From Cupriavidus respiraculi (GTDB lineage Bacteria; Pseudomonadota; Gammaproteobacteria; Burkholderiales; Burkholderiaceae), in the NCBI RefSeq assembly GCF_914271545.1, contig NZ_CAJZAH010000006.1, forward strand, positions 124,001 through 188,000: a DNA stretch of 64,000 nucleotides, written 5' to 3'. The translations under genes and the position numbers were made by a program. How positions within the stretch are numbered: the first letter of the stretch is position 1; each line of letters begins with the position of its first letter. The notes beneath the pieces are model-generated. The model was not told the origin of the DNA. It made no database searches and saw only the letters and a program-made list of their open reading frames with translations. Of the stretch, positions 1 to 64,000 are shown in pieces.

Positions 1-102
1 GGCCCGCACCGGCCGCTCGTGCGCGGGCGCCGCGGTCGAACTGCGTACAATGCCGGTTTAGACCGAACCAAGGAAACGCCCGGACAAGCCGGCGGCACGC
101 TC

Positions 103-384
103 GTGAAGAAAACCGATCTCGAAAAGAACAAGGGGCTCAAGCTCACCAACAGCATGAAGCAGGCCAGCACGCGCTTCGGCAAGGACGCCGGCGCGGCCAC
201 GCTGGACCGCCGCGAGCAGCGCAAGCTCGATCAGCAGATGGGCCTCGTGCCCTTCGCGTGCAAGCTCAACGGGGATCTGGTCAAGCGCCTGCAGGCGCAG
301 GCCGCCAACCACCCCGGCGGCATGACCGGCCTGCTGCAGGAAGCGCTGGAGCGGGGCCTGCCCGCGCAAGAGCAGGCCGGCTGA
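103..384 (+). CDS. conserved hypothetical protein, ~93 aa, highly charged N-terminus
   Basis: I do not recognise a named family. From a GTG at 103 the product is 93 residues. It has a Lys/Arg-rich first half and a second half (QQMGLVPFACKLNGDLVKRL) that ends in a probable amphipathic helix (GLLQEALERGL), which could suit a small nucleic-acid-associated or adaptor protein; that is inference. The frame stays open back to an ATG at 19, but the upstream residues look like non-coding DNA and the GTG gives a Lys-rich start. No convincing ribosome site precedes either start, so the start is uncertain. A strong hairpin terminator follows 26 bases after the stop, supporting a real monocistronic gene. 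Confidence 0.6.
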   Translation: MKKTDLEKNKGLKLTNSMKQASTRFGKDAGAATLDRREQRKLDQQMGLVPFACKLNGDLVKRLQAQAANHPGGMTGLLQEALERGLPAQEQAG

Positions 385-410
385 ACCGACACGCTCCTCA
401 CTGCCGAACG

Positions 411-443
411 AAAAACGCCCGCTGCATCACAGCGGGCGTTTTT
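411..443 (+). terminator. rho-independent terminator after the 103-384 gene
   Basis: A 14-bp perfect stem (AAAAACGCCCGCTG paired with CAGCGGGCGTTTTT) closes a 5-base loop and ends in a T run. The A-rich left arm makes it potentially bidirectional, so it could also stop minus-strand transcripts from the 24-residue peptide gene. Confidence 0.85.
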
Positions 444-508
444 CATCGTGCCGCCATGCCGCCGGCGCGGGCCGGCGAGGCGGCAGGGGGAGGGACGGGA
501 CCGGCGCC

Positions 509-583
509 TCAGCGTGCGAAGAACCAGATCAGAATCAGCACGAAGGCCGGGACACCAAGCAGCCAGGCGAGGATATAAGGCAT
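509..583 (-). CDS. 24-residue single-pass membrane peptide
   Basis: This short ORF encodes MPYILAWLLGVPAFVLILIW followed by FFAR. It is one hydrophobic helix with a short Arg-ended tail, expected in the inner membrane. The coding case rests on a strong ribosome site (AAAGGAGC, about 7 bases before the ATG), a TATAGT hexamer upstream on the same strand near 622-627 and a complete, purely hydrophobic reading frame. Function is unknown; peptides of this size often attach to membrane complexes or act in stress responses, but nothing here points to a partner. It would be missed by length-limited gene callers. Confidence 0.55.
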   Translation of the reverse strand: MPYILAWLLGVPAFVLILIWFFAR

Positions 584-674
584 GTCGTTGCTCCTTTCCG
601 TATAGCGTGAGTTCACTATACGCACCGGGCTTCGACGGGACTGTCGGGGCGGCTCCGCTTGCCTTGTAGGACCC

Positions 675-693
675 GGCCGACGAAGTGTCGGCC
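675..693 (-). terminator. hairpin just past the 708-1094 gene
   Basis: A GGCCGAC / GTCGGCC stem with a 5-base loop lies 15 bases past the stop of the minus-strand gene. It lacks a T run, so it may be a 3'-stabilising hairpin rather than an intrinsic terminator. Confidence 0.35.
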
Positions 694-707
694 TACCGTC
701 CCGGGGC

Positions 708-1094
708 TCAATCCTCCTCGTCGTCCTCCGCGTCGAGGAAGTCGCGCCGCATCATCCAGTTCTGGATCGCCTCGTCGCACACCTTCTTCAGCTTCTCGCG
801 GTCCGGCAGCTTGTCGAACAGCTCGAAGTTGACCAGCGCCATGCCGGCGTCGGTGATGTAGAACAGCCGGCTCGGCTCGTCATAGTGGACGATGCGTCCA
901 TCGATGCCGGATTCCTCGCTGTCCGCGGGCATGTCCTCCAGCTCGACCACCCGGCAGGTGAAGCGGGGGCTGCGGGTGTGGGTCAGGTATTCGAACTCGT
1001 CGTGCATTACTTCGCCGCCTTTGGTGGTGGCGATGGCGAAGCCCCAGATGAAGCGGGGCATCGGCAGATCGGACAGATCGTCTATCTCGTCCAT
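708..1094 (-). CDS. conserved hypothetical protein, 128 aa, acidic C-terminus
   Basis: I do not recognise a family. The start chosen is the ATG at 1094 (MDEIDDLSDL...), preceded by GGAG in GACGGAGAACACC; the frame stays open upstream to 1151 but those residues look non-coding. The protein is soluble, with no signal or membrane segment. Its middle is beta-rich and its tail is strongly acidic (DAEDDEED). It stands alone between a small peptide gene and an MliC-like gene, with no operon partner to suggest a role. Confidence 0.7.
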   Translation of the reverse strand: MDEIDDLSDLPMPRFIWGFAIATTKGGEVMHDEFEYLTHTRSPRFTCRVVELEDMPADSEESGIDGRIVHYDEPSRLFYITDAGMALVNFELFDKLPDREKLKKVCDEAIQNWMMRRDFLDAEDDEED

Positions 1095-1172
1095 GGTGTT
1101 CTCCGTCAATCGACAAGCCGCATTATCGCCCGGACCGGCGCGCCCGCTCAAATCCCTCGGGCGAAAAGCACA

Positions 1173-1538
1173 TCATTTGGTCGCGCGGCAGTTCTGGTAC
1201 GGCGCCGGGCCGTTGGGGTCCTGCGTGATGTCCTCGAGCCTGCCCTCGTCGCCCTTGGTGATCCACAGGTGCCGCCCGTGCGCGTAGCGCGCGCCCGAGC
1301 CGCTCAGCACGGCGACGAACAGCACCGGCCTGCCGTCCAGCCGCATCGCCGCGAGCTGGGTGTCCGGGCTGTTGAAGTACCGCACGGTCAGCGCCTTGTC
1401 GTCGTCGCAGCGATAGCGCACCGTGATGGGCTTGTCGAACTGGATGCCCGCGGTGGGCTGCTGCGCGAGGGCCGGCGTCGCCAGCAGGCCCGGCAGCAGC
1501 GCCGGAAAAAAGCGGTTGAGCCAGTGTAGCGAACGCAT
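1173..1538 (-). CDS. MliC/PliC-like periplasmic protein (lysozyme inhibitor fold)
   Basis: The 121-residue product begins with a signal peptide ending around ALA-25/QQ. Its mature part resembles the MliC/PliC family, which binds and blocks C-type lysozyme. It carries an early Tyr-x-Cys (C44), the SGARY loop (80-85) that in this family enters the lysozyme active site, a following W-x-TKG (92-96) and a late Cys (C117) positioned to form a disulphide with C44. There is no lipobox, so a soluble periplasmic (PliC-like) form is more likely than a lipoprotein. It follows glpD on the same strand 78 bases downstream, probably without functional linkage. Confidence 0.7.
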   Translation of the reverse strand: MRSLHWLNRFFPALLPGLLATPALAQQPTAGIQFDKPITVRYRCDDDKALTVRYFNSPDTQLAAMRLDGRPVLFVAVLSGSGARYAHGRHLWITKGDEGRLEDITQDPNGPAPYQNCRATK

Positions 1539-1616
1539 GCGGCCTCCTGTAGGGATAGCGTGGCTGGCGGGGCGCGGCGGCGGGCATGCGCTGCGGGGGG
1601 CCGCCGCGCCGCGGCA

Positions 1617-3221
1617 TCAGTTCAGCATATAACCGGCCGCCAGCGCGCGGAAGCTCTGCACCTCCGCGTCCTGCCACGCGGCATCGTGCCCCAGTTCCTC
1701 GGCGAGGATGGCGGCGACCTGGGGCGCCGCCGCGCTCGCGGCGCGCGCATCGAGGAAGAGCGCGCGATTGCGCCGGGCCAGCACGTCCTCCACGCGCCGC
1801 GCCAGTTCGTGGCGGGCGGCGTAGCGCACGTGCGCGGCAGTCAGGCCCGCCTCGGGGACCAGCATCGTGTCGGCGCCCGCGAGCGCGCGCACCGCCGGCA
1901 GGTCGCTGCCGTAGTAGCGCTCCGGCGAGCCGCTGCCGGCCGCGGGCAGATCCGCCGGCATGCCGGTCGCGCCGTGCAGCGGCAGGTCGGCGGTCACGCA
2001 CGGCGCCGCGGGCAGCAGCTGCCGCCGGATCGCCGTCTCCAGCACGTCCTCGGCCATCTTGCGGTAGGTGGTCCACTTGCCGCCGGTCACGGTGATGAGG
2101 CCAGCCTTCGATACGAGGATGGTGTGCTCGCGCGACAGCGAGGCGGTGGAGGCTTCGCCGGTTGCCTTGACCAGCGGCCGCAGCCCGGCCCAGACGCTGG
2201 TCACATCGTCGCGCGTGGGCGTGCGCGACAGATAGCGGGCCGCCGTCTCCAGGATGAAGTCCACATCCTCGCCGCCGGCGCGGGGCTCCACCGGCAGGTC
2301 GCGCCGCGGGGTATCGGTGGTGCCGACGATGGTGTGGCCGTTCCAGGGCACCAGGAACAACACGCGGCCGTCGTCGGTCTTGGGCACCAGGATGGCGCGA
2401 TCGCCCGGCAGGAACTTGCGCGGCAAGGTCAGGTGCACGCCCTGGCTGGGCGCCACCATGCCCGCGGCGCGGCCGTCCTCCATCTGCCGGATCGCATCGA
2501 CCCAGACGCCGGTGGCGTTGATCACGCAGTCGGCCCGCAGCTCGAAGGTGGCGTCGCCCAGCGCGTCCTGCACCGTCACGCCGCCGATCACGCCATTGCG
2601 CAGCGTCAGGCCGCTCACGCGCATGTAGTTGACGGCGACCCCGCCGACGTCGAAGAGCGTGCGCATCAGCGCGATGGCCAGGCGCGCGTCGTCGAACTGC
2701 CCGTCGAAATACAGATTGCCGCCGCGCAGCGGCCGGCCGCCGGCATGCTCGGCAAGCGTGGGCACGGCGGCCAGCGCCTCGCGGTGGCTGAGCCAGCGGC
2801 TGCTCGACAGGTTCAGGCGGCCGGCCAGCAGGTCGTACATCTTGAGCCCGATGCCGTAGAACGGCTGGTCCAGCAGTTGATAGGCCGGTACCACGAAGCC
2901 CAGCGGCCATACCAGGTGGGGCGCGTTGCGCGCCAGCAGGCCGCGTTCGTGCAGCGCCTCGCGCACCAGGCTGATATTGCCCTGGGCCAGGTAGCGCACG
3001 CCGCCATGCACGAGCTTGGTCGCCTTGCTCGAGGTGCCCTTGGCGAAGTCGGCCGCTTCGAGCAGCAGCGTGCGATAGCCGCGCGAGGCGGCATCCACCG
3101 CGGTGCCGAGGCCGGTAGCGCCGCCACCGATGACGATGACGTCCCATTTGCGTTCGCTCTGGAGCGTGGCCAGCAGGGCGGCGCGGTCGGGTGGCAGGGT
3201 GGGTTTGGTGTGGATCTGCAT
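1617..3221 (-). CDS. glpD: aerobic glycerol-3-phosphate dehydrogenase
   Basis: GlpD oxidises sn-glycerol-3-phosphate to dihydroxyacetone phosphate at the inner membrane, passing electrons to quinone. The 534-residue product starts at MQIHTKPTLP. An FAD-binding Rossmann motif, IGGGATGLG, sits near residue 31, followed by the family's KGTSSKATKLVHGGVRYL segment and, late on, TGGKWTTYRKMAED. The C-terminal domain matches the DAO_C region, and length is usual for the family. It lies 59 bases after glpK on the same strand, so the two steps of glycerol catabolism are probably co-transcribed. The frame stays open upstream into glpK; that part is not coding. Confidence 0.95.
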   Translation of the reverse strand: MQIHTKPTLPPDRAALLATLQSERKWDVIVIGGGATGLGTAVDAASRGYRTLLLEAADFAKGTSSKATKLVHGGVRYLAQGNISLVREALHERGLLARNAPHLVWPLGFVVPAYQLLDQPFYGIGLKMYDLLAGRLNLSSSRWLSHREALAAVPTLAEHAGGRPLRGGNLYFDGQFDDARLAIALMRTLFDVGGVAVNYMRVSGLTLRNGVIGGVTVQDALGDATFELRADCVINATGVWVDAIRQMEDGRAAGMVAPSQGVHLTLPRKFLPGDRAILVPKTDDGRVLFLVPWNGHTIVGTTDTPRRDLPVEPRAGGEDVDFILETAARYLSRTPTRDDVTSVWAGLRPLVKATGEASTASLSREHTILVSKAGLITVTGGKWTTYRKMAEDVLETAIRRQLLPAAPCVTADLPLHGATGMPADLPAAGSGSPERYYGSDLPAVRALAGADTMLVPEAGLTAAHVRYAARHELARRVEDVLARRNRALFLDARAASAAAPQVAAILAEELGHDAAWQDAEVQSFRALAAGYMLN

Positions 3222-3280
3222 GTTCCGGTCGTTGAGGCGAGGCTTACGGCTTCGAATGGGTAAAGGGTTGTCGGGCTGGG

Positions 3281-4810
<1,530 letters not shown>

Positions 4811-4839
4811 GCGTTCAGTCCTGCCTTGCTTGCTGTTCC

Positions 4840-5802
4840 ATGGCGGCCGCGCAATGCCGCGAGCCGCGCCTGATGATCCTGCCGATGTCCTCGATGTCCT
4901 CGATGCCCCTGTCCGCACCGCTGCCCGCGTCCTCGTCCGCCGTCGTTGCCGAACGCCTTGCCGCCTCGCTCGCCGCGCGCAGCGGTTTCGATGCCACCGC
5001 CCATTTGCGCCTCACTGTCGAGGGCACGCAGGTCGGCTGGCTGCCGCGCCGGCATGCGGCGTTACTGCGGGAGATCGGGGGCGTGCTCGGCAGCGAGCGC
5101 GACGGCGCGGTGCCGCTCCTGCCCGGCGTGGGCACCGTGGCCGCACGCAGCGCGGCGCTCGCCGGCGTGGCGGGGCGGCTTAGGGAGGCGGGGCATGTGC
5201 GCGGCTGGCGCAACGAACTGTTCGGCGTGACGGCCGCGCTGTCCGCGCCCGCCTTCGCCGTGATCGAACGCGCGGCGGCGCGGTACTTCGGCCTGCTGAC
5301 CTTCGCCTCGCACATGAACGGCATCGTGCAGGGGGAGCCGGCGCTGTGGATCTCGCGGCGTAGCGCGTCCAAGGCGGTGGACCCGGGCATGTGGGACAAC
5401 CTGGTCGCCGGGGGCATGCCCCATGGCAGCGATCCGCTGGCGACGCTGATCCGCGAATGCGACGAGGAGTCCGGCATTGCGCCCGAACTGGCGGCCCTCG
5501 CGGAGCCCCACGGCGTGATCGACGTCCTGCGCGAGATTCCCGAAGGCGTGCAGTGGGAAGCGGTCCACGTGTATGACCTGCTGCTGCCGGCGGACTTCGT
5601 GCCGCACAACCGCGACGGCGAGGTCGCGGAGCATCGCCGTATCGAGCCCGCGGCATTGCTTGCTATCATGGCGGATGGCGCGATGACCCTGGACGCGACC
5701 CTCGTCACGCTGGACACCCTGCGCCGGCGCGGCTGGGCCCCGGGGGCCCGAGCGGCGCCACGGCCAGCTACCGCGCCCCTCCCACCGAACAAGACACAAT
5801 GA
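4840..5802 (+). CDS. Nudix hydrolase with DUF4743-type N-terminal domain
   Basis: The 320-residue product has an N-terminal DUF4743-like region (about 35-150) and a Nudix domain. The Nudix box lies at about 191-213 ([20 protein letters not shown] then SGI). The metal-binding RExxEE core is intact, while the first Glu of the GX5E pattern is Asp198. Relatives of this architecture hydrolyse oxidised thiamine phosphates or related pyrophosphates; the substrate here is unknown. The start is uncertain: in-frame ATGs at 4840, 4873, 4885 and 4894 all lack a clear ribosome site. Its stop overlaps the purU start (ATGA), so the two are translationally coupled. Confidence 0.85.
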
Positions 5803-6665
5803 GCAACACCGGCTTTATCCTTACCATTTCCTGCCCGGACAAGCCGGGCATCGTCCACGCGGTTTCCGGCCTGCTGTTCCAGCACGGCTGCAATATCCTC
5901 GACTCGGACCAGTACGGCGACGAGTACACCGGCCGCTTCTTCATGCGCGTGCATTTCGCCACCGCGCCGAACGGCCCCGACCTCGCGGCGCTCAAGGCCG
6001 CCTTCGGCCCGGTGGGCGAGCAGTTCGCCATGCAGTGGGGCCTGTTCGATGCCAGCGTCAAGCCGCGCGTGATGATCATGGTCTCCAGGATCGGCCACTG
6101 CCTGAACGACCTGCTGTTCCGCGCCAAGGCCGGCGGCCTGCCGGTGGAGATCGCGGCCATCGTGTCGAACCACCGCGACTTCTACCAGCTCGCCGCGTCG
6201 TACGACGTGCCGTTCTTCCATCTGCCGCTGATGAACGCATCGGCCGAGCAGAAGGCCGCGCAGGAGGGCAAGGTGTTCGAAGTGGTGCGCGACCAGAACA
6301 TCGACCTGGTGGTGCTCGCGCGCTATATGCAGGTGCTGTCCGACGACCTGTGCCGCAAGCTCGAGGGCCGTGCCATCAATATCCACCACTCGTTCCTGCC
6401 CAGCTTCAAGGGCGCCAAGCCGTACTACCAGGCGCACGACCGCGGCGTGAAGCTGATCGGCGCCACCGCGCACTACGTGACCGCGGACCTGGACGAAGGG
6501 CCGATCATCGAGCAGGAGATCGAGCGGGTCGACCACAGCATGGATCCGGACCAGTTGACCGCCGTCGGCCGCGATGTCGAATGCGTGGCGCTGGCGCGCG
6601 CCGTCAAATGGCACGCCGAGCACCGCATCTTGCTGAACGGACACAAGACCGTCGTCTTCAAGTAA
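5799..6665 (+). CDS. purU: formyltetrahydrofolate deformylase
   Basis: PurU hydrolyses 10-formyltetrahydrofolate to formate and tetrahydrofolate, balancing one-carbon pools and supplying formate for purine synthesis. The 288-residue protein has an N-terminal ACT domain (about 7-85) and a C-terminal formyltransferase fold. The catalytic Asn-His-Asp set is visible as N194 and H196 in INIHHSFLPSF and D232 in TADLDEGPI. Length is typical. It overlaps the upstream Nudix gene by four bases. Its presence inside a glycerol-gene neighbourhood looks coincidental, although it separates glpK from glpR. Confidence 0.95.
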   Translation: MSNTGFILTISCPDKPGIVHAVSGLLFQHGCNILDSDQYGDEYTGRFFMRVHFATAPNGPDLAALKAAFGPVGEQFAMQWGLFDASVKPRVMIMVSRIGHCLNDLLFRAKAGGLPVEIAAIVSNHRDFYQLAASYDVPFFHLPLMNASAEQKAAQEGKVFEVVRDQNIDLVVLARYMQVLSDDLCRKLEGRAINIHHSFLPSFKGAKPYYQAHDRGVKLIGATAHYVTADLDEGPIIEQEIERVDHSMDPDQLTAVGRDVECVALARAVKWHAEHRILLNGHKTVVFK

Positions 6666-6690
6666 GCCCGCTGGGCGTCCGCCCGGGCGC

Positions 6691-7461
6691 TCAGTCCTCT
6701 GTCGCGACCACACAGCGCACCTCGCTTTCCTCGAGGATCCGCTCGAACGGCGCCATCAGCGGCTGATCGGTAAACAGCCGGTCCACGTCCGACAGATGGC
6801 CCAGTTCCACCATCGCCTGGCGGTTGAACTTGGTCGCATCGGCCGCCAGCCACACCTCGCGCGAATGCTCGATGATCGTGCGCGCCACCTTGACCTCGCG
6901 GAAGTCGTAGTCGCGCAGGCTGCCGTCGGCCTCGATGCCCGAGATGCCGATCAGCCCGATATCCACCTTGAACTGCCGGATGAATTCGACCGTGGCCTCG
7001 CCGACGATGCCGCGGTCGCGCGAGCGCAGCACGCCGCCCGCCACGATCACCTCGCAGTCGGGGTTGTCGGCGAGGATATTTGCCACGTGCAGATTGTTGG
7101 TGATGACGCGCAGCCCGCGGTGATGGATCAGCGCGCGGGCAATTTCCTCCACCGTGGTGCCGATATTGAGGATCAGCGAGCAGCCCTCCGGCACGGCGCC
7201 GGCCACCGCGCGCGCAATCCGCGCCTTGCCCTCGGCATTGAGCGACTGGCGCTGCCGGTAGGCGATGTTCTCGGTGGTGGAATGGTCCATGCGCACCCCG
7301 CCGTGGAAGCGGGCCAGCATGCCGTTTTCGGCAAGCAGGTTGACGTCGCGCCGAACCGTCTGCAGGGTCACGCCGAACTTGCGTGCCAGCTCTTCGATGG
7401 AGGCGAAGCCCTGGTTGCGGACCTCTTCCAGCAGCGCGGTTTGGCGGGGATTTAGCGTCAT
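6691..7461 (-). CDS. glpR: DeoR-family repressor of glycerol genes
   Basis: The 256-residue protein has the DeoR layout: an N-terminal winged helix-turn-helix (about 5-55, with SIEELARKFGVTLQTVRRDV) and a sugar-phosphate sensor domain with NIGTT, TNNLHVANIL and GIVGEATVEF. GlpR proteins bind glycerol-3-phosphate and repress glycerol uptake and catabolism. The gene is divergent from glpSTPQUV with TTTTCGTT-type repeats between them, which supports this assignment over other DeoR proteins. purU converges on it from the other side. Confidence 0.9.
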   Translation of the reverse strand: MTLNPRQTALLEEVRNQGFASIEELARKFGVTLQTVRRDVNLLAENGMLARFHGGVRMDHSTTENIAYRQRQSLNAEGKARIARAVAGAVPEGCSLILNIGTTVEEIARALIHHRGLRVITNNLHVANILADNPDCEVIVAGGVLRSRDRGIVGEATVEFIRQFKVDIGLIGISGIEADGSLRDYDFREVKVARTIIEHSREVWLAADATKFNRQAMVELGHLSDVDRLFTDQPLMAPFERILEESEVRCVVATED

Positions 7462-7483
7462 GCCGGCATTCTAGATCAAACAG

Positions 7484-7530
7484 AAACGAAAACAAATGAC
7501 GCAATGCACGATTGTTTTTCGTTCGTTTCT
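7484..7530. promoter_or_regulatory. candidate GlpR operator region between glpR and glpS
   Basis: AAACGAAAACAA at 7484-7495 faces TTGTTTTTCGTT at 7512-7523 as a near-perfect inverted repeat, and a further CGTTTC follows at 7524-7529. The core TTTTCGTT resembles the repeated TTTCG half-sites used by several DeoR/GlpR-type regulators. The site lies 22-69 bases upstream of glpR and about 140-185 upstream of glpS, so one operator could serve both divergent promoters. Assignment to GlpR is inferred from position. Confidence 0.6.
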
Positions 7531-7668
7531 TTGCTAAAACGAGCACACATCGGAACCCGGGCCCACCCGGGTCAGCGCGTTTTGGGGAGCGTTTCTGGGG
7601 TGCGCGGCATGGACGCCTGACGTCCATCCCTGCCGCACCGCAATACGGCACGACGCACGGGAGACCGG

Positions 7669-8796
7669 ATGCAGCTTCGACTGGAAGAGATCGCGCAGCA
7701 GGCAGGTTCGCAGACCCATCTTTATCCGATGTCCCTGGCGCCGGTTCCCGGCGCCGTTACCGTCCTGCTTGGCGCGACCCAGGCCGGCAAGACGTCGCTG
7801 ATGCGTGTGATGGCCGGGCTCGACCGGCCCAGCGCCGGCCGCGTCACCGTCGACGGCGCCGACGTGACCGGGATGCCGGTGCGCGAGCGCAACGTTTCGA
7901 TGGTGTACCAGCAGTTCATCAATTACCCGTCGCTGACGGTCTTCGACAATATCGCCTCGCCGCTGCGCCTGCGCGGCGGCCGCGCGGACCGCGCCGGCAT
8001 CGCGGTCCGGGTGAAGGACCTCGCGGCGCGGCTGCATATCGACCATCTGCTCGAGCGCTATCCGGCCGAACTCTCGGGCGGCCAGCAGCAGCGCGTGGCG
8101 CTGGCCCGGGCGCTGGCCAAGGAGGCGCCGCTGATGCTGCTCGACGAGCCGCTGGTGAACCTGGACTACAAGCTGCGCGAGGAATTGCGCGAGGAACTGA
8201 CCCAGCTGTTCGCGCACGGCGACGCCACCGTGATCTACGCCACCACCGAGCCCGGCGAGGCGCTGCTGCTCGGCGGCCATACGGCGGTGCTCGATGCCGG
8301 CGAGCTGCTGCAGTACGGGCCCACGCCGCAGGTCTTCCACTATCCGGACTCGCTCCGCGTGGCGCGCGCCTTCAGCGATCCGCCGATGAACCTCGTGCCG
8401 GGGCAGATGGAGGACGGCCACGTGATGCTGGCCGGCGGCATCGATATCGCGCTGCCCACCGCGGTGCCCTACAGCGGTCCGGTGACCCTCGGCGTGCGCG
8501 CCGGCGCGGTCGGGATCGCGGGGCAGGGCGGGACCGGGGTGAGCGGGGGCGCGGTGCCCGCCACGATGCCCGTGCCCGTGCCGGGCAAGGTGGCGCTGGC
8601 CGAGCTGTCCGGCTCCGATACCTTCGTGCACGCCGATACGCCGGTGGGCAACCTGGTCGCGCAGTTCCAGGGCGTGCTGGAGCTGGCGCTGGGCGAGGCC
8701 GTGACCATGCTGCTGCCTTCCGCGCAGCTCTACCTGTTCGATGCCGAGGGCCGGCGCATCCATGCGCCGTGCCAGCCCGGCACGCGGGAGGCATGA
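7669..8796 (+). CDS. glpS: glycerol ABC importer ATPase, subunit GlpS
   Basis: First ATPase of a GlpSTPQUV-type glycerol importer. Walker A is GATQAGKT (35-42), the Q-loop is MVYQQF near 78-83, the signature is a perfect LSGGQ (135-139), and Walker B is LMLLDE (155-160). The position that normally carries the switch histidine reads ATTEPGEA, with Thr193 replacing His. The C-terminal third is a divergent TOBE/MalK-like regulatory domain. It is the first gene of the operon, one base before glpT. The missing H-loop His suggests this subunit's own ATP site is catalytically weak; see the finding on site asymmetry. Confidence 0.92.
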   Translation: MQLRLEEIAQQAGSQTHLYPMSLAPVPGAVTVLLGATQAGKTSLMRVMAGLDRPSAGRVTVDGADVTGMPVRERNVSMVYQQFINYPSLTVFDNIASPLRLRGGRADRAGIAVRVKDLAARLHIDHLLERYPAELSGGQQQRVALARALAKEAPLMLLDEPLVNLDYKLREELREELTQLFAHGDATVIYATTEPGEALLLGGHTAVLDAGELLQYGPTPQVFHYPDSLRVARAFSDPPMNLVPGQMEDGHVMLAGGIDIALPTAVPYSGPVTLGVRAGAVGIAGQGGTGVSGGAVPATMPVPVPGKVALAELSGSDTFVHADTPVGNLVAQFQGVLELALGEAVTMLLPSAQLYLFDAEGRRIHAPCQPGTREA

Positions 8797-8797
8797 G

Positions 8798-9936
8798 ATG
8801 GCCCGCATCGATCTGGACCTCGCGCATACCTACCGGCCCGATCCCCGCTCCGACGAGGACTATGCCCTGCTGCCGCTGAAGTTCACCTTCGAGGATGGTG
8901 GCGCCTACGCGTTGCTGGGTCCGTCCGGCTGCGGCAAGACCACGCTGCTCAACTGCATTTCCGGCCTGCTGCGGCCCTCGCAGGGCACCATCGCCTTCGA
9001 TGGCCGGGACGTGACGGACGCCACGCCGCAGCAGCGCAATATCGCCCAGGTATTCCAGTTCCCGGTGATCTACGACACCATGACGGTGGGCGAAAACCTT
9101 GCCTTCCCGCTGCGCAACCGCGGCGTGCCGGCCGCTCAGGTGAAGGAACGGGTGGGGCGGGTGGCCGAGATGCTGGAGTTGTCCGGCGCGCTGGACCGGC
9201 GCGCGAGCGGGCTGTCGGCCGATGCCAAGCAGAAGATTTCGCTGGGCCGGGGGCTGGTGCGGCAGGACGTGTCGGCCATCCTGTTCGACGAGCCGCTGAC
9301 GGTGATCGACCCCCACCTCAAATGGCAGCTGCGCCGCAAGCTCAAGGAAATCCACCACGAATTCCGCCTGACCCTGATCTATGTGACCCACGACCAGACC
9401 GAGGCGCTGACCTTCGCCGACCAGGTCGTGGTGATGTCGCGCGGCAAGGCGGTGCAGGTTGGCTCGGCCGATGCGCTGTTCCAGCGACCCGCCCATACCT
9501 TCGTGGGCAACTTCATCGGCTCGCCGGGCATGAACTTCCTGCCGGCGCGCTGGCGCGACGGCTTCGTCGAGATCGCCGGCCGCCGCTACACGCCCGACCT
9601 GCTGCCGGCGGTGGCGCAGCAGCTGGAGGCCGCGGGCGAGTTCAAGGTTGGCGTGCGGCCGGAATACGTGCGCCTTGCCCCGGACGGCGACCACCAGGCC
9701 GTACCGGCCCGCATCCAGCGCGCGCAGGATATCGGCACCTACTGGCTCGCCACGGCGGCGCTGGCCAGTCCTGGCCAGGGCGACGCTACCGCACCGGCGC
9801 AAGCCGAGGCGCCGGCCGCCACGCTGCTGCGCGCGCGCCTTGGCAGCGAGGCCGCGGCGCTGCGCACAGGCGACACCGCGTGGTTCTCGGTGTTCAACCG
9901 GCACACCTGCTATTACGTGAACGAGGAGCTGGTGCA

Positions 9937-9940
<4 letters not shown>
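8798..9940 (+). CDS. glpT: glycerol ABC importer ATPase, subunit GlpT
   Basis: Second ATPase of the importer (not the E. coli GlpT glycerol-3-phosphate antiporter). The start at MARIDLDLAH follows a gap of one base after glpS. Walker A is canonical GPSGCGKT (41-48), the Q-loop is QVFQF (about 84-88), Walker B is AILFDE (160-165), and the switch His is present in VTHDQTEA (His198). The signature is degenerate: LSADAKQ (139-145) in place of LSGGQ. A TOBE-like tail follows. The stop overlaps the glpP start by four bases. Confidence 0.92.
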
Positions 9941-11623
<1,683 letters not shown>

Positions 11624-11640
11624 CAAAAGGGGAGGGCCGC

Positions 11641-11949
11641 ATGCTGAGCTGGATGGTATGGACCACACCCGTCGCGGTGTTCTTCGCCAGCGTGGTGCTG
11701 ATGCTGATCGGCATGACGATCTGGGAGATCCGGCAGCCGACCGTGCTGCGCAAGGGCTTCCTGCCGATCGCCACCACGCGCGGCGACCGGCTGTTCATCG
11801 GCCTGATGTGCGCCGCGTGGGTCAACCTGGCCTGGGTGGGCCTGGGCGAACGCATGATGGGATGGTTCTCGCTGGCCGAGGAACCGTCGATCTGGATCAG
11901 CTTCGTGCTGTCGATGGTGGTGCTGGCCATCGTGATGCGCAAGGGATGA
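11641..11949 (+). CDS. glpU: small membrane protein of glycerol ABC operons (DUF2160)
   Basis: A 102-residue protein with three hydrophobic segments (about 5-28, 55-70 and 82-98) and a conserved central EIRQPTVLRKGFLPIATTRG loop. It matches the DUF2160 family, which is found almost only between the permease and binding-protein genes of glycerol ABC operons. Its role is not established; an accessory membrane subunit is likely. The start at 11641 directly follows a strong AGGGGAGG ribosome site. Confidence 0.85.
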   Translation: MLSWMVWTTPVAVFFASVVLMLIGMTIWEIRQPTVLRKGFLPIATTRGDRLFIGLMCAAWVNLAWVGLGERMMGWFSLAEEPSIWISFVLSMVVLAIVMRKG

Positions 11950-12067
11950 ACACCGACGCAAGGGCAAACCGACACTGACGGGCTTCTCGTCAACCGGGCT
12001 GCGCGGCTCGCACCTTCCCCGGCCGCGGCCCGACCATACAGGGAGGGAGATTTTCGAGGAGACGTTC

Positions 12068-13837
<1,770 letters not shown>

Positions 13838-13895
13838 GGCAGGCCGGCCTCCGGGGCCGGCGGCGATCTCCGCCACCGGCCCGGTGTTCGAGCGC

Positions 13896-13928
13896 CAAAA
13901 AAAATGGCGACCCGCAATGGGTCGCCAT
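13896..13928 (-). terminator. terminator of the lipoprotein operon (minus strand)
   Basis: A 10-bp stem, ATGGCGACCC with GGGTCGCCAT, and a 5-base loop. The T run of eight lies on the minus-strand side, so it chiefly ends transcripts of the DUF799 gene. It may also help end glpV transcription from the other side. Confidence 0.85.
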
Positions 13929-13950
13929 CTCTTTGCTCCGCACGCCGGGA

Positions 13951-14610
13951 TCAGTCGGTGCTGTACTTCGGCGAGCGCGGCCCGTAGAGGATACCGCCGG
14001 GCTGGCCGGCCGAGAGCAGCCGGTTGCTCGCCACGCCGGCCACGGAATGGCTCGCGTCCATGGCGCTGTTGACGATCTGCTTGACCGCCGCGGCCACCAG
14101 CATGCCGACGAGGCCGCCGCCACCGCTGTTACCGCCTTCGTTGTTCGATGCGGAAGCCTGGCCGCTCCAGAGGCTGGTGCCCGTCTTCAGGTCCACCAGC
14201 TTGGCGTTGGCGGTCACCACCGTTGCGCTGTTGATGACCGTGTAGCGGGTGCCGTAGTTGGTGACGGTGATGTAGAGCGCCGCATCGGCACCGAAGATTT
14301 CGCGCAGCTTCTCGGGCGCGACGGCGTGGATTTCGCCGGGCTGCGTCAGCCCGTTCTGCTTGAACGTCTCGTCCACCAGCGTCACGGGCATGACGTAGTA
14401 GCCGGCTTCCGCCAGCGGGAAGGTCGCCTGCGACAGCACGCTGTAGCTGGCCTGGACCTCGGGCGAGTCGTTCTGCGGAGGCAGCACCAGGATCGTGCGC
14501 GGGCGTGCCTGTTTGAACGCGGCGTAGTCGACCTGCCTCGGCGTCGCGCAGCCTGTCGCCAGCACGGCCACCGCTACCAGCGGCAGAAGGCGTTTACACA
14601 GTGTTTTCAT
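13951..14610 (-). CDS. DUF799 (GNA1162-type) lipoprotein
   Basis: A 219-residue lipoprotein. The signal ends at LATGC with the modified Cys at position 21 (ATGCATPRQ). The mature part matches the DUF799/GNA1162 family (RTILVLPPQNDSPEVQASYS; TNYGTRYTVINSATVVTANA), whose fold resembles the TolB/CsgG N-terminal region. A Gly-rich hinge (NNEGGNSGGGG) precedes a hydrophobic segment. It is last in a CsgG-DUF4810-DUF799 operon found in many Proteobacteria and overlaps the DUF4810 gene by four bases. Function is unknown; an outer-membrane complex with its operon partners is likely. Confidence 0.9.
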   Translation of the reverse strand: MKTLCKRLLPLVAVAVLATGCATPRQVDYAAFKQARPRTILVLPPQNDSPEVQASYSVLSQATFPLAEAGYYVMPVTLVDETFKQNGLTQPGEIHAVAPEKLREIFGADAALYITVTNYGTRYTVINSATVVTANAKLVDLKTGTSLWSGQASASNNEGGNSGGGGLVGMLVAAAVKQIVNSAMDASHSVAGVASNRLLSAGQPGGILYGPRSPKYSTD

Positions 14611-15011
14611 CGCTTGAGCTCCACCTTCTTGTCGTCGGCCTGGGCCTTTTTGTCGGTGCGCTTCACGTTGCGCAGCAGGAAGTCCACATAGGTGCCGGAC
14701 TCGGGAAACAGCCGCTTTTCGGTCTGGAATTCACGGACCATTTCGTCGTCCTTGCCGAGGTCCGCGTACAGCAGGCCAAGGTGCGCGTGGTAGCCCGGAG
14801 GCGGCAGCTTGCCGGACGCCTTGATCTTCTCCAGGTCGGCCTCGAGCACCTGGATCTGTGCCTCCTTGGGTTCGCCCTTGAAGTACTGATAGACCTGCGG
14901 CTGATAGCCCTCCCACTGGTACAGCGTGGCTTGATTGGCGCAGCCGACCAGCAGCGCCGTGCCCACCGCGGCCAGCCATGCCGACCGCGAGGTGTGCAAA
15001 CTCTTGTTCAT
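14607..15011 (-). CDS. DUF4810 lipoprotein
   Basis: A 134-residue lipoprotein with lipobox LLVGC (ANQATLYQWEGYQPQVYQYF follows). The YQWEGY-x-YF stretch and the later GYHAHLGLLYADLGKDDEM helices mark the DUF4810 family; the second half has a TPR-like hairpin. The charged tail (KKAQADDKKVELKR) is exposed. It is encoded between the CsgG and DUF799 genes with four-base overlap downstream, so the three proteins are made together. Confidence 0.9.
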   Translation of the reverse strand: MNKSLHTSRSAWLAAVGTALLVGCANQATLYQWEGYQPQVYQYFKGEPKEAQIQVLEADLEKIKASGKLPPPGYHAHLGLLYADLGKDDEMVREFQTEKRLFPESGTYVDFLLRNVKRTDKKAQADDKKVELKR

Positions 15012-15035
15012 GATGACCCGTTCCTCGAACGATGA

Positions 15036-15713
15036 TTACTGAATGGCGGGCTTCCAGGCCCCGCTCTCGATACCGCCGACCAGCTTGGTAACCGCCTCGC
15101 GCACGGCCAGGTCCAGCACCTTGCCGTTGAGCGTCGAGTCGTAGCTTTGCGTGCCGCCGAAGCCGACGATCTCGCGGCTGGACAGCTCGTATTCGCCGGC
15201 GCCCTGGCTGCTGAAGACGACTTCGGACGTCTTGATGTTGACGACGTTCAGCGCGACCTTGGCGTAGGCCACCTGGGTCTTGCCGCGGCCCAGCAGGCCG
15301 AACAGCTGGCGGTCCCCGACTTCCTTGCGGCCGAACTCGGTGACGTCCCCCGTGATCACGAAGTCCGCGCCCTTCAGGCTCTGCTGTTGCTGCTTGATGG
15401 AGGCCTCGCGCTTGATCTCCTCGAGGTTGTCGCGGTCCAGCACGTTGAAGCGGTTGGTCTGCTGCAGATGGGTCACGAGGATGGTCTTGGCCTGGCCGCC
15501 GAGACGATCGACGCCGTCCGAGAAGACGCCCCGCATATAGCTGGAGCGGTTGTCGAACTTGCCGACGGCGATGGGAGCGCGGGCGCCGTGGTACGCGCGG
15601 CTCGCGGCTTCGACCTGCTGCACCGGCAGCGCGCGCGACGATTCGGCGGCGCAACCGGCCAGCGCGGCCGCGGCCGCGATGACGAGCAGGGGGAGGGCAT
15701 GCACAGTCTTCAC
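15036..15713 (-). CDS. CsgG/HfaB-family outer-membrane lipoprotein
   Basis: A 225-residue lipoprotein with lipobox ALAGC at Cys20. The CsgG fold is evident from APIAVGKFDNRSSYMRG, RFNVLDRDNLEEIKREASI and GADFVITGDVTEFG. CsgG in curli systems forms an oligomeric secretion channel, but no curli genes are present here. Relatives in CsgG-DUF4810-DUF799 operons have no settled role. It is first in its operon, so the promoter should lie in 15714-15950, where I find no convincing match. Confidence 0.88.
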   Translation of the reverse strand: MKTVHALPLLVIAAAAALAGCAAESSRALPVQQVEAASRAYHGARAPIAVGKFDNRSSYMRGVFSDGVDRLGGQAKTILVTHLQQTNRFNVLDRDNLEEIKREASIKQQQQSLKGADFVITGDVTEFGRKEVGDRQLFGLLGRGKTQVAYAKVALNVVNIKTSEVVFSSQGAGEYELSSREIVGFGGTQSYDSTLNGKVLDLAVREAVTKLVGGIESGAWKPAIQ

Positions 15714-15954
15714 TCAGAGTTCTCCATGGCAATGAACCCGGGCCGGGCAAGGTCCGGGGATACGGGGTTAACGGAGGGCGAGTGAGAACGTGTAGGGCAA
15801 CGACCGAGGATCCCCACTTCAGTGGGGGGCGATGGGTGAGCAGATCCATGGAGGCGGACTTTTCTCTGGCCTCGGCGGGGCCTGATGCATACTACGGCCT
15901 TCGCAAATTGACGCCGATTGACGAGGTGGCCCAGCCGCCGCGTCCGGACCCCCG

Positions 15955-16971
15955 ATGAACCGCATTCTCGTCATCAAGATCACTTCTCTCGGCGATATGG
16001 CGCATACGCTGCCATTGATCTGGGACCTGCGCCGCGCCTATCCCGAGGCCAAGATCGACTGGGTGGCGGATGCCTCGTGCGCCGATATCCCGCGCTGGAC
16101 CGTGGGAATCGACCGGGTGATCGCGCCCCCGCTGCGCGGCTTCAAGAAGTCGCGCAAATGGCGAGACCTGAAGGCGATCTTCGGTGCGCTGCGCCAGCTG
16201 CGGCGCGAGAAATACGACGTGGCCATCGACGTGCATGGCGTCTACAAGAGCGCGATCGTGGGCTGGCTGTCCGGCGCCCCGCGCCGCTTCGGCTACGCCG
16301 CCAGATACCTCGGCGAAGGGCGGGCCGAGTCCTTCTATACGGATATCTTCGGTCCGCACGGCGACGCGACGGCGCGCCACAAGATGCGGCTGGTGGCATC
16401 CCGGGCGCTCGGCTACGAGATCGACCAGCAGGAGCACTACGAACTGCGCGTGCCCGCGCCGGCCGCGCCGCTGAACGAGGACGGCGCGCCGCGCGCGCTG
16501 CTGTTCCATGCGACCTCGCTGGATGCCAAGAAATGGCCGGCGCAGCGCTGGATCGCCGTGGGCGCGGAACTGGCCGCGCGCGGCTATCGCGTGCAGCTGC
16601 CGTGGGGCTCGCCCGCGGAGCGCGAACAGTCTGAAGCGCTGGCACGCGAGATTCCCGGCTCGGTGGTGCTGCCGCGCATGACCATCACCGAATGCGCGCA
16701 GCGGGTCGATGCCGCCGCGCTGGTGGTGGGCACCGATACCGGCTTCGTGCATCTGGCCCATGCGCTGGGCAAGCCCTCGGTGATGCTGTTTACCGCGACC
16801 TCCCGCGAGCACTTCGGCATTTCGGCCCCGGGACGCGCCGTGTCGGTGGGCGATCGCGGCGTGGTGCCGGAAGTGTCCGAGGTGCTGCAGGCCATCGACG
16901 AGGTGACCGGCCGCGCCACTGCGGGCTCCTGCGCAGCCCCGCCCATACCGGCAAGGATGGCCCAGGCCTGA
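15955..16971 (+). CDS. waaC: lipopolysaccharide heptosyltransferase I (glycosyltransferase family 9)
   Basis: A 338-residue GT9 enzyme that adds the first L-glycero-D-manno-heptose to Kdo in the LPS inner core, at the cytoplasmic face of the inner membrane. The N-terminus ILVIKITSLGDMAHTLP is the family signature. The acceptor-side IDVHGVYKSA and the nucleotide-sugar motif GTDTGFVHLAHALGKP are present. The final 30 residues (Ala/Pro-rich) are atypical. HepI is favoured over HepII by the SLGDM/HTLP pattern. A hairpin follows three bases after the stop. Confidence 0.85.
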   Translation: MNRILVIKITSLGDMAHTLPLIWDLRRAYPEAKIDWVADASCADIPRWTVGIDRVIAPPLRGFKKSRKWRDLKAIFGALRQLRREKYDVAIDVHGVYKSAIVGWLSGAPRRFGYAARYLGEGRAESFYTDIFGPHGDATARHKMRLVASRALGYEIDQQEHYELRVPAPAAPLNEDGAPRALLFHATSLDAKKWPAQRWIAVGAELAARGYRVQLPWGSPAEREQSEALAREIPGSVVLPRMTITECAQRVDAAALVVGTDTGFVHLAHALGKPSVMLFTATSREHFGISAPGRAVSVGDRGVVPEVSEVLQAIDEVTGRATAGSCAAPPIPARMAQA

Positions 16972-16973
16972 AC

Positions 16974-17001
16974 GACAACGCCGCCCTCGGGCGGCGTTGT
17001 C
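16974..17001 (+). terminator. hairpin terminator between waaC and the convergent TetR gene
   Basis: GACAACGCCGCC pairs with GGCGGCGTTGTC around a CTCG loop, a stable 12-bp stem placed between converging genes. The T run is poor (CATTTGC), so efficiency is uncertain. Confidence 0.6.
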
Positions 17002-17020
17002 ATTTGCGCGGTCGCGGCGC

Positions 17021-17587
17021 TCAGGGGGCGACCGACGCCATCAGCAACTCGTCGGCCGCGTCGAGCCGCTCGGGGGTGCCGAACAGCCGCGAGGCGATCA
17101 GGCCGTTCTGCAGCGTGGCGAACACCGCCTGCGCGATGGCCTTGGGCGGCAGCGGCAGGGGCTGCTCGCGCTGCGCGGCGGACTGCTCCAGCAGATGCCG
17201 GATCCAGGCCTCGTTCATCGTGTAGAAGTCCTTCAGCACCCGGTGCACGGGCTCGGGCAGCGACATGGCTTCGGTCGACAGCATGCCGGCCAGGCAGATC
17301 AGGTCGCCATGCGCGCTGTCGCGCCACGACTGCAGGTAGCGCCGCGCCTGCTCCGTGGACGGCAGCGTGTCGTCGATGGCCCGCAGTTCGCTGGCTACGC
17401 GGTTGCTGTACTCCGTCACCGCAGCCAGCACGAGGTCTTCCTTGGTGGGGAAGTGGTAGTGGACGCTCGAGGTCTTGACGCCGACCAGATCGGCCAGGTC
17501 ACGATAGCTGAAGCCATTGAATCCCCGGCGCCGCAGTAGCACCAGGGCGTGCTCGAGCAGTTGTTCGCGAACGGATGGGGCTTTCAT
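17021..17587 (-). CDS. TetR/AcrR-family transcriptional regulator
   Basis: A 188-residue regulator with a TetR helix-turn-helix at about 8-55 (GFNGFSYRDLADLVGVKTSS then VHYHFPTKEDL), then a helical ligand domain. Its overall look (LICLAGMLSTEAMSLPEPV; FATLQNGLIASRLFG) resembles the AcuR/YcdC-like group whose ligands are often small electrophiles or acids; the ligand is unknown. A CTATC-N4-GATAG palindrome lies 12 bases upstream of its start, suggesting autoregulation. The next genes on the same strand are a 32-residue peptide and a TDGAR-repeat protein whose upstream regions carry related palindromes. Confidence 0.88.
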   Translation of the reverse strand: MKAPSVREQLLEHALVLLRRRGFNGFSYRDLADLVGVKTSSVHYHFPTKEDLVLAAVTEYSNRVASELRAIDDTLPSTEQARRYLQSWRDSAHGDLICLAGMLSTEAMSLPEPVHRVLKDFYTMNEAWIRHLLEQSAAQREQPLPLPPKAIAQAVFATLQNGLIASRLFGTPERLDAADELLMASVAP

Positions 17588-17598
17588 GGTGCACTCGT

Positions 17599-17612
17599 CT
17601 ATCTGTCGATAG
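17599..17612. promoter_or_regulatory. candidate autoregulatory operator of the TetR gene
   Basis: CTATCTGTCGATAG has perfect 5-base arms (CTATC/GATAG) around four bases and sits 12 bases before the TetR start codon, where a repressor would block the promoter or leader. The TATC/GATA half-sites resemble those upstream of the repeat-protein genes, but the spacing differs. Confidence 0.45.
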
Positions 17613-17680
17613 TCCTCAAGGTTTGGTTGGATCGTTTGCTTGCTTCGCGATTCGGTTGCGTGGCGGCGGTCCGGGGCGGC

Positions 17681-17779
17681 TCAGGCGGGCAGGACCTGCG
17701 CCACCATCGCCACCGCCGAACCGCTCACCACGCAGACCGCCAGGTAACCGGCGATCAGTATGCTGTTGCGCTTGTTCAT
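17681..17779 (-). CDS. 32-residue membrane peptide
   Basis: This short ORF encodes a peptide starting MNKRNSILIAGYLAVCVVSG, with a basic N-terminus, one hydrophobic helix and a VLPA end. A GGAG ribosome site lies six bases before the ATG, which supports translation. It lies between the TetR gene and the first TDGAR-repeat gene, all on the minus strand. The ribosome site is part of a pair of alternative hairpins (17784-17820). Function is unknown; expression linked to the neighbouring genes is plausible. Confidence 0.5.
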   Translation of the reverse strand: MNKRNSILIAGYLAVCVVSGSAVAMVAQVLPA

Positions 17780-17783
17780 GATG

Positions 17784-17820
17784 GGCTCCGTCTGTTGCGG
17801 AGCCGTGGTCATCGGCTCCG
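17784..17820 (-). promoter_or_regulatory. three-segment alternative hairpin over the 32-residue peptide ribosome site
   Basis: Read on the minus strand the leader contains CGGAGCC (17820-17814), GGCTCCG (17804-17798) and CGGAGCC (17790-17784). The last segment holds the ribosome site. The middle segment can pair either with the first (site free) or with the last (site hidden). Both stems would be 7 bp and GC-rich. Confidence 0.45.
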
Positions 17821-17861
17821 CGCTGTGTTGCTATTTGTGCGATTCGTCATGCGACGCGGCC

Positions 17862-18533
17862 TCAGGCGTTGGCGCCTTCGGAGAACACGTCGAACTGGCC
17901 GCTGCGCGCGCCGTCGGTGAAGGCGCTGCGCTCGCCGGTGCGGGCGCCGTCGGTGTAGACGTCGCGGGCGCGGCCGGGGGCGGCGGACACGCCGGTGCGA
18001 TCCAGGCCTGCGACGATGCGGGCGCCGTCGGTGTACGGGTCGACCGAGCGGGCGCCGTCCGTGAAGTTGCTGCGCTCGCCGGTGCGGGCACCGTCGGTGA
18101 AGGCGCTGCGTTCACCGGTGCGGGCGCCATCGGTAAAGGCGCTGCGCTCCAGGCGGGCGACGATGCGGGCACCGTCCGTGTACGGGTCGACCGAGCGGGC
18201 GCCGTCGGTGAAGCTGCTGCGCTCGCCGCTGCGGGCGCCATCCGTGAAGGCGCTGCGCTCGCCGGAGCGGGCACCGTCGGTAAAGGCGCTACGGTCCAGG
18301 CCGGCAACGATGCGGGCACCGTCGGTGTACGGATCGACCTTGCGGGCGCCATCAGTGAAGGCGCTACGCTCGCCGGTGCGGGCACCGTCGGTGAAGGCGC
18401 TGCGCTCACCGGTGCGGAATTCGTAGCCGTACTTGTCGGCGGCAACGGGGGCGGCCTGCGCGGTGCCGGCGACGAAGGCGGCGGCGAGGGTAGCGGCGGT
18501 GATGACGGTCTTGGCAAAGGTCGATGCGGTCAT
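17862..18533 (-). CDS. secreted TDGAR-repeat protein, copy 1
   Basis: A 223-residue exported protein of unknown function. The ATG at 18533 is chosen because GGAG lies six bases before it; an in-frame ATG 12 bases upstream has no ribosome site. A signal peptide ends near AQA-27/APVA. The rest is almost wholly repeats ending in (F/Y)TDGA: 13 clear units and a final FSEGA. They form super-repeats of about 49 residues ordered as two GERSxFTDGA units, one VDPYTDGA and one RIVAxLxRSAFTDGA. Acidic and basic residues alternate and there is no Cys. Similar TDGA-rich proteins occur in Burkholderiaceae, some, as I recall, mislabelled as helicases. A copy with only four substitutions lies at 20436-21107. 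Confidence 0.8.
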   Translation of the reverse strand: MTASTFAKTVITAATLAAAFVAGTAQAAPVAADKYGYEFRTGERSAFTDGARTGERSAFTDGARKVDPYTDGARIVAGLDRSAFTDGARSGERSAFTDGARSGERSSFTDGARSVDPYTDGARIVARLERSAFTDGARTGERSAFTDGARTGERSNFTDGARSVDPYTDGARIVAGLDRTGVSAAPGRARDVYTDGARTGERSAFTDGARSGQFDVFSEGANA

Positions 18534-18612
18534 GATGTTCTCCATTCGGTAGCGGTCTCGCCTTGGCGAGGATGGTTAAGAGGTACGGGTTGGGGACTGT
18601 CTCCGGATCGGT

Positions 18613-18628
18613 TATCTACTAATAGATA
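18613..18628. promoter_or_regulatory. palindrome, proximal site of repeat gene copy 1
   Basis: TATCTACTAATAGATA has 6-base inverted arms and lies 80 bases upstream of the start codon. It differs only at the two central purines from the distal site at 18735-18750, giving a shared TATCTACTRRTAGATA pattern typical of a dimeric regulator such as a TetR protein. Confidence 0.6.
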
Positions 18629-18734
18629 GAGAGGCCGGTCCAAAAAAAGAGGGAAGTCCCCCGGGTGTTGCTTGGTCGCGCCGCCTGCCTCGTCGTTCAC
18701 TTGGGAGGGGGTGCCGCGTCCATGGATCGAATAG

Positions 18735-18750
18735 TATCTACTGGTAGATA
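18735..18750. promoter_or_regulatory. palindrome, distal site of repeat gene copy 1
   Basis: TATCTACTGGTAGATA has 7-base perfect inverted arms, about 200 bases upstream of the repeat gene and near the outer edge of the duplicated segment. A further GATAG directly follows, so binding could extend beyond 16 bases. Confidence 0.6.
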
Positions 18751-18762
18751 GATAGTCAAGGA

Positions 18763-19202
18763 CTTTTTTCGGCGACCCCGGAAGTTGTATGGTGGCTTCC
18801 GGGTGCGCAACGCCGTCGCCATCTCACTCCTGCGCGAAGGCGCAGGCTTCGCGCACCCCGCGCATCGGAAAGCGTGCCGGGCGCGCTCTCCGGTCTATGC
18901 CAGTCCGTCTACGGAATTTTCAGGCGAACGGCGACAAGCGCGGACGTCGTCGCGGCGGCGCCGAGAATCCCGGCAGAACCGGCGAAGAAGTTCTACAACT
19001 CCAGCAGAGAGCGGCGTTTGCCATCGGGCCTTCGTCTGCGGCAGGGATCCGGCGTGGGTGCCGGAACGGCCGTGAGAACGACGAACGGAAAAGGGCGGCG
19101 CAAGCGCATCCAGACCGCGGCACGGTCCGCGGCGCGGCGTCGCGGCGTCGCGGACCATGCTACAGGCTGGTACACGGCGCTCCCCTTCTGCAAGGAGAAC
19201 TC
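18763..19202. other. 440-bp gap with no recognisable gene
   Basis: Several frames are open here but none has a ribosome site, a family match or normal composition. The region is Arg/Pro-coding in most frames, which is typical of GC-rich non-coding DNA. It probably holds the promoter of the AI-2E-family transporter gene, but I find no clear -35/-10 pair. Confidence 0.5.
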
Positions 19203-20315
19203 ATGCGGCCCATGCCTCTTTCGGAATGGACTTTCTCTCGCGGGATGCTCGATGTGCTGATCCGCGCCGGGCTGATCGCCGTCCTCGCGATCTTCTGCTT
19301 CCGCATCTTCTATCCGTTCCTCGATATCGTCCTGTGGTCCGTCATCCTGGCCGTCACCATGTATCCGCTGCAGGTGCGGATGCGCCGGCGGCTCGGCATG
19401 CGCGACGGTCGCAGCGCCACGCTGATCGTGCTGGTGTCGCTGGCCCTGATCATGGTGCCGGCCTACGTGCTGGGTGTGGCGTTGCTCGAATCGGTGGAGA
19501 ACGCGATGCACGCGGTCCGCAACGAAAGCATCCGCATACCCCCGCCTCCGGACTTCGTCGCGGGCTGGCCGCTGTTCGGCCAGCGGCTGCATGCGGCATG
19601 GCTGTCCGCGTCCACGGACATGACCGGCATGGTGGAGAAGTTCCTGCCGCAGTTCCGCGGCATCACGATGGCGGTGCTCGGCAAGCTGGCGAGCCTGGGC
19701 GTCGCGCTGCTGGTATTCGTGCTCGCGCTGTTCCTCGCGGGCATCATCATGGCGTACGGGGAGGAGGGCCATCGCAGCGCGCTGCGCATCGCCGCGCGGG
19801 TCTTCGGCGCGGAGCGGGGCCCGCGCATCGCGCTGCTATGCACCGCGACCATCCGGGCCGTGGCCCAGGGCGTGGTCGGCATCGCGTTCATCCAGATGCT
19901 GCTGATCGGCATCGCCTTCGTGGTCAAGGGCGTGCCGGCCGCCGGCCTGCTGGCGCTGCTGGTGCTGTTGCTGGGCATCATGCAATTGCCGGCCACGCTG
20001 ATCACGCTGCCCGTCATCGCTTATGTCTTCTACACGGACGGCGTCAACCTCGCCACGGTGATATTCGCCGCCTATGTGTTCGTCGCCGGCCTGGCGGACA
20101 ACGTGCTCAAGCCGCTGATGCTCGGGCGCGGCGTGGACGTGCCGATGCCGGTGGTACTGATCGGCGCGCTGGGCGGCATGGTGACGGGCGGCGTGATCGG
20201 CCTGTTCATCGGGCCGGTGGTGCTGTCGGTGGGTTACCGCCTGTTCTGGCTGTGGGTCGACGAGCCGCCGCTGGCCGTCCCGGCCGACGAGCCGACCGCG
20301 AGGGTGAGCCCCTGA
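19203..20315 (+). CDS. AI-2E-family (PerM/TqsA-like) membrane transporter
   Basis: A 370-residue inner-membrane protein of the AI-2E transporter family, with about seven to eight hydrophobic helices. It shows an N-terminal FRIFYPFLDIVLWSVILAVT helix pair, a long soluble loop (about 100-150), and the C-terminal VFVAGLADNVLKPLMLGRGV and GLFIGPVVLSVGYRL landmarks. The ATG follows an AAGGAG ribosome site. Family members include Na+/H+ antiporters and exporters, so autoinducer transport should not be assumed. It sits between the two copies of the TDGAR-repeat gene on the opposite strand. Confidence 0.85.
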   Translation: MRPMPLSEWTFSRGMLDVLIRAGLIAVLAIFCFRIFYPFLDIVLWSVILAVTMYPLQVRMRRRLGMRDGRSATLIVLVSLALIMVPAYVLGVALLESVENAMHAVRNESIRIPPPPDFVAGWPLFGQRLHAAWLSASTDMTGMVEKFLPQFRGITMAVLGKLASLGVALLVFVLALFLAGIIMAYGEEGHRSALRIAARVFGAERGPRIALLCTATIRAVAQGVVGIAFIQMLLIGIAFVVKGVPAAGLLALLVLLLGIMQLPATLITLPVIAYVFYTDGVNLATVIFAAYVFVAGLADNVLKPLMLGRGVDVPMPVVLIGALGGMVTGGVIGLFIGPVVLSVGYRLFWLWVDEPPLAVPADEPTARVSP

Positions 20316-20384
20316 TGTCGATGCCGGGCACGGCGCCGTTGGCGGACAGCGGGCGCCACGCGCGACGATCGTTCGGCCGTAACG

Positions 20385-20412
20385 ACGATGCCGCCCCGAA
20401 GGGCGGCATCGT
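20385..20412. terminator. hairpin between convergent transporter gene and repeat gene copy 2
   Basis: ACGATGCCGCCC pairs with GGGCGGCATCGT around a CGAA tetraloop, a 12-bp stem between converging genes. Neither side has a T run, so it is a weak or partly Rho-aided terminator. Confidence 0.55.
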
Positions 20413-20435
20413 TCATCTCACGCGCGATGCGGATC

Positions 20436-21107
20436 TCAGGCGTTGGCGCCTTCGGAGAACACGTCGAACTGGCCGCTGCGCGCGCCGTCGGTGAAGGCGC
20501 TGCGCTCGCCGGTGCGGGCGCCGTCGGTGTAGACGTCGCGGGCGCGGCCGGGGGCGGCGGACACGCCGGTGCGATCCAGGCCTGCGACGATGCGGGCGCC
20601 GTCGGTGTACGGGTCGACCGAGCGGGCGCCGTCCGTGAAGCTGCTGCGCTCGCCGGTGCGGGCACCGTCGGTGAAGGCGCTGCGTTCACCGGTGCGGGCG
20701 CCATCGGTAAAGGCGCTGCGCTCCAGGCGGGCGACGATGCGGGCACCATCCGTGTACGGGTCGACCGAGCGGGCGCCGTCGGTGAAGCTGTTGCGCTCGC
20801 CGCTGCGGGCGCCATCCGTGAAGGCGCTGCGCTCGCCGGAGCGGGCACCGTCGGTAAAGGCGCTACGGTCCAGGCCGGCAACGATGCGGGCACCGTCGGT
20901 GTACGGATCGACCTTGCGGGCGCCATCAGTGAAGGCGCTACGCTCGCCGGTGCGGGCACCGTCGGTGAAGGCGCTGCGCTCACCGGTGCGGAATTCGTAG
21001 CCGTACTTGTCGGCGGCAACGGGCGCGGCCTGCGCGGTGCCGGCGACGAAGGCGGCGGCGAGGGTAGCGGCGGTGATGACGGTCTTGGCAAAGGTCGATG
21101 CGGTCAT
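20436..21107 (-). CDS. secreted TDGAR-repeat protein, copy 2
   Basis: A 223-residue twin of the protein at 17862-18533, with the same signal peptide, the same 13 TDGA units plus FSEGA, and the same GGAG-spaced start. Two residue changes are visible: an Asn/Ser swap in the GERSxF unit near the third super-repeat, and a Ser/Asn swap in the second super-repeat (ERNSF here, ERSSF in copy 1). The remaining two coding substitutions are silent. This near identity indicates recent duplication or ongoing gene conversion. Its downstream neighbour differs from copy 1: a convergent transporter gene instead of the 32-residue peptide. Confidence 0.8.
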   Translation of the reverse strand: MTASTFAKTVITAATLAAAFVAGTAQAAPVAADKYGYEFRTGERSAFTDGARTGERSAFTDGARKVDPYTDGARIVAGLDRSAFTDGARSGERSAFTDGARSGERNSFTDGARSVDPYTDGARIVARLERSAFTDGARTGERSAFTDGARTGERSSFTDGARSVDPYTDGARIVAGLDRTGVSAAPGRARDVYTDGARTGERSAFTDGARSGQFDVFSEGANA

Positions 21108-21186
21108 GATGTTCTCCATTCGGTAGCGGTCTCGCCTTGGCGAGGATGGTTAAGAGGTACGGGTTGGGGACTGTCTCCGGATCGGT

Positions 21187-21202
21187 TATCTACTAATAGA
21201 TA
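21187..21202. promoter_or_regulatory. palindrome, proximal site of repeat gene copy 2
   Basis: The same TATCTACTAATAGATA as at copy 1, 80 bases before the copy 2 start codon. Confidence 0.6.
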
Positions 21203-21307
21203 GAGAGGCCGGTCCAAAAAAAGAGGGAGTCCCCCGGGTGTTGCTTGGTCGCGCCGCCTGCCTCGTCGTTCACTTGGGAGGGGGTGCCGCGTCCATGGAT
21301 CGAATAG

Positions 21308-21323
21308 TATCTACTGGTAGATA
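21308..21323. promoter_or_regulatory. palindrome, distal site of repeat gene copy 2
   Basis: The same TATCTACTGGTAGATA as the distal site of copy 1, about 12 bases inside the end of the duplicated block. Confidence 0.6.
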
Positions 21324-21384
21324 GATAGTCAAGGAGTTTTTTGCTGCACCCCCCAATTTATTGATTCGCCCGCGAGAGGCCGTG

Positions 21385-22347
21385 TCATCGGAAGCTGGCC
21401 CGATACTGCGCGGGCGACACGCCCAGCCGCTGCTGGAACACCACGCGCATGCGGTCCACGGTCACGAAGCCGCACCGATGGGCGACGGTCTTGAGCGGCA
21501 GGGCGCTGCCCTCTAGCAGGTTGCGGGCCATATCGATCCGTGCCGCTTCGATGAAGGCGTGCGGGGTCATGCCGGTCTGCGCCACGAAGAGGCGCACGAG
21601 GTTGCGTGCGCTCATGCCGAGTTCCGCCGCCAGCAGCGGCAGGGTGAGCCTGGCGCCGAGATTGGCCATCACGTAGGCCTGTATCCGCGCTACCGGTGAA
21701 TCGGCATGCTGTGGCGCCACGGTGAGGTAGGGGCTGAACTGCGACTGACCGCCCTGGCGCTGGGCGACCACGACGAGCCGCTTGGCGACCGCCAGCGCCA
21801 CCGCGCCGCCATGCGCCTCGCGTACCAGCGCGAGCGCCAGATCGATGCCGGCCGTGACCCCCGCCGACGTGACCAGCGGCCCGTCGCGCAGGTGGATGCG
21901 GTCGTGTTCCACCGTGGCCGCGGGGAAGCGTGCCGCCAGTTGCGCGGCGTTCTGCCAGTGCGTGGTCACCTTGCGCCCGTCGAGCAGGCCGGCGTGACCC
22001 AGCACGAACGCCCCCGTGCAGACCGAGCCATGCAGACCGGCCCGTGCCGCCGCGGCCCGCAGCCACCGGGAGACCGCCGCATCCGCCGGCGCGGCAGGCA
22101 GACCGGGCCCGCCCGCGACGAGCACGATGTCGAAGCGCCCGTCGGCCTGCGCCATCGACAGATCCGCGATCAGCTGCATGCCGTTGGATGCGCGCAGCGG
22201 TTTGCAGCTGCGCGCGACCAGACTCACCTGATAGCGGGCGCCGGGCTCGAGGAAGGCGTTGGCCTCGCTGAACACGTCCACGGGGCCCGCCACGTCGAGT
22301 GCCTGCACACCGTCCAGCATCAAGATGGCGACCTTGGTCTCGTTCAT
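21385..22347 (-). CDS. GlxA-type AraC-family regulator with DJ-1/PfpI-like domain
   Basis: A 320-residue regulator. The N-terminal domain (about 5-180) has the DJ-1/PfpI fold with the nucleophile-position Cys at 110 in GSVCTGAF, used in this group for ligand sensing rather than proteolysis. The C-terminal AraC domain (about 215-318) has two helix-turn-helix units, with LTLPLLAAELGMSARNLVRL in the first and LKTVAHRCGFVTVDRMRVVF in the second. It is divergent from the HD-domain gene at 22574, its probable target. Ligand unknown. Confidence 0.9.
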   Translation of the reverse strand: MNETKVAILMLDGVQALDVAGPVDVFSEANAFLEPGARYQVSLVARSCKPLRASNGMQLIADLSMAQADGRFDIVLVAGGPGLPAAPADAAVSRWLRAAAARAGLHGSVCTGAFVLGHAGLLDGRKVTTHWQNAAQLAARFPAATVEHDRIHLRDGPLVTSAGVTAGIDLALALVREAHGGAVALAVAKRLVVVAQRQGGQSQFSPYLTVAPQHADSPVARIQAYVMANLGARLTLPLLAAELGMSARNLVRLFVAQTGMTPHAFIEAARIDMARNLLEGSALPLKTVAHRCGFVTVDRMRVVFQQRLGVSPAQYRASFR

Positions 22348-22573
22348 TTCGGGGTTCCGATCCGGCTGTCCTGAAGCACCGTCAAGATGTCCAGATCCGA
22401 CGGATTGCCGCCATTGTAGCCATCCGGGCGGGGCTCCAGAATGAATGCGCTGAGAGGGCGCCCACGCTGCCGCACGGCAGTTGCCGGGCCGGCCCGCTCA
22501 CGTTCATCCCCCGCCATGGCGGGGCACCGCGCGCCGTTGCCGATGCCCGCCATGCCAACACCGGAGCAGATCC

Positions 22574-23215
22574 ATGACAGACATCATTGCGGGCATTCGC
22601 GTGCCCGACAGCGCGATGGCGCGTGCCGCGACCGAACTCGTCCGCGATACCGAGGACGACCTGCTGTACCACCACAGCCGACGCGTCTTTTTCTGGGGCG
22701 CGCTCACCGGCACGCGCCGGGCGCTCGCCTACGATCCCGAGTTGCTGTATGTCGGCGCCATGTTCCACGACATGGGCCTGACCGAGCCGCATGCCAGTCC
22801 CGATCTGCGGTTCGAGGTGGACGGCGCCAACGCGGCCCGCCGCTTCCTGCAGGAATACGGCATTGCGGAGCGCGATATCGACGACGTATGGGCGGCCATC
22901 GCGCTGCACACCACGCCCGGCATCCCGCAGCATATGCGGCCCACCATCGCGCTGGTCACCGCCGGCGTCGAGATGGATGTGCTGGGCCTGGGGTACCACG
23001 ACTTCACGGCGGAGCAGCGCGACCACGTGTGCCGCCACCATCCGCGGGAGCACAACTTCAAGCAGGGGATCATCGACCATTTCGCCGAGGGCACGCGGCG
23101 CAAGCCGCAGACCACCTTCGGGAATGTGAAGGCCGATGTGCTGGCGCTGCGGGACCCGGACTACCAGCGGATCAACTTCTGCAGCCTGATCCTGGGATCG
23201 GCCTGGCCGACCTGA
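22574..23215 (+). CDS. HD-domain metal-dependent hydrolase (cyanamide hydratase-like)
   Basis: A 213-residue HD protein. The metal-binding set is visible as His34 in LYHHSRRV, His65-Asp66 in AMFHDMGL and Asp135 in GVEMDVLG, with His112 in ALHTT between. The closest family I recognise is the cyanamide hydratase-like HD group, so hydration of a nitrile-like substrate is possible but unproven. The start at 22574 follows GGAG; an upstream open frame is non-coding. A divergent GlxA-type regulator suggests inducible expression. Confidence 0.8.
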   Translation: MTDIIAGIRVPDSAMARAATELVRDTEDDLLYHHSRRVFFWGALTGTRRALAYDPELLYVGAMFHDMGLTEPHASPDLRFEVDGANAARRFLQEYGIAERDIDDVWAAIALHTTPGIPQHMRPTIALVTAGVEMDVLGLGYHDFTAEQRDHVCRHHPREHNFKQGIIDHFAEGTRRKPQTTFGNVKADVLALRDPDYQRINFCSLILGSAWPT

Positions 23216-23220
23216 GCCGG

Positions 23221-23244
23221 CCCGCCGCCCGCGGGGGCGGCGGG
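23221..23244. terminator. GC hairpin between convergent genes
   Basis: CCCGCCGCCC pairs with GGGCGGCGGG around a four-base loop, 6 bases after the HD gene stop and just past the serine-hydrolase stop. There is no T run. Confidence 0.4.
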
Positions 23245-23252
23245 GCAAGCCA

Positions 23253-24809
23253 TCAGCGCACGAAGTCGCCCAGTCCCTCCTGGTCGTAGAACTCCAGCCA
23301 TACGCGGTCGCTGGAAAATTCGGCGCGCGAGATCATGCCCGGCATCGCGTTTTCGTTGCTCAGCGTAAAGGTGAAGACATCGCCGTCCCAGTGCGTCAGC
23401 GGAACCTGCAGCGGCACGGGGCCGATGGACATGACCAGCGCTCCGGCCTGTTCGGCGATCTGGATCGGCCCGTGGTAGTCGTTCCGGTAGGTGCCGGTGT
23501 AGATGGACAGCGCGCGGGCCGGCAGCGGGGAGGTGGGGGGCGGCGCGCCGACAAGGCGGCCCTCGGGAGCCGTCACCTGCGCCAGCGCGCGCGCATAGAG
23601 CGCGGGCCAGTCGTGGCGGATGGCGCCGAACTGCACCAGGTCCGCGAACTGCGCGTTCAGCGCCTCGGGCAGGCCGATCGGGTAGCCGTTGGTCAGCGTG
23701 ACGATGCCCAGGTCGAGCGTGGGGAGCGCGAAGAAACTGGTGGCGGCGCCCACGCCGAACGCGCCGGAATGGCTGTAGGAAGCGAGCCCCGATTCCGTGG
23801 TGCCGACGTTGAAACCATAGCCATAGTGGCCGGCGGGATAGTCGGCGGTGGGCGGCGACGACTGCATCTGCGCCGTCAGCGCGGGGGCGAGTGCGGCCGC
23901 TTCGACGATTCTCCTGCCCCCGGCTTCGCCCTTGGCCAGCACCATCGCCAGCCATCTGGCCATATCGTTGACCGACGAACTGACGCCGCCGGCCGGCGCC
24001 TGGGCGTCCGGCCGGGTGCCCATGCCCTGCACCCATTGTCCGTTCGTGCGCACGTGGCCCAGCGCGCGGTTCGGGCGCGCGGCGAAATCCGCGTAGCGCG
24101 AGCTGGTGCTGGCCATGCCCAGCGGCTGGTAGATGGCCTGCTCGGACAGCGAGGCCCAGTCGAGGCCGGCGGCCGCGGCCACCGCCTCCGCGCCGGCGGT
24201 CAGGCCGAAGTTGGTGTAGGCGTAGTGCGAGCGCAGCGGCGCCACGGGCAGGTAGCGCAGGCGCGTCAGTACCTCGCGCTGGCCGTAGCCCAGGTCTTCG
24301 AGCCGGTCGCCGGCGTGGTCCGGCAGGCCGGAGCGGTGCGCAAACATGTCGCCGATCGTGACGGCGGCGGTGGAGTCGGGGTCGGACAGCTCGAACCACG
24401 GCAGGTGATTGCGTACCGGCGTGTCCCAGCCGATGCCGCCAAGTCCAACCTGGCGCGCCACCACGGTGGCGCCGACGGATTTGGACAGCGAGGCTAGCTG
24501 GAACACGGTATCGGCGTCCACGGGCGCGGGGTCCGTCACCACACGCCGGCCGAATCCTTTGGCGTAGACCGTCTTGCCGCCGTGCACCACCGCGACGGCC
24601 ATGCCCGGCACTCCGGAACTTGCCATCAGCTGGGCCGCCATGGCGTCGAGCTGGCCGATGGCGCTGGCGATGCGCGCGTCGGATCCGGTATCCGGCGGAG
24701 GGGGCGGCGGGGCCGGCGAATCGTCATCGCCGCCGCAGGCGGCCAGGGGTGCCAGGGCGGCGAGCGCCGCGGCCTGGAGGAAATGTCGACGACCTTGCAA
24801 TGGGTTCAC
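23253..24809 (-). CDS. serine hydrolase / class C beta-lactamase-fold lipoprotein
   Basis: A 518-residue exported hydrolase. The GTG at 24809 is preceded by AGGAG. The N-terminus, RRHFLQAAALAALAPLAAC, combines a twin-arginine motif with a lipobox (Cys25), so it is probably a Tat-exported lipoprotein; a Pro-rich linker follows. The catalytic set of the beta-lactamase/esterase family is complete: S107-x-x-K110 (SLSK), Y198-T-N200 and H347-S-G349. The last ~130 residues form a lipocalin-like C-terminal domain. Substrate is unknown; such proteins are often esterases or D-amino-acid peptidases rather than true beta-lactamases. Confidence 0.85.
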   Translation of the reverse strand: MNPLQGRRHFLQAAALAALAPLAACGGDDDSPAPPPPPPDTGSDARIASAIGQLDAMAAQLMASSGVPGMAVAVVHGGKTVYAKGFGRRVVTDPAPVDADTVFQLASLSKSVGATVVARQVGLGGIGWDTPVRNHLPWFELSDPDSTAAVTIGDMFAHRSGLPDHAGDRLEDLGYGQREVLTRLRYLPVAPLRSHYAYTNFGLTAGAEAVAAAAGLDWASLSEQAIYQPLGMASTSSRYADFAARPNRALGHVRTNGQWVQGMGTRPDAQAPAGGVSSSVNDMARWLAMVLAKGEAGGRRIVEAAALAPALTAQMQSSPPTADYPAGHYGYGFNVGTTESGLASYSHSGAFGVGAATSFFALPTLDLGIVTLTNGYPIGLPEALNAQFADLVQFGAIRHDWPALYARALAQVTAPEGRLVGAPPPTSPLPARALSIYTGTYRNDYHGPIQIAEQAGALVMSIGPVPLQVPLTHWDGDVFTFTLSNENAMPGMISRAEFSSDRVWLEFYDQEGLGDFVR

Positions 24810-24915
24810 GGCTACTCTCCTGGCGCGCGGGCGCCCTTGATGAAACGTCCCCGGTACCTGGGACGTTGTAGTCGCTCCGCGGTCGCGGCCCAAGGCATTG
24901 TTATCGCCACATGTG

Positions 24916-24945
24916 AAAAGGGCCCCCGGCGCGTGCCGGGGGCCC
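24916..24945 (-). terminator. second terminator downstream of tRNA-Val (minus strand)
   Basis: GGGCCCCCGGC pairs with GCCGGGGGCCC around GCGT and is followed on the minus strand by TTTTCACAT. It resembles the neighbouring terminator at 24962-24996, including a shared TGTGAAAA flank, and looks like a diverged tandem copy. Confidence 0.75.
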
Positions 24946-24961
24946 TGACGGGAGCTCCAAT

Positions 24962-24996
24962 GTGAAAAAGGCCCTCGGCTTGCGCCGAGGGCCTTT
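24962..24996 (-). terminator. first terminator downstream of tRNA-Val (minus strand)
   Basis: A 13-bp stem, AAAGGCCCTCGGC with GCCGAGGGCCTTT, around a four-base loop, 22 bases past the tRNA 3' end, followed by TTCACA. Confidence 0.85.
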
Positions 24997-25018
24997 CCCG
25001 TGCGGTTTCCCGCGAATC

Positions 25019-25093
25019 TGGTGGGTGGTACAGGGATTGAACCTGTGACCCCTGCCGTGTGAAGGCAGTGCTCTACCGCTGAGCTAACCACCC
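25019..25093 (-). tRNA. tRNA-Val (anticodon CAC)
   Basis: On the minus strand, GGGTGGTTAGCTCAGCGGTA begins a complete cloverleaf. The acceptor stem GGGTGGT/ACCACCC is perfect, the D arm GCTC..GAGC is intact, and the anticodon stem CTGCC/GGCAG encloses loop TTCACAC, which reads CAC for GUG (valine). The T arm carries GGTTCAATCC, and the CCA end is encoded. Two tandem terminators follow. Confidence 0.97.
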
Positions 25094-25170
25094 CTGCCGC
25101 TGCGTCGTACATCGCGCAACAGAGAAAACGCGATTATGTCAGTGTGGCTGTACCTTGTAAAGCCCTTTTT

Positions 25171-25908
25171 TCACGCCGCAAGGTCCGTGGGGACTTCGGC
25201 GGCGGCAATTTCCTTCCACACCGTCTTGCCGCGGCTCTCGTCGTCCAGGCTCTTGAGCACCATTGCGTGGGCGGCCAGTTCCTCGGCGGTGGGGGCGAGC
25301 ACCGGCAGTTGCAGGCGCGACAGGTCCGCACTGGCAATGGCGTTGCCGCTCGCGCCGGCGCCGCCGTCCAGCATGTCGATCACCAGCGAGTTCTGGCCGC
25401 GCGTCATGGCCAGGTAGACCTCGGCCAGCAGCTCGGCATCGAGCAGCGCGCCGTGCAGCGTACGGTGGGCGTTGCTGATGCCAAGTCGGTCGCACAGGGC
25501 GTCCAGCGAGTTGCGCTTGCCCGGGAACATCTGGCGCGCCTCGCGCAGCGTGTCGATGACGTTGGCCACGTGCTCGCGGAAGGGCGGCAGGCCCAGCAGC
25601 TGGAATTCCATGTCGAGGAAGCCCAGGTCGAACGCGGCGTTATGGATGATCAGCTCGGCGCCCTCGACGAACTCGCGCACGTGGTGAACGATTTCCCCGA
25701 ACTTGGGCTTGTCCGCCAGGAACTCCAGCGTGATGCCGTGGACCGCGATCGCGCCCTCGTCGATGTCGCGCTCGGGGTGGACGTAGTAGTGGAGGTGGCG
25801 CCCGGTCAGGCGGCGGTTCACCAGTTCGACGCAGCCGATTTCGATCAGGCGGTCGCCGGTGGCGGCATTCAGGCCGGTGGTTTCGGTGTCGAGAACGATC
25901 TGTCGCAT
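25171..25908 (-). CDS. dnaQ: DNA polymerase III epsilon subunit (3'-5' proofreading exonuclease)
   Basis: The proofreading subunit of the replicase. The DEDDh exonuclease motifs are present: Exo I DTETTGL (D7, E9 from the MRQIVLD start), Exo II HNAAFDLGFL and Exo III HGALLDAELLAEVYL. The ~60 C-terminal residues would bind the alpha subunit. The start at 25908 (MRQIVLDTET) matches relatives; ATGs at 25917 and 25935 are alternatives. It follows rnhA by 10 bases on the same strand, a pairing common in many bacteria. Confidence 0.95.
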   Translation of the reverse strand: MRQIVLDTETTGLNAATGDRLIEIGCVELVNRRLTGRHLHYYVHPERDIDEGAIAVHGITLEFLADKPKFGEIVHHVREFVEGAELIIHNAAFDLGFLDMEFQLLGLPPFREHVANVIDTLREARQMFPGKRNSLDALCDRLGISNAHRTLHGALLDAELLAEVYLAMTRGQNSLVIDMLDGGAGASGNAIASADLSRLQLPVLAPTAEELAAHAMVLKSLDDESRGKTVWKEIAAAEVPTDLAA

Positions 25909-25918
25909 GGCGGGCATT

Positions 25919-26374
25919 CTAACCGGCGACGGCACGGGTGCCGGTCAGCATGGCGACGCCGCGGTTGGCCAGCGCGTCGGCGTGCTCGTTGCCGGGATGG
26001 CCGTTATGGCCGCGCACCCAATGCCAGCGCACCTCGTGCTGCTGGGCCAGCGTGTCCAGCGTCTGCCACAGGTCGGCGTTCTTGACCGGCTTCTTGTCGG
26101 CGGTCTTCCAGCCGCGCGCCTTCCACCCCGGCAGCCATTCGCCGATGCCTTTCTGCACGTACTGCGAGTCGGTGTAGACGTCCACGCTGCAGCGGCGCTT
26201 GAGGGCGCGCAGCGCTTCGATCACCGCGGTCAGCTCCATGCGGTTGTTGGTGGTGTTCGCCTCGCCGCCGAACAGCTCCTTCTCGTTGCTGCCGGAGACC
26301 AGCACGGCGCCCCAGCCGCCGGGGCCGGGGTTGCCCTTGCAGGCGCCGTCGGAATAGATCGTGACTTCTTGCAT
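25919..26374 (-). CDS. rnhA: ribonuclease HI
   Basis: Cleaves the RNA strand of RNA-DNA hybrids and removes R-loops and primers. The 151-residue protein has the four catalytic acidic positions: D9 in [16 protein letters not shown]47 in NNRMELTA, D69 in VYTDSQYV, and an Asp in the C-terminal NEHADALA. The basic handle [18 protein letters not shown] is also present. It lies between the methyltransferase gene and dnaQ on the same strand. Confidence 0.97.
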
Positions 26375-26449
26375 GCGTCTTCAAAAAGATGGCCGCCCGG
26401 GGTTGCCGGGCGGCGCGGTGTCGGGATGGCGGCGACGAAGCGGCCGCGT

Positions 26450-27247
26450 TCAGTTTTCGTCGCCGGGCGAGCTCTTGCCGTGGGTGCCGGTGGGCGTGGC
26501 CACCGGCGCGGCGACGGGCGCGAGCGCGGGCTTGGAGGTTTTCCAGGCCGGGCCGACCAGGCGGATGTTGCGCACGCGCTTGACCGCCGAGATCATATAG
26601 ACCGCGCCGAAGATCGGCCACCAGCGGTCGCCGGCCTTCTCCATGAAGGCGGCGCGCTGCAGCCAGCGCTCGGTGCGGTAGGGCGGGCAGTAGCAGCCGA
26701 AGCGGCCGCGGATGATGTCGAAGCCCAGCAGCTTGAGCCAGTCCTTGATCCGCACGAAGCCGATCGACTGGGCGTCGGCGGGCAGGAAGGGGTCGGCCCC
26801 CAGCCGGTTCAGGCCCTGCCGCGCGCCCCACAGGCTCATCGGGTTGAAGCACGAGACGATGACCTGGCCCTCGGGCATCAGCACGCGCGAGACCTCGCGC
26901 AGCACTTCGTGCGGATCGTCCGAGAACTCCAGCACATGGGGCAGGGTGACCAGATCCACGCTCTGCGTATCGAAGGGCAGCTCGTCGAAGCGGCACAGCA
27001 GCTGGCGGTTGTCCGCCTCGTCCTGGCGCGGGCCGTGGGGCCCGGCGGCGGGATCGAGCGCCAGCGCACTGAACGGCATGCGGTTCTCGCGCAGCGTATC
27101 CATGACGGGCAGGCCAAGCTGCACCGCGTGATAGCCGAAGATATCGGCCACGGTCCGGTCGTATTGCTGGCGTTCCCACTCGAGCATGTACTGCCCGGGC
27201 GGGGAAGTGAGCCAGTTATCCCAATCTATAATCGGACGCTTGGACAT
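26450..27247 (-). CDS. class I SAM-dependent methyltransferase
   Basis: A 265-residue methyltransferase of the group commonly found upstream of rnhA-dnaQ in Burkholderiales. The start MSKRPIIDWDNWLTSPPGQY is chosen at 27247. The motif I region is unusual, without an obvious E/DxGxGxG; recognisable are VDLVTLPHVLEFSDDPHEVL and EGQVIVSCFNPMSLWG. The C-terminal tail is low-complexity (Ala/Pro/Val-rich). Substrate is unknown. It is divergent from gloB with only 11 bases between start codons. Confidence 0.8.
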   Translation of the reverse strand: MSKRPIIDWDNWLTSPPGQYMLEWERQQYDRTVADIFGYHAVQLGLPVMDTLRENRMPFSALALDPAAGPHGPRQDEADNRQLLCRFDELPFDTQSVDLVTLPHVLEFSDDPHEVLREVSRVLMPEGQVIVSCFNPMSLWGARQGLNRLGADPFLPADAQSIGFVRIKDWLKLLGFDIIRGRFGCYCPPYRTERWLQRAAFMEKAGDRWWPIFGAVYMISAVKRVRNIRLVGPAWKTSKPALAPVAAPVATPTGTHGKSSPGDEN

Positions 27248-27258
27248 AGGAGCAACGC

Positions 27259-28062
27259 ATGTTGAAGGTGGAGCCAATCCCCGCATTCCAGGATAACTAT
27301 ATCTGGGCGATCCACGATGGTCATGCCGTGGCTGTGGTCGACCCGGGCGAGGCCGCTCCGGTCGAGGATTTCCTGGCGCGCAACGGGCTCGCGCTGGGGG
27401 CCATTGTAATCACCCACCATCACGGCGATCACCAGGGCGGCGTCGAAGCGCTGCTGCAGCGCCACCCCAGCGGACCGGACGGCAAGCCCGTGCCGGTGGT
27501 GGGACCGGCGGGCGAGCGCATCGGCCATCGTACCCTGGCCGTACGCGAGGGCGATACCTTCGACCTCCGTTTCCCCGCCCTTTCCATGCGCGTGCTCGAC
27601 GTGCCCGGCCATACCGCCGGGCACGTTGCCTTCGTGGCCGACCTGCCCGGCGCGGGGCCGTCGGTCTTCTGCGGCGATACGCTGTTCGCCAGCGGCTGCG
27701 GGCGGCTGTTCGAGGGCACGCCGGCGCAGATGCTGGACTCGCTCGACAAGCTCGCGGCGCTCCCCGCCGAGACGAAGGTCTATTGCGCGCACGAATACAC
27801 CCGCAGCAATGTGCGCTTCGCGAGGGCGGTGGAGCCGCACAATCCGGTGCTGTCCGAGTGGGATGCGCGGGTGGAGGCACTGCGCGCGACCGGGCGGCCG
27901 ACGCTGCCCACCACCATCGGCCACGAACGCGAAGTCAATCCTTTCCTGCGCTCGCGCGAAGCGGCGGTGCGCGAAGCGGTGGCAGTCGAGGCGGGCACGC
28001 AGGGCGAAGACGATGCCGCCGTGTTTGGAGCACTGCGCAAATGGAAGGACGGTTTCCGCTGA
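27259..28062 (+). CDS. gloB: hydroxyacylglutathione hydrolase (glyoxalase II)
   Basis: Hydrolyses S-lactoylglutathione to lactate and glutathione in methylglyoxal detoxification. The 267-residue metallo-beta-lactamase-fold protein has the dinuclear-metal motif THHHGDH (T52-H58), a second His in VPGHTAGH, the bridging Asp in [17 protein letters not shown], and the C-terminal substrate-binding domain with [13 protein letters not shown] and NPFLR. A strong AGGAG ribosome site lies before the ATG. Confidence 0.95.
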
Positions 28063-28158
28063 GGCGGGCGAGTCGCCCCAGGCGGGAGGCAGAGCCAGCG
28101 AGGCCGGGAAAAGCCCGCTGCGTCGGGCCGTTCCGGGGTCCGCGCCCGGAAAATTTCA

Positions 28159-28187
28159 TTGACTCGCAGGCACGTTTTTCATAGCAT
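28159..28187 (+). promoter_or_regulatory. sigma-70-type promoter of mltD
   Basis: TTGACT (28159-28164) and TAGCAT (28182-28187) are separated by exactly 17 bases and lie 36 bases before the mltD start. The surrounding DNA is A/T-rich compared with the rest of the window. Confidence 0.7.
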
Positions 28188-28222
28188 CGCTCAACTTTTT
28201 AGCGTCACGATTCGAGAAATTA

Positions 28223-29896
28223 ATGGAATTTGGTCGATTACTGGCGGTGATTGCGTGCTCCGCGCTGCTTGCAGCGTGTGCCGGCACGCCAACGTCGCCC
28301 GATGCCGGCACGGCCGGCGAGCCGACCGCCCAGACAGCCTCCCGCCCCGATCCCCTAAACACCATCCACCCGCCGGTCTCGGCGGCCGCCGGCACGGCGC
28401 CGCTGGTCAATGTCGACGAGCAGAGCGTGGAATGGCTGCGCGGCCCCTCGCAGGACATCTGGGTCCGTATCCGCCGCGGCTTCGCCATGCAGGATCTGGA
28501 AGGCACGCTGGTCGAGGACCGCACGCAGTGGTATGCCGCGCGGCCCGACTACATGGAGCGGATGGTGGGCCGGTCCAGCAAGTACCTCTACCACATCGTC
28601 GCGGAGCTCGAGCGCCGCAACATGCCGACCGAACTGGCGCTGCTGCCCTTCGTCGAGAGCGCGTTCAACCCGCAGGCCGAGTCCACCGCCAAGGCGGCCG
28701 GCATGTGGCAGTTCATCCCGAGCACCGGCAAGGACTACAACCTCAAGCAGAACATGTTCCGCGACGAGCGCCGCGACGTGCTGGCCTCGACGGACGCGGC
28801 ACTGGACTACCTGTCCCGGCTGTACGACATGTTCGGCGACTGGCATCTGGCGCTGGCGGCGTACAACTGGGGCGAGGGCGCGGTGGGCCGGGCGATCGCC
28901 CGCAACCAGGCCAAGGGGCTGCCGACCGACTACGCGAGTCTCAATATGCCTAACGAGACGCGCTACTACGTGCCCAAGCTCCAGGCGGTCAAGAACATCA
29001 TCGGCAATCCGGCGATGTATGGGGTCAAGCTGCCGGAGATTCCGGACCACCCGTATTTCGTCACGGTCACCACCTCGCGCGATATCGATGTCTCGCTGGC
29101 GGCCAAGCTGGCCAACCTGCCGCTCGATGAATTCCGCGCGCTCAATCCATCGTTCAACAAGCCGGTGATCCTGGGTGCGTCGAATCCGCAGATCCTGCTG
29201 CCGTTCGACAACGCCGAGCGCTTCCAGTACAACCTGAACACCTATCGCGGCGGACTGTCGAGCTGGACCGCGGTCACCGTCGATGGGCGCGAGCGCATCG
29301 AGACGCTGGCGGCGCGGCTCAACGTCGATCCGGACACGCTGCGCGAGGTCAACCGCATTCCCAAGGGCATGCGGCTGAAGCCGGGGTCCACGGTGATGAT
29401 TCCGCGTTCGGACCGCTACAGCGAGGACATCAGCGCCAAGATCGCCGAGACGGCGACGCTGGCGATGGAGCCGGACGTGCCGGAGCCGCGCCGCATCGTC
29501 GTGCGGGCCGGCAAGCGCGATACCGTGGTGACGGTGGCGCGGCGCTATCGCGTCACCCCGCGCCAGGTGCAGGCGTGGAACGACCTGTCCGGCAGCAAGC
29601 TGGTCGCCGGCCAGAGCCTGGTGCTGATGGTGCCGGCCGGCCGCGCGCGCGCGCTGGTGCGGGATGCGGACCCGTCGCCGCGCGGCAAGGTCGAAGTGAT
29701 CCGGGTCTCCGGCAAGCGGGGTGGCAAGGCCGCGCCGGCCGGACGCCAGCGCGTGGTGGTGGAAGCGACGCCGCGCAGCAAGGGCGGCAACGTCAAGGCG
29801 TCGGCCAAGGCCTCGGCGAAGGCTTCCGCCAGAAGCACGGGCACGGCCAGCGCGAAGCCCGCGGTCAAGGCCTCCGGCAAGGGCAAGTCCCGCTAG
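28223..29896 (+). CDS. mltD: membrane-bound lytic murein transglycosylase D
   Basis: A 557-residue lipoprotein that cuts glycan strands of peptidoglycan with formation of 1,6-anhydro ends. The signal ends in lipobox LAAC (Cys19). The SLT domain (about 110-270) carries catalytic Glu145 in ALLPFVESAFNPQA, followed by AAGMWQFIPSTG and ALAAYNWGEGAVGRAI. Two LysM-like peptidoglycan-binding regions follow (around 360-400 and 435-480). The last ~60 residues are a Lys/Ala/Ser-rich tail (KASAKASAKASA) that could contact anionic envelope polymers. Confidence 0.93.
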   Translation: MEFGRLLAVIACSALLAACAGTPTSPDAGTAGEPTAQTASRPDPLNTIHPPVSAAAGTAPLVNVDEQSVEWLRGPSQDIWVRIRRGFAMQDLEGTLVEDRTQWYAARPDYMERMVGRSSKYLYHIVAELERRNMPTELALLPFVESAFNPQAESTAKAAGMWQFIPSTGKDYNLKQNMFRDERRDVLASTDAALDYLSRLYDMFGDWHLALAAYNWGEGAVGRAIARNQAKGLPTDYASLNMPNETRYYVPKLQAVKNIIGNPAMYGVKLPEIPDHPYFVTVTTSRDIDVSLAAKLANLPLDEFRALNPSFNKPVILGASNPQILLPFDNAERFQYNLNTYRGGLSSWTAVTVDGRERIETLAARLNVDPDTLREVNRIPKGMRLKPGSTVMIPRSDRYSEDISAKIAETATLAMEPDVPEPRRIVVRAGKRDTVVTVARRYRVTPRQVQAWNDLSGSKLVAGQSLVLMVPAGRARALVRDADPSPRGKVEVIRVSGKRGGKAAPAGRQRVVVEATPRSKGGNVKASAKASAKASARSTGTASAKPAVKASGKGKSR

Positions 29897-29925
29897 CGGG
29901 GTACCGGCGCGGCCGGGCCGGAAGG

Positions 29926-29962
29926 AAAGGGCATGCGCCAGCGCATGCCCTTTTTGTTTTTT
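29926..29962 (+). terminator. terminator after mltD
   Basis: AAAGGGCATGCG pairs with CGCATGCCCTTT around CCAG and is followed by a long T-rich run (TTTTTGTTTTTT), a strong intrinsic terminator. Confidence 0.92.
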
Positions 29963-30099
29963 CCGGCCCCTCCGGCCCCATCGCGGTAAGGCCCGCGTAA
30001 GTCGGTCTGCCGACACTGTGAATGACCCGGGCCGCTCGCGCGGTGGCACACTTGCCGGGCACCGCTACAGATAACCGCGACCACGCGGAGGAGACACCG

Positions 30100-31992
30100 A
30101 TGACAGCGACGAGCGCCATGCATGCGCGTTCCCTGGCCGATCCCGAAGGCTTCTGGGCCGAACAGGCCGCCCGGATCGAATGGCAGACCCCCTGGCATAC
30201 CGTGCTGGACCACAGCAACCCGCCGTTCGCGCGGTGGTTCGTCGGCGGCCGCACCAACCTTTGCCACAACGCGGTGGACCGCCATCTGCGCGAGCGGGCG
30301 GACCAGCCCGCGCTGATCCATGTCTCGACCGAGACCGGCGCCGAGCGCACCTATACCTTCGCGCAACTGCATGCGGAGGTGAACCGCATGGCCGCCATCC
30401 TGCAGGCGCTGGGCGTCGCTCGCGGCGAGCGGGTGCTGATCTACATGCCGATGATTCCCGAGGCCACCTTCGCCATGCTGGCCTGTGCGCGCATCGGTGC
30501 CATCCATTCGGTGGTGTTCGGCGGCTTCGCCTCGGTCAGCCTCGCGGCGCGCATCGACGACGCGCGCCCGCGCGTGATCGTCGCCGCGGACGCCGGCTCG
30601 CGCGCGGGCAAGGTCGTGCCCTACAAGCCGCTGCTGGACGAAGCCGTGGCCCTCGCCGGGCACAAGCCGGAAAAGGTCCTGCTGGTGGACCGCCAGTTGG
30701 CGCCGATGGAGCGGGTGGCGGGGCGCGACGAGGACTATGCCGCGTGGCGCGAGCGCGTGGGCGAGGCGTCCGTGCCGTGCGCGTGGCTCGAGTCGAACGA
30801 GCCGTCCTATGTGCTCTACACCTCGGGGACCACCGGCAAGCCCAAGGGCGTGCAGCGCGATACGGGCGGGTATGCGGTGGCGCTCGCCGCATCGATGGAA
30901 TACATCTTCTGCGGCAAGCCCGGCGACACGATGTTCACCACTTCGGACATCGGCTGGGTGGTGGGCCACAGCTATATCGTCTACGGGCCCCTGCTGGCCG
31001 GCATGGCCACCGTGATGTACGAGGGCACGCCGGTGCGGCCCGACGGCGGCATCCTGTGGCAACTGGTGGAGCGCTACCGGGTGAACCTGATGTTCAGCGC
31101 GCCGACCGCGATCCGCGTGCTGAAGAAGCAGGACCCGGCGCTGCTGCATCGCCATGACCTGTCCAGCCTGCGTCTGCTGTTTCTCGCCGGCGAGCCGCTG
31201 GACGAGCCCACCGCCAGCTGGATCCAGCAGGGCATCGGCAAGCCGGTGGTGGACAACTACTGGCAGACGGAAACCGGCTGGCCGATCATCGCGATCCAGC
31301 GCGGCATCGAGGCGCTGCCGCCCAAGCTCGGCTCGCCCGGGGTGCCGGTGTACGGCTACGACGTGCGCATCGTCGACGAGCAGACCGGGGAGGAATGCGC
31401 GCCGGGCCAGAAGGGCGTGGTCGCCATCGCGGGACCGCTCCCGCCCGGATGCATGAGCACGGTATGGGGCGACGACGCCCGCTTCGTCAGGACGTACTGG
31501 TCCAGCTTTCCCGACGCGCCGCGCTATTCCACCTTCGACTGGGGCGTGCGGGACCAGGACGGCTATCTGTTCATCCTGGGCCGCACCGACGATGTGATCA
31601 ACGTGGCCGGCCATCGGCTGGGCACCCGCGAGATCGAGGAGAGCATCGCCTCGCATCCGGCCGTGGCCGAAGTCGCGGTGGTGGGCGTGCGGGACGCGCT
31701 CAAGGGGCAGGTGGCCATGGCGTTCTGCATCGCCCGCGACGCCGGCCGCACCGGCACGCCGCAGGACCGCCTCGCGCTGGAGGGCGAGATCATGCAGACG
31801 GTGGACCGGCAGTTGGGCGCGGTGGCGCGCCCGGCGCGCGTGCTGTTCGTCAACGCCCTGCCCAAGACGCGCTCGGGCAAGCTGCTGCGGCGCGCGATGC
31901 AGGCGGTGGCGGAGGGCCGCGATCCGGGCGACCTGACGACGATCGAGGATCCGGGCGCGCTGGCGCAGGTGCAGGCCGCGATGCAGGGGTAG
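30100..31992 (+). CDS. prpE: propionyl-CoA synthetase (propionate-CoA ligase)
   Basis: A 630-residue AMP-forming acyl-CoA synthetase. The substrate-region GGRTNLCHNAVDRH near the N-terminus is typical of PrpE. The adenylation motif YTSGTTGKPKG, the DNYWQTETGWP motif and the late catalytic Lys in KTRSGKLLRRAM are all present. The ATG at 30100 follows GGAGGAG. It stands alone, not in a prpBCD methylcitrate operon, and is separated by 225 bases from the aromatic-CoA operon. It may therefore serve propionate or another short acid. Confidence 0.9.
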   Translation: MTATSAMHARSLADPEGFWAEQAARIEWQTPWHTVLDHSNPPFARWFVGGRTNLCHNAVDRHLRERADQPALIHVSTETGAERTYTFAQLHAEVNRMAAILQALGVARGERVLIYMPMIPEATFAMLACARIGAIHSVVFGGFASVSLAARIDDARPRVIVAADAGSRAGKVVPYKPLLDEAVALAGHKPEKVLLVDRQLAPMERVAGRDEDYAAWRERVGEASVPCAWLESNEPSYVLYTSGTTGKPKGVQRDTGGYAVALAASMEYIFCGKPGDTMFTTSDIGWVVGHSYIVYGPLLAGMATVMYEGTPVRPDGGILWQLVERYRVNLMFSAPTAIRVLKKQDPALLHRHDLSSLRLLFLAGEPLDEPTASWIQQGIGKPVVDNYWQTETGWPIIAIQRGIEALPPKLGSPGVPVYGYDVRIVDEQTGEECAPGQKGVVAIAGPLPPGCMSTVWGDDARFVRTYWSSFPDAPRYSTFDWGVRDQDGYLFILGRTDDVINVAGHRLGTREIEESIASHPAVAEVAVVGVRDALKGQVAMAFCIARDAGRTGTPQDRLALEGEIMQTVDRQLGAVARPARVLFVNALPKTRSGKLLRRAMQAVAEGRDPGDLTTIEDPGALAQVQAAMQG

Positions 31993-32060
31993 CCGGCCGG
32001 CTGGCGGCGCGGCGGGCGCGATCCCGCCGATTTCGCTTGCCCTGCACGGGCGCGCGCACT

Positions 32061-32097
32061 AATATTTCAAACATAAAATATTTAGCCATGAGCTAAA
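32061..32097. promoter_or_regulatory. inverted repeats in the promoter region of the aryl-CoA operon
   Basis: Two overlapping symmetrical signals lie 121-157 bases before the first gene: AATATTT/AAATATT (32061-32083 region) and TTTAGC-N5-GCTAAA (32081-32097). The A/T-richness is striking in this genome. The second has the size of a MarR- or TetR-type operator. No regulator gene is adjacent, so the binding protein would be encoded elsewhere. Confidence 0.5.
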
Positions 32098-32217
32098 ACG
32101 ATGCCTGGACGGCCCTAGCGCGCGACGACAAGGCGTCGCCAGGACGACGATCAGGCAAGCGAGCCGCATTTCGAGGTGGGGCGCCACAGGCCACCCGCCT
32201 CGCCAGGAGACGACACA

Positions 32218-34569
32218 ATGCGTGTGCTGTGCATCGGCGGTGGTCCCGCGGGCCTGTATTTCGGCCTGCTGATGAAGCTGCAGGACCCGCGCAACGACGT
32301 GGTGGTGGTCGAGCGCAACCGGCCCTACGACACCTTCGGCTGGGGCGTGGTGTTTTCCGACGCCACCATGGACAACCTCAAGGAAGCCGACCCCGTCAGC
32401 GCCGCCCAGATCAACGCGGCCTTCAACCACTGGGACGATATCGACATCCATATCGGCGGGCGCACGCTGCGCTCAGGCGGGCATGGCTTTATCGGCATCG
32501 GCCGCAAGCGGCTTCTCAATATCCTGCAGGCGCGCTGCGAGGAGCTCGGCGTGCGGCTGGTGTTCGAGACCGACGTCGCCGACGACCAGCAGCTGGCGCG
32601 GCAATACGAGGCCGACCTGGTGATCGCCGCCGACGGCGTCAACAGCCGCGTGCGCGCGAGCTATGCGCAGACTTTCGCTCCCGATATCGATACCCGCCAG
32701 TGCCGCTTCGTCTGGCTGGGTACGCACAAGCGCTTCGACGCCTTCACCTTCGCCTTCGAGAAGACCGAACACGGCTGGTTCCAGGCCCACGCCTACCGCT
32801 TCGACGACGACACTTCCACCTTTATCGTCGAGACGCCCGAGCCGGTGTGGCAGGCCGCGGGGCTGGACCGCATGAGCCAGGAGGAGGGCATCGCGTGGTG
32901 CGAGCGCCTGTTCGCGCGATACCTCGACGGCAACCGGCTGATCAGCAACGCCACCCATCTGCGCGGCTCGGCCAACTGGATCCGGTTCCCGCGCGTGATC
33001 TGCCATACCTGGGTGCACTGGCAGGCGCTGCCTGACGGCCGCCGCGTTCCCATCGTGCTGATGGGCGACGCCGCGCATACCGCGCATTTCTCGATCGGCT
33101 CCGGCACCAAGCTCGCGCTGGAGGATGCCATCGAGCTGGCGCGCAATATCGGCGCCGCCGGGCCCGAAGGGTTGCCCGCGGCGCTGGAGCGCTACGAGGC
33201 GGTGCGCAGCGTGGAGGTGCTCAAGATCCAGAACGCCGCGCGCAATTCCACCGAATGGTTCGAGCATGTCGAGCGCTATGCCCATCTCGCGCCGGAACAG
33301 TTCGCCTATTCGCTGCTCACCCGCTCGCAGCGGATCTCGCACGAGAATCTGCGGCTGCGCGATCCGGACTATGTGGCCGGGTTCGAGCGCTGGCTCGCGC
33401 TGCAGGCCGGCGTGCCCGAGCAGGCGCTGCGCCTGCGCGAGGGGCCGCTGCCGCCGATGTTCACGCCGTACCGCGTGCGCGGCGTGACGCTGAAGAACCG
33501 CGTGGTGGTGTCGCCGATGGCGATGTACTCGTGCGTGGACGGCGTGCCCGGCGACTTCCACCTGGCTCACCTGGGCGCGCGCGCGATGGGCGGCGCCGCG
33601 CTGGTGATGGCGGAGATGACCTGCGTGTCGCCCGATGCACGCATCACGCCGGGCTGCCCGGGGCTGTGGAACGACGCGCAGCGCGACGCGTGGCGGCGCA
33701 TCGTCGATTTCGTGCACGCGAGCACCGATGCCCATATCGGCATCCAGCTCGGCCACGCGGGCCGCAAGGGGTCGACCCAGCTCGGCTGGGAGGCGATGGA
33801 CCATCCGCTGGCCGAGGGCAACTGGCCGCTGGTCTCGGCCTCGCCGCTGCCCTACCTGCCTGGCATCTCGCAGGTGCCGCGCGAGATGAGCCGCGCGGAC
33901 ATGGAGCAAGTGCGCGATGACTTCGTCGCCTGCGCCCGCCGTGCCGCGCAGGCCGGCTTCGACTGGCTGGAGCTGCATTGCGCGCACGGTTACCTGCTGT
34001 CGTCGTTCATCTCGCCGCTGACCAACCGGCGCACCGACGAATTCGGCGGCTCGCTGGCGAACCGGCTGCGTTTTCCGCTGGAGGTGTTCGCCGCGGTGCG
34101 CGCGGTGTGGCCGGTGGACCTGCCGATGTCGGTGCGCATCTCCGCCCATGACTGGGTCGAAGGCGGCATCACGCCCGACGATGCCGTGGAAATCGCCCGG
34201 GCGTTCCAGGCCGCCGGCGCCGACATGATCGACTGTTCGTCCGGCCAGGTCAGCCCCGACCAGGCCCCGGTCTACGGCCGCATGTACCAGACGCCATTCG
34301 CCGATCGCATCCGCAACGAGGCCCGCATCCCCACCATCGCGGTGGGCGCGATCTCGGAGGCGGACCATGTGGACAGCATCATCGCCGCCGGGCGGGCGGA
34401 CCTGTGCGCCATCGCCCGGCCGCATCTGGCCGACGCCGCATGGACGCTGCGCGAGGCCGCGCGCCTGGGCGTGCGCGACGTGAACTGGCCGAAGCAGTAC
34501 CTGGCCGCCAAACGGCAGCTCGAAACCAATCTGGAGCGCGCGGCGCAGGCGGCGGGAGGCAAGGCATGA
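32218..34569 (+). CDS. bifunctional aryl-CoA monooxygenase/reductase (2-aminobenzoyl-CoA or salicylyl-CoA 5-hydroxylase type)
   Basis: A 783-residue fusion. The N-terminal ~400 residues are an FAD monooxygenase with dinucleotide motif CIGGGPAG at the very start, [10 protein letters not shown]-like [10 protein letters not shown] and [20 protein letters not shown]. The C-terminal ~370 residues are an Old-Yellow-Enzyme-type reductase ([50 protein letters not shown]). This layout matches 2-aminobenzoyl-CoA monooxygenase/reductase known from Azoarcus evansii, and salicylyl-CoA 5-hydroxylase relatives. It is the first gene of a coupled operon with a dedicated CoA ligase. The precise aromatic substrate cannot be fixed from sequence. 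Confidence 0.9.
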
Positions 34570-35381
34570 GCACCGCCGACCGGCCCACGGAGCAGGGCGC
34601 GCTGCGGGGGCGGCATGCGCTGGTCACCGGCGGCGGGCGGGGCATCGGCGCGGCCATCGCGGCGCGCCTGCTGGCCGATGGCGCCAGCGTGACGCTCGTG
34701 GGGCGCGATGCGGCCACGCTGGAAGACGCCGCGGGCACGTTGGCGCGCGAAGGCGGCGACGCCCGCGTGGGATTCGCGCCGGCCGACGTCACCGACGAGG
34801 ACAGCGTGGCCGCGGCGTTCGCCGCCGCGCAGGCGCGCTTCGGCCGGGTCGACATCCTCGTCAACAACGCGGGCCAGGCGCACAGCGCGCCGTTTGGCCG
34901 CACCGACCTCGCGCTGTGGCGCCGCATGCTCGACGTCAACCTGACCGGCACCTACCTGTGCGCGCACGCGGCGGTGGGACCGATGGTGGCCGCGGGCTGG
35001 GGGCGCATCGTCAACGTGGCGAGCACCGCCGGGCTGATCGGCTATGGCTACGTCAGCGCGTATTGCGCGGCCAAGCACGGCGTGGTCGGACTCACGCGCG
35101 CGCTGGCGCTGGAGCTGGCCCGTAGCGGCGTGACGGTCAACGCGGTCTGCCCGGGATTCACCGAGACCGACATCGTGCGCGATGCGGTCGTGAACATCGT
35201 GCGCAAGACCGGCCGCAGCGAGGACGAGGCGCGCGAGGAGCTGTCGGCCCGCAATCCGCAGAAGCGCCTGATCCAGCCGGACGAGGTGGCCGACGCCGTG
35301 GCCTGGCTGTGCCAGCCGGGCGCGGGCGCGATGACCGGACAGGCCATCGCGGTGGCCGGCGGCGAGGTCATGACGGGCTGA
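34566..35381 (+). CDS. short-chain dehydrogenase/reductase of the aryl-CoA pathway
   Basis: A 271-residue SDR. The cofactor motif is TGGGRGIG near residue 21, with NNAG, catalytic Ser in NVASTAG and Tyr-x3-Lys in YCAAK. It overlaps the monooxygenase gene by four bases. In this operon it probably oxidises the hydroxyacyl-CoA formed after ring reduction or hydration; other SDR alcohol substrates cannot be excluded. Confidence 0.9.
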
Positions 35382-35433
35382 TGCCGCACCATCGGACAAG
35401 CGCCGCAGCAACGTGTAACCACGAGGGAAACCC

Positions 35434-36294
35434 ATGAGCACCGACCGCGAGATCGCTCTCGACATGCGCCACCACAAGCGCACCTTCGCCGACTATCAGC
35501 CGCAGCACTTCCTCTGGAGCGTGTCCGGCGACGGCAAGGTCGGCACCGTGACGCTGAACCGGCCCGAGCGCAAGAACCCGCTGACGTTCGACTCGTATGC
35601 CGAGCTGCGCGACCTGTTCCGCGCGCTGTGCCACGCCAGCGACATCAAGACCGTGGTGGTGACCGGCGCCGGCGGCAACTTCTGCTCGGGCGGCGACGTG
35701 CACGAGATCATCGGCCCGCTGACGCGGATGACCATGCCGGAGCTGCTGGACTTCACCCGCATGACGGGCGACCTCGTCAAGGCCATGCGCGCCTGCCCGC
35801 AGCCGGTGATCAGCGCGGTGGACGGCATCTGCGCCGGCGCGGGCGCCATGATTGCGCTGGCCTCGGACATGCGGCTGGGCACGCCCCAGGCCCGGACCGC
35901 CTTCCTGTTCGTGCGCGTGGGACTGGCCGGTGCCGACATGGGCGCCTGCACGCTGCTGCCGCGCGTGATCGGGCAGGGCCGCGCCAGCGAGCTGCTCTAC
36001 ACGGGCCGGGCGATGACGGCGGACGAGGGCATGCAGTGGGGCTTCTTCAACGCGCTGCACGCGCCGGAGCAGGTGCTGGCCGAAGCGCAGGCGCTGGCCG
36101 CCACGCTGGCCGCCGGCCCCACCTTTGCGCACGGCATGACCAAGAAGCTGCTGCACCAGGAGTGGAACATGGGCGTGGACGAGGCCATCGAGGCGGAGGC
36201 CGAGGCGCAGGCCATCTGCATGCAGACGCGGGATTTCCGCCGGGCCTACGATGCCTTCGTGGCAAAGACGCGTCCGGTGTTCGAGGGCGACTGA
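35434..36294 (+). CDS. enoyl-CoA hydratase/isomerase family protein
   Basis: A 286-residue crotonase-fold protein with the oxyanion-hole region [16 protein letters not shown] and the [20 protein letters not shown] stretch. The N-terminal ~35 residues before the fold are longer than usual. It probably hydrates or opens a cyclic enoyl-CoA intermediate after the monooxygenase/reductase step. The next gene begins two bases after its stop. Confidence 0.88.
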
Positions 36295-36296
36295 CC

Positions 36297-37508
36297 ATGA
36301 CCTCGCCCACCACGACCATGGCCGGCGGCGGCCACCTCGACCTGCCGTTCTTCGACGACACCCACCGCGAACTGGCGCGCGAACTGGACGCATGGTGCGC
36401 GGCGTCGCTGGCGGTGGACCATGCCGATACCGATGCCGCCTGCCGCGCGCTGGTGCGCCAGCTCGGCGCGGCGGGCTGGCTGCGCTACTGCGTGCCGCAG
36501 GCGCATGGCGGCGTGCTGCCCGCGCTGGATTCGCGGGCGCTGTGCCTGCTGCGCGAGACGCTGGCCCGGCACGACGGGTTGGCGGACTTCGCTTTTGCGA
36601 TGCAGGGACTCGGCTCGGGCGCCATCACGCTGGCCGGCAGCGACGCGTTGCGCGAGCGCTACCTGCCGCGCGTCGCGCGCGGCGAAGCCATCGCCGCGTT
36701 CGCGCTGTCGGAGCCGGAGGCGGGGTCGGATGTCGCCGCGATGCAATGCCGGGCCACGCGCGATGGCGACCACTACGTCATCGACGGCAGCAAGACCTGG
36801 ATTTCCAACGGCGGCATCGCCGACTTCTATTGCGTCTTCGTGCGCACCGGCGAGGCACCCGGCGCGCGCGGCATCTCCGCCTTCGTGGTCGATGCCGATA
36901 CGCCGGGGCTGAGCATCGCCGAGCGCATCGATGTGATGGCGCCGCATCCGCTGGCCACGCTGGCCTTCGACGGCTGCCGCGTGCCCGTCGCCAACCGGCT
37001 CGGCGAGGCGGGGCAGGGCTTCAAGGTGGCGATGATGACGCTCGACATTTTCCGCGCGTCGGTGGCCGCCGCCGCGCTCGGCTTCGGCCGCGCGGCGCTG
37101 GACGAAGCCGTGGCGCGCGCCACCACGCGGCCAATGTTCGGCGGCGTGCTGGCCGACCTGCAGCTGACGCAGGCGGCGCTGGGCGACATGGCCACCGCCA
37201 TCGACGCGGCGGCGCTGCTGACCTATCGCGCCGCCTGGCTGCGCGACGTGCGCGGCGTGCGCACCACGCGCGAGGCGGCGATGGCCAAGATGGTCGCCAC
37301 CGAGAACGCGCAGCAGGTGATCGACCGCGCGGTGCAGATGTTCGGCGGCCTGGGCGTCAAGGTCGGCACGCGCGTCGAGAGCCTCTATCGCGAGATCCGC
37401 TCGCTGCGCATCTACGAGGGCGCGACCGAGGTGCAGAAGCTGATCATCGCGCGCGAGACGCTGGCCGCGCATCGCGCATCGTCTTCCCCGTCCACGCAAT
37501 CAAGCTGA
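36297..37508 (+). CDS. acyl-CoA dehydrogenase family protein
   Basis: A 403-residue flavoprotein dehydrogenase. Landmarks are [18 protein letters not shown], the [18 protein letters not shown] segment, [20 protein letters not shown] and the C-terminal [17 protein letters not shown]. The catalytic-base position lies in the usual YEGATE region. It starts two bases after the hydratase stop. In the operon it would introduce a double bond into a ring-derived acyl-CoA. Confidence 0.9.
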
Positions 37509-37528
37509 AACCCCGACCGGAGGCAGCA

Positions 37529-39214
37529 ATGGCAAGCACGGCTCACCTGGACACTTTCGCGCGGGACCGCCTGCCGCCGCCGGCGCAGTGGCCCCGGTTC
37601 GTGTTCAACGACGACACGGCGTATCCCGAGCGCCTGAACTGCGCCGCGGAGCTGGTGGACCGGCACGTGCGCGAGGGACGCGGCGCGCGCATCGCCATCC
37701 GCCATCAGCCCGGCGCGGCGGACGCGCCCGTCCAGACGGTCAGCTACGCCGCGCTTGCGGCGCTGTCCAACCGCATCGCGCATGTGCTGGTGCAGGACAT
37801 GGGGCTGGTACCGGGCAACCGCGTGCTGCTGCGCGGGCCCAACAACCTGATGATGGCCGCAAGCTGGCTTGCCGTGCTCAAGGCCGGCCTGATCGCGGTG
37901 CCGACCATGCCGCTGCTGCGCGCGCGAGAGCTGAAGCAGGTCATCGACAAGTCTCAGGTCTGCGCCGCGCTGTGCGACGCCCGGCTGCGCGAGGAGTTGG
38001 ACGCCAACCTGCGCGAGGGCGAGCACCATTGCCCGAGCCTGGCGCGCGCGCTGTACTTCAACGGCGAAGGCGAGGGCTCGCTGGAGGCCGCAATCGCGGG
38101 CAAGCCCGACGAGTTTGCCGTGTGCGACACGGCCGCGGACGATATCTGCGTGATCGCCTTCACCAGCGGCACCACCGGCCAGCCCAAGGGCACCATGCAT
38201 TTCCACCGCGACGTGCTGGCGATGTGCGACCTGTTCCCGCGCCATGTGCTGCGGCCCGGTCCCGACGACATCTTCTGCGGCACGCCGCCGCTGGCCTTTA
38301 CCTTCGGCCTCGGCGGCCTGCTCTGCTTTCCGCTGCGCCTCGGGGCCTCGACCGTGCTCGCCGAGAAGCTCACGCCGGACGGCCTGCTCGCGCTGATCCA
38401 GCGCCACCGGGCCACCATCGTGTTCACCGCGCCGACCTTCTATCGCCAGATGGCCGCACTGGCGCAGGGCTATGACCTGACCAGCCTGAAGAAAAGCGTC
38501 TCCGCCGGCGAGGCGCTGCCGGACGCGACGCGCCAGAGCTGGAAGGCCGCCACCGGCATCGAGATGACGGACGGCATCGGCGCCACCGAGATGATGCATA
38601 TCTTCATCTCCAGCGCGGGGAAGCAGGTGAGGGCGGGCGCCATCGGCAAGGTTGTGCCCGGCTACGAGGCGCGGATCGTGGACGACGACATGCAACCCGT
38701 GCCGCCCGGCACCGTCGGCAAGCTCGCGGTGCGCGGCCCCACCGGCTGCCGCTACCTGGACGATCCGCGCCAGGCCAACTATGTCAAGGACGGCTGGAAC
38801 CTGCCGGGCGACACCTTCGTGGCCGATGCGGACGGGTACTACTACTACCAGGCGCGCTCGGACGACATGATCGTCTCGGCCGGCTACAACATCGCCGGCC
38901 CCGAAGTGGAGGCCGCGCTGATGCAGCACGAGGCGGTGGCCGAGTGCGGCGTGGTGGGCGCGCCCGACGGCGAGCGCGGGCAGGTGGTGGCCGCCTATGT
39001 CGTGCTGCGCCCCGGCGTGGCCGCCGACGAGGCGATGCGCGCGGCGCTGCAGGAGCACGTCAAGCGCCAGATCGCCCCGTACAAGTACCCGCGCCGCATC
39101 GTCTTCGTCCCGGCCCTGCCGCGCACCGAGACCGGCAAGCTGCAGCGCTTCCGGCTGCGCCAGATGGCGTCGCAGCCGGAAGCCGCGGGCGAGGCGCCCC
39201 GCACCACGCCATGA
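37529..39214 (+). CDS. aryl-CoA ligase, benzoate/2-aminobenzoate type
   Basis: A 561-residue AMP-forming ligase of the benzoate-CoA ligase family that activates the aromatic acid for this operon's pathway. The ATP motif [24 protein letters not shown] (the DGxGATE-type segment of this family), the [19 protein letters not shown] hinge and the catalytic Lys in [12 protein letters not shown] are present. 2-Aminobenzoate is the favoured substrate because of the neighbouring monooxygenase/reductase; benzoate or salicylate are alternatives. Confidence 0.9.
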
Positions 39215-39651
39215 GCGGGGTATTCGCGCGGCCGGTGCGGGTGCGCTTCCAGCATTGCGACGCCGCCGGCATCGTGTTCTTTCCGCGCTACTTCGAGATG
39301 CTGAACGGCCTGGTCGAGGACTGGTTCCGGGAGGCCCTCGACTGGCCTTTCGACGAAATGCACGGCGCCGGGCACGCCGGCGTGGCGACGGCGGACCTGC
39401 AGTGCCGCTTCGTCGCGCCGAGCCGGCTGGGCGAGGTGCTGGCAGCGGAATTGCGCGTGGCACGGCTGGGCGGCTCCAGCTTCACGCTCCACGTGCGCCT
39501 GCGCGGGCCCGATGGCGGCACCCGGGTGGAAATCACGCAGCGGCTGGTCTGCGTCGATACCGGCCGGATGGCGCCCCAGCCATTGCCGGAGCGTGTGCGG
39601 CAGGCCATGTCCGCCTATGTCGCGGCCGGGCCCGATGACGAGACACCATGA
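39211..39651 (+). CDS. 4-hydroxybenzoyl-CoA-type thioesterase
   Basis: A 146-residue hot-dog-fold thioesterase. The 4HBT signature [19 protein letters not shown] includes the active-site Asp. It overlaps the ligase gene and the RidA-like gene by four bases each. In an aryl-CoA operon it probably recycles CoA from stalled or wrong thioesters. Confidence 0.9.
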
Positions 39652-40082
39652 CAAGCAAAACGGAAACGACCATGAAAGTGCTGCAACCTCCCGACTGGGC
39701 GCCGCCGCGCGGCTATGCCAACGGCATCCTGACCGAATTCCAGGCCGGCAGCCGGCTGATTTTCGTCGGCGGGCAGATCGGCTGGAACGGCCAGTGCGAA
39801 TTCGAGACCGACGACTTCGCCGGGCAGGTGGCGCAGGCGCTGCGCAATATCGTCGCGGTGCTGGAGCAGGGCGGAGCGGGGCCGGCGCATATCGCCCGCA
39901 TGACCTGGTATGTGAAGAACAAGGCCGAATATGTGAACGCCTATCCGGCGATCGGCGAGCACTACCGCGCCATCATCGGGCGCCACTACCCGGCGATGTC
40001 GGCGGTCGAGGTGGCCGATCTGGTCGAGCCGCGCGCCAAGGTGGAGATCGAGGTCACGGCGGTGGTGCCGCCCGCGCCCTAG
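39648..40082 (+). CDS. RidA-family protein lacking the catalytic arginine
   Basis: A 144-residue YjgF/YER057c/UK114 protein. The fold is clear ([28 protein letters not shown] at the end). The conserved Arg that binds the imine carboxylate in true RidA deaminases, normally in a PARS context, is Met117 here (YPAMSAVEV). It is therefore unlikely to be a general 2-iminobutanoate deaminase. As the last gene of a probable aminobenzoate operon it may act on a pathway enamine/imine or have another role. Confidence 0.88.
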
Positions 40083-40456
40083 GCCGTCCGGCGGCCCGCG
40101 AGGGGAGGCCGGCGGGCGGTCCGGCAGCCGTCGCGGCGCGCATGCAAGTCCTTGAAAACTTGGAAAATTGCGCCGCGTGGGGTAGAATCCGAAAGTTTCG
40201 CTTTCAGAACCCTTCACCCTAGCGCCAACCGCATTCCACCTTCCGCCGCCCCCAGTCCGCCACGCCGGAATTCCCATCGCGACGCCGCCTGCCCAACCCG
40301 CACGGGCCCGGCAACGCAAGCAGTCCAGGGAAATCGCGTGCCGCGGCCGGCCCCGACAGTCCCGGCGCACCGCCGGCGCTGCGGCGCCCGAGCCAGTCAG
40401 GGGGCAAGAGGCGTCGATCAGGTCGGTCACGGGGTGAATCCAGCAGGAGCCTACCC
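40083..40456 (+). promoter_or_regulatory. intergenic region and long carA leader
   Basis: This 374-base gap contains no gene I can support. A promoter with TTGGAA (40160-40165) and TAGAAT (40183-40188), spaced 17 bases, would start transcription near 40195. That leaves about 260 bases of C-rich, poorly structured leader before carA. A small GAAAG-TTTCG-CTTTC stem lies near the start. Control by pyrimidines or arginine through this leader is possible but not evident. Confidence 0.6.
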
Positions 40457-41593
40457 GTGTTACCGTCTTTTCCGTCCGCCATTCTCGCGCTTGCAGACGG
40501 CACGGTCTTTCGTGGCTATTCCATTGGCGCTTCCGGCCATACCATCGGCGAAGTGGTGTTCAACACCGCGCTGACCGGTTACCAGGAAATCCTCACCGAC
40601 CCGAGCTATTCCCGGCAGATCGTCACCCTGACGTATCCGCATATCGGCAATGTCGGCGTCAACGTTGAGGATGTCGAAGCCACGAAAGTCCATGCCGCCG
40701 GCCTGATCATCAAGGATCTGCCGCTTCTGGCGTCCAACTTCCGCAAGGAACATACGCTCTCGCACTACCTGAAGCAGGAGAAGGTGCCCGCCATCGCCGG
40801 CATCGACACCCGCAAGCTGACCCGCATCCTGCGCGACAAGGGCGCGCAGAACGGCTGCATCCTGGCCGGCGAGGACAATGTGCAGAAGGCCATCGACCTG
40901 GCGCGTTCCTTCCCCGGCCTGGCCGGCATGGACCTGGCCAAGGTGGTGTCGGTCAAGGAACCGTACGAATGGAACCAGACCGAATGGGCGCTCTCGCGCG
41001 GCTACGGCAAGCAGACCGACCCGCGTTTCCATGTGGTCGCGTTCGACTACGGCGTGAAGTTCAACATCCTGCGCATGCTGGCAGAGCGCGGCTGCCGCAT
41101 CACGGTGCTGCCGGCCCAGTCGACCGCCGAGGACGCGCTGGCCTATAACCCGGACGGCATCTTCCTGGCCAATGGCCCGGGCGACCCCGAGCCGTGCGAC
41201 TACGCGATCCGCGCCACCCAGGAATTCCTGCGCCGCGGCATCCCGACCTTCGGCATCTGCCTGGGCCACCAGATCATGGGCCTGGCGGTCGGCGCCAAGA
41301 CGCTGAAGATGAAGGCCGGCCACCACGGCGCCAACCATCCGGTCAAGGACATGGACGACGGCCGCGTGGTGATCACCTCGCAGAACCACGGTTTCGCGGT
41401 GGACGCCAGCACGCTGCCGGCCAACGCCCGCGTGACGCACGTCTCGCTGTTCGACGGCACGCTGCAAGGCTTCGCACTGAACGACAAGCCGGCGTTCTGC
41501 TTCCAGGGCCACCCCGAGGCATCGCCGGGTCCGCACGACGTGGCGTACCTGTTCGACCGCTTCACGGCCATGATGGCCGACGCGAAGAAGTAA
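40457..41593 (+). CDS. carA: carbamoyl-phosphate synthase small subunit (glutaminase)
   Basis: Hydrolyses glutamine and channels ammonia to CarB for carbamoyl phosphate, feeding arginine and pyrimidine synthesis. The 378-residue protein begins at a GTG (40457) after CAGGAG. The class I amidotransferase triad is visible: Cys in [11 protein letters not shown], and His/Glu in [12 protein letters not shown]. The N-terminal CPSase_sm_chain domain has [19 protein letters not shown]. Confidence 0.96.
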
Positions 41594-41643
41594 GCGAGAG
41601 TCGCCAACGCTGCAACGATGTTTCGAAGAACGCAGGACGCCCG

Positions 41644-42315
41644 ATGAACGCCTTCATGCACGCCTCGCTCGGCATCACCGATTTCTGGACCTTCGTGGTC
41701 GGCACGATCTTCATCGTGCTGCTGCCGGGGCCGAACTCGATGTTCGTGCTGTCCGTGGCCGCCCAGCGCGGCGTGCGGCAGGGCTACCTGGGCGCATGCG
41801 GGGTGTTCCTCGGCGACGCCATCCTGATGGTGCTGTCCGCCGCGGGGGTCGCCTCGCTGCTCAAGGCGAGCCCCGGCCTGTTCTATGCGGTCAAGTATGT
41901 CGGCGCGGCCTACCTGGTGTGGATCGGCGTGCAGATGCTGCGCGGCGCGCTGCGCAGTTGGGCGAACCGCAACCAGCCGGCCGAAGCGGCCGCGGTGACG
42001 GTGGAAAAGGCCGGCAACCCGTTCCGCAAGGCGCTGGTGATCAGCCTGCTGAACCCCAAGGCGATCCTGTTCTTCATCTCGTTCTTTATCCAGTTCGTCG
42101 ATCCGCAGTTCGCGTATCCCGCGCTGTCCTTCGTGGTGCTGGGGCTGGTGTGCCAGGTCTGCAGCTTCGCCTACCTGACCGCGATCATCTTCGCGGGCGC
42201 GCGGCTGGCCGAGGTGTTCCGGCGCCGGCGGCGCCTGTCCGCGGGCATGGCCAGCGGCGTCGGCGGCATGTTCATCGGCTTCGGCGCGAAGCTGGCGACG
42301 GCCACCCTGAACTGA
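41644..42315 (+). CDS. LysE/RhtB-family amino-acid exporter (LeuE-like)
   Basis: A 223-residue inner-membrane exporter with six predicted helices. The LPGPNSMFVLSVAAQRGVRQ segment is the family hallmark, followed by NPKAILFFISFFIQFV. LeuE-like proteins export leucine and similar amino acids; the substrate here is unknown. It lies between carA and carB on the same strand (50 and 87 bases), so it is probably expressed with them. Confidence 0.9.
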   Translation: MNAFMHASLGITDFWTFVVGTIFIVLLPGPNSMFVLSVAAQRGVRQGYLGACGVFLGDAILMVLSAAGVASLLKASPGLFYAVKYVGAAYLVWIGVQMLRGALRSWANRNQPAEAAAVTVEKAGNPFRKALVISLLNPKAILFFISFFIQFVDPQFAYPALSFVVLGLVCQVCSFAYLTAIIFAGARLAEVFRRRRRLSAGMASGVGGMFIGFGAKLATATLN

Positions 42316-42402
42316 GACCGCGCCGGGCGACAGCCACCGACAACGTCATCCTGATATCCGGCCGGCCCGTGCCAAGCGAGCCGGCAACAAAGTGAGCGTG
42401 CA

Positions 42403-45651
<3,249 letters not shown>

Positions 45652-45674
45652 GCCCCCGCCGGCATTGCCGGGGA

Positions 45675-45705
45675 GTCCGCCGCAGTTGCTGCCGGCGGAC
45701 TTCTT
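45675..45705 (+). terminator. hairpin after carB
   Basis: GTCCGCCG pairs with CGGCGGAC, extended by CAG/CTG with one bulge, and is followed by TTCTT. It is a moderate intrinsic terminator or attenuator before greA. Confidence 0.6.
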
Positions 45706-45886
45706 GGCCTAAACTACCGGCAAAACCAAGGCGTCCCAGACGCCGATTCAACCCAAAGCCGCGGTTGAGCGGAAGTGCCTCCGGCCCTATGTCGTTGTGA
45801 TTGCGATGTCGAGCGATGTCGCACCCGACCTGTCCGGATGCATGATTCCTGCTCCGCTGCGGCTCATTTTTTTGCCTAACGAAGAC

Positions 45887-46363
45887 ATGAGCACGATTCC
45901 GATTACCAAGCGCGGCGCAGAACTCCTGAAGCAGGAGCTGCAACGCCTGAAGGCCGTCGAACGTCCCGCGGTGATCAATGCCATTGCGGAAGCGCGTGCC
46001 CAGGGCGATCTGTCCGAGAATGCGGAGTACGACGCCGCCAAGGAAAAGCAGGCGTTCATCGAGGGCCGGATCATGGAGGTCGAAGCGAAGCTGTCGGCCG
46101 CCCAGATCATCGACCCGACCCAGCTCGACACCGATGGCCGCATCGTGTTCGGCGCCACCGTCGACCTCGAGGACCTCGAGTCCGGCAAGCCGGTCAGCTA
46201 CCAGATCGTCGGCGAGGACGAGGCGGACCTGGACAACGGCAAGATTTCCGTCAGCTCGCCCATCGCGCGCGCATTGATCGGCAAGTTCGAAGGCGACGTG
46301 GCCACCGTGGTGGCCCCGGGCGGCGAACGCGAGTACGAGGTGATTACCGTCCGCTACGTCTGA
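45887..46363 (+). CDS. greA: transcription elongation factor GreA
   Basis: GreA rescues backtracked RNA polymerase by stimulating transcript cleavage. The 158-residue protein starts at [20 protein letters not shown]. The N-terminal coiled coil carries the acidic tip ([16 protein letters not shown]), and the C-terminal FKBP-like domain has [14 protein letters not shown]. The frame is open upstream to 45797 but the usual start is at 45887. Confidence 0.96.
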
Positions 46364-46376
46364 CGACGGGCGCGCC

Positions 46377-46880
46377 GTGTTCTCCTCTTCCTATGCCCAC
46401 GAATCGCCGCTGCCGCACCGGCTCTTTCTGCTGTTGACGGTGGTGTGGGCGGGCAGCCTGTGGACCACCGGCTACATGGTGGCGCCCACGCTGTTCTCCG
46501 TGCTCCCGGCCCGCGAGATGGCCGGCATGGTGGCGGGGCATTTGTTCCGCAGCCAGGCCATTCTCGGGGTCGTCGTCGGCGTGCTGCAACTGGCGCTGTG
46601 CAACGTGATGATCCGCCGCGGCGCCGAGCGCTACCGCGCGCTGCGCTGGCTGGTGCTTGGCATGTTGTGCTGCGTGCTGGTGGGGTATTTCGGCATCCAG
46701 CCGTTCATGGAGAGCCTGCGGCAGAAGGCGGCGGCGCTGGGGATGGCGGTTTCCGCTTCCCCGTACCGCGGCCAGTTCGGCATGCTGCACGGCGTCTCCA
46801 GCGGCTTCTATCTGCTGCACAGCCTGCTGGCGCTGGCGCTGGTGTGGCGCAGTTCCGCGCCGCGGGCGTCGGGCGAGTAA
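46377..46880 (+). CDS. DUF4149 membrane protein
   Basis: A 167-residue inner-membrane protein with four hydrophobic segments and the DUF4149 start (VVWAGSLWTTGYMVAPTLFS). Function unknown. The GTG at 46377 is the only upstream in-frame start and has no clear ribosome site, so translation may depend on coupling to greA, 13 bases before it. greA-DUF4149 adjacency is common in Burkholderiaceae. Confidence 0.85.
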   Translation: MFSSSYAHESPLPHRLFLLLTVVWAGSLWTTGYMVAPTLFSVLPAREMAGMVAGHLFRSQAILGVVVGVLQLALCNVMIRRGAERYRALRWLVLGMLCCVLVGYFGIQPFMESLRQKAAALGMAVSASPYRGQFGMLHGVSSGFYLLHSLLALALVWRSSAPRASGE

Positions 46881-46937
46881 GGCCCGCAGGTCAGGCCGGG
46901 GCGGCGGCGTTGCGCCGGCCGCCCGGAACGCGGGCGC

Positions 46938-47435
46938 TCAGTCGAGCGCCTTCTTTTTGGGGCTGGCCTGCCGGGTCTTGGCGCGCTTGACGTTGCCGCC
47001 GGCGGTGACGCGCTCGTTGCCGAGGACGGTGACCGTGGAGCGGGTAGGGCGGCGATTCGGCGCGGCGCTGGGTTTGCGCACGGTGACCGTGCGCGGGGCG
47101 GCGCCACCGCGGGGGGCCATCCGGCCCAGGTCCTGCGGCTTGTTCTCCTTCAGGCGGGCCGGCCCGGGGCGCCAGACCACCAGCAGCTTGCCGATATGCT
47201 GGATCGGGGCGGCGTCCAGGCGGTCGCAGATTTCTTCATACATCGCGATGCGCGTCTCGCGCTCGTCGCCGAACACGCGGATCTTGATCAGGTCGTGCGA
47301 GGCGAGGCTGCGGTCGATCTCGGCCAGGACGGCCGGGGTCAGGCCCTCGGCACCGATCATCACGACGGGGTTCAGGCCATGGGCGCGCGAGCGAAGCTCG
47401 GAGCGCTGGGCGGGAATCAATTGAATGGCAGGCAT
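46938..47435 (-). CDS. yhbY: YhbY-type CRM-domain RNA-binding protein
   Basis: The 165-residue product has an N-terminal CRS1-YhbY (CRM) domain of about 95 residues, with IGAEGLTPAVLAEIDRSLAS and HELIKI-like HDLIKIRVFGDERE. YhbY associates with the pre-50S ribosome. After the domain comes a ~65-residue basic, low-complexity tail (TVTVRKPSAAPNRRPTRSTV) absent from the E. coli protein, probably extra RNA-binding surface. The start at 47435 (MPAIQLIPAQRSEL) is chosen over an upstream open frame. Confidence 0.9.
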   Translation of the reverse strand: MPAIQLIPAQRSELRSRAHGLNPVVMIGAEGLTPAVLAEIDRSLASHDLIKIRVFGDERETRIAMYEEICDRLDAAPIQHIGKLLVVWRPGPARLKENKPQDLGRMAPRGGAAPRTVTVRKPSAAPNRRPTRSTVTVLGNERVTAGGNVKRAKTRQASPKKKALD

Positions 47436-47683
47436 AGTAGGGTAACGGGGCGCGTGAGGCGCGCTGAATATGGGGCTGACCGGCAGGCGCATCCAAACGG
47501 GGCGAGCGGGCAGCCAGGCGGCTGGTAAGGCGCAGGGTTTGCGCAACGGCGCGTATTATCCGTCAAACCGGCGCGGCCGGGCGGCAAAATCGGCAGGACA
47601 GGGAAAAAGGCGGGGAAAAAATCGCACGGCGCCGCACGGCACGGGCGGGATGGGTACCGCGGATCCCAAGCAGGCATTCTGGA

Positions 47684-48349
47684 ATGGCCAAAAACAAGTT
47701 CAATCAGTCGTGGCTGCACGACCATATCAACGACCCCTACGTCAAAATGGCGCAGCGCGAGGGCTATCGCGCCCGCGCCGCCTACAAGCTCAAGGAGATC
47801 GACGAGGTCGACAAGCTGATCCAGCCGGGGCAGGTCATCGTGGACCTGGGCGCCGCGCCCGGTAGCTGGAGCCAATATGTGCGCAACAAGCTGGCGGCGT
47901 CGTCCCGCGCCCGGGATGGACATATCGACGGGGCGGTGATCGCCATCGACATGCTGCCGATGGAGCCGGTGGCCGACGTGTCCTTCATCCAGGGCGATTT
48001 CCGCGAGGAAGAGGTGTTCCGCCAGTTGGAGGCCATCGTGCTGGAGGCCTCGGGCGGCCGCAAGATCGACCTTGTTTTATCCGATATGGCCCCCAACCTA
48101 TCGGGCGTGGCCTCGGCGGACGCGGCGCGCATGGAATATCTGTGCGACCTGGCGCTCGAATTTGCCCAGGCCCACCTGAAGCCCGACGGAGCATTGCTGG
48201 TAAAGTGCTTCCACGGCAGCGGCTACAGCCAGATCGTGGAGAAGTTCAAGCGCCAGTTCAAGACGGTAGCCAAGCGTAAGCCCAAGGCGTCGCGCGACAA
48301 GTCGTCCGAAACCTTCATTCTGGGTCGTCAATTGAAGACCGTGGGTTGA
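47684..48349 (+). CDS. rlmE: 23S rRNA 2'-O-ribose methyltransferase
   Basis: RlmE (FtsJ/RrmJ) methylates the 2'-hydroxyl of U2552 (E. coli numbering) late in 50S assembly. The 221-residue protein has the SAM motif [16 protein letters not shown] and the K-D-K-E catalytic tetrad positions ([37 protein letters not shown]). It is followed by ftsH, as in many proteobacteria. Confidence 0.96.
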
Positions 48350-48470
48350 ACCCGGCACTATCGGGCCGCCTATCGGTCCGATAAAAACGCTATTCGCCCT
48401 TCGGGGCGGGCGCTGCATTACAATGCAATGCAGCTATCCGTTGGCAAGGCATTTGCAAAGGAGTTCGGCC

Positions 48471-50354
<1,884 letters not shown>

Positions 50355-50397
50355 CCGCAATACCGGCAAGCCAGCGCTGATTGCGCCGGCTGCCGAC

Positions 50398-50426
50398 AAG
50401 CCGGTGCCTTGCGCACCGGCTTTTTT
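50398..50426 (+). terminator. terminator after ftsH
   Basis: AAGCCGGTGC pairs with GCACCGGCTT around five bases, followed by TTTT. It lies between ftsH and folP, so folP probably depends on its own promoter or read-through. Confidence 0.88.
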
Positions 50427-50504
50427 CGTTCAGCGGCCGCTGATTCGCCTTGCCCGACGGTGGCCCGCCACACGGGCCGCCGTCCCGCCATCACGGGTTC
50501 CATC

Positions 50505-51362
50505 TTGCCGACTTCCTTCTTCCAGTGCGGGCGCTACCGCTTCGCACTCGACCGCCGCCCCCTGGTGATGGGCATCCTGAACGTCACGCCGGACTCCTTT
50601 TCGGACGGCGGGCAGCATGCCACGCGCGACACCGCGCTGCGCCATGCCGAGGCGATGATCGCTGAGGGCGTGGACGTCATCGACATCGGTGGCGAGTCCA
50701 GCCGGCCCGGCTCCGTGTCCCTGCCGCTCGACGAAGAACTGGCGCGCGTGATACCTGTCGTGGAGGCGCTGCGCGATTGCGGCAAGCCGCTCTCGGTCGA
50801 CACCTACAAGCCCGAGGTCATGCGCGCCGCGCTGGCTGCGGGGGCAGACCTGATCAACGATATCTGGGGCTTCCGGATGCCGGGCGCCATCGAGGCGGTG
50901 GCGGCGGGCGACGCTGGGCTGTGCGTGATGCATATGCAGCGCGATCCCGCCACGATGCAGGAAGACCCCCATTACGACGACGTGGTCGGCGAGGTACAAG
51001 CCTTTCTGGCCGAACGGGTCGCCGCGCTGCGGGCTGCCGGCGTGGCCGACGAACGCATCACGCTGGACCCGGGCTTCGGTTTCGGCAAGACGCCGGATCA
51101 CAACCTGCGCCTGCTCGGACAGTTGCCCCGCCTGGGCGTGGACGGTCTGCCACTGCTGGTGGGGCTGTCGCGCAAGTCCACGCTGGGCCGGATCCTGGGA
51201 GGCCGCCCGCCGCAGGGCCGCGTCGCGGCCAGCGTGGCGGCGGCGGTGTGCGCGGCGGAGCGCGGGGCCTATATCGTGCGGGTGCATGACGTACAGCCCA
51301 CCGTGGACGCGATCCGGACATGGTGGGCGGTGCGCCAGGAAGCCGTGCCGGCCGTGGAGTGA
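50505..51362 (+). CDS. folP: dihydropteroate synthase
   Basis: Condenses p-aminobenzoate with hydroxymethyldihydropterin pyrophosphate in folate synthesis and is the target of sulfonamides. Signature motifs are [14 protein letters not shown] and [11 protein letters not shown]. Later come [20 protein letters not shown] and [14 protein letters not shown]. No ATG exists near the expected N-terminus; a TTG at 50505 ([15 protein letters not shown]) gives 285 residues, the normal length, but lacks a clear ribosome site. Another TTG at 50409 lies inside the terminator and is unlikely. Confidence 0.93.
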
Positions 51363-51484
51363 CCGCCCTCGAGGCGACGAGAATCGATAACGCAAACGAC
51401 CCACAACCAAAATCACAGCGGGATCGCGGAAGCCGGGCTGGTCCGGCGCGCGTGACCCGCGCAGAACAATACGGAGAGGAACGT

Positions 51485-52831
51485 ATGACTCGCAAATATT
51501 TCGGGACTGATGGCGTGCGGGGCAGGGTAGGCGAGGCGCCGATCACGCCGGACTTCGTGATGCGCCTGGGCTACGCCGCCGGCAAGGTGCTGGCGCTGGG
51601 CGCGAAGCAGCAGTCTCAGGGCCGCCCCACCGTGCTGATCGGCAAGGACACGCGCATTTCCGGCTATATGCTCGAAGCGGCGCTGGAGGCCGGCTTCACG
51701 TCGGCCGGCGTGCACGTGCTGCTGACCGGGCCGTTGCCCACGCCAGGCGTGGCGTATCTGACCCGGGCGCTGCGCCTGGCGGCCGGCGTGGTGATATCCG
51801 CCAGCCACAATCCCTACTACGACAACGGCATCAAGTTCTTCTCGTCCGGCGGCGACAAGCTGCCCGACGAGGTGGAACTGGCGATCGAGGCGGAACTGGA
51901 GAAGCCGATGATCTGCGTGCGCTCGGACGACCTGGGCCGGGCGCGGCGCATCGAGGATGCGGCGGGCCGCTATATCGAGTTCTGCAAGAGCACTTTCCCC
52001 TACGATCTGGACCTGCATCAGCTCAAGCTGGTGGTGGACTGCGCCCATGGCGCGGCGTACCACATCGCACCGCACGTCTTCCATGAACTGGGCGCGGAGG
52101 TCATCACGATCGGCAACCAGCCCGACGGCCGCAATATCAACGCCGGCTACGGCGCGACGGCGCCGGAAAAGCTGATCGAGGCGGTCAAGACCCATGGCGC
52201 GGCGTTGGGTCTCGCCTTCGACGGCGATGCCGACCGGCTGCAGATGGTGGACGCGAGCGGGCGCCTGTTCAACGGCGACGAACTGCTCTACGCCATCGTC
52301 CAGGACCGTCTTGCGGCCGGCCAGCCCGTGCAGGGCGTGGTGGGCACGCTGATGACCAATATGGCCATCGAACTGGCGCTGCAACGCCAGGGTGTGGAGC
52401 TGGTGCGCGCCAAGGTGGGCGACCGCTACGTGCTGGAGGAACTGAACAAGCGCGGCTGGGTGGTGGGGGGCGAGGGCTCGGGCCATCTGCTGTGCCTGGA
52501 CCGGCATAGCACGGGCGACGGCATCGTGTCCGCGCTGCAGGTGCTGGCGGCGCTGCGGCGCAGCGGCAAGACGCTGGCGCAGATGCTGGAGGGCGTGTCG
52601 CTGTTCCCCCAGACGCTGATCAACGTGCGCGTGGAAAAGGGCTTCGACTGGCAGACGCACGCCGGCCTGAGCGCCGCCCGCGCGGCGGTGGAGCCGGAAC
52701 TGGCCGGCAAGGGCCGCGTCCTGATCCGGGCCTCCGGCACGGAGCCCGTGGTTCGGGTGATGGTGGAAGCCGAGCAGGTAGAGACTGCCGAACGCGCGGC
52801 GCAGACGCTCGCGGATGCGTTGCGTGCCTGA
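51485..52831 (+). CDS. glmM: phosphoglucosamine mutase
   Basis: Converts glucosamine-6-phosphate to glucosamine-1-phosphate for UDP-GlcNAc, hence for peptidoglycan and LPS. The 448-residue protein starts [13 protein letters not shown] after GGAGAGGA. The phosphoserine loop [17 protein letters not shown], the metal loop [13 protein letters not shown] and the C-terminal [14 protein letters not shown] are present. The ftsH-folP-glmM order is widely conserved. Confidence 0.96.
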
Positions 52832-52850
52832 AAGAGCACATATTGGTGAC

Positions 52851-52879
52851 AAAAACGCCGGCCGAGCCGGCGTTTTTTT
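52851..52879 (+). terminator. terminator after glmM
   Basis: AAAAACGCCGGC pairs with GCCGGCGTTTTT around CGA, followed by further Ts: a strong intrinsic terminator that isolates the Pho operon from glmM transcripts. Confidence 0.9.
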
Positions 52880-52944
52880 ATGGCGCTTTCATAACACCGA
52901 AACAGAAAACAAAAATTAAGGCCAGGCTTCAAGAACATTTCGCG

Positions 52945-53001
52945 ATGTCATGGAACTGTCACAGTCAGAGCCTAAAGTTCGGGATGTCAAAAATCTGTCA
53001 T
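52945..53001 (+). promoter_or_regulatory. two Pho boxes upstream of pstS
   Basis: Box 1 (52945-52962) reads ATGTCAT-GGAA-CTGTCAC, and box 2 (52984-53001) reads ATGTCAA-AAAT-CTGTCAT. Both fit the PhoB pattern of two CTGTCAT-like heptamers separated by four A/T-leaning bases. They lie 29-85 bases before the pstS start, the expected position for activation of the pst operon under phosphate starvation. Confidence 0.88.
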
Positions 53002-53029
53002 TCCCCAACCAATGTTCTCTGGAGGACAT

Positions 53030-54064
53030 ATGAAGCTGGTCAAGACTGCCGTAGCGGGCATCGTTTCGTTGATGACGGTGGGTTCCGCGTTTGCGGCAGA
53101 AATCACCGGTGCAGGCGCGTCTTTCCCCGCGCCCGTCTATTCCAAGTGGGCCGACGCCTACCAAAAGGCAACGGGTAACAAGGTCAACTATCAATCCATC
53201 GGTTCGTCGGGCGGCATCAAGCAGATCAATGCCAAGACGGTCGATTTCGGCGCCTCGGACGCTCCCCTGAAGGACGAGCAACTGGCCAAGGACGGTCTGG
53301 TCCAGTTCCCGACGGTCATCGGCGGCGTGGTCCCCGTGGTCAACCTGCAAGGCTTCAAGCCGGGCGACCTGACCATCAACGGCGAAGTGCTCGCCAACAT
53401 CTACCTCGGCAAGATCAAGAAGTGGGACGATCCCGCGATCAAGGCGCTGAACCCCAACGCCAAGCTGCCGAGCCAGGACATCCTGCCGGTGCGCCGCGCC
53501 GACGGTTCGGGCACCACCTTCATCTTCACCAACTACCTGTCCAAGGTCAGCGCGGACTGGAAGAACTCGGTGGGCGAAGGCACCACGGTGAACTGGCCGG
53601 GTGGCGGCACGGGCGGCAAGGGCAATGAAGGCGTGGCCGCCTTCGTGCAGCGCCTGAACGGTGCGATCGGCTACGTCGAGTACGCCTACGCCAAGCAGAA
53701 CAAGATGACCCACCTGAACATGAAGAATGCTTCGGGCGCGGTGGTTCAGCCGAGCGACGACTCCTTCAAGGCCGCCGCCGCCGGTGCGGACTGGAGCAAG
53801 ACGTACTACCAGATCCTGACCGAGCAGCCCGGCAAGGACGCCTGGCCGATCGCGGGCGCCACCTTCGTCCTGGTCCACAAGAGCCAGGCGAAGCCGGAGC
53901 AGGGCACCGAAGTGCTGAAGTTCTTCGACTGGGCCTACAAGAACGGCGGCACGATGGCGTCGGACCTGGACTACGTGCCGATGCCCGAGGCCGTGGTCAA
54001 GCAGATCCGCGCCACCTGGTCGAACAGCGTCAAGGACGCGTCCGGCAAGGCCGTGTTCAACTAA
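53030..54064 (+). CDS. pstS: periplasmic phosphate-binding protein
   Basis: The 344-residue binding protein of the PstSCAB high-affinity phosphate importer. A signal peptide ends at AFA-22/AEI. The mature N-terminus [20 protein letters not shown], the phosphate-site stretches [11 protein letters not shown] and DFGASDAPL and the later [16 protein letters not shown] are all family features. The start at 53030 follows GGAGGA; an in-frame ATG at 53012 is less likely. Confidence 0.97.
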
Positions 54065-54183
54065 GCGGCGCCCGAGCCCTGCCTGCCCGTGCGTGTTCCG
54101 GGCGGCAGGGCCCACCGTCCCGCCTTATCGCACCATCGCTCGCCCGCTAGGGCGCTTCTCCGAACCGAACGTTCTCGATCACC

Positions 54184-55149
54184 ATGGCGACTCCGACCGA
54201 TTTTCCAGCCGTGCGCGCACCCAGCCGTACCGGCGACCTGCTGTTCGGTGGCCTGACGCGCGGCGCCGCGATCGTGACGCTGCTCCTGCTCGGGGGCATC
54301 ATCATTTCTCTGGCCGTCAGCGCCTGGCCCTCGATCCAGGCGTTCGGCATCAGTTTCCTGTGGTCGTCGGAGTGGGATCCGCCGGCCGACGTCTACGGTG
54401 CGCTGGTACCCATCTACGGCACCATCGTCACCAGCCTGATCGCGCTGATCATCGCCGTGCCGGTGAGCTTCGGCATCGCGCTGTTCCTCACCGAGCTGTC
54501 GCCCGCGTGGCTGCGCCGCCCGCTGGGCACGGCGATCGAACTGCTGGCCGCGGTGCCTTCCATCGTCTACGGCATGTGGGGCCTGCTGGTGTTCGCGCCG
54601 CTGTTCGGGGAGTACTTCCAGAAGCCGCTCGCCAACACCGTCGGCCAGCTGCCGCTGATCGGCAAGCTGTTCCAGGGGGCGCCGCTGGGCATCGGCCTGC
54701 TGTGCGCGGGCGTGATCCTGGCGATCATGATCATTCCCTACATCGCCGCGGTGATGCGCGACGTGTTCGAGGTCACGCCGGTGCTGCTGAAGGAATCGGC
54801 CTACGGCGTGGGCTGCACGACGTGGGAAGTCATGTGGAACGTGGTGCTGCCCTACACGCGCGCCGGTGTGATCGGCGGCATCATGCTCGGCCTGGGCCGG
54901 GCGCTGGGCGAGACCATGGCCGTGACCTTCGTGATCGGCAACACCAATCTGCTGGACAACGTCTCGCTGTTTTCCCCCGGCAATAGCATCACCTCGGCGC
55001 TCGCCAACGAATTCGCCGAGGCCGGCGCGGGCCTGCATACCGCCGCGCTGATGGAGCTGGGCCTGATCCTGTTCTTCATCACCTTCGTGGTGCTGGCGCT
55101 GTCGAAGGTCCTGCTGATGCGCCTTGCCAAGAATGAGGGCACGAAATGA
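54184..55149 (+). CDS. pstC: phosphate ABC transporter permease PstC
   Basis: A 321-residue membrane permease with six helices after an N-terminal extension of about 25 residues. Landmarks are [26 protein letters not shown] and the cytoplasmic loop [20 protein letters not shown] that meets PstB. Its stop overlaps the pstA start (ATGA). Confidence 0.96.
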
Positions 55150-56057
55150 ACCAAGCCACCGCTACCGCGTCGCCGGCAACGGCCTCGTCCATTCCCGCCG
55201 TGCGGGCCGATGCGGACGCCGTGCGCACCCGCCTGCAGGCGCGCCGCCGCCGCATCAATGTCTACGCGCTGACCGCTTCGCTGGCCGCGATGGCCTTCGG
55301 CCTGTTCTGGCTGGCGTGGATCCTGTGGACCACGGTGAGCCTGGGCATCGGCGGCCTGTCGTGGGAGCTGTTCACCGAGATGACGCCGGCGCCGAATACC
55401 GCCGGCGGTGGCCTGGCCAACGCCATCTACGGCAGCTTCGTGATGGTCGGCATGGCCACGCTGCTGGGCACGCCGCTGGGCATCCTGGCCGGCATCTACC
55501 TGGCCGAATACGGCCAGAAGTCGGCGCTCGCCAGCCTGATCCGCTTCATCAACGACATCCTGCTGTCGGCGCCGTCCATCGTGATCGGCCTGTTCGTGTA
55601 CGCGCTGGTGGTGACCCGCATGGGCCATTTCTCGGCGTGGGCGGGCATCTGCGCGCTGGCGCTGCTGCAGATTCCGATCGTGGTGCGCACCACCGAAAAC
55701 ATGCTGAACCTGGTGCCCAACGCGCTGCGCGAGGCCGCCTTCGCGCTGGGCACGCCGAAGTGGAAGATGGTCCTGTCGATCACGGTGAAGTCGTCCTACG
55801 CGGGCATCATCACCGGCGTGCTGCTGGCGGTGGCGCGCATCGCCGGCGAAACGGCGCCGCTGCTGTTCACCGCGCTGTCGAACCAGTTCTGGACGACGGA
55901 CCTGAACAAGCCGATGGCCAACCTGCCGGTGACGATCTTCCGCTTCGCCATGAGTCCCTTCACCGAATGGCAGCAGCTTGCCTGGGCGGGGGTGTTCCTG
56001 ATTACCCTGGGCGTGCTGGCCCTGAACATCCTGGCACGCGTGCTGTTCAAGAAGTAA
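55146..56057 (+). CDS. pstA: phosphate ABC transporter permease PstA
   Basis: A 303-residue permease partner of PstC. It contains [16 protein letters not shown], the [15 protein letters not shown] helix and the EAA-type loop [20 protein letters not shown]. It has a ~35-residue soluble, Ala/Arg-rich N-terminus. It is translationally coupled to pstC. Confidence 0.96.
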
Positions 56058-56136
56058 GACGGGAAGCGCCGGGCGCCACCATGCGGCGGCGTCCGCCACC
56101 GGTCCGACTCCAACAGATTCCAAGCGAGACACAAGC

Positions 56137-56925
56137 ATGACCTCCACCGTCATCGATATTCCCGACAGCGTCCGCGCCAAGATCGACGTGCGCAACCTGA
56201 ACTTCTACTACGGCCAGTTCCATGCGCTGAAGAACATCAACATGTCGATCCCCGACCGCAAGGTGACGGCCTTCATCGGCCCGTCCGGTTGCGGCAAATC
56301 GACCCTGCTGCGCACGCTGAACAAGATGTACGCGCTCTATCCGGAGCAGCGCGCCGAGGGCGAGATCAACATGGATGGCGAGAACCTGCTGACCTCGCGC
56401 CAGGACATCGCGCTGCTGCGCGCCAAGGTGGGCATGGTGTTCCAGAAGCCGACGCCGTTCCCGATGTCCATCTACGACAACATCGCCTTCGGCGTGCGCC
56501 TGTTCGAGAAGCTGTCGCGCTCCGAGATGGACGACCGCGTGGAATGGGCGCTGACCAAGGCGGCGCTGTGGAACGAGGCCAAGGACAAGCTGCACCAGTC
56601 GGGCTATGGCCTCTCCGGCGGCCAGCAGCAGCGCCTGTGCATCGCGCGCGGCATCGCCATCCGCCCCGAAGTGCTGCTGCTGGACGAGCCGTGCTCCGCG
56701 CTGGACCCGATCTCGACGGGCCGCATCGAGGAACTGATCGCGGAACTGAAGGACGAGTACACCGTGGTGATCGTCACTCATAATATGCAACAGGCGGCGC
56801 GCTGCTCGGACTTCACCGCCTACATGTATCTGGGCGAGATGATCGAGTTCGGCGAGACGGAAAAGATCTTCATCAAGCCGCACCGCAAGGAAACGGAAGA
56901 CTACATCACCGGCCGTTTCGGCTGA
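56137..56925 (+). CDS. pstB: phosphate ABC transporter ATPase PstB
   Basis: The 262-residue ATPase of the Pst importer. Walker A is GPSGCGKST (with [14 protein letters not shown] following, typical of PstB). The signature is [14 protein letters not shown], Walker [14 protein letters not shown], and the switch His is in [12 protein letters not shown]. All catalytic elements are canonical, unlike the split elements of GlpS/GlpT in the same window. Confidence 0.97.
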
Positions 56926-56979
56926 TCGCAAGCGACAGGCCAAGGCATCGATCCAACCCTTGGCGGCCAGGAGAACATC

Positions 56980-57684
56980 ATGACGGACAAGCATTTGTCG
57001 ACCCAGTTCGACGCCGACCTCAACGCCATCAGCACCAAGCTGTTGCAGATGGGCGGTCTGGTGGAATCGCAGATCGAGGTCGCCATGAAGGCGCTCGCCG
57101 ACTTCGACGGCGCGCTGGCCGACCAGGTGATCGCGCGCGAGCACAGCCTCAATGCGCTGGAGCTGGAGATCGACGCGGACTGCGGCAATATCATCGCGCG
57201 GCGCCAGCCCACCGCGCGCGACCTGCGCCTGGTGATGGCGATCTCCAAGACCATCACCAACCTGGAGCGCGCCGGCGACGAGGCCGAGAAGGTGGCCAAG
57301 CGCACCAAGCACATGATGGAAGATCCGGCCGCGCACGCCATCAACTACTCCGAGGTCAAGGTCTCGGGCGCGATGGCGGTGGCGCTGCTGCGTCAGGCGC
57401 TGGACGCGTTCGCCCGCCTGGATACCGTGGCCGCGGCCCGCATCGTGCAGGAAGACAAGGCCATCGACGAGGAATTCCGTGCCTTCGTGCGCAAGCTGAT
57501 CACGTACATGATGGAAGACCCGCGCACCATCTCCGTGGCGCTGGATTTTCTCTTCATCGCCAAGGCGATCGAGCGCATTGGCGACCATGCCAAGAACATC
57601 GCCGAATTCATCATCTACATCGTCAAGGGCACCGATGTCCGCCATTCCTCGCGCGAGGACATGGAGCGGGAAGCGTTGAGCTGA
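56980..57684 (+). CDS. phoU: phosphate signalling protein PhoU
   Basis: The 234-residue PhoU consists of two three-helix bundles with the metal-binding ExxxD patterns (for example NLERAGDEAEKVAKR and AIERIGDHAKNIAE). It links PstB activity to PhoR, keeping the regulon off when phosphate is plentiful. It is 54 bases after pstB, with GGAGAA before the ATG. Confidence 0.96.
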   Translation: MTDKHLSTQFDADLNAISTKLLQMGGLVESQIEVAMKALADFDGALADQVIAREHSLNALELEIDADCGNIIARRQPTARDLRLVMAISKTITNLERAGDEAEKVAKRTKHMMEDPAAHAINYSEVKVSGAMAVALLRQALDAFARLDTVAAARIVQEDKAIDEEFRAFVRKLITYMMEDPRTISVALDFLFIAKAIERIGDHAKNIAEFIIYIVKGTDVRHSSREDMEREALS

Positions 57685-57706
57685 CCGGCGCCCATCGCGG
57701 AGAAAC

Positions 57707-58420
57707 ATGCACATGCCAAGCAGCATCCTGGTAGTCGAAGACGAACCGGCCATCGCGGAACTGATCGCGGTGAACCTGCAGCACGCGGGCCATTATCCGA
57801 TCCGTGCCTACAACGCCGAGCAGGCACTGTCGCTGATGAGCGATGTGCTGCCCGACCTCGTATTGCTGGACTGGATGCTGCCCGGCAAGTCGGGCGCCGT
57901 CTTCGCGAAGGAATTGCGCAACAACGAGCGCACGCGGCAGATTCCCATCATCATGCTGACCGCCCGCAGCGAGGAGCAGGACAAGGTGATGGGTCTGGAG
58001 GCTGGCGCCGACGACTACGTGACCAAGCCGTTCTCGCCCAAGGAACTGCTGGCGCGCATCAAGGCGGTGCTGCGCCGCCGCGCGCCCCAGCTCACCGACG
58101 ACGTGGTCGCCATCAACGGCCTGCGGCTGGACCCGGCCACGCACCGCGTGACCGGCCAGGACGAAAGCGGTCCGATCAAGCTGGATCTCGGCCCGACCGA
58201 ATTCCGCCTGCTGCATTTCCTGATGACGCATCCCGAGCGCGTGCACAGCCGCTCGCAGCTGCTCGACCAGGTCTGGGGCGACCATGTGTTCGTCGAAGAG
58301 CGTACCGTCGACGTGCATATCAAGCGGCTGCGCGCGGCGCTCACGCCCGGGGGCTACAGCAACATGATCGAGACGGTGCGCGGCAGCGGCTACCGGCTGG
58401 CGAAGGCGCCCAACCACTGA
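57707..58420 (+). CDS. phoB: phosphate response regulator PhoB
   Basis: The 237-residue regulator has a receiver domain (phospho-acceptor Asp at about 55 in LVLLDWMLPG; conserved Lys in YVTKPFSPKEL) and an OmpR-type winged-helix domain (VHSRSQLLDQVWGDHVFVEE; RTVDVHIKRLR). An ATG at 57713 (MPSSILVVED) is an equally good start, since GGAG lies four bases before the first and ten before the second. PhoB should bind the Pho boxes before pstS. Confidence 0.95.
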   Translation: MHMPSSILVVEDEPAIAELIAVNLQHAGHYPIRAYNAEQALSLMSDVLPDLVLLDWMLPGKSGAVFAKELRNNERTRQIPIIMLTARSEEQDKVMGLEAGADDYVTKPFSPKELLARIKAVLRRRAPQLTDDVVAINGLRLDPATHRVTGQDESGPIKLDLGPTEFRLLHFLMTHPERVHSRSQLLDQVWGDHVFVEERTVDVHIKRLRAALTPGGYSNMIETVRGSGYRLAKAPNH

Positions 58421-58595
58421 GGCAGCCGTCCGGCTTCATCCCGAAGTCATCTGGACGTCTCCAGCACGGGCCCCGCCGCGAGCGGGGCAACGCGGCGGCG
58501 GACGCGGCGGCCCCGGCCGTCGCGCTCCGCCGGTTTCGTGGCACACTGCTGCGCATCGCGCGCCGCGGTGCGGCCTGCCAGCCATCCCTGTCTTC

Positions 58596-59942
58596 ATGAA
58601 CGTCATCTGGGCCCGGTCCGCGGCCATTCTCGTCATCCTCACCGTCGTCACCGCCGGTCTCTACCTGTGGGTCGGGCCGGTGCCGGCGCTGGCCTTGCTC
58701 GGCGCCGTGCTGATCGCGCTGCTGGTCTACTACCTGTACCAGATCAACCGGCTGTGGAAGGTGCTCGACGCCCCGGCCTACGGCGAGATCCCCAGCGCGC
58801 TGGGCATCTGGGGCGAGGTCTACTACCGGCTGCACCGGCTGGTCAAACGCTGGCGCACGCAGGTACTCCAGGTGGAACAGCAACACACCCGCTTCATCCA
58901 GGCCATCCAGGCCTCGCCCAACGGCGTGCTGATGCTCGACGACGCCGACCAGATCGAATGGTGCAACGAGGTCGCGGAGCTGCATTTCGGGCTGAATGCG
59001 CGGCGCGACGTGCGCCAGCGCATCACGCACCTGATCCGCCGCCCCGAGTTCGTGCAGTACCTGATGCTGGAGCACTTCGACGAACCGCTGACCATGCGCG
59101 ACATGGGCGAGCACAAGCAGAGCGTGCTGTCGGTGCAGATCCTGCCCTATGGCGACAACCGCAAGCTGGTGCTGACGCAGGACATCACCAAGCTGGAGAA
59201 CACGGAATCGATGCGCCGCGACTTCGTCGCCAACGTCTCGCACGAGCTGAAGACGCCGCTGACGGTGCTCGCCGGCTTCCTGGAGACGGTGCGCGACCTG
59301 CCGGTCAGCGACGAGGACCGCCGGCGCTACGTCGACATGATGCTGGTGCAGTCGATGCGCATGCAGCATATCGTCGAGGACCTGCTGGCCCTGGCCAAGC
59401 TCGAGAGCGACATGCAGCCGCCGCACAGGGAGCCGGTCAACGTGGGCGCCATCGTCGCGCACCTGCGCCACGATGCCGAGGGCCTGTCGCAGGGCCGGCA
59501 CGAGATCGCCATCGAGGTCGATCCGACGGTGGGCATCCGCGGCGCCGAGACCGAACTGCTGTCGGCCTTCGGCAATCTGGTCTCCAACGCCGTGCGCTAT
59601 ACGCCCGAGGGCGGGCGCATCGGCATCAATCTCGCCTGGCAAAGCGGCCACGCGGTGTTCTCGGTCAGCGACACCGGCCTGGGCATCGCCTCCGAACACA
59701 TTCCGCGGCTGACCGAGCGCTTCTACCGCGTGGACCGCAGCCGTTCGCGCGATACCGGCGGCACGGGCCTGGGGCTTGCCATCGTCAAGCACGTGCTGTC
59801 GCGCCACCATGCGGACCTGCGCGTCAGCAGCGAGGTCGGCAAGGGCAGCGTGTTCCGCGTGGTGTTTCCGGAGGAGCGCAGCTACCGCGCCGCGGCGGCG
59901 CCGCAGTCGGCCGGCGGCAATGGCGGGCAGCGCGCGGCATGA
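58596..59942 (+). CDS. phoR: phosphate sensor kinase PhoR
   Basis: A 448-residue membrane histidine kinase. Two adjoining hydrophobic helices at the N-terminus (about 8-48) with almost no periplasmic loop, a PAS-like region (about 95-195) and the catalytic core. The phospho-acceptor His216 is in NVSHELKTPLT, the N box SAFGNLVSNAVRYTPEGG, and the G boxes DTGLGIA and GGTGLGLAIVKH. The tiny periplasmic part fits a sensor that reads PhoU/Pst rather than external phosphate. It is 175 bases after phoB. Confidence 0.95.
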   Translation: MNVIWARSAAILVILTVVTAGLYLWVGPVPALALLGAVLIALLVYYLYQINRLWKVLDAPAYGEIPSALGIWGEVYYRLHRLVKRWRTQVLQVEQQHTRFIQAIQASPNGVLMLDDADQIEWCNEVAELHFGLNARRDVRQRITHLIRRPEFVQYLMLEHFDEPLTMRDMGEHKQSVLSVQILPYGDNRKLVLTQDITKLENTESMRRDFVANVSHELKTPLTVLAGFLETVRDLPVSDEDRRRYVDMMLVQSMRMQHIVEDLLALAKLESDMQPPHREPVNVGAIVAHLRHDAEGLSQGRHEIAIEVDPTVGIRGAETELLSAFGNLVSNAVRYTPEGGRIGINLAWQSGHAVFSVSDTGLGIASEHIPRLTERFYRVDRSRSRDTGGTGLGLAIVKHVLSRHHADLRVSSEVGKGSVFRVVFPEERSYRAAAAPQSAGGNGGQRAA

Positions 59943-60007
59943 GCGAAAGAGCGGGCGGGGAAAGCGGGCAGCGAAATGCGCGGCGAGATAGGGCAGCGAA
60001 ATAGGGC

Positions 60008-60037
60008 CGGGCAGGGCACGCCGCCGTGCCCGCCGGC
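60008..60037. terminator. hairpin between convergent phoR and ppk
   Basis: GGGCACG and CGTGCCC (60014-60031) form a 7-bp inner stem, flanked by GGCCGG / CCGGCC outer arms. It has no T run and could serve both converging genes weakly. Confidence 0.4.
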
Positions 60038-60045
60038 CGCTGCGC

Positions 60046-62130
60046 TCAGGCGCCGCCGAAGCGCTTGAGCAGGTCCTGCTGGCTGATGTGCGGGTGCTTG
60101 GACTTGCTGCGCCGCTGCACATAGGTGCCGTCCGCCTGCATTTCCCACGCGGAGGCGTTGTCCCGCAGATGGACCATCAGGCTTTCCTTGATCACGCGCG
60201 CCTTCAGCGCCTTGTCCAGCACGGGGAAGGCCACTTCCACGCGGCGGAAGAGATTGCGGTCCATCCAGTCGGCGCTCGACAGGTAGATCAGCTCGGCGCC
60301 GTCGGCGTAGAAGTAGTTGACGCGGTGATGCTCCAGGAAGCGCCCGACGATCGATCGCACCGTGATGTTCTCGGACAGGCCGGGCACTCCGGGCTTGAGC
60401 GCGCAGACGCCGCGCACGATCAGGTCGATCTTCACCCCGGCGCGCGAGGCCTTGTACAGCTCGTCGATGATCGACGGCTCCAGCAGCGCGTTCATCTTCG
60501 CCATGATGCGTGCCGGCTTGCCCGCCCGCGCATTGCGCGCCTCGGCGCGGATATGCTCGACCAGGTTGTTGTGCATGGTGAAGGGCGACTGCCACAGATG
60601 CTGCAGGCGGATCGACCCCGCGGTGCCGGTCAGCAGCTGGAAGACCCGATGCACGTCCTCGCAGATCTGCTCGTTGGTGGTCAGCAGGCCGAAGTCCGTG
60701 TACAGGCGCGCCGTGCGAGGATGGTAGTTGCCCGTGCCCAGATGCACGTAGCGGCGCAGCTTGAAATGCTTGTTCTTCGGCCCCGCCAGTTCGCGCCGCA
60801 CGATCAGCAGCATCTTGGCGTGGCACTTGTGGCCCACTACGCCGTACACCACGTGCGCGCCGGCCGATTCCAGCCGCTCCGCCCAGTTGATATTGGTTTC
60901 CTCGTCGAAGCGCGCCAGCAGCTCCACCACCACCGTCACTTCCTTGCCGTTGCGCGCCGCCGTCATCAGCGCTTCCATCACTAGCGAATCGTTGCCGGTG
61001 CGGTAGACGGTCTGCTTGATCGCCACCACGTTCGGATCGGTGGCCGCCGTCTGCAGCAGATCGAGCACCGACGTGAAGCTCTCGTATGGATGGTGCAGCA
61101 GCACGTCGCGCTGGCGCAGCACGTCGAAGATCGGCATGCCGGCGACGAACTCCTTGACTGGCGCGGGCACATGCGGCGGGTACTTCAGCGCGGGGCGGTC
61201 GATCATGTCGCCGATGGACAGCAGGCGCACCAGGTTCACCGGCCCGCTGACGCGGTACACATCCTGCTCGGCCAGGCCGAATTCCAGCAGCAGCCGGCGC
61301 GTCAGCGGCGCCGGCGTTTCGGACGCGACCTCCAGCCGCACCGTATCGCCGAAATGCCGCGTCGACAGCTCGCCCTGCAGCGCCTCGCGCAGGTCGGTGA
61401 TGTCGTCCTCCGACACGAACAGGTCGGAGTTGCGCGTGACCCGGAACTGGTAGCAGCCGCGCACATCGATCGAGGGAAACAGCTCGTGCACGAAGCCCTG
61501 CATGAACGAGGACAGCAGCACGAAGCCGTACGGGTAGCCCGACAGTTCCTCCGGCATGCGCACCACGCGGGGCAGGGCCCGCGGCGCCTGCACGATGGCC
61601 AGGTCCGCGTCGCGGCCGAAGGCGTCCTTGCCGGACAGCTCCACCACGAAGTTCAGGCTCTTGTTGAGCACGCGCGGGAAGGGATGGGCGGGATCGAGCG
61701 CGATCGGCGTCAGCACCGGCCCCAGCTCGCGCACGAAGAAGTCCCGCGCCCAGGCGCGCTGGGCCTCGTTCCAGTTGGTGGTCAGGTGGAAGAAGACCCC
61801 TTCCTTTTCGAGCAGGGGGAAAATGACGTTCTGCAGCATGTCATACTGCGCGGCAACGAGCTGCTGCGTGCGCTCGCTGGCCAGCTGATACGTCTGCTGG
61901 TAGGAAAGGCCGTCGGGCGTGAGCCCGGACGGATTGTCGCGCATCGTTTCCTTCAGGCCCGCCATGCGGATTTCGAAGAATTCGTCCAGGTTGCTGGACA
62001 CGATGCAGATGAATTTGAGGCGCTCCAGCAGCGGGACTTTCGGGTCCGCCGCCTGGGCCAGGACGCGGGAGTTGAATTCCAGAATGCCGAGTTCGCGGTT
62101 CAACAGCGTACCGGGCGGGGTCGTCGTCAT
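60046..62130 (-). CDS. ppk: polyphosphate kinase 1
   Basis: Makes polyphosphate from ATP at the membrane periphery. From MTTTPPGTLLNREL the product is 694 residues, the usual PPK1 length; ATGs at 62136 and 62169 are alternatives, but AAGAAGGT fits 62130 or 62136 best. The autophosphorylated His lies in VVGHKCHAKMLLIVRRE, and the PLD-like core shows RYVHLGTGNYHPRTARLYTD and a second HxK-type region. It is divergent from ppx across Pho-like repeats. Confidence 0.95.
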   Translation of the reverse strand: MTTTPPGTLLNRELGILEFNSRVLAQAADPKVPLLERLKFICIVSSNLDEFFEIRMAGLKETMRDNPSGLTPDGLSYQQTYQLASERTQQLVAAQYDMLQNVIFPLLEKEGVFFHLTTNWNEAQRAWARDFFVRELGPVLTPIALDPAHPFPRVLNKSLNFVVELSGKDAFGRDADLAIVQAPRALPRVVRMPEELSGYPYGFVLLSSFMQGFVHELFPSIDVRGCYQFRVTRNSDLFVSEDDITDLREALQGELSTRHFGDTVRLEVASETPAPLTRRLLLEFGLAEQDVYRVSGPVNLVRLLSIGDMIDRPALKYPPHVPAPVKEFVAGMPIFDVLRQRDVLLHHPYESFTSVLDLLQTAATDPNVVAIKQTVYRTGNDSLVMEALMTAARNGKEVTVVVELLARFDEETNINWAERLESAGAHVVYGVVGHKCHAKMLLIVRRELAGPKNKHFKLRRYVHLGTGNYHPRTARLYTDFGLLTTNEQICEDVHRVFQLLTGTAGSIRLQHLWQSPFTMHNNLVEHIRAEARNARAGKPARIMAKMNALLEPSIIDELYKASRAGVKIDLIVRGVCALKPGVPGLSENITVRSIVGRFLEHHRVNYFYADGAELIYLSSADWMDRNLFRRVEVAFPVLDKALKARVIKESLMVHLRDNASAWEMQADGTYVQRRSKSKHPHISQQDLLKRFGGA

Positions 62131-62175
62131 GGGCATGACCTTCTTTGGGTAATGCGGCGACTTTTTCATAATTCC

Positions 62176-62229
62176 GTGTCAACTTGATGACACATCGATT
62201 TTGTCATGACACCGACATGACCAAGTCAT
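62176..62229. promoter_or_regulatory. Pho-like repeats between ppk and ppx
   Basis: On the plus strand TTGTCAT (62201), CCGACAT (62212) and AAGTCAT (62223) recur every 11 bases, the spacing of tandem PhoB half-sites. A separate GTGTCA-N6-TGACAC inverted repeat (62176-62193) also fits a degenerate Pho box toward ppk. Individual half-sites have up to two or three mismatches to CTGTCAT, so binding is plausible but weaker than at pstS. Confidence 0.55.
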
Positions 62230-62325
62230 ATTTTTAGTGGCTCGATACAGGTTCCAGACGCGCCCGGCGCGCGTCCGACCCATGACCCATCGGCCGCGGT
62301 CGCAATTTCCTTTTTCACTACTGCG

Positions 62326-63858
62326 ATGAACGACAATCCACGCCTGCTCGCTGCCGTCGATATGGGCTCCAACAGTTTCCGGCTGATGATCGGCCGGGTC
62401 GACGAAGCCAATACGGCCAGCGGGCCGGCCAGCCAGATCTTCCAGGTCGATGCGCTGCGCGAGCCGGTGCGGCTCGCCGCGGGGCTGACGGCGGACAAGT
62501 ACCTCGACCAGCCGGCGCGCCGGCGCGGCATCGACGCGCTGCGCCGCTTCGGCGACCGGCTGCGCGAGTTCTCGCCGGACCATGTGCGCGCCGTCGCCAC
62601 CAACACCCTGCGGGTAGCCAAGAATGCCGCCGAATTCCTGATCGAGGCCGAGCACGCGCTCGGGTTTCCGATCGAGATCATCGCCGGGCGCGAAGAGGCG
62701 CGACTGATCTATCTCGGCGCCTCGCACGATGCGCCGCCGTGCGCCGGCAACCGGCTGGTGGTGGATATCGGCGGCGGCTCGACCGAATTCATCATCGGCA
62801 GCGGCTACGGCGCCAAGCTGATGGAGAGTCTGTATATCGGCTGCGTGTCGCACAGCCGGCAGTTCTTTCCCAGCGGCAATGTCGACGAATACGCGATGAA
62901 GCAGGCCGAGCTGGCCGCGCGGCGCGAGATCCAGGTGCTGGTGCGGCAGTATCGCGCCGCCGGGTGGCAGCAGGCGGTGGGCTCCTCAGGCACGGCACGC
63001 GCACTGGCCGAGCTGATCGAGCTGAACGGCATGAACGACAGCCCGCACGAGCATGGCATTTCGCGTGAAGGGCTGGAGCGGCTCAAGCGTGCGCTGATCA
63101 AGGCGGAGAACACCAACCGCGTGAAGCTGATCGGCCTGAAGCCGGACCGCATCCCGGTGCTGCCGGGCGGGCTGTCCATCATGCTGGGCGTGTTCGCGGA
63201 GCTCGATGTCGACCGCATGGACGTGACCGACGGCGCCCTGCGCCTGGGCGTGCTGTACGACCTGCTGGGGCGCTCCCACCACGAGGACATGCGCACCGTG
63301 ACGGTCGACCAGTTCATGCGCCGCTACGCGGTGGACCGGGCCCAGGCCACGCGCGTGCGGCTGACCGCGCAGGCGCTGCTGGCGCAGTTTCCGGAGCCGG
63401 TGCACGAGCGGCGCGAGGACAATCTGGCGCTGCTCGGCTGGGCGGCCAGCCTGCACGAGATCGGCATGACCATCTCCCACAGTGGCTATCACAAGCACTC
63501 GGCGTATATCGCGACGCATGCCGACATGCCGGGCTTCTCCAAGACGGATCAGGCGCGGCTCGCCACGCTGCTGCTCGGCCATGCCGGCAAGCTGGGCAAG
63601 CTCTCGGGCAGCGGCAAGTTTCTCGACTGGCGCATGCTGTTCAGCCTGCGCCTGGCCTTCGTGCTGTGCCGGCGCCGTTCTGACGAGCCGCTGCCGGAGA
63701 TCACCGTGCGGGAGCGCACCGAGGCGCTGGACGAGGGCTTCGAGGTGTCGCTGCCCAAGCGCTGGGTCGAGACCAATCCCCTGGTGGAGTACAGCCTGGC
63801 CAAGGAAGCCGACGAGTGGGAGCGCATCGGCAAGCGGTACAAGGTGGTGTACGTCTGA
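62326..63858 (+). CDS. ppx: exopolyphosphatase
   Basis: The 510-residue Ppx/GppA enzyme removes terminal phosphates from polyphosphate. The actin-like N-terminal ATPase-fold domains contain AAVDMGSNSFRLMIGR, VVDIGGGSTEF and GSSGTARALAEL. The C-terminal ~200 residues are the helical HD-like domain (ASLHEIGMTISHSGYHKHSA). GppA activity on pppGpp is possible as well, since no separate gppA is in the window. Divergent ppk supplies its substrate. Confidence 0.95.
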   Translation: MNDNPRLLAAVDMGSNSFRLMIGRVDEANTASGPASQIFQVDALREPVRLAAGLTADKYLDQPARRRGIDALRRFGDRLREFSPDHVRAVATNTLRVAKNAAEFLIEAEHALGFPIEIIAGREEARLIYLGASHDAPPCAGNRLVVDIGGGSTEFIIGSGYGAKLMESLYIGCVSHSRQFFPSGNVDEYAMKQAELAARREIQVLVRQYRAAGWQQAVGSSGTARALAELIELNGMNDSPHEHGISREGLERLKRALIKAENTNRVKLIGLKPDRIPVLPGGLSIMLGVFAELDVDRMDVTDGALRLGVLYDLLGRSHHEDMRTVTVDQFMRRYAVDRAQATRVRLTAQALLAQFPEPVHERREDNLALLGWAASLHEIGMTISHSGYHKHSAYIATHADMPGFSKTDQARLATLLLGHAGKLGKLSGSGKFLDWRMLFSLRLAFVLCRRRSDEPLPEITVRERTEALDEGFEVSLPKRWVETNPLVEYSLAKEADEWERIGKRYKVVYV

Positions 63859-63886
63859 GGGGCCGGCGCAACGCCCGGTCGCCACG

Positions 63887-63915
63887 AAGAAAAAAGCGGC
63901 CTTGATGGCCGCTTT
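63887..63915 (-). terminator. terminator of the minus-strand gene entering from the right edge
   Basis: AAAGCGGCC pairs with GGCCGCTTT around TTGAT. The T-rich run (TTTTTTCTTC) is on the minus strand, so it ends the partial gene at 63940-64000, and it also faces ppx. Confidence 0.8.
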
Positions 63916-63939
63916 GCCGTCGTTCGGCGCCGAAGCCGT

Positions 63940-64000
63940 TCAGCCCCGGTTCAAGCCGAGGAAGTGGCGCGCGTAGCGGGGGTTCATGTCGTTCACGCGC
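63940..64000 (-). CDS. C-terminal end of a gene cut by the window edge
   Basis: The last 19 residues read RVNDMNPRYARHFLGLNRG before TGA at 63942-63940. The correctly placed terminator downstream supports a real gene. I do not recognise the family from this fragment. Confidence 0.6.
   Translation of the reverse strand, partial: RVNDMNPRYARHFLGLNRG

Follow-up and report, generated by a model that had tools for sequence, protein, structure and literature searches.

Two nearly identical copies of a gene for a repeat protein lie within a 64,000-nucleotide stretch of the Cupriavidus respiraculi genome (the window: assembly GCF_914271545.1, contig NZ_CAJZAH010000006.1, positions 124,001 to 188,000), which raises the question of how the two copies are controlled and why they are so alike. 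Alignment and exact-block analysis confirmed the claim of an earlier sequence-only reading that the repeat blocks (A, 17861..18762, reaching from the stop codon to a point 3 bp ahead of the -35 box; B, 20435..21335) differ by four substitutions and one indel; the longest exact stretch common to both is 232 bp. All four substitutions fall within the coding sequence, and two of them change residues (S110N and N160S), as that reading had also stated, the other two being silent; the 1-base indel lies within the control region. The copied unit is indeed a gene with its control region, each block opening shortly ahead of a sigma-70-like -35 box and closing with the stop codon, although the control region, previously put at about 230 bp, measures 217 bp inside block A. 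The flanks of the blocks are unlike, except on the promoter side, where one mismatch is followed by a common 6-base T tract (plus strand). That one real copy was entered twice during assembly is highly improbable: the assembly is a draft of 18 contigs, but a single contig covers both copies, five differences separate them, their flanks on either side are unrelated, and the same kind of pair is present in C. metallidurans CH34, whose record is titled complete sequence.

The two genes, named TDGAR genes A (17862..18545) and B (20436..21119) and both located on the minus strand, encode CopQ-like repeat proteins of 227 amino acids that are 99% identical. Each protein contains exactly 13 [FY]TDGA units (at residues 51, 63, 73, 88, 100, 112, 122, 137, 149, 161, 171, 197 and 209), the number counted previously, and the unit spacing of 12-10-15-12 recurs every 49 residues (147 nt), in agreement with the super-repeat of about 49 residues described before. 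The N-terminus, read from the sequence, resembles a signal peptide, with a typical hydrophobic stretch ending in AQA, and the protein is predicted to be secreted. The structure model is of low confidence (pLDDT 42), with a helix at residues 3-28 and no predicted fold, and suggests that the protein is probably unstructured. The mature part has no Cys, Met, Trp or His and consists of 16% Asp + Glu; scavenging of oxidants by Cys or Met residues was discarded on the grounds of this composition. Scytovirin is a disulphide-rich lectin, and the Scytovirin match (PF20888) of the TDGAR protein in Pfam (28.6 bits vs a cut-off of 27) was dismissed as a chance repeat match, since the mature protein lacks Cys and three other CopQ-like family members that were scanned had no such match. 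Binary_toxB (19.1 bits vs 25) and other sub-threshold Pfam matches of the repeat proteins were likewise attributed to chance.

The TDGAR protein is a member of the CopQ-like family of Cupriavidus and Ralstonia. The strict RDXXTDG motif occurs once per protein (RDVYTDG), and the relaxed form [FY]TDGA makes up the 13 units with their fixed spacing; paralogues in the same genome bridge the two forms. At least 14 CopQ-like genes are present in the genome, 12 of them outside the window; matches were obtained in 19 of 120 genomes of the bacterial family (2 of 25 genera) and in 24 of 40 relatives, all of one genus, and one Klebsiella plasmid gave a weak match (29%). The CopQ-like family is reported to be confined to Cupriavidus and Ralstonia, and C. 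metallidurans CH34 is reported to have 21 copQ homologues (PMC7563307). With the C. metallidurans members (CopQ, MmrQ, CzcJ, MmtQ, MmsQ/MmsQ1, MmmQ and PrsQ1/2), the TDGAR protein shares TDG motifs that recur at set distances and the large number of paralogues per genome, and its signal-like N-terminus would match their signal sequence; a near-identical pair, mmsQ/mmsQ1, has also been published for C. metallidurans. Unlike these proteins, TDGAR has a 49-residue super-repeat, 13 units (against a reported 3-4 in CopQ, MmrQ and CzcJ), an adjoining TetR gene with palindromic sites, and a pair within one locus. The earlier statement that the function of this protein type is unknown needs qualifying, because metal induction of CopQ-like genes in C. 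metallidurans (PMC2864759, PMC7563307) and a requirement for PrsQ1 and PrsQ2 in the silver resistance of the mutant strain NA4S (PMC7380067) are described in the published accounts, yet the proteins are indeed poorly understood. The sequence-only reading made no mention of the candidate repressor with its operators, of the gene for the small peptide or of the 12 further family members in the genome.

Each TDGAR copy is preceded by two palindromes of the form TATCTA-N4-TAGATA, of which the distal takes up the spacer of the promoter. In copy A, these are the proximal palindrome TATCTACTAATAGATA (18613..18628) and the distal palindrome TATCTACTGGTAGATA (18735..18750), which lies within the 17-bp spacer of a sigma-70-like promoter identified by eye (18731..18759, minus strand; -35 TTGACT at 18759-18754, -10 TACTAT at 18736-18731). 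The corresponding elements of copy B are located at 21187..21202 (proximal) and 21308..21323 (distal), with a promoter of the same boxes, TTGACT and TACTAT, also identified by eye (21304..21332, minus strand). Downstream of copy A, on the same strand, are a gene for a TetR-family regulator of 188 amino acids (17021..17587), a degenerate palindrome CTATCTGTCGATAG just upstream of its start (17599..17612; in the 16-bp register it agrees with the consensus at 9 of 12 positions), and an unannotated small open reading frame (smORF) of 32 amino acids (MNKRNSILIAGYLAVCVVSGSAVAMVAQVLPA, 17681..17779), which is conserved in the genus. The smORF was recovered at 34 of 50 related loci with a narrow search pattern, unrelated short peptides being dropped by eye; it is taken to be coding and forms the third conserved part of the cassette with a peptide of 32-33 residues.

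The palindromes are exclusive to such TetR cassettes. Allowing up to two mismatches, the genome contains them at seven distinct places (reversed control, 0), all of which belong to the two TDGAR copies of the window or to a second TDGAR-TetR cassette elsewhere in the genome. Across the 50 related loci, 48 of which contain a TDGAR open reading frame, 156 palindromes with at least 11 of 12 matches were found near TetR (from -1300 to +2000 of its start; 158,654 positions), and none in the 596,253 positions away from TetR. The promoter layout of copy A recurs in these relatives: TTGA stands exactly 9 bp upstream of 77 of 155 operators, which places a 17-bp spacer over the operator. Of the 12 family members that lie outside the window, 11 showed no such palindrome in the stretches fetched, so that the TetR circuit cannot account for the whole CopQ-like family. 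The combination of TetR and palindromes at TDGAR genes appears to be new; no TetR-CopQ link was found in the accessible Cupriavidus literature on copQ and TetR, including the copQ passages of PMC2864759, PMC7380067, PMC10304115 and PMC10133563, and no accessible paper was found to mention the TDGAR motif.

A Cys residue at position 98 of the regulator is conserved in 78 of 79 TetR sequences and aligns with Cys106 of Escherichia coli NemR, which is reported to be the HOCl-sensing Cys of that protein (PMC7464077). The NemR structure (4yze) is among the Foldseek matches of the regulator (rank 10), but the sequences are only 20-22% identical, and a NemR equivalog model was not among the 23 NCBIfam families matched at E values up to 1, a library that may hold none. 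The second Cys of a CxC motif is present in 47 of 79 sequences, and the regulator of the window has Ala100 at this position. The NemR operator is a palindrome of two 6-bp halves with a 4-bp centre. The TATCTA-N4-TAGATA site resembles it in this layout, but the letters differ, and NemR (nemRA-gloA), which shares the TetR fold and the position of the Cys with the regulator, targets detoxifying enzymes, whereas the predicted target here is a secreted repeat protein. By analogy, the regulator may sense oxidants or thiol-binding metals.

Relatives of the regulator with 44-49% identity adjoin an OsmC/Ohr gene in Burkholderia, Paraburkholderia and Chitinasiproducens, with the same palindromes; at one Pararobbsia locus, TetR and the palindromes are present and no adjoining ohr was seen. 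In the Burkholderia TetR-ohr-hydrolase cluster (BCAS0084-0086 type), the palindromes stand before TetR and before the target gene as in Cupriavidus, but there TetR would act on a gene for an organic hydroperoxide resistance protein and not on TDGAR genes. The TetR-ohr-lipase cluster of B. cenocepacia J2315, in which BCAS0084 was taken as the orthologue from the gene order in other strains, is reported to be up-regulated 5.9-, 49.3- and 96.6-fold with H2O2 and 3.8-, 20.3- and 11.3-fold with NaOCl (PMC2830190). BCAS0084, apparently unstudied, is a candidate regulator of this oxidant-induced cluster.

It is unlikely that the regulator senses a small ligand (e.g., an aromatic or acyl compound) and that its Cys is structural. 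Relatives with similar palindromes in Ruegeria and Ideonella adjoin short-chain dehydrogenases or a cupin, not ohr, and the titles of the nearest solved TetR relatives name no inducer, but the near-invariant Cys98 at the position of NemR Cys106 and the Burkholderia link to ohr and to induction by H2O2 and NaOCl speak against it. The view that TDGAR is a metal-binding sponge of the periplasm, with metals rather than oxidants as the true signal and target, is rather unlikely. It agrees with the published metal induction of CopQ-like genes, with the presence of CopQ-like members next to czcE, and with the acidic composition of the mature protein, which has, however, no Cys, His or Met. The genomic context of the paralogues was also pursued as an indication of a metal-related role and then abandoned: at 10 of the 12 loci outside the window, 18 of the 20 neighbouring proteins tested are not metal-resistance proteins, and the two that look metal-related (CzcE and an outer-membrane efflux protein) are both at a single locus. 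The TetR-linked TDGAR gene of CH34 at 771 kb corresponds to mmtQ by interpolation only, missing it by about 18-26 kb; mmtQ is reported to be induced by Cd, Hg and Pb and not by Cu or Ni, a pattern that also fits a thiol sensor and counts in favour of the TetR circuit. The CH34 genes at 1571 and 2349 kb (NC_007974) are candidates for mmsQ and mmsQ1.

Dosage amplification and gene conversion had both been proposed as the reason for the likeness of the copies, and conversion is now somewhat better supported, by homogenised tandem cassettes and by the pair in CH34. We infer that conversion is somewhat likelier than a new duplication in this genome, because in old tandem cassettes homogenisation affects the TDGAR genes and not the TetR and smORF paralogues. 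At 13 loci with an old tandem duplication of the cassette (one further locus with an N run was left out), the DNA of the TDGAR signal sequence was more alike within the genome than the between-species mean in 13 of 13 cases, with means of 91.6 within the genome vs 84.7 for the paralogue of another species; the corresponding means were 72.0 vs 72.5 for the smORF and 78.3 vs 77.8 for TetR. For the signal DNA, however, only 3 of 13 loci were more alike within the genome than to the single closest orthologue, and for the control-region DNA only 9 of 13 loci surpassed the mean of the orthologues. Identities in the mature repeat part vary with the way in which the repeats are aligned and refer to aligned columns only. 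The TDGAR block was more alike than the TetR block in all 14 tandem loci. The pair in CH34 is independent and 99.2% identical over 758 bp; it, too, extends from -35 to stop, and the smORFs that follow its two copies differ. The second TDGAR-TetR cassette of the C. respiraculi genome is not homogenised with the copies in the window (67% over 418 bp).

A recent duplication, in which copy B would be a late copy of gene and promoter that was gained together with the AI-2E gene and is too young to have diverged, is the less favoured explanation and is nonetheless quite possible; one conceivable route is the integration, through a single crossover, of a circle with a TDGAR copy and the AI-2E gene. 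A recent duplication is in line with the finding that the smORF and TetR follow copy A alone; because copy B has neither behind it, copy B is not a whole old cassette. The arrangement of a TDGAR gene, another gene and a second TDGAR gene upstream of TetR was found at none of the 50 related loci, several of which are cut by contig ends, and the segment between the copies is a lineage difference, since the six genomes with the best WaaF scores (79-81%) have no close AI-2E homologue and gave only matches of 26-28%. Recombinational duplication, however, would not predict block ends that coincide with functional ends (-35 and stop), as they also do in CH34, and the homogenisation of TDGAR genes in old tandem cassettes speaks against it as well.

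Gene conversion is accordingly retained as the origin of the likeness in the explanation of the locus that we consider rather probable as a whole, that of twin output genes under TetR control, with sensing by Cys98, a role in envelope protection, and likeness maintained by conversion. The regulator would bind the TATCTA-N4-TAGATA sites in the promoter spacer and leader of each TDGAR copy and block both copies, and probably also the smORF and TetR genes downstream of copy A. Attack on Cys98 by oxidants or thiol-binding metals, as in NemR, would make the repressor release the DNA. The cell would then export large amounts of a disordered, repeat-built CopQ-like protein to the periplasm, made together with the predicted one-helix membrane peptide of the smORF, and the two may protect the envelope, with copy B adding dose. 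Most likely, gene conversion limited to the unit from -35 to stop replaced one copy with the sequence of the other, a process to which loci of the genus point repeatedly. We propose tentatively, and at not quite an even chance, that an ancestral oxidant- or thiol-sensing TetR of ohr in the Burkholderiaceae was rewired in Cupriavidus to a cassette of TDGAR gene, 33-residue membrane peptide and repressor, in which recurrent conversion from -35 to stop keeps both scattered and tandem copies alike and firing together as the genes around them diverge.

CopQ-like proteins, which metals induce in metal-resistant bacteria, have long been known and are still poorly explained. The family now gains a candidate repressor, an exact candidate operator, a likely class of inducers, a small protein missed so far and signs of concerted evolution specific to one gene, and becomes directly testable, e.g., in the laboratory strains CH34 of C. 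metallidurans and H16 of C. necator.

The gene between the copies (19203..20315, plus strand) encodes an AI-2E/YdiK-like membrane protein. Its assignment to the AI-2E family and its orientation opposite to the repeat genes had been recognised before and are upheld (Pfam AI-2E_transport, PF01594; E value 1.7e-28, 100.2 bits vs a cut-off of 34.3); the only NCBIfam match is YdiK, below its cut-off. A functional unit of AI-2E and TDGAR genes was considered and dropped. The AI-2E gene is probably incidental to the repeat genes, because the best seven of many homologues in other genomes all lack a TDGAR gene within 1.5 kb, and the AI-2E family and YdiK show no sign of a functional tie to them. A hairpin read from the sequence (GATGCCGCCC-CGAA-GGGCGGCATC, 20387..20410) lies between the convergent AI-2E gene and TDGAR gene B.

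The sequence-only reading is confirmed. Two near-identical blocks (17861-18762 and 20435-21335) differ by four substitutions and one indel, two substitutions change residues (S110N and N160S), each 227-residue protein contains 13 [FY]TDGA units with a super-period of 49 residues, and the gene between the blocks encodes an AI-2E/YdiK-like membrane protein. Each block carries one TDGAR gene (copy A, 17862-18545; copy B, 20436-21119; both minus strand) and extends from the stop codon to three bases before the -35 box. The long open frame that runs antisense to copy A (17760-18629, plus strand) probably arises incidentally from the GC-rich repeats. Three adjacent lipoprotein-like genes are located near a WaaF-like gene (13951-15713, minus strand).

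The TDGAR genes belong to the CopQ-like family known from Cupriavidus and Ralstonia, which is characterized by a signal sequence, a repeated RDXXTDG motif and induction by various metals; a near-identical pair, mmsQ/mmsQ1, and 21 copQ homologues in Cupriavidus metallidurans CH34 are also reported (PMC2864759, PMC7563307). The genome contains at least 14 TDGAR-type genes; the pair is real, a variant of this known but poorly explained family, and less isolated than had been held. A search of the own genome with the TDGAR protein yielded 21 matches (E ≤ 1). All 15 match places outside the window were fetched; a secreted-looking product with TDGA-type units is encoded at 12 of them and at none of the other three. 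Family matches were found in 24 of 40 relatives searched (own genome counted in), all of one genus, and in 19 of 120 genomes of the taxonomic family, spread over 2 of 25 genera. Apparently new are the putative regulatory circuit of a TetR repressor with palindromic operators and the small protein described here; no published description of either was found in the literature searched.

Two 16-bp palindromes (TATCTA-N4-TAGATA) precede each TDGAR copy, at distances of 68 and about 190 bp from the start. With up to two mismatches allowed, the whole genome yielded seven distinct sites, all at the window copies and at a second cassette (L010, contig C1) in which a TDGAR gene is likewise combined with a small ORF and a TetR gene; the reversed palindrome gave no site in the same search. 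The spacer between TTGAC and the -10 box holds the distal site, and in the window it separates TTGACT from TACTAT by 17 bp. With the window TetR (17021-17587, minus strand) as query, named genomes gave 77 loci (of 201 matches, the best 80 were taken). Across the 50 Cupriavidus-type loci, all 156 sites that match at 11 or more of the 12 positions lie near TetR, and TTGA was located exactly 9 bp upstream in 77 of 155 operators. Ahead of its own gene, the window TetR has a degenerate site (9/12 matches); many relatives have a good palindrome there. A TDGAR ORF was present in 48 of the 50 loci, several of which are cut by contig ends; 14 had a TDGAR gene on each side of TetR, three had a divergent second gene, 31 had a single gene and two had none. 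Divergent pairs with operators between or beside them occur in L058, L061 and L062.

Between copy A and TetR lies a small ORF of 32 codons (smORF; 17681-17779, minus strand) with a ribosome-binding-like GGAG. Eight loci encode an identical peptide in eight DNA versions, and because the variable sites fall 1/0/8 at codon positions 1/2/3, the sequence pattern shows that the smORF is coding. A narrow pattern detected such peptides in 34 of the 50 loci, in 33 of them behind a TDGAR gene and in L064 in the absence of one; a Pfam scan of four yielded no match. One-helix peptides of 32-33 residues with almost entirely silent variation directly follow TDGAR genes in, e.g., L033, L054 and L068, and Cupriavidus sp. 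AU9028 (L064, 7666-8570) has kept both operators, peptide and TetR without a TDGAR gene.

The whole TDGAR-smORF-TetR cassette is tandemly duplicated in 14 loci, 13 of which were compared (L065 left out; two from one strain). Paralogues within a genome were no more alike than between species (smORF, 72.0% vs 72.5%; TetR, 78.3% vs 77.8%) and orthologues were closer (93.9/87.1% and 86.2/82.8%), so that the duplication, judged from these identities, predates the compared species. The TDGAR signal DNA (91.6% within genomes vs 84.7% for paralogues of different species) and the mature protein (89.8% vs 80.5%) show higher identity within genomes, and the TDGAR block was more alike than the TetR block in all 14 tandem loci (75-96% vs 71-75%). 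Within-genome similarity exceeded the orthologue mean in 13/13 loci for signal DNA and in 9/13 for the control region (clearest in L060, 96.5%); signal DNA exceeded the closest orthologue in only 3/13.

A genome taken to be CH34, as its coordinates agree with NC_007974.2 and NC_007971.2, has TDGAR genes linked to TetR at 771 and at 1571 kb of the chromid, and a near-identical copy of the latter with the same palindromes at 2349 kb, where no full-length TetR match was found within the 7 kb fetched. The copies of this pair share 99.2% identity across 758 bp; the shared stretch starts two bases ahead of the -35 box and runs into the stop codon, and the small ORFs that follow the two copies differ. 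The window pair is bounded at the same two points. Were the -35-to-stop functional unit all that old paralogues share, conversion would be confined to that unit, which would account for the sharp block ends. We somewhat favour gene conversion as what keeps the window pair alike; both the closest-orthologue comparison and the own genome's other cassette, which is not homogenized with the pair (67%), weigh against it. The pair could instead be a fresh lineage-specific copy, as copy B has neither smORF nor TetR and the six relatives ranked highest by WaaF lack a close homologue of the inter-copy gene.

The CH34 genes at 1571 and 2349 kb (778 kb apart, vs 686 locus tags) and at 1059 kb (next to an RND gene, at the expected mmmQ place) fit mmsQ, mmsQ1 and mmmQ by spacing and position. 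The 771-kb gene, about 18-26 kb off the interpolated place, would be the nearest candidate for mmtQ, for which induction is reported with Cd, Hg and Pb, to a moderate degree with Zn, and not with Cu or Ni (PMC2864759), a pattern that would be expected of a thiol sensor. Of 79 TetR sequences, 78 have a Cys at the position of Cys98, which corresponds in the alignment to Cys106 of Escherichia coli NemR (K-12 record); NemR Cys106 is described as reacting with HOCl (PMC7464077). AlphaFold2 models TetR with confidence (mean pLDDT 94). The top fold matches of the model are TetR structures for which no inducer is named, and NemR (4yze) ranks 10th.

Outside Cupriavidus, an OsmC/Ohr gene and the same palindromes accompany TetR relatives in L081, L082, L084 and the plasmid or third-replicon loci L154-L156 of Burkholderia and Paraburkholderia; L083 has the palindromes and no ohr seen beside TetR. 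The palindromes of these TetR-ohr(-hydrolase) cassettes lie ahead of both TetR and ohr, and their regulator seems to be uncharacterized. A TetR-ohr-lipase cluster of B. cenocepacia J2315 is reported as induced 5.9-, 49.3- and 96.6-fold by H2O2 and 3.8-, 20.3- and 11.3-fold by NaOCl (PMC2830190); the gene order shared with L154-L156 suggests that its TetR is the relative of the window TetR. More distant relatives (L087, L091) lie by dehydrogenases or a cupin and may therefore have a different ligand. In L091, the TetR gene and a short-chain dehydrogenase gene point away from each other, and many distant relatives in Ruegeria and other alphaproteobacteria (L091-L104) have TATCTA-N4-TAGGTA-like sites.

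AlphaFold2 predicted no fold for the TDGAR protein (pLDDT 42; 15 sequences). Its mature part contains 31 acidic and 29 basic among 196 residues and lacks Cys, His, Met and Trp. We infer, as the weakest step of this reading, that it is a disordered protein of the envelope, produced in large amounts under stress. Deletion of the family genes prsQ1 or prsQ2 is reported to abolish silver resistance of mutant NA4S (PMC7380067). One own-genome member (L018) has CzcE and an outer-membrane efflux protein alongside; of the 20 neighbour proteins tested, the remaining 18, at nine other members, were not metal-resistance proteins. At another (L013, 3028-3676), a TDGAR gene is followed by a similar small peptide and lacks TATCTA operators, and a second control class may therefore exist.
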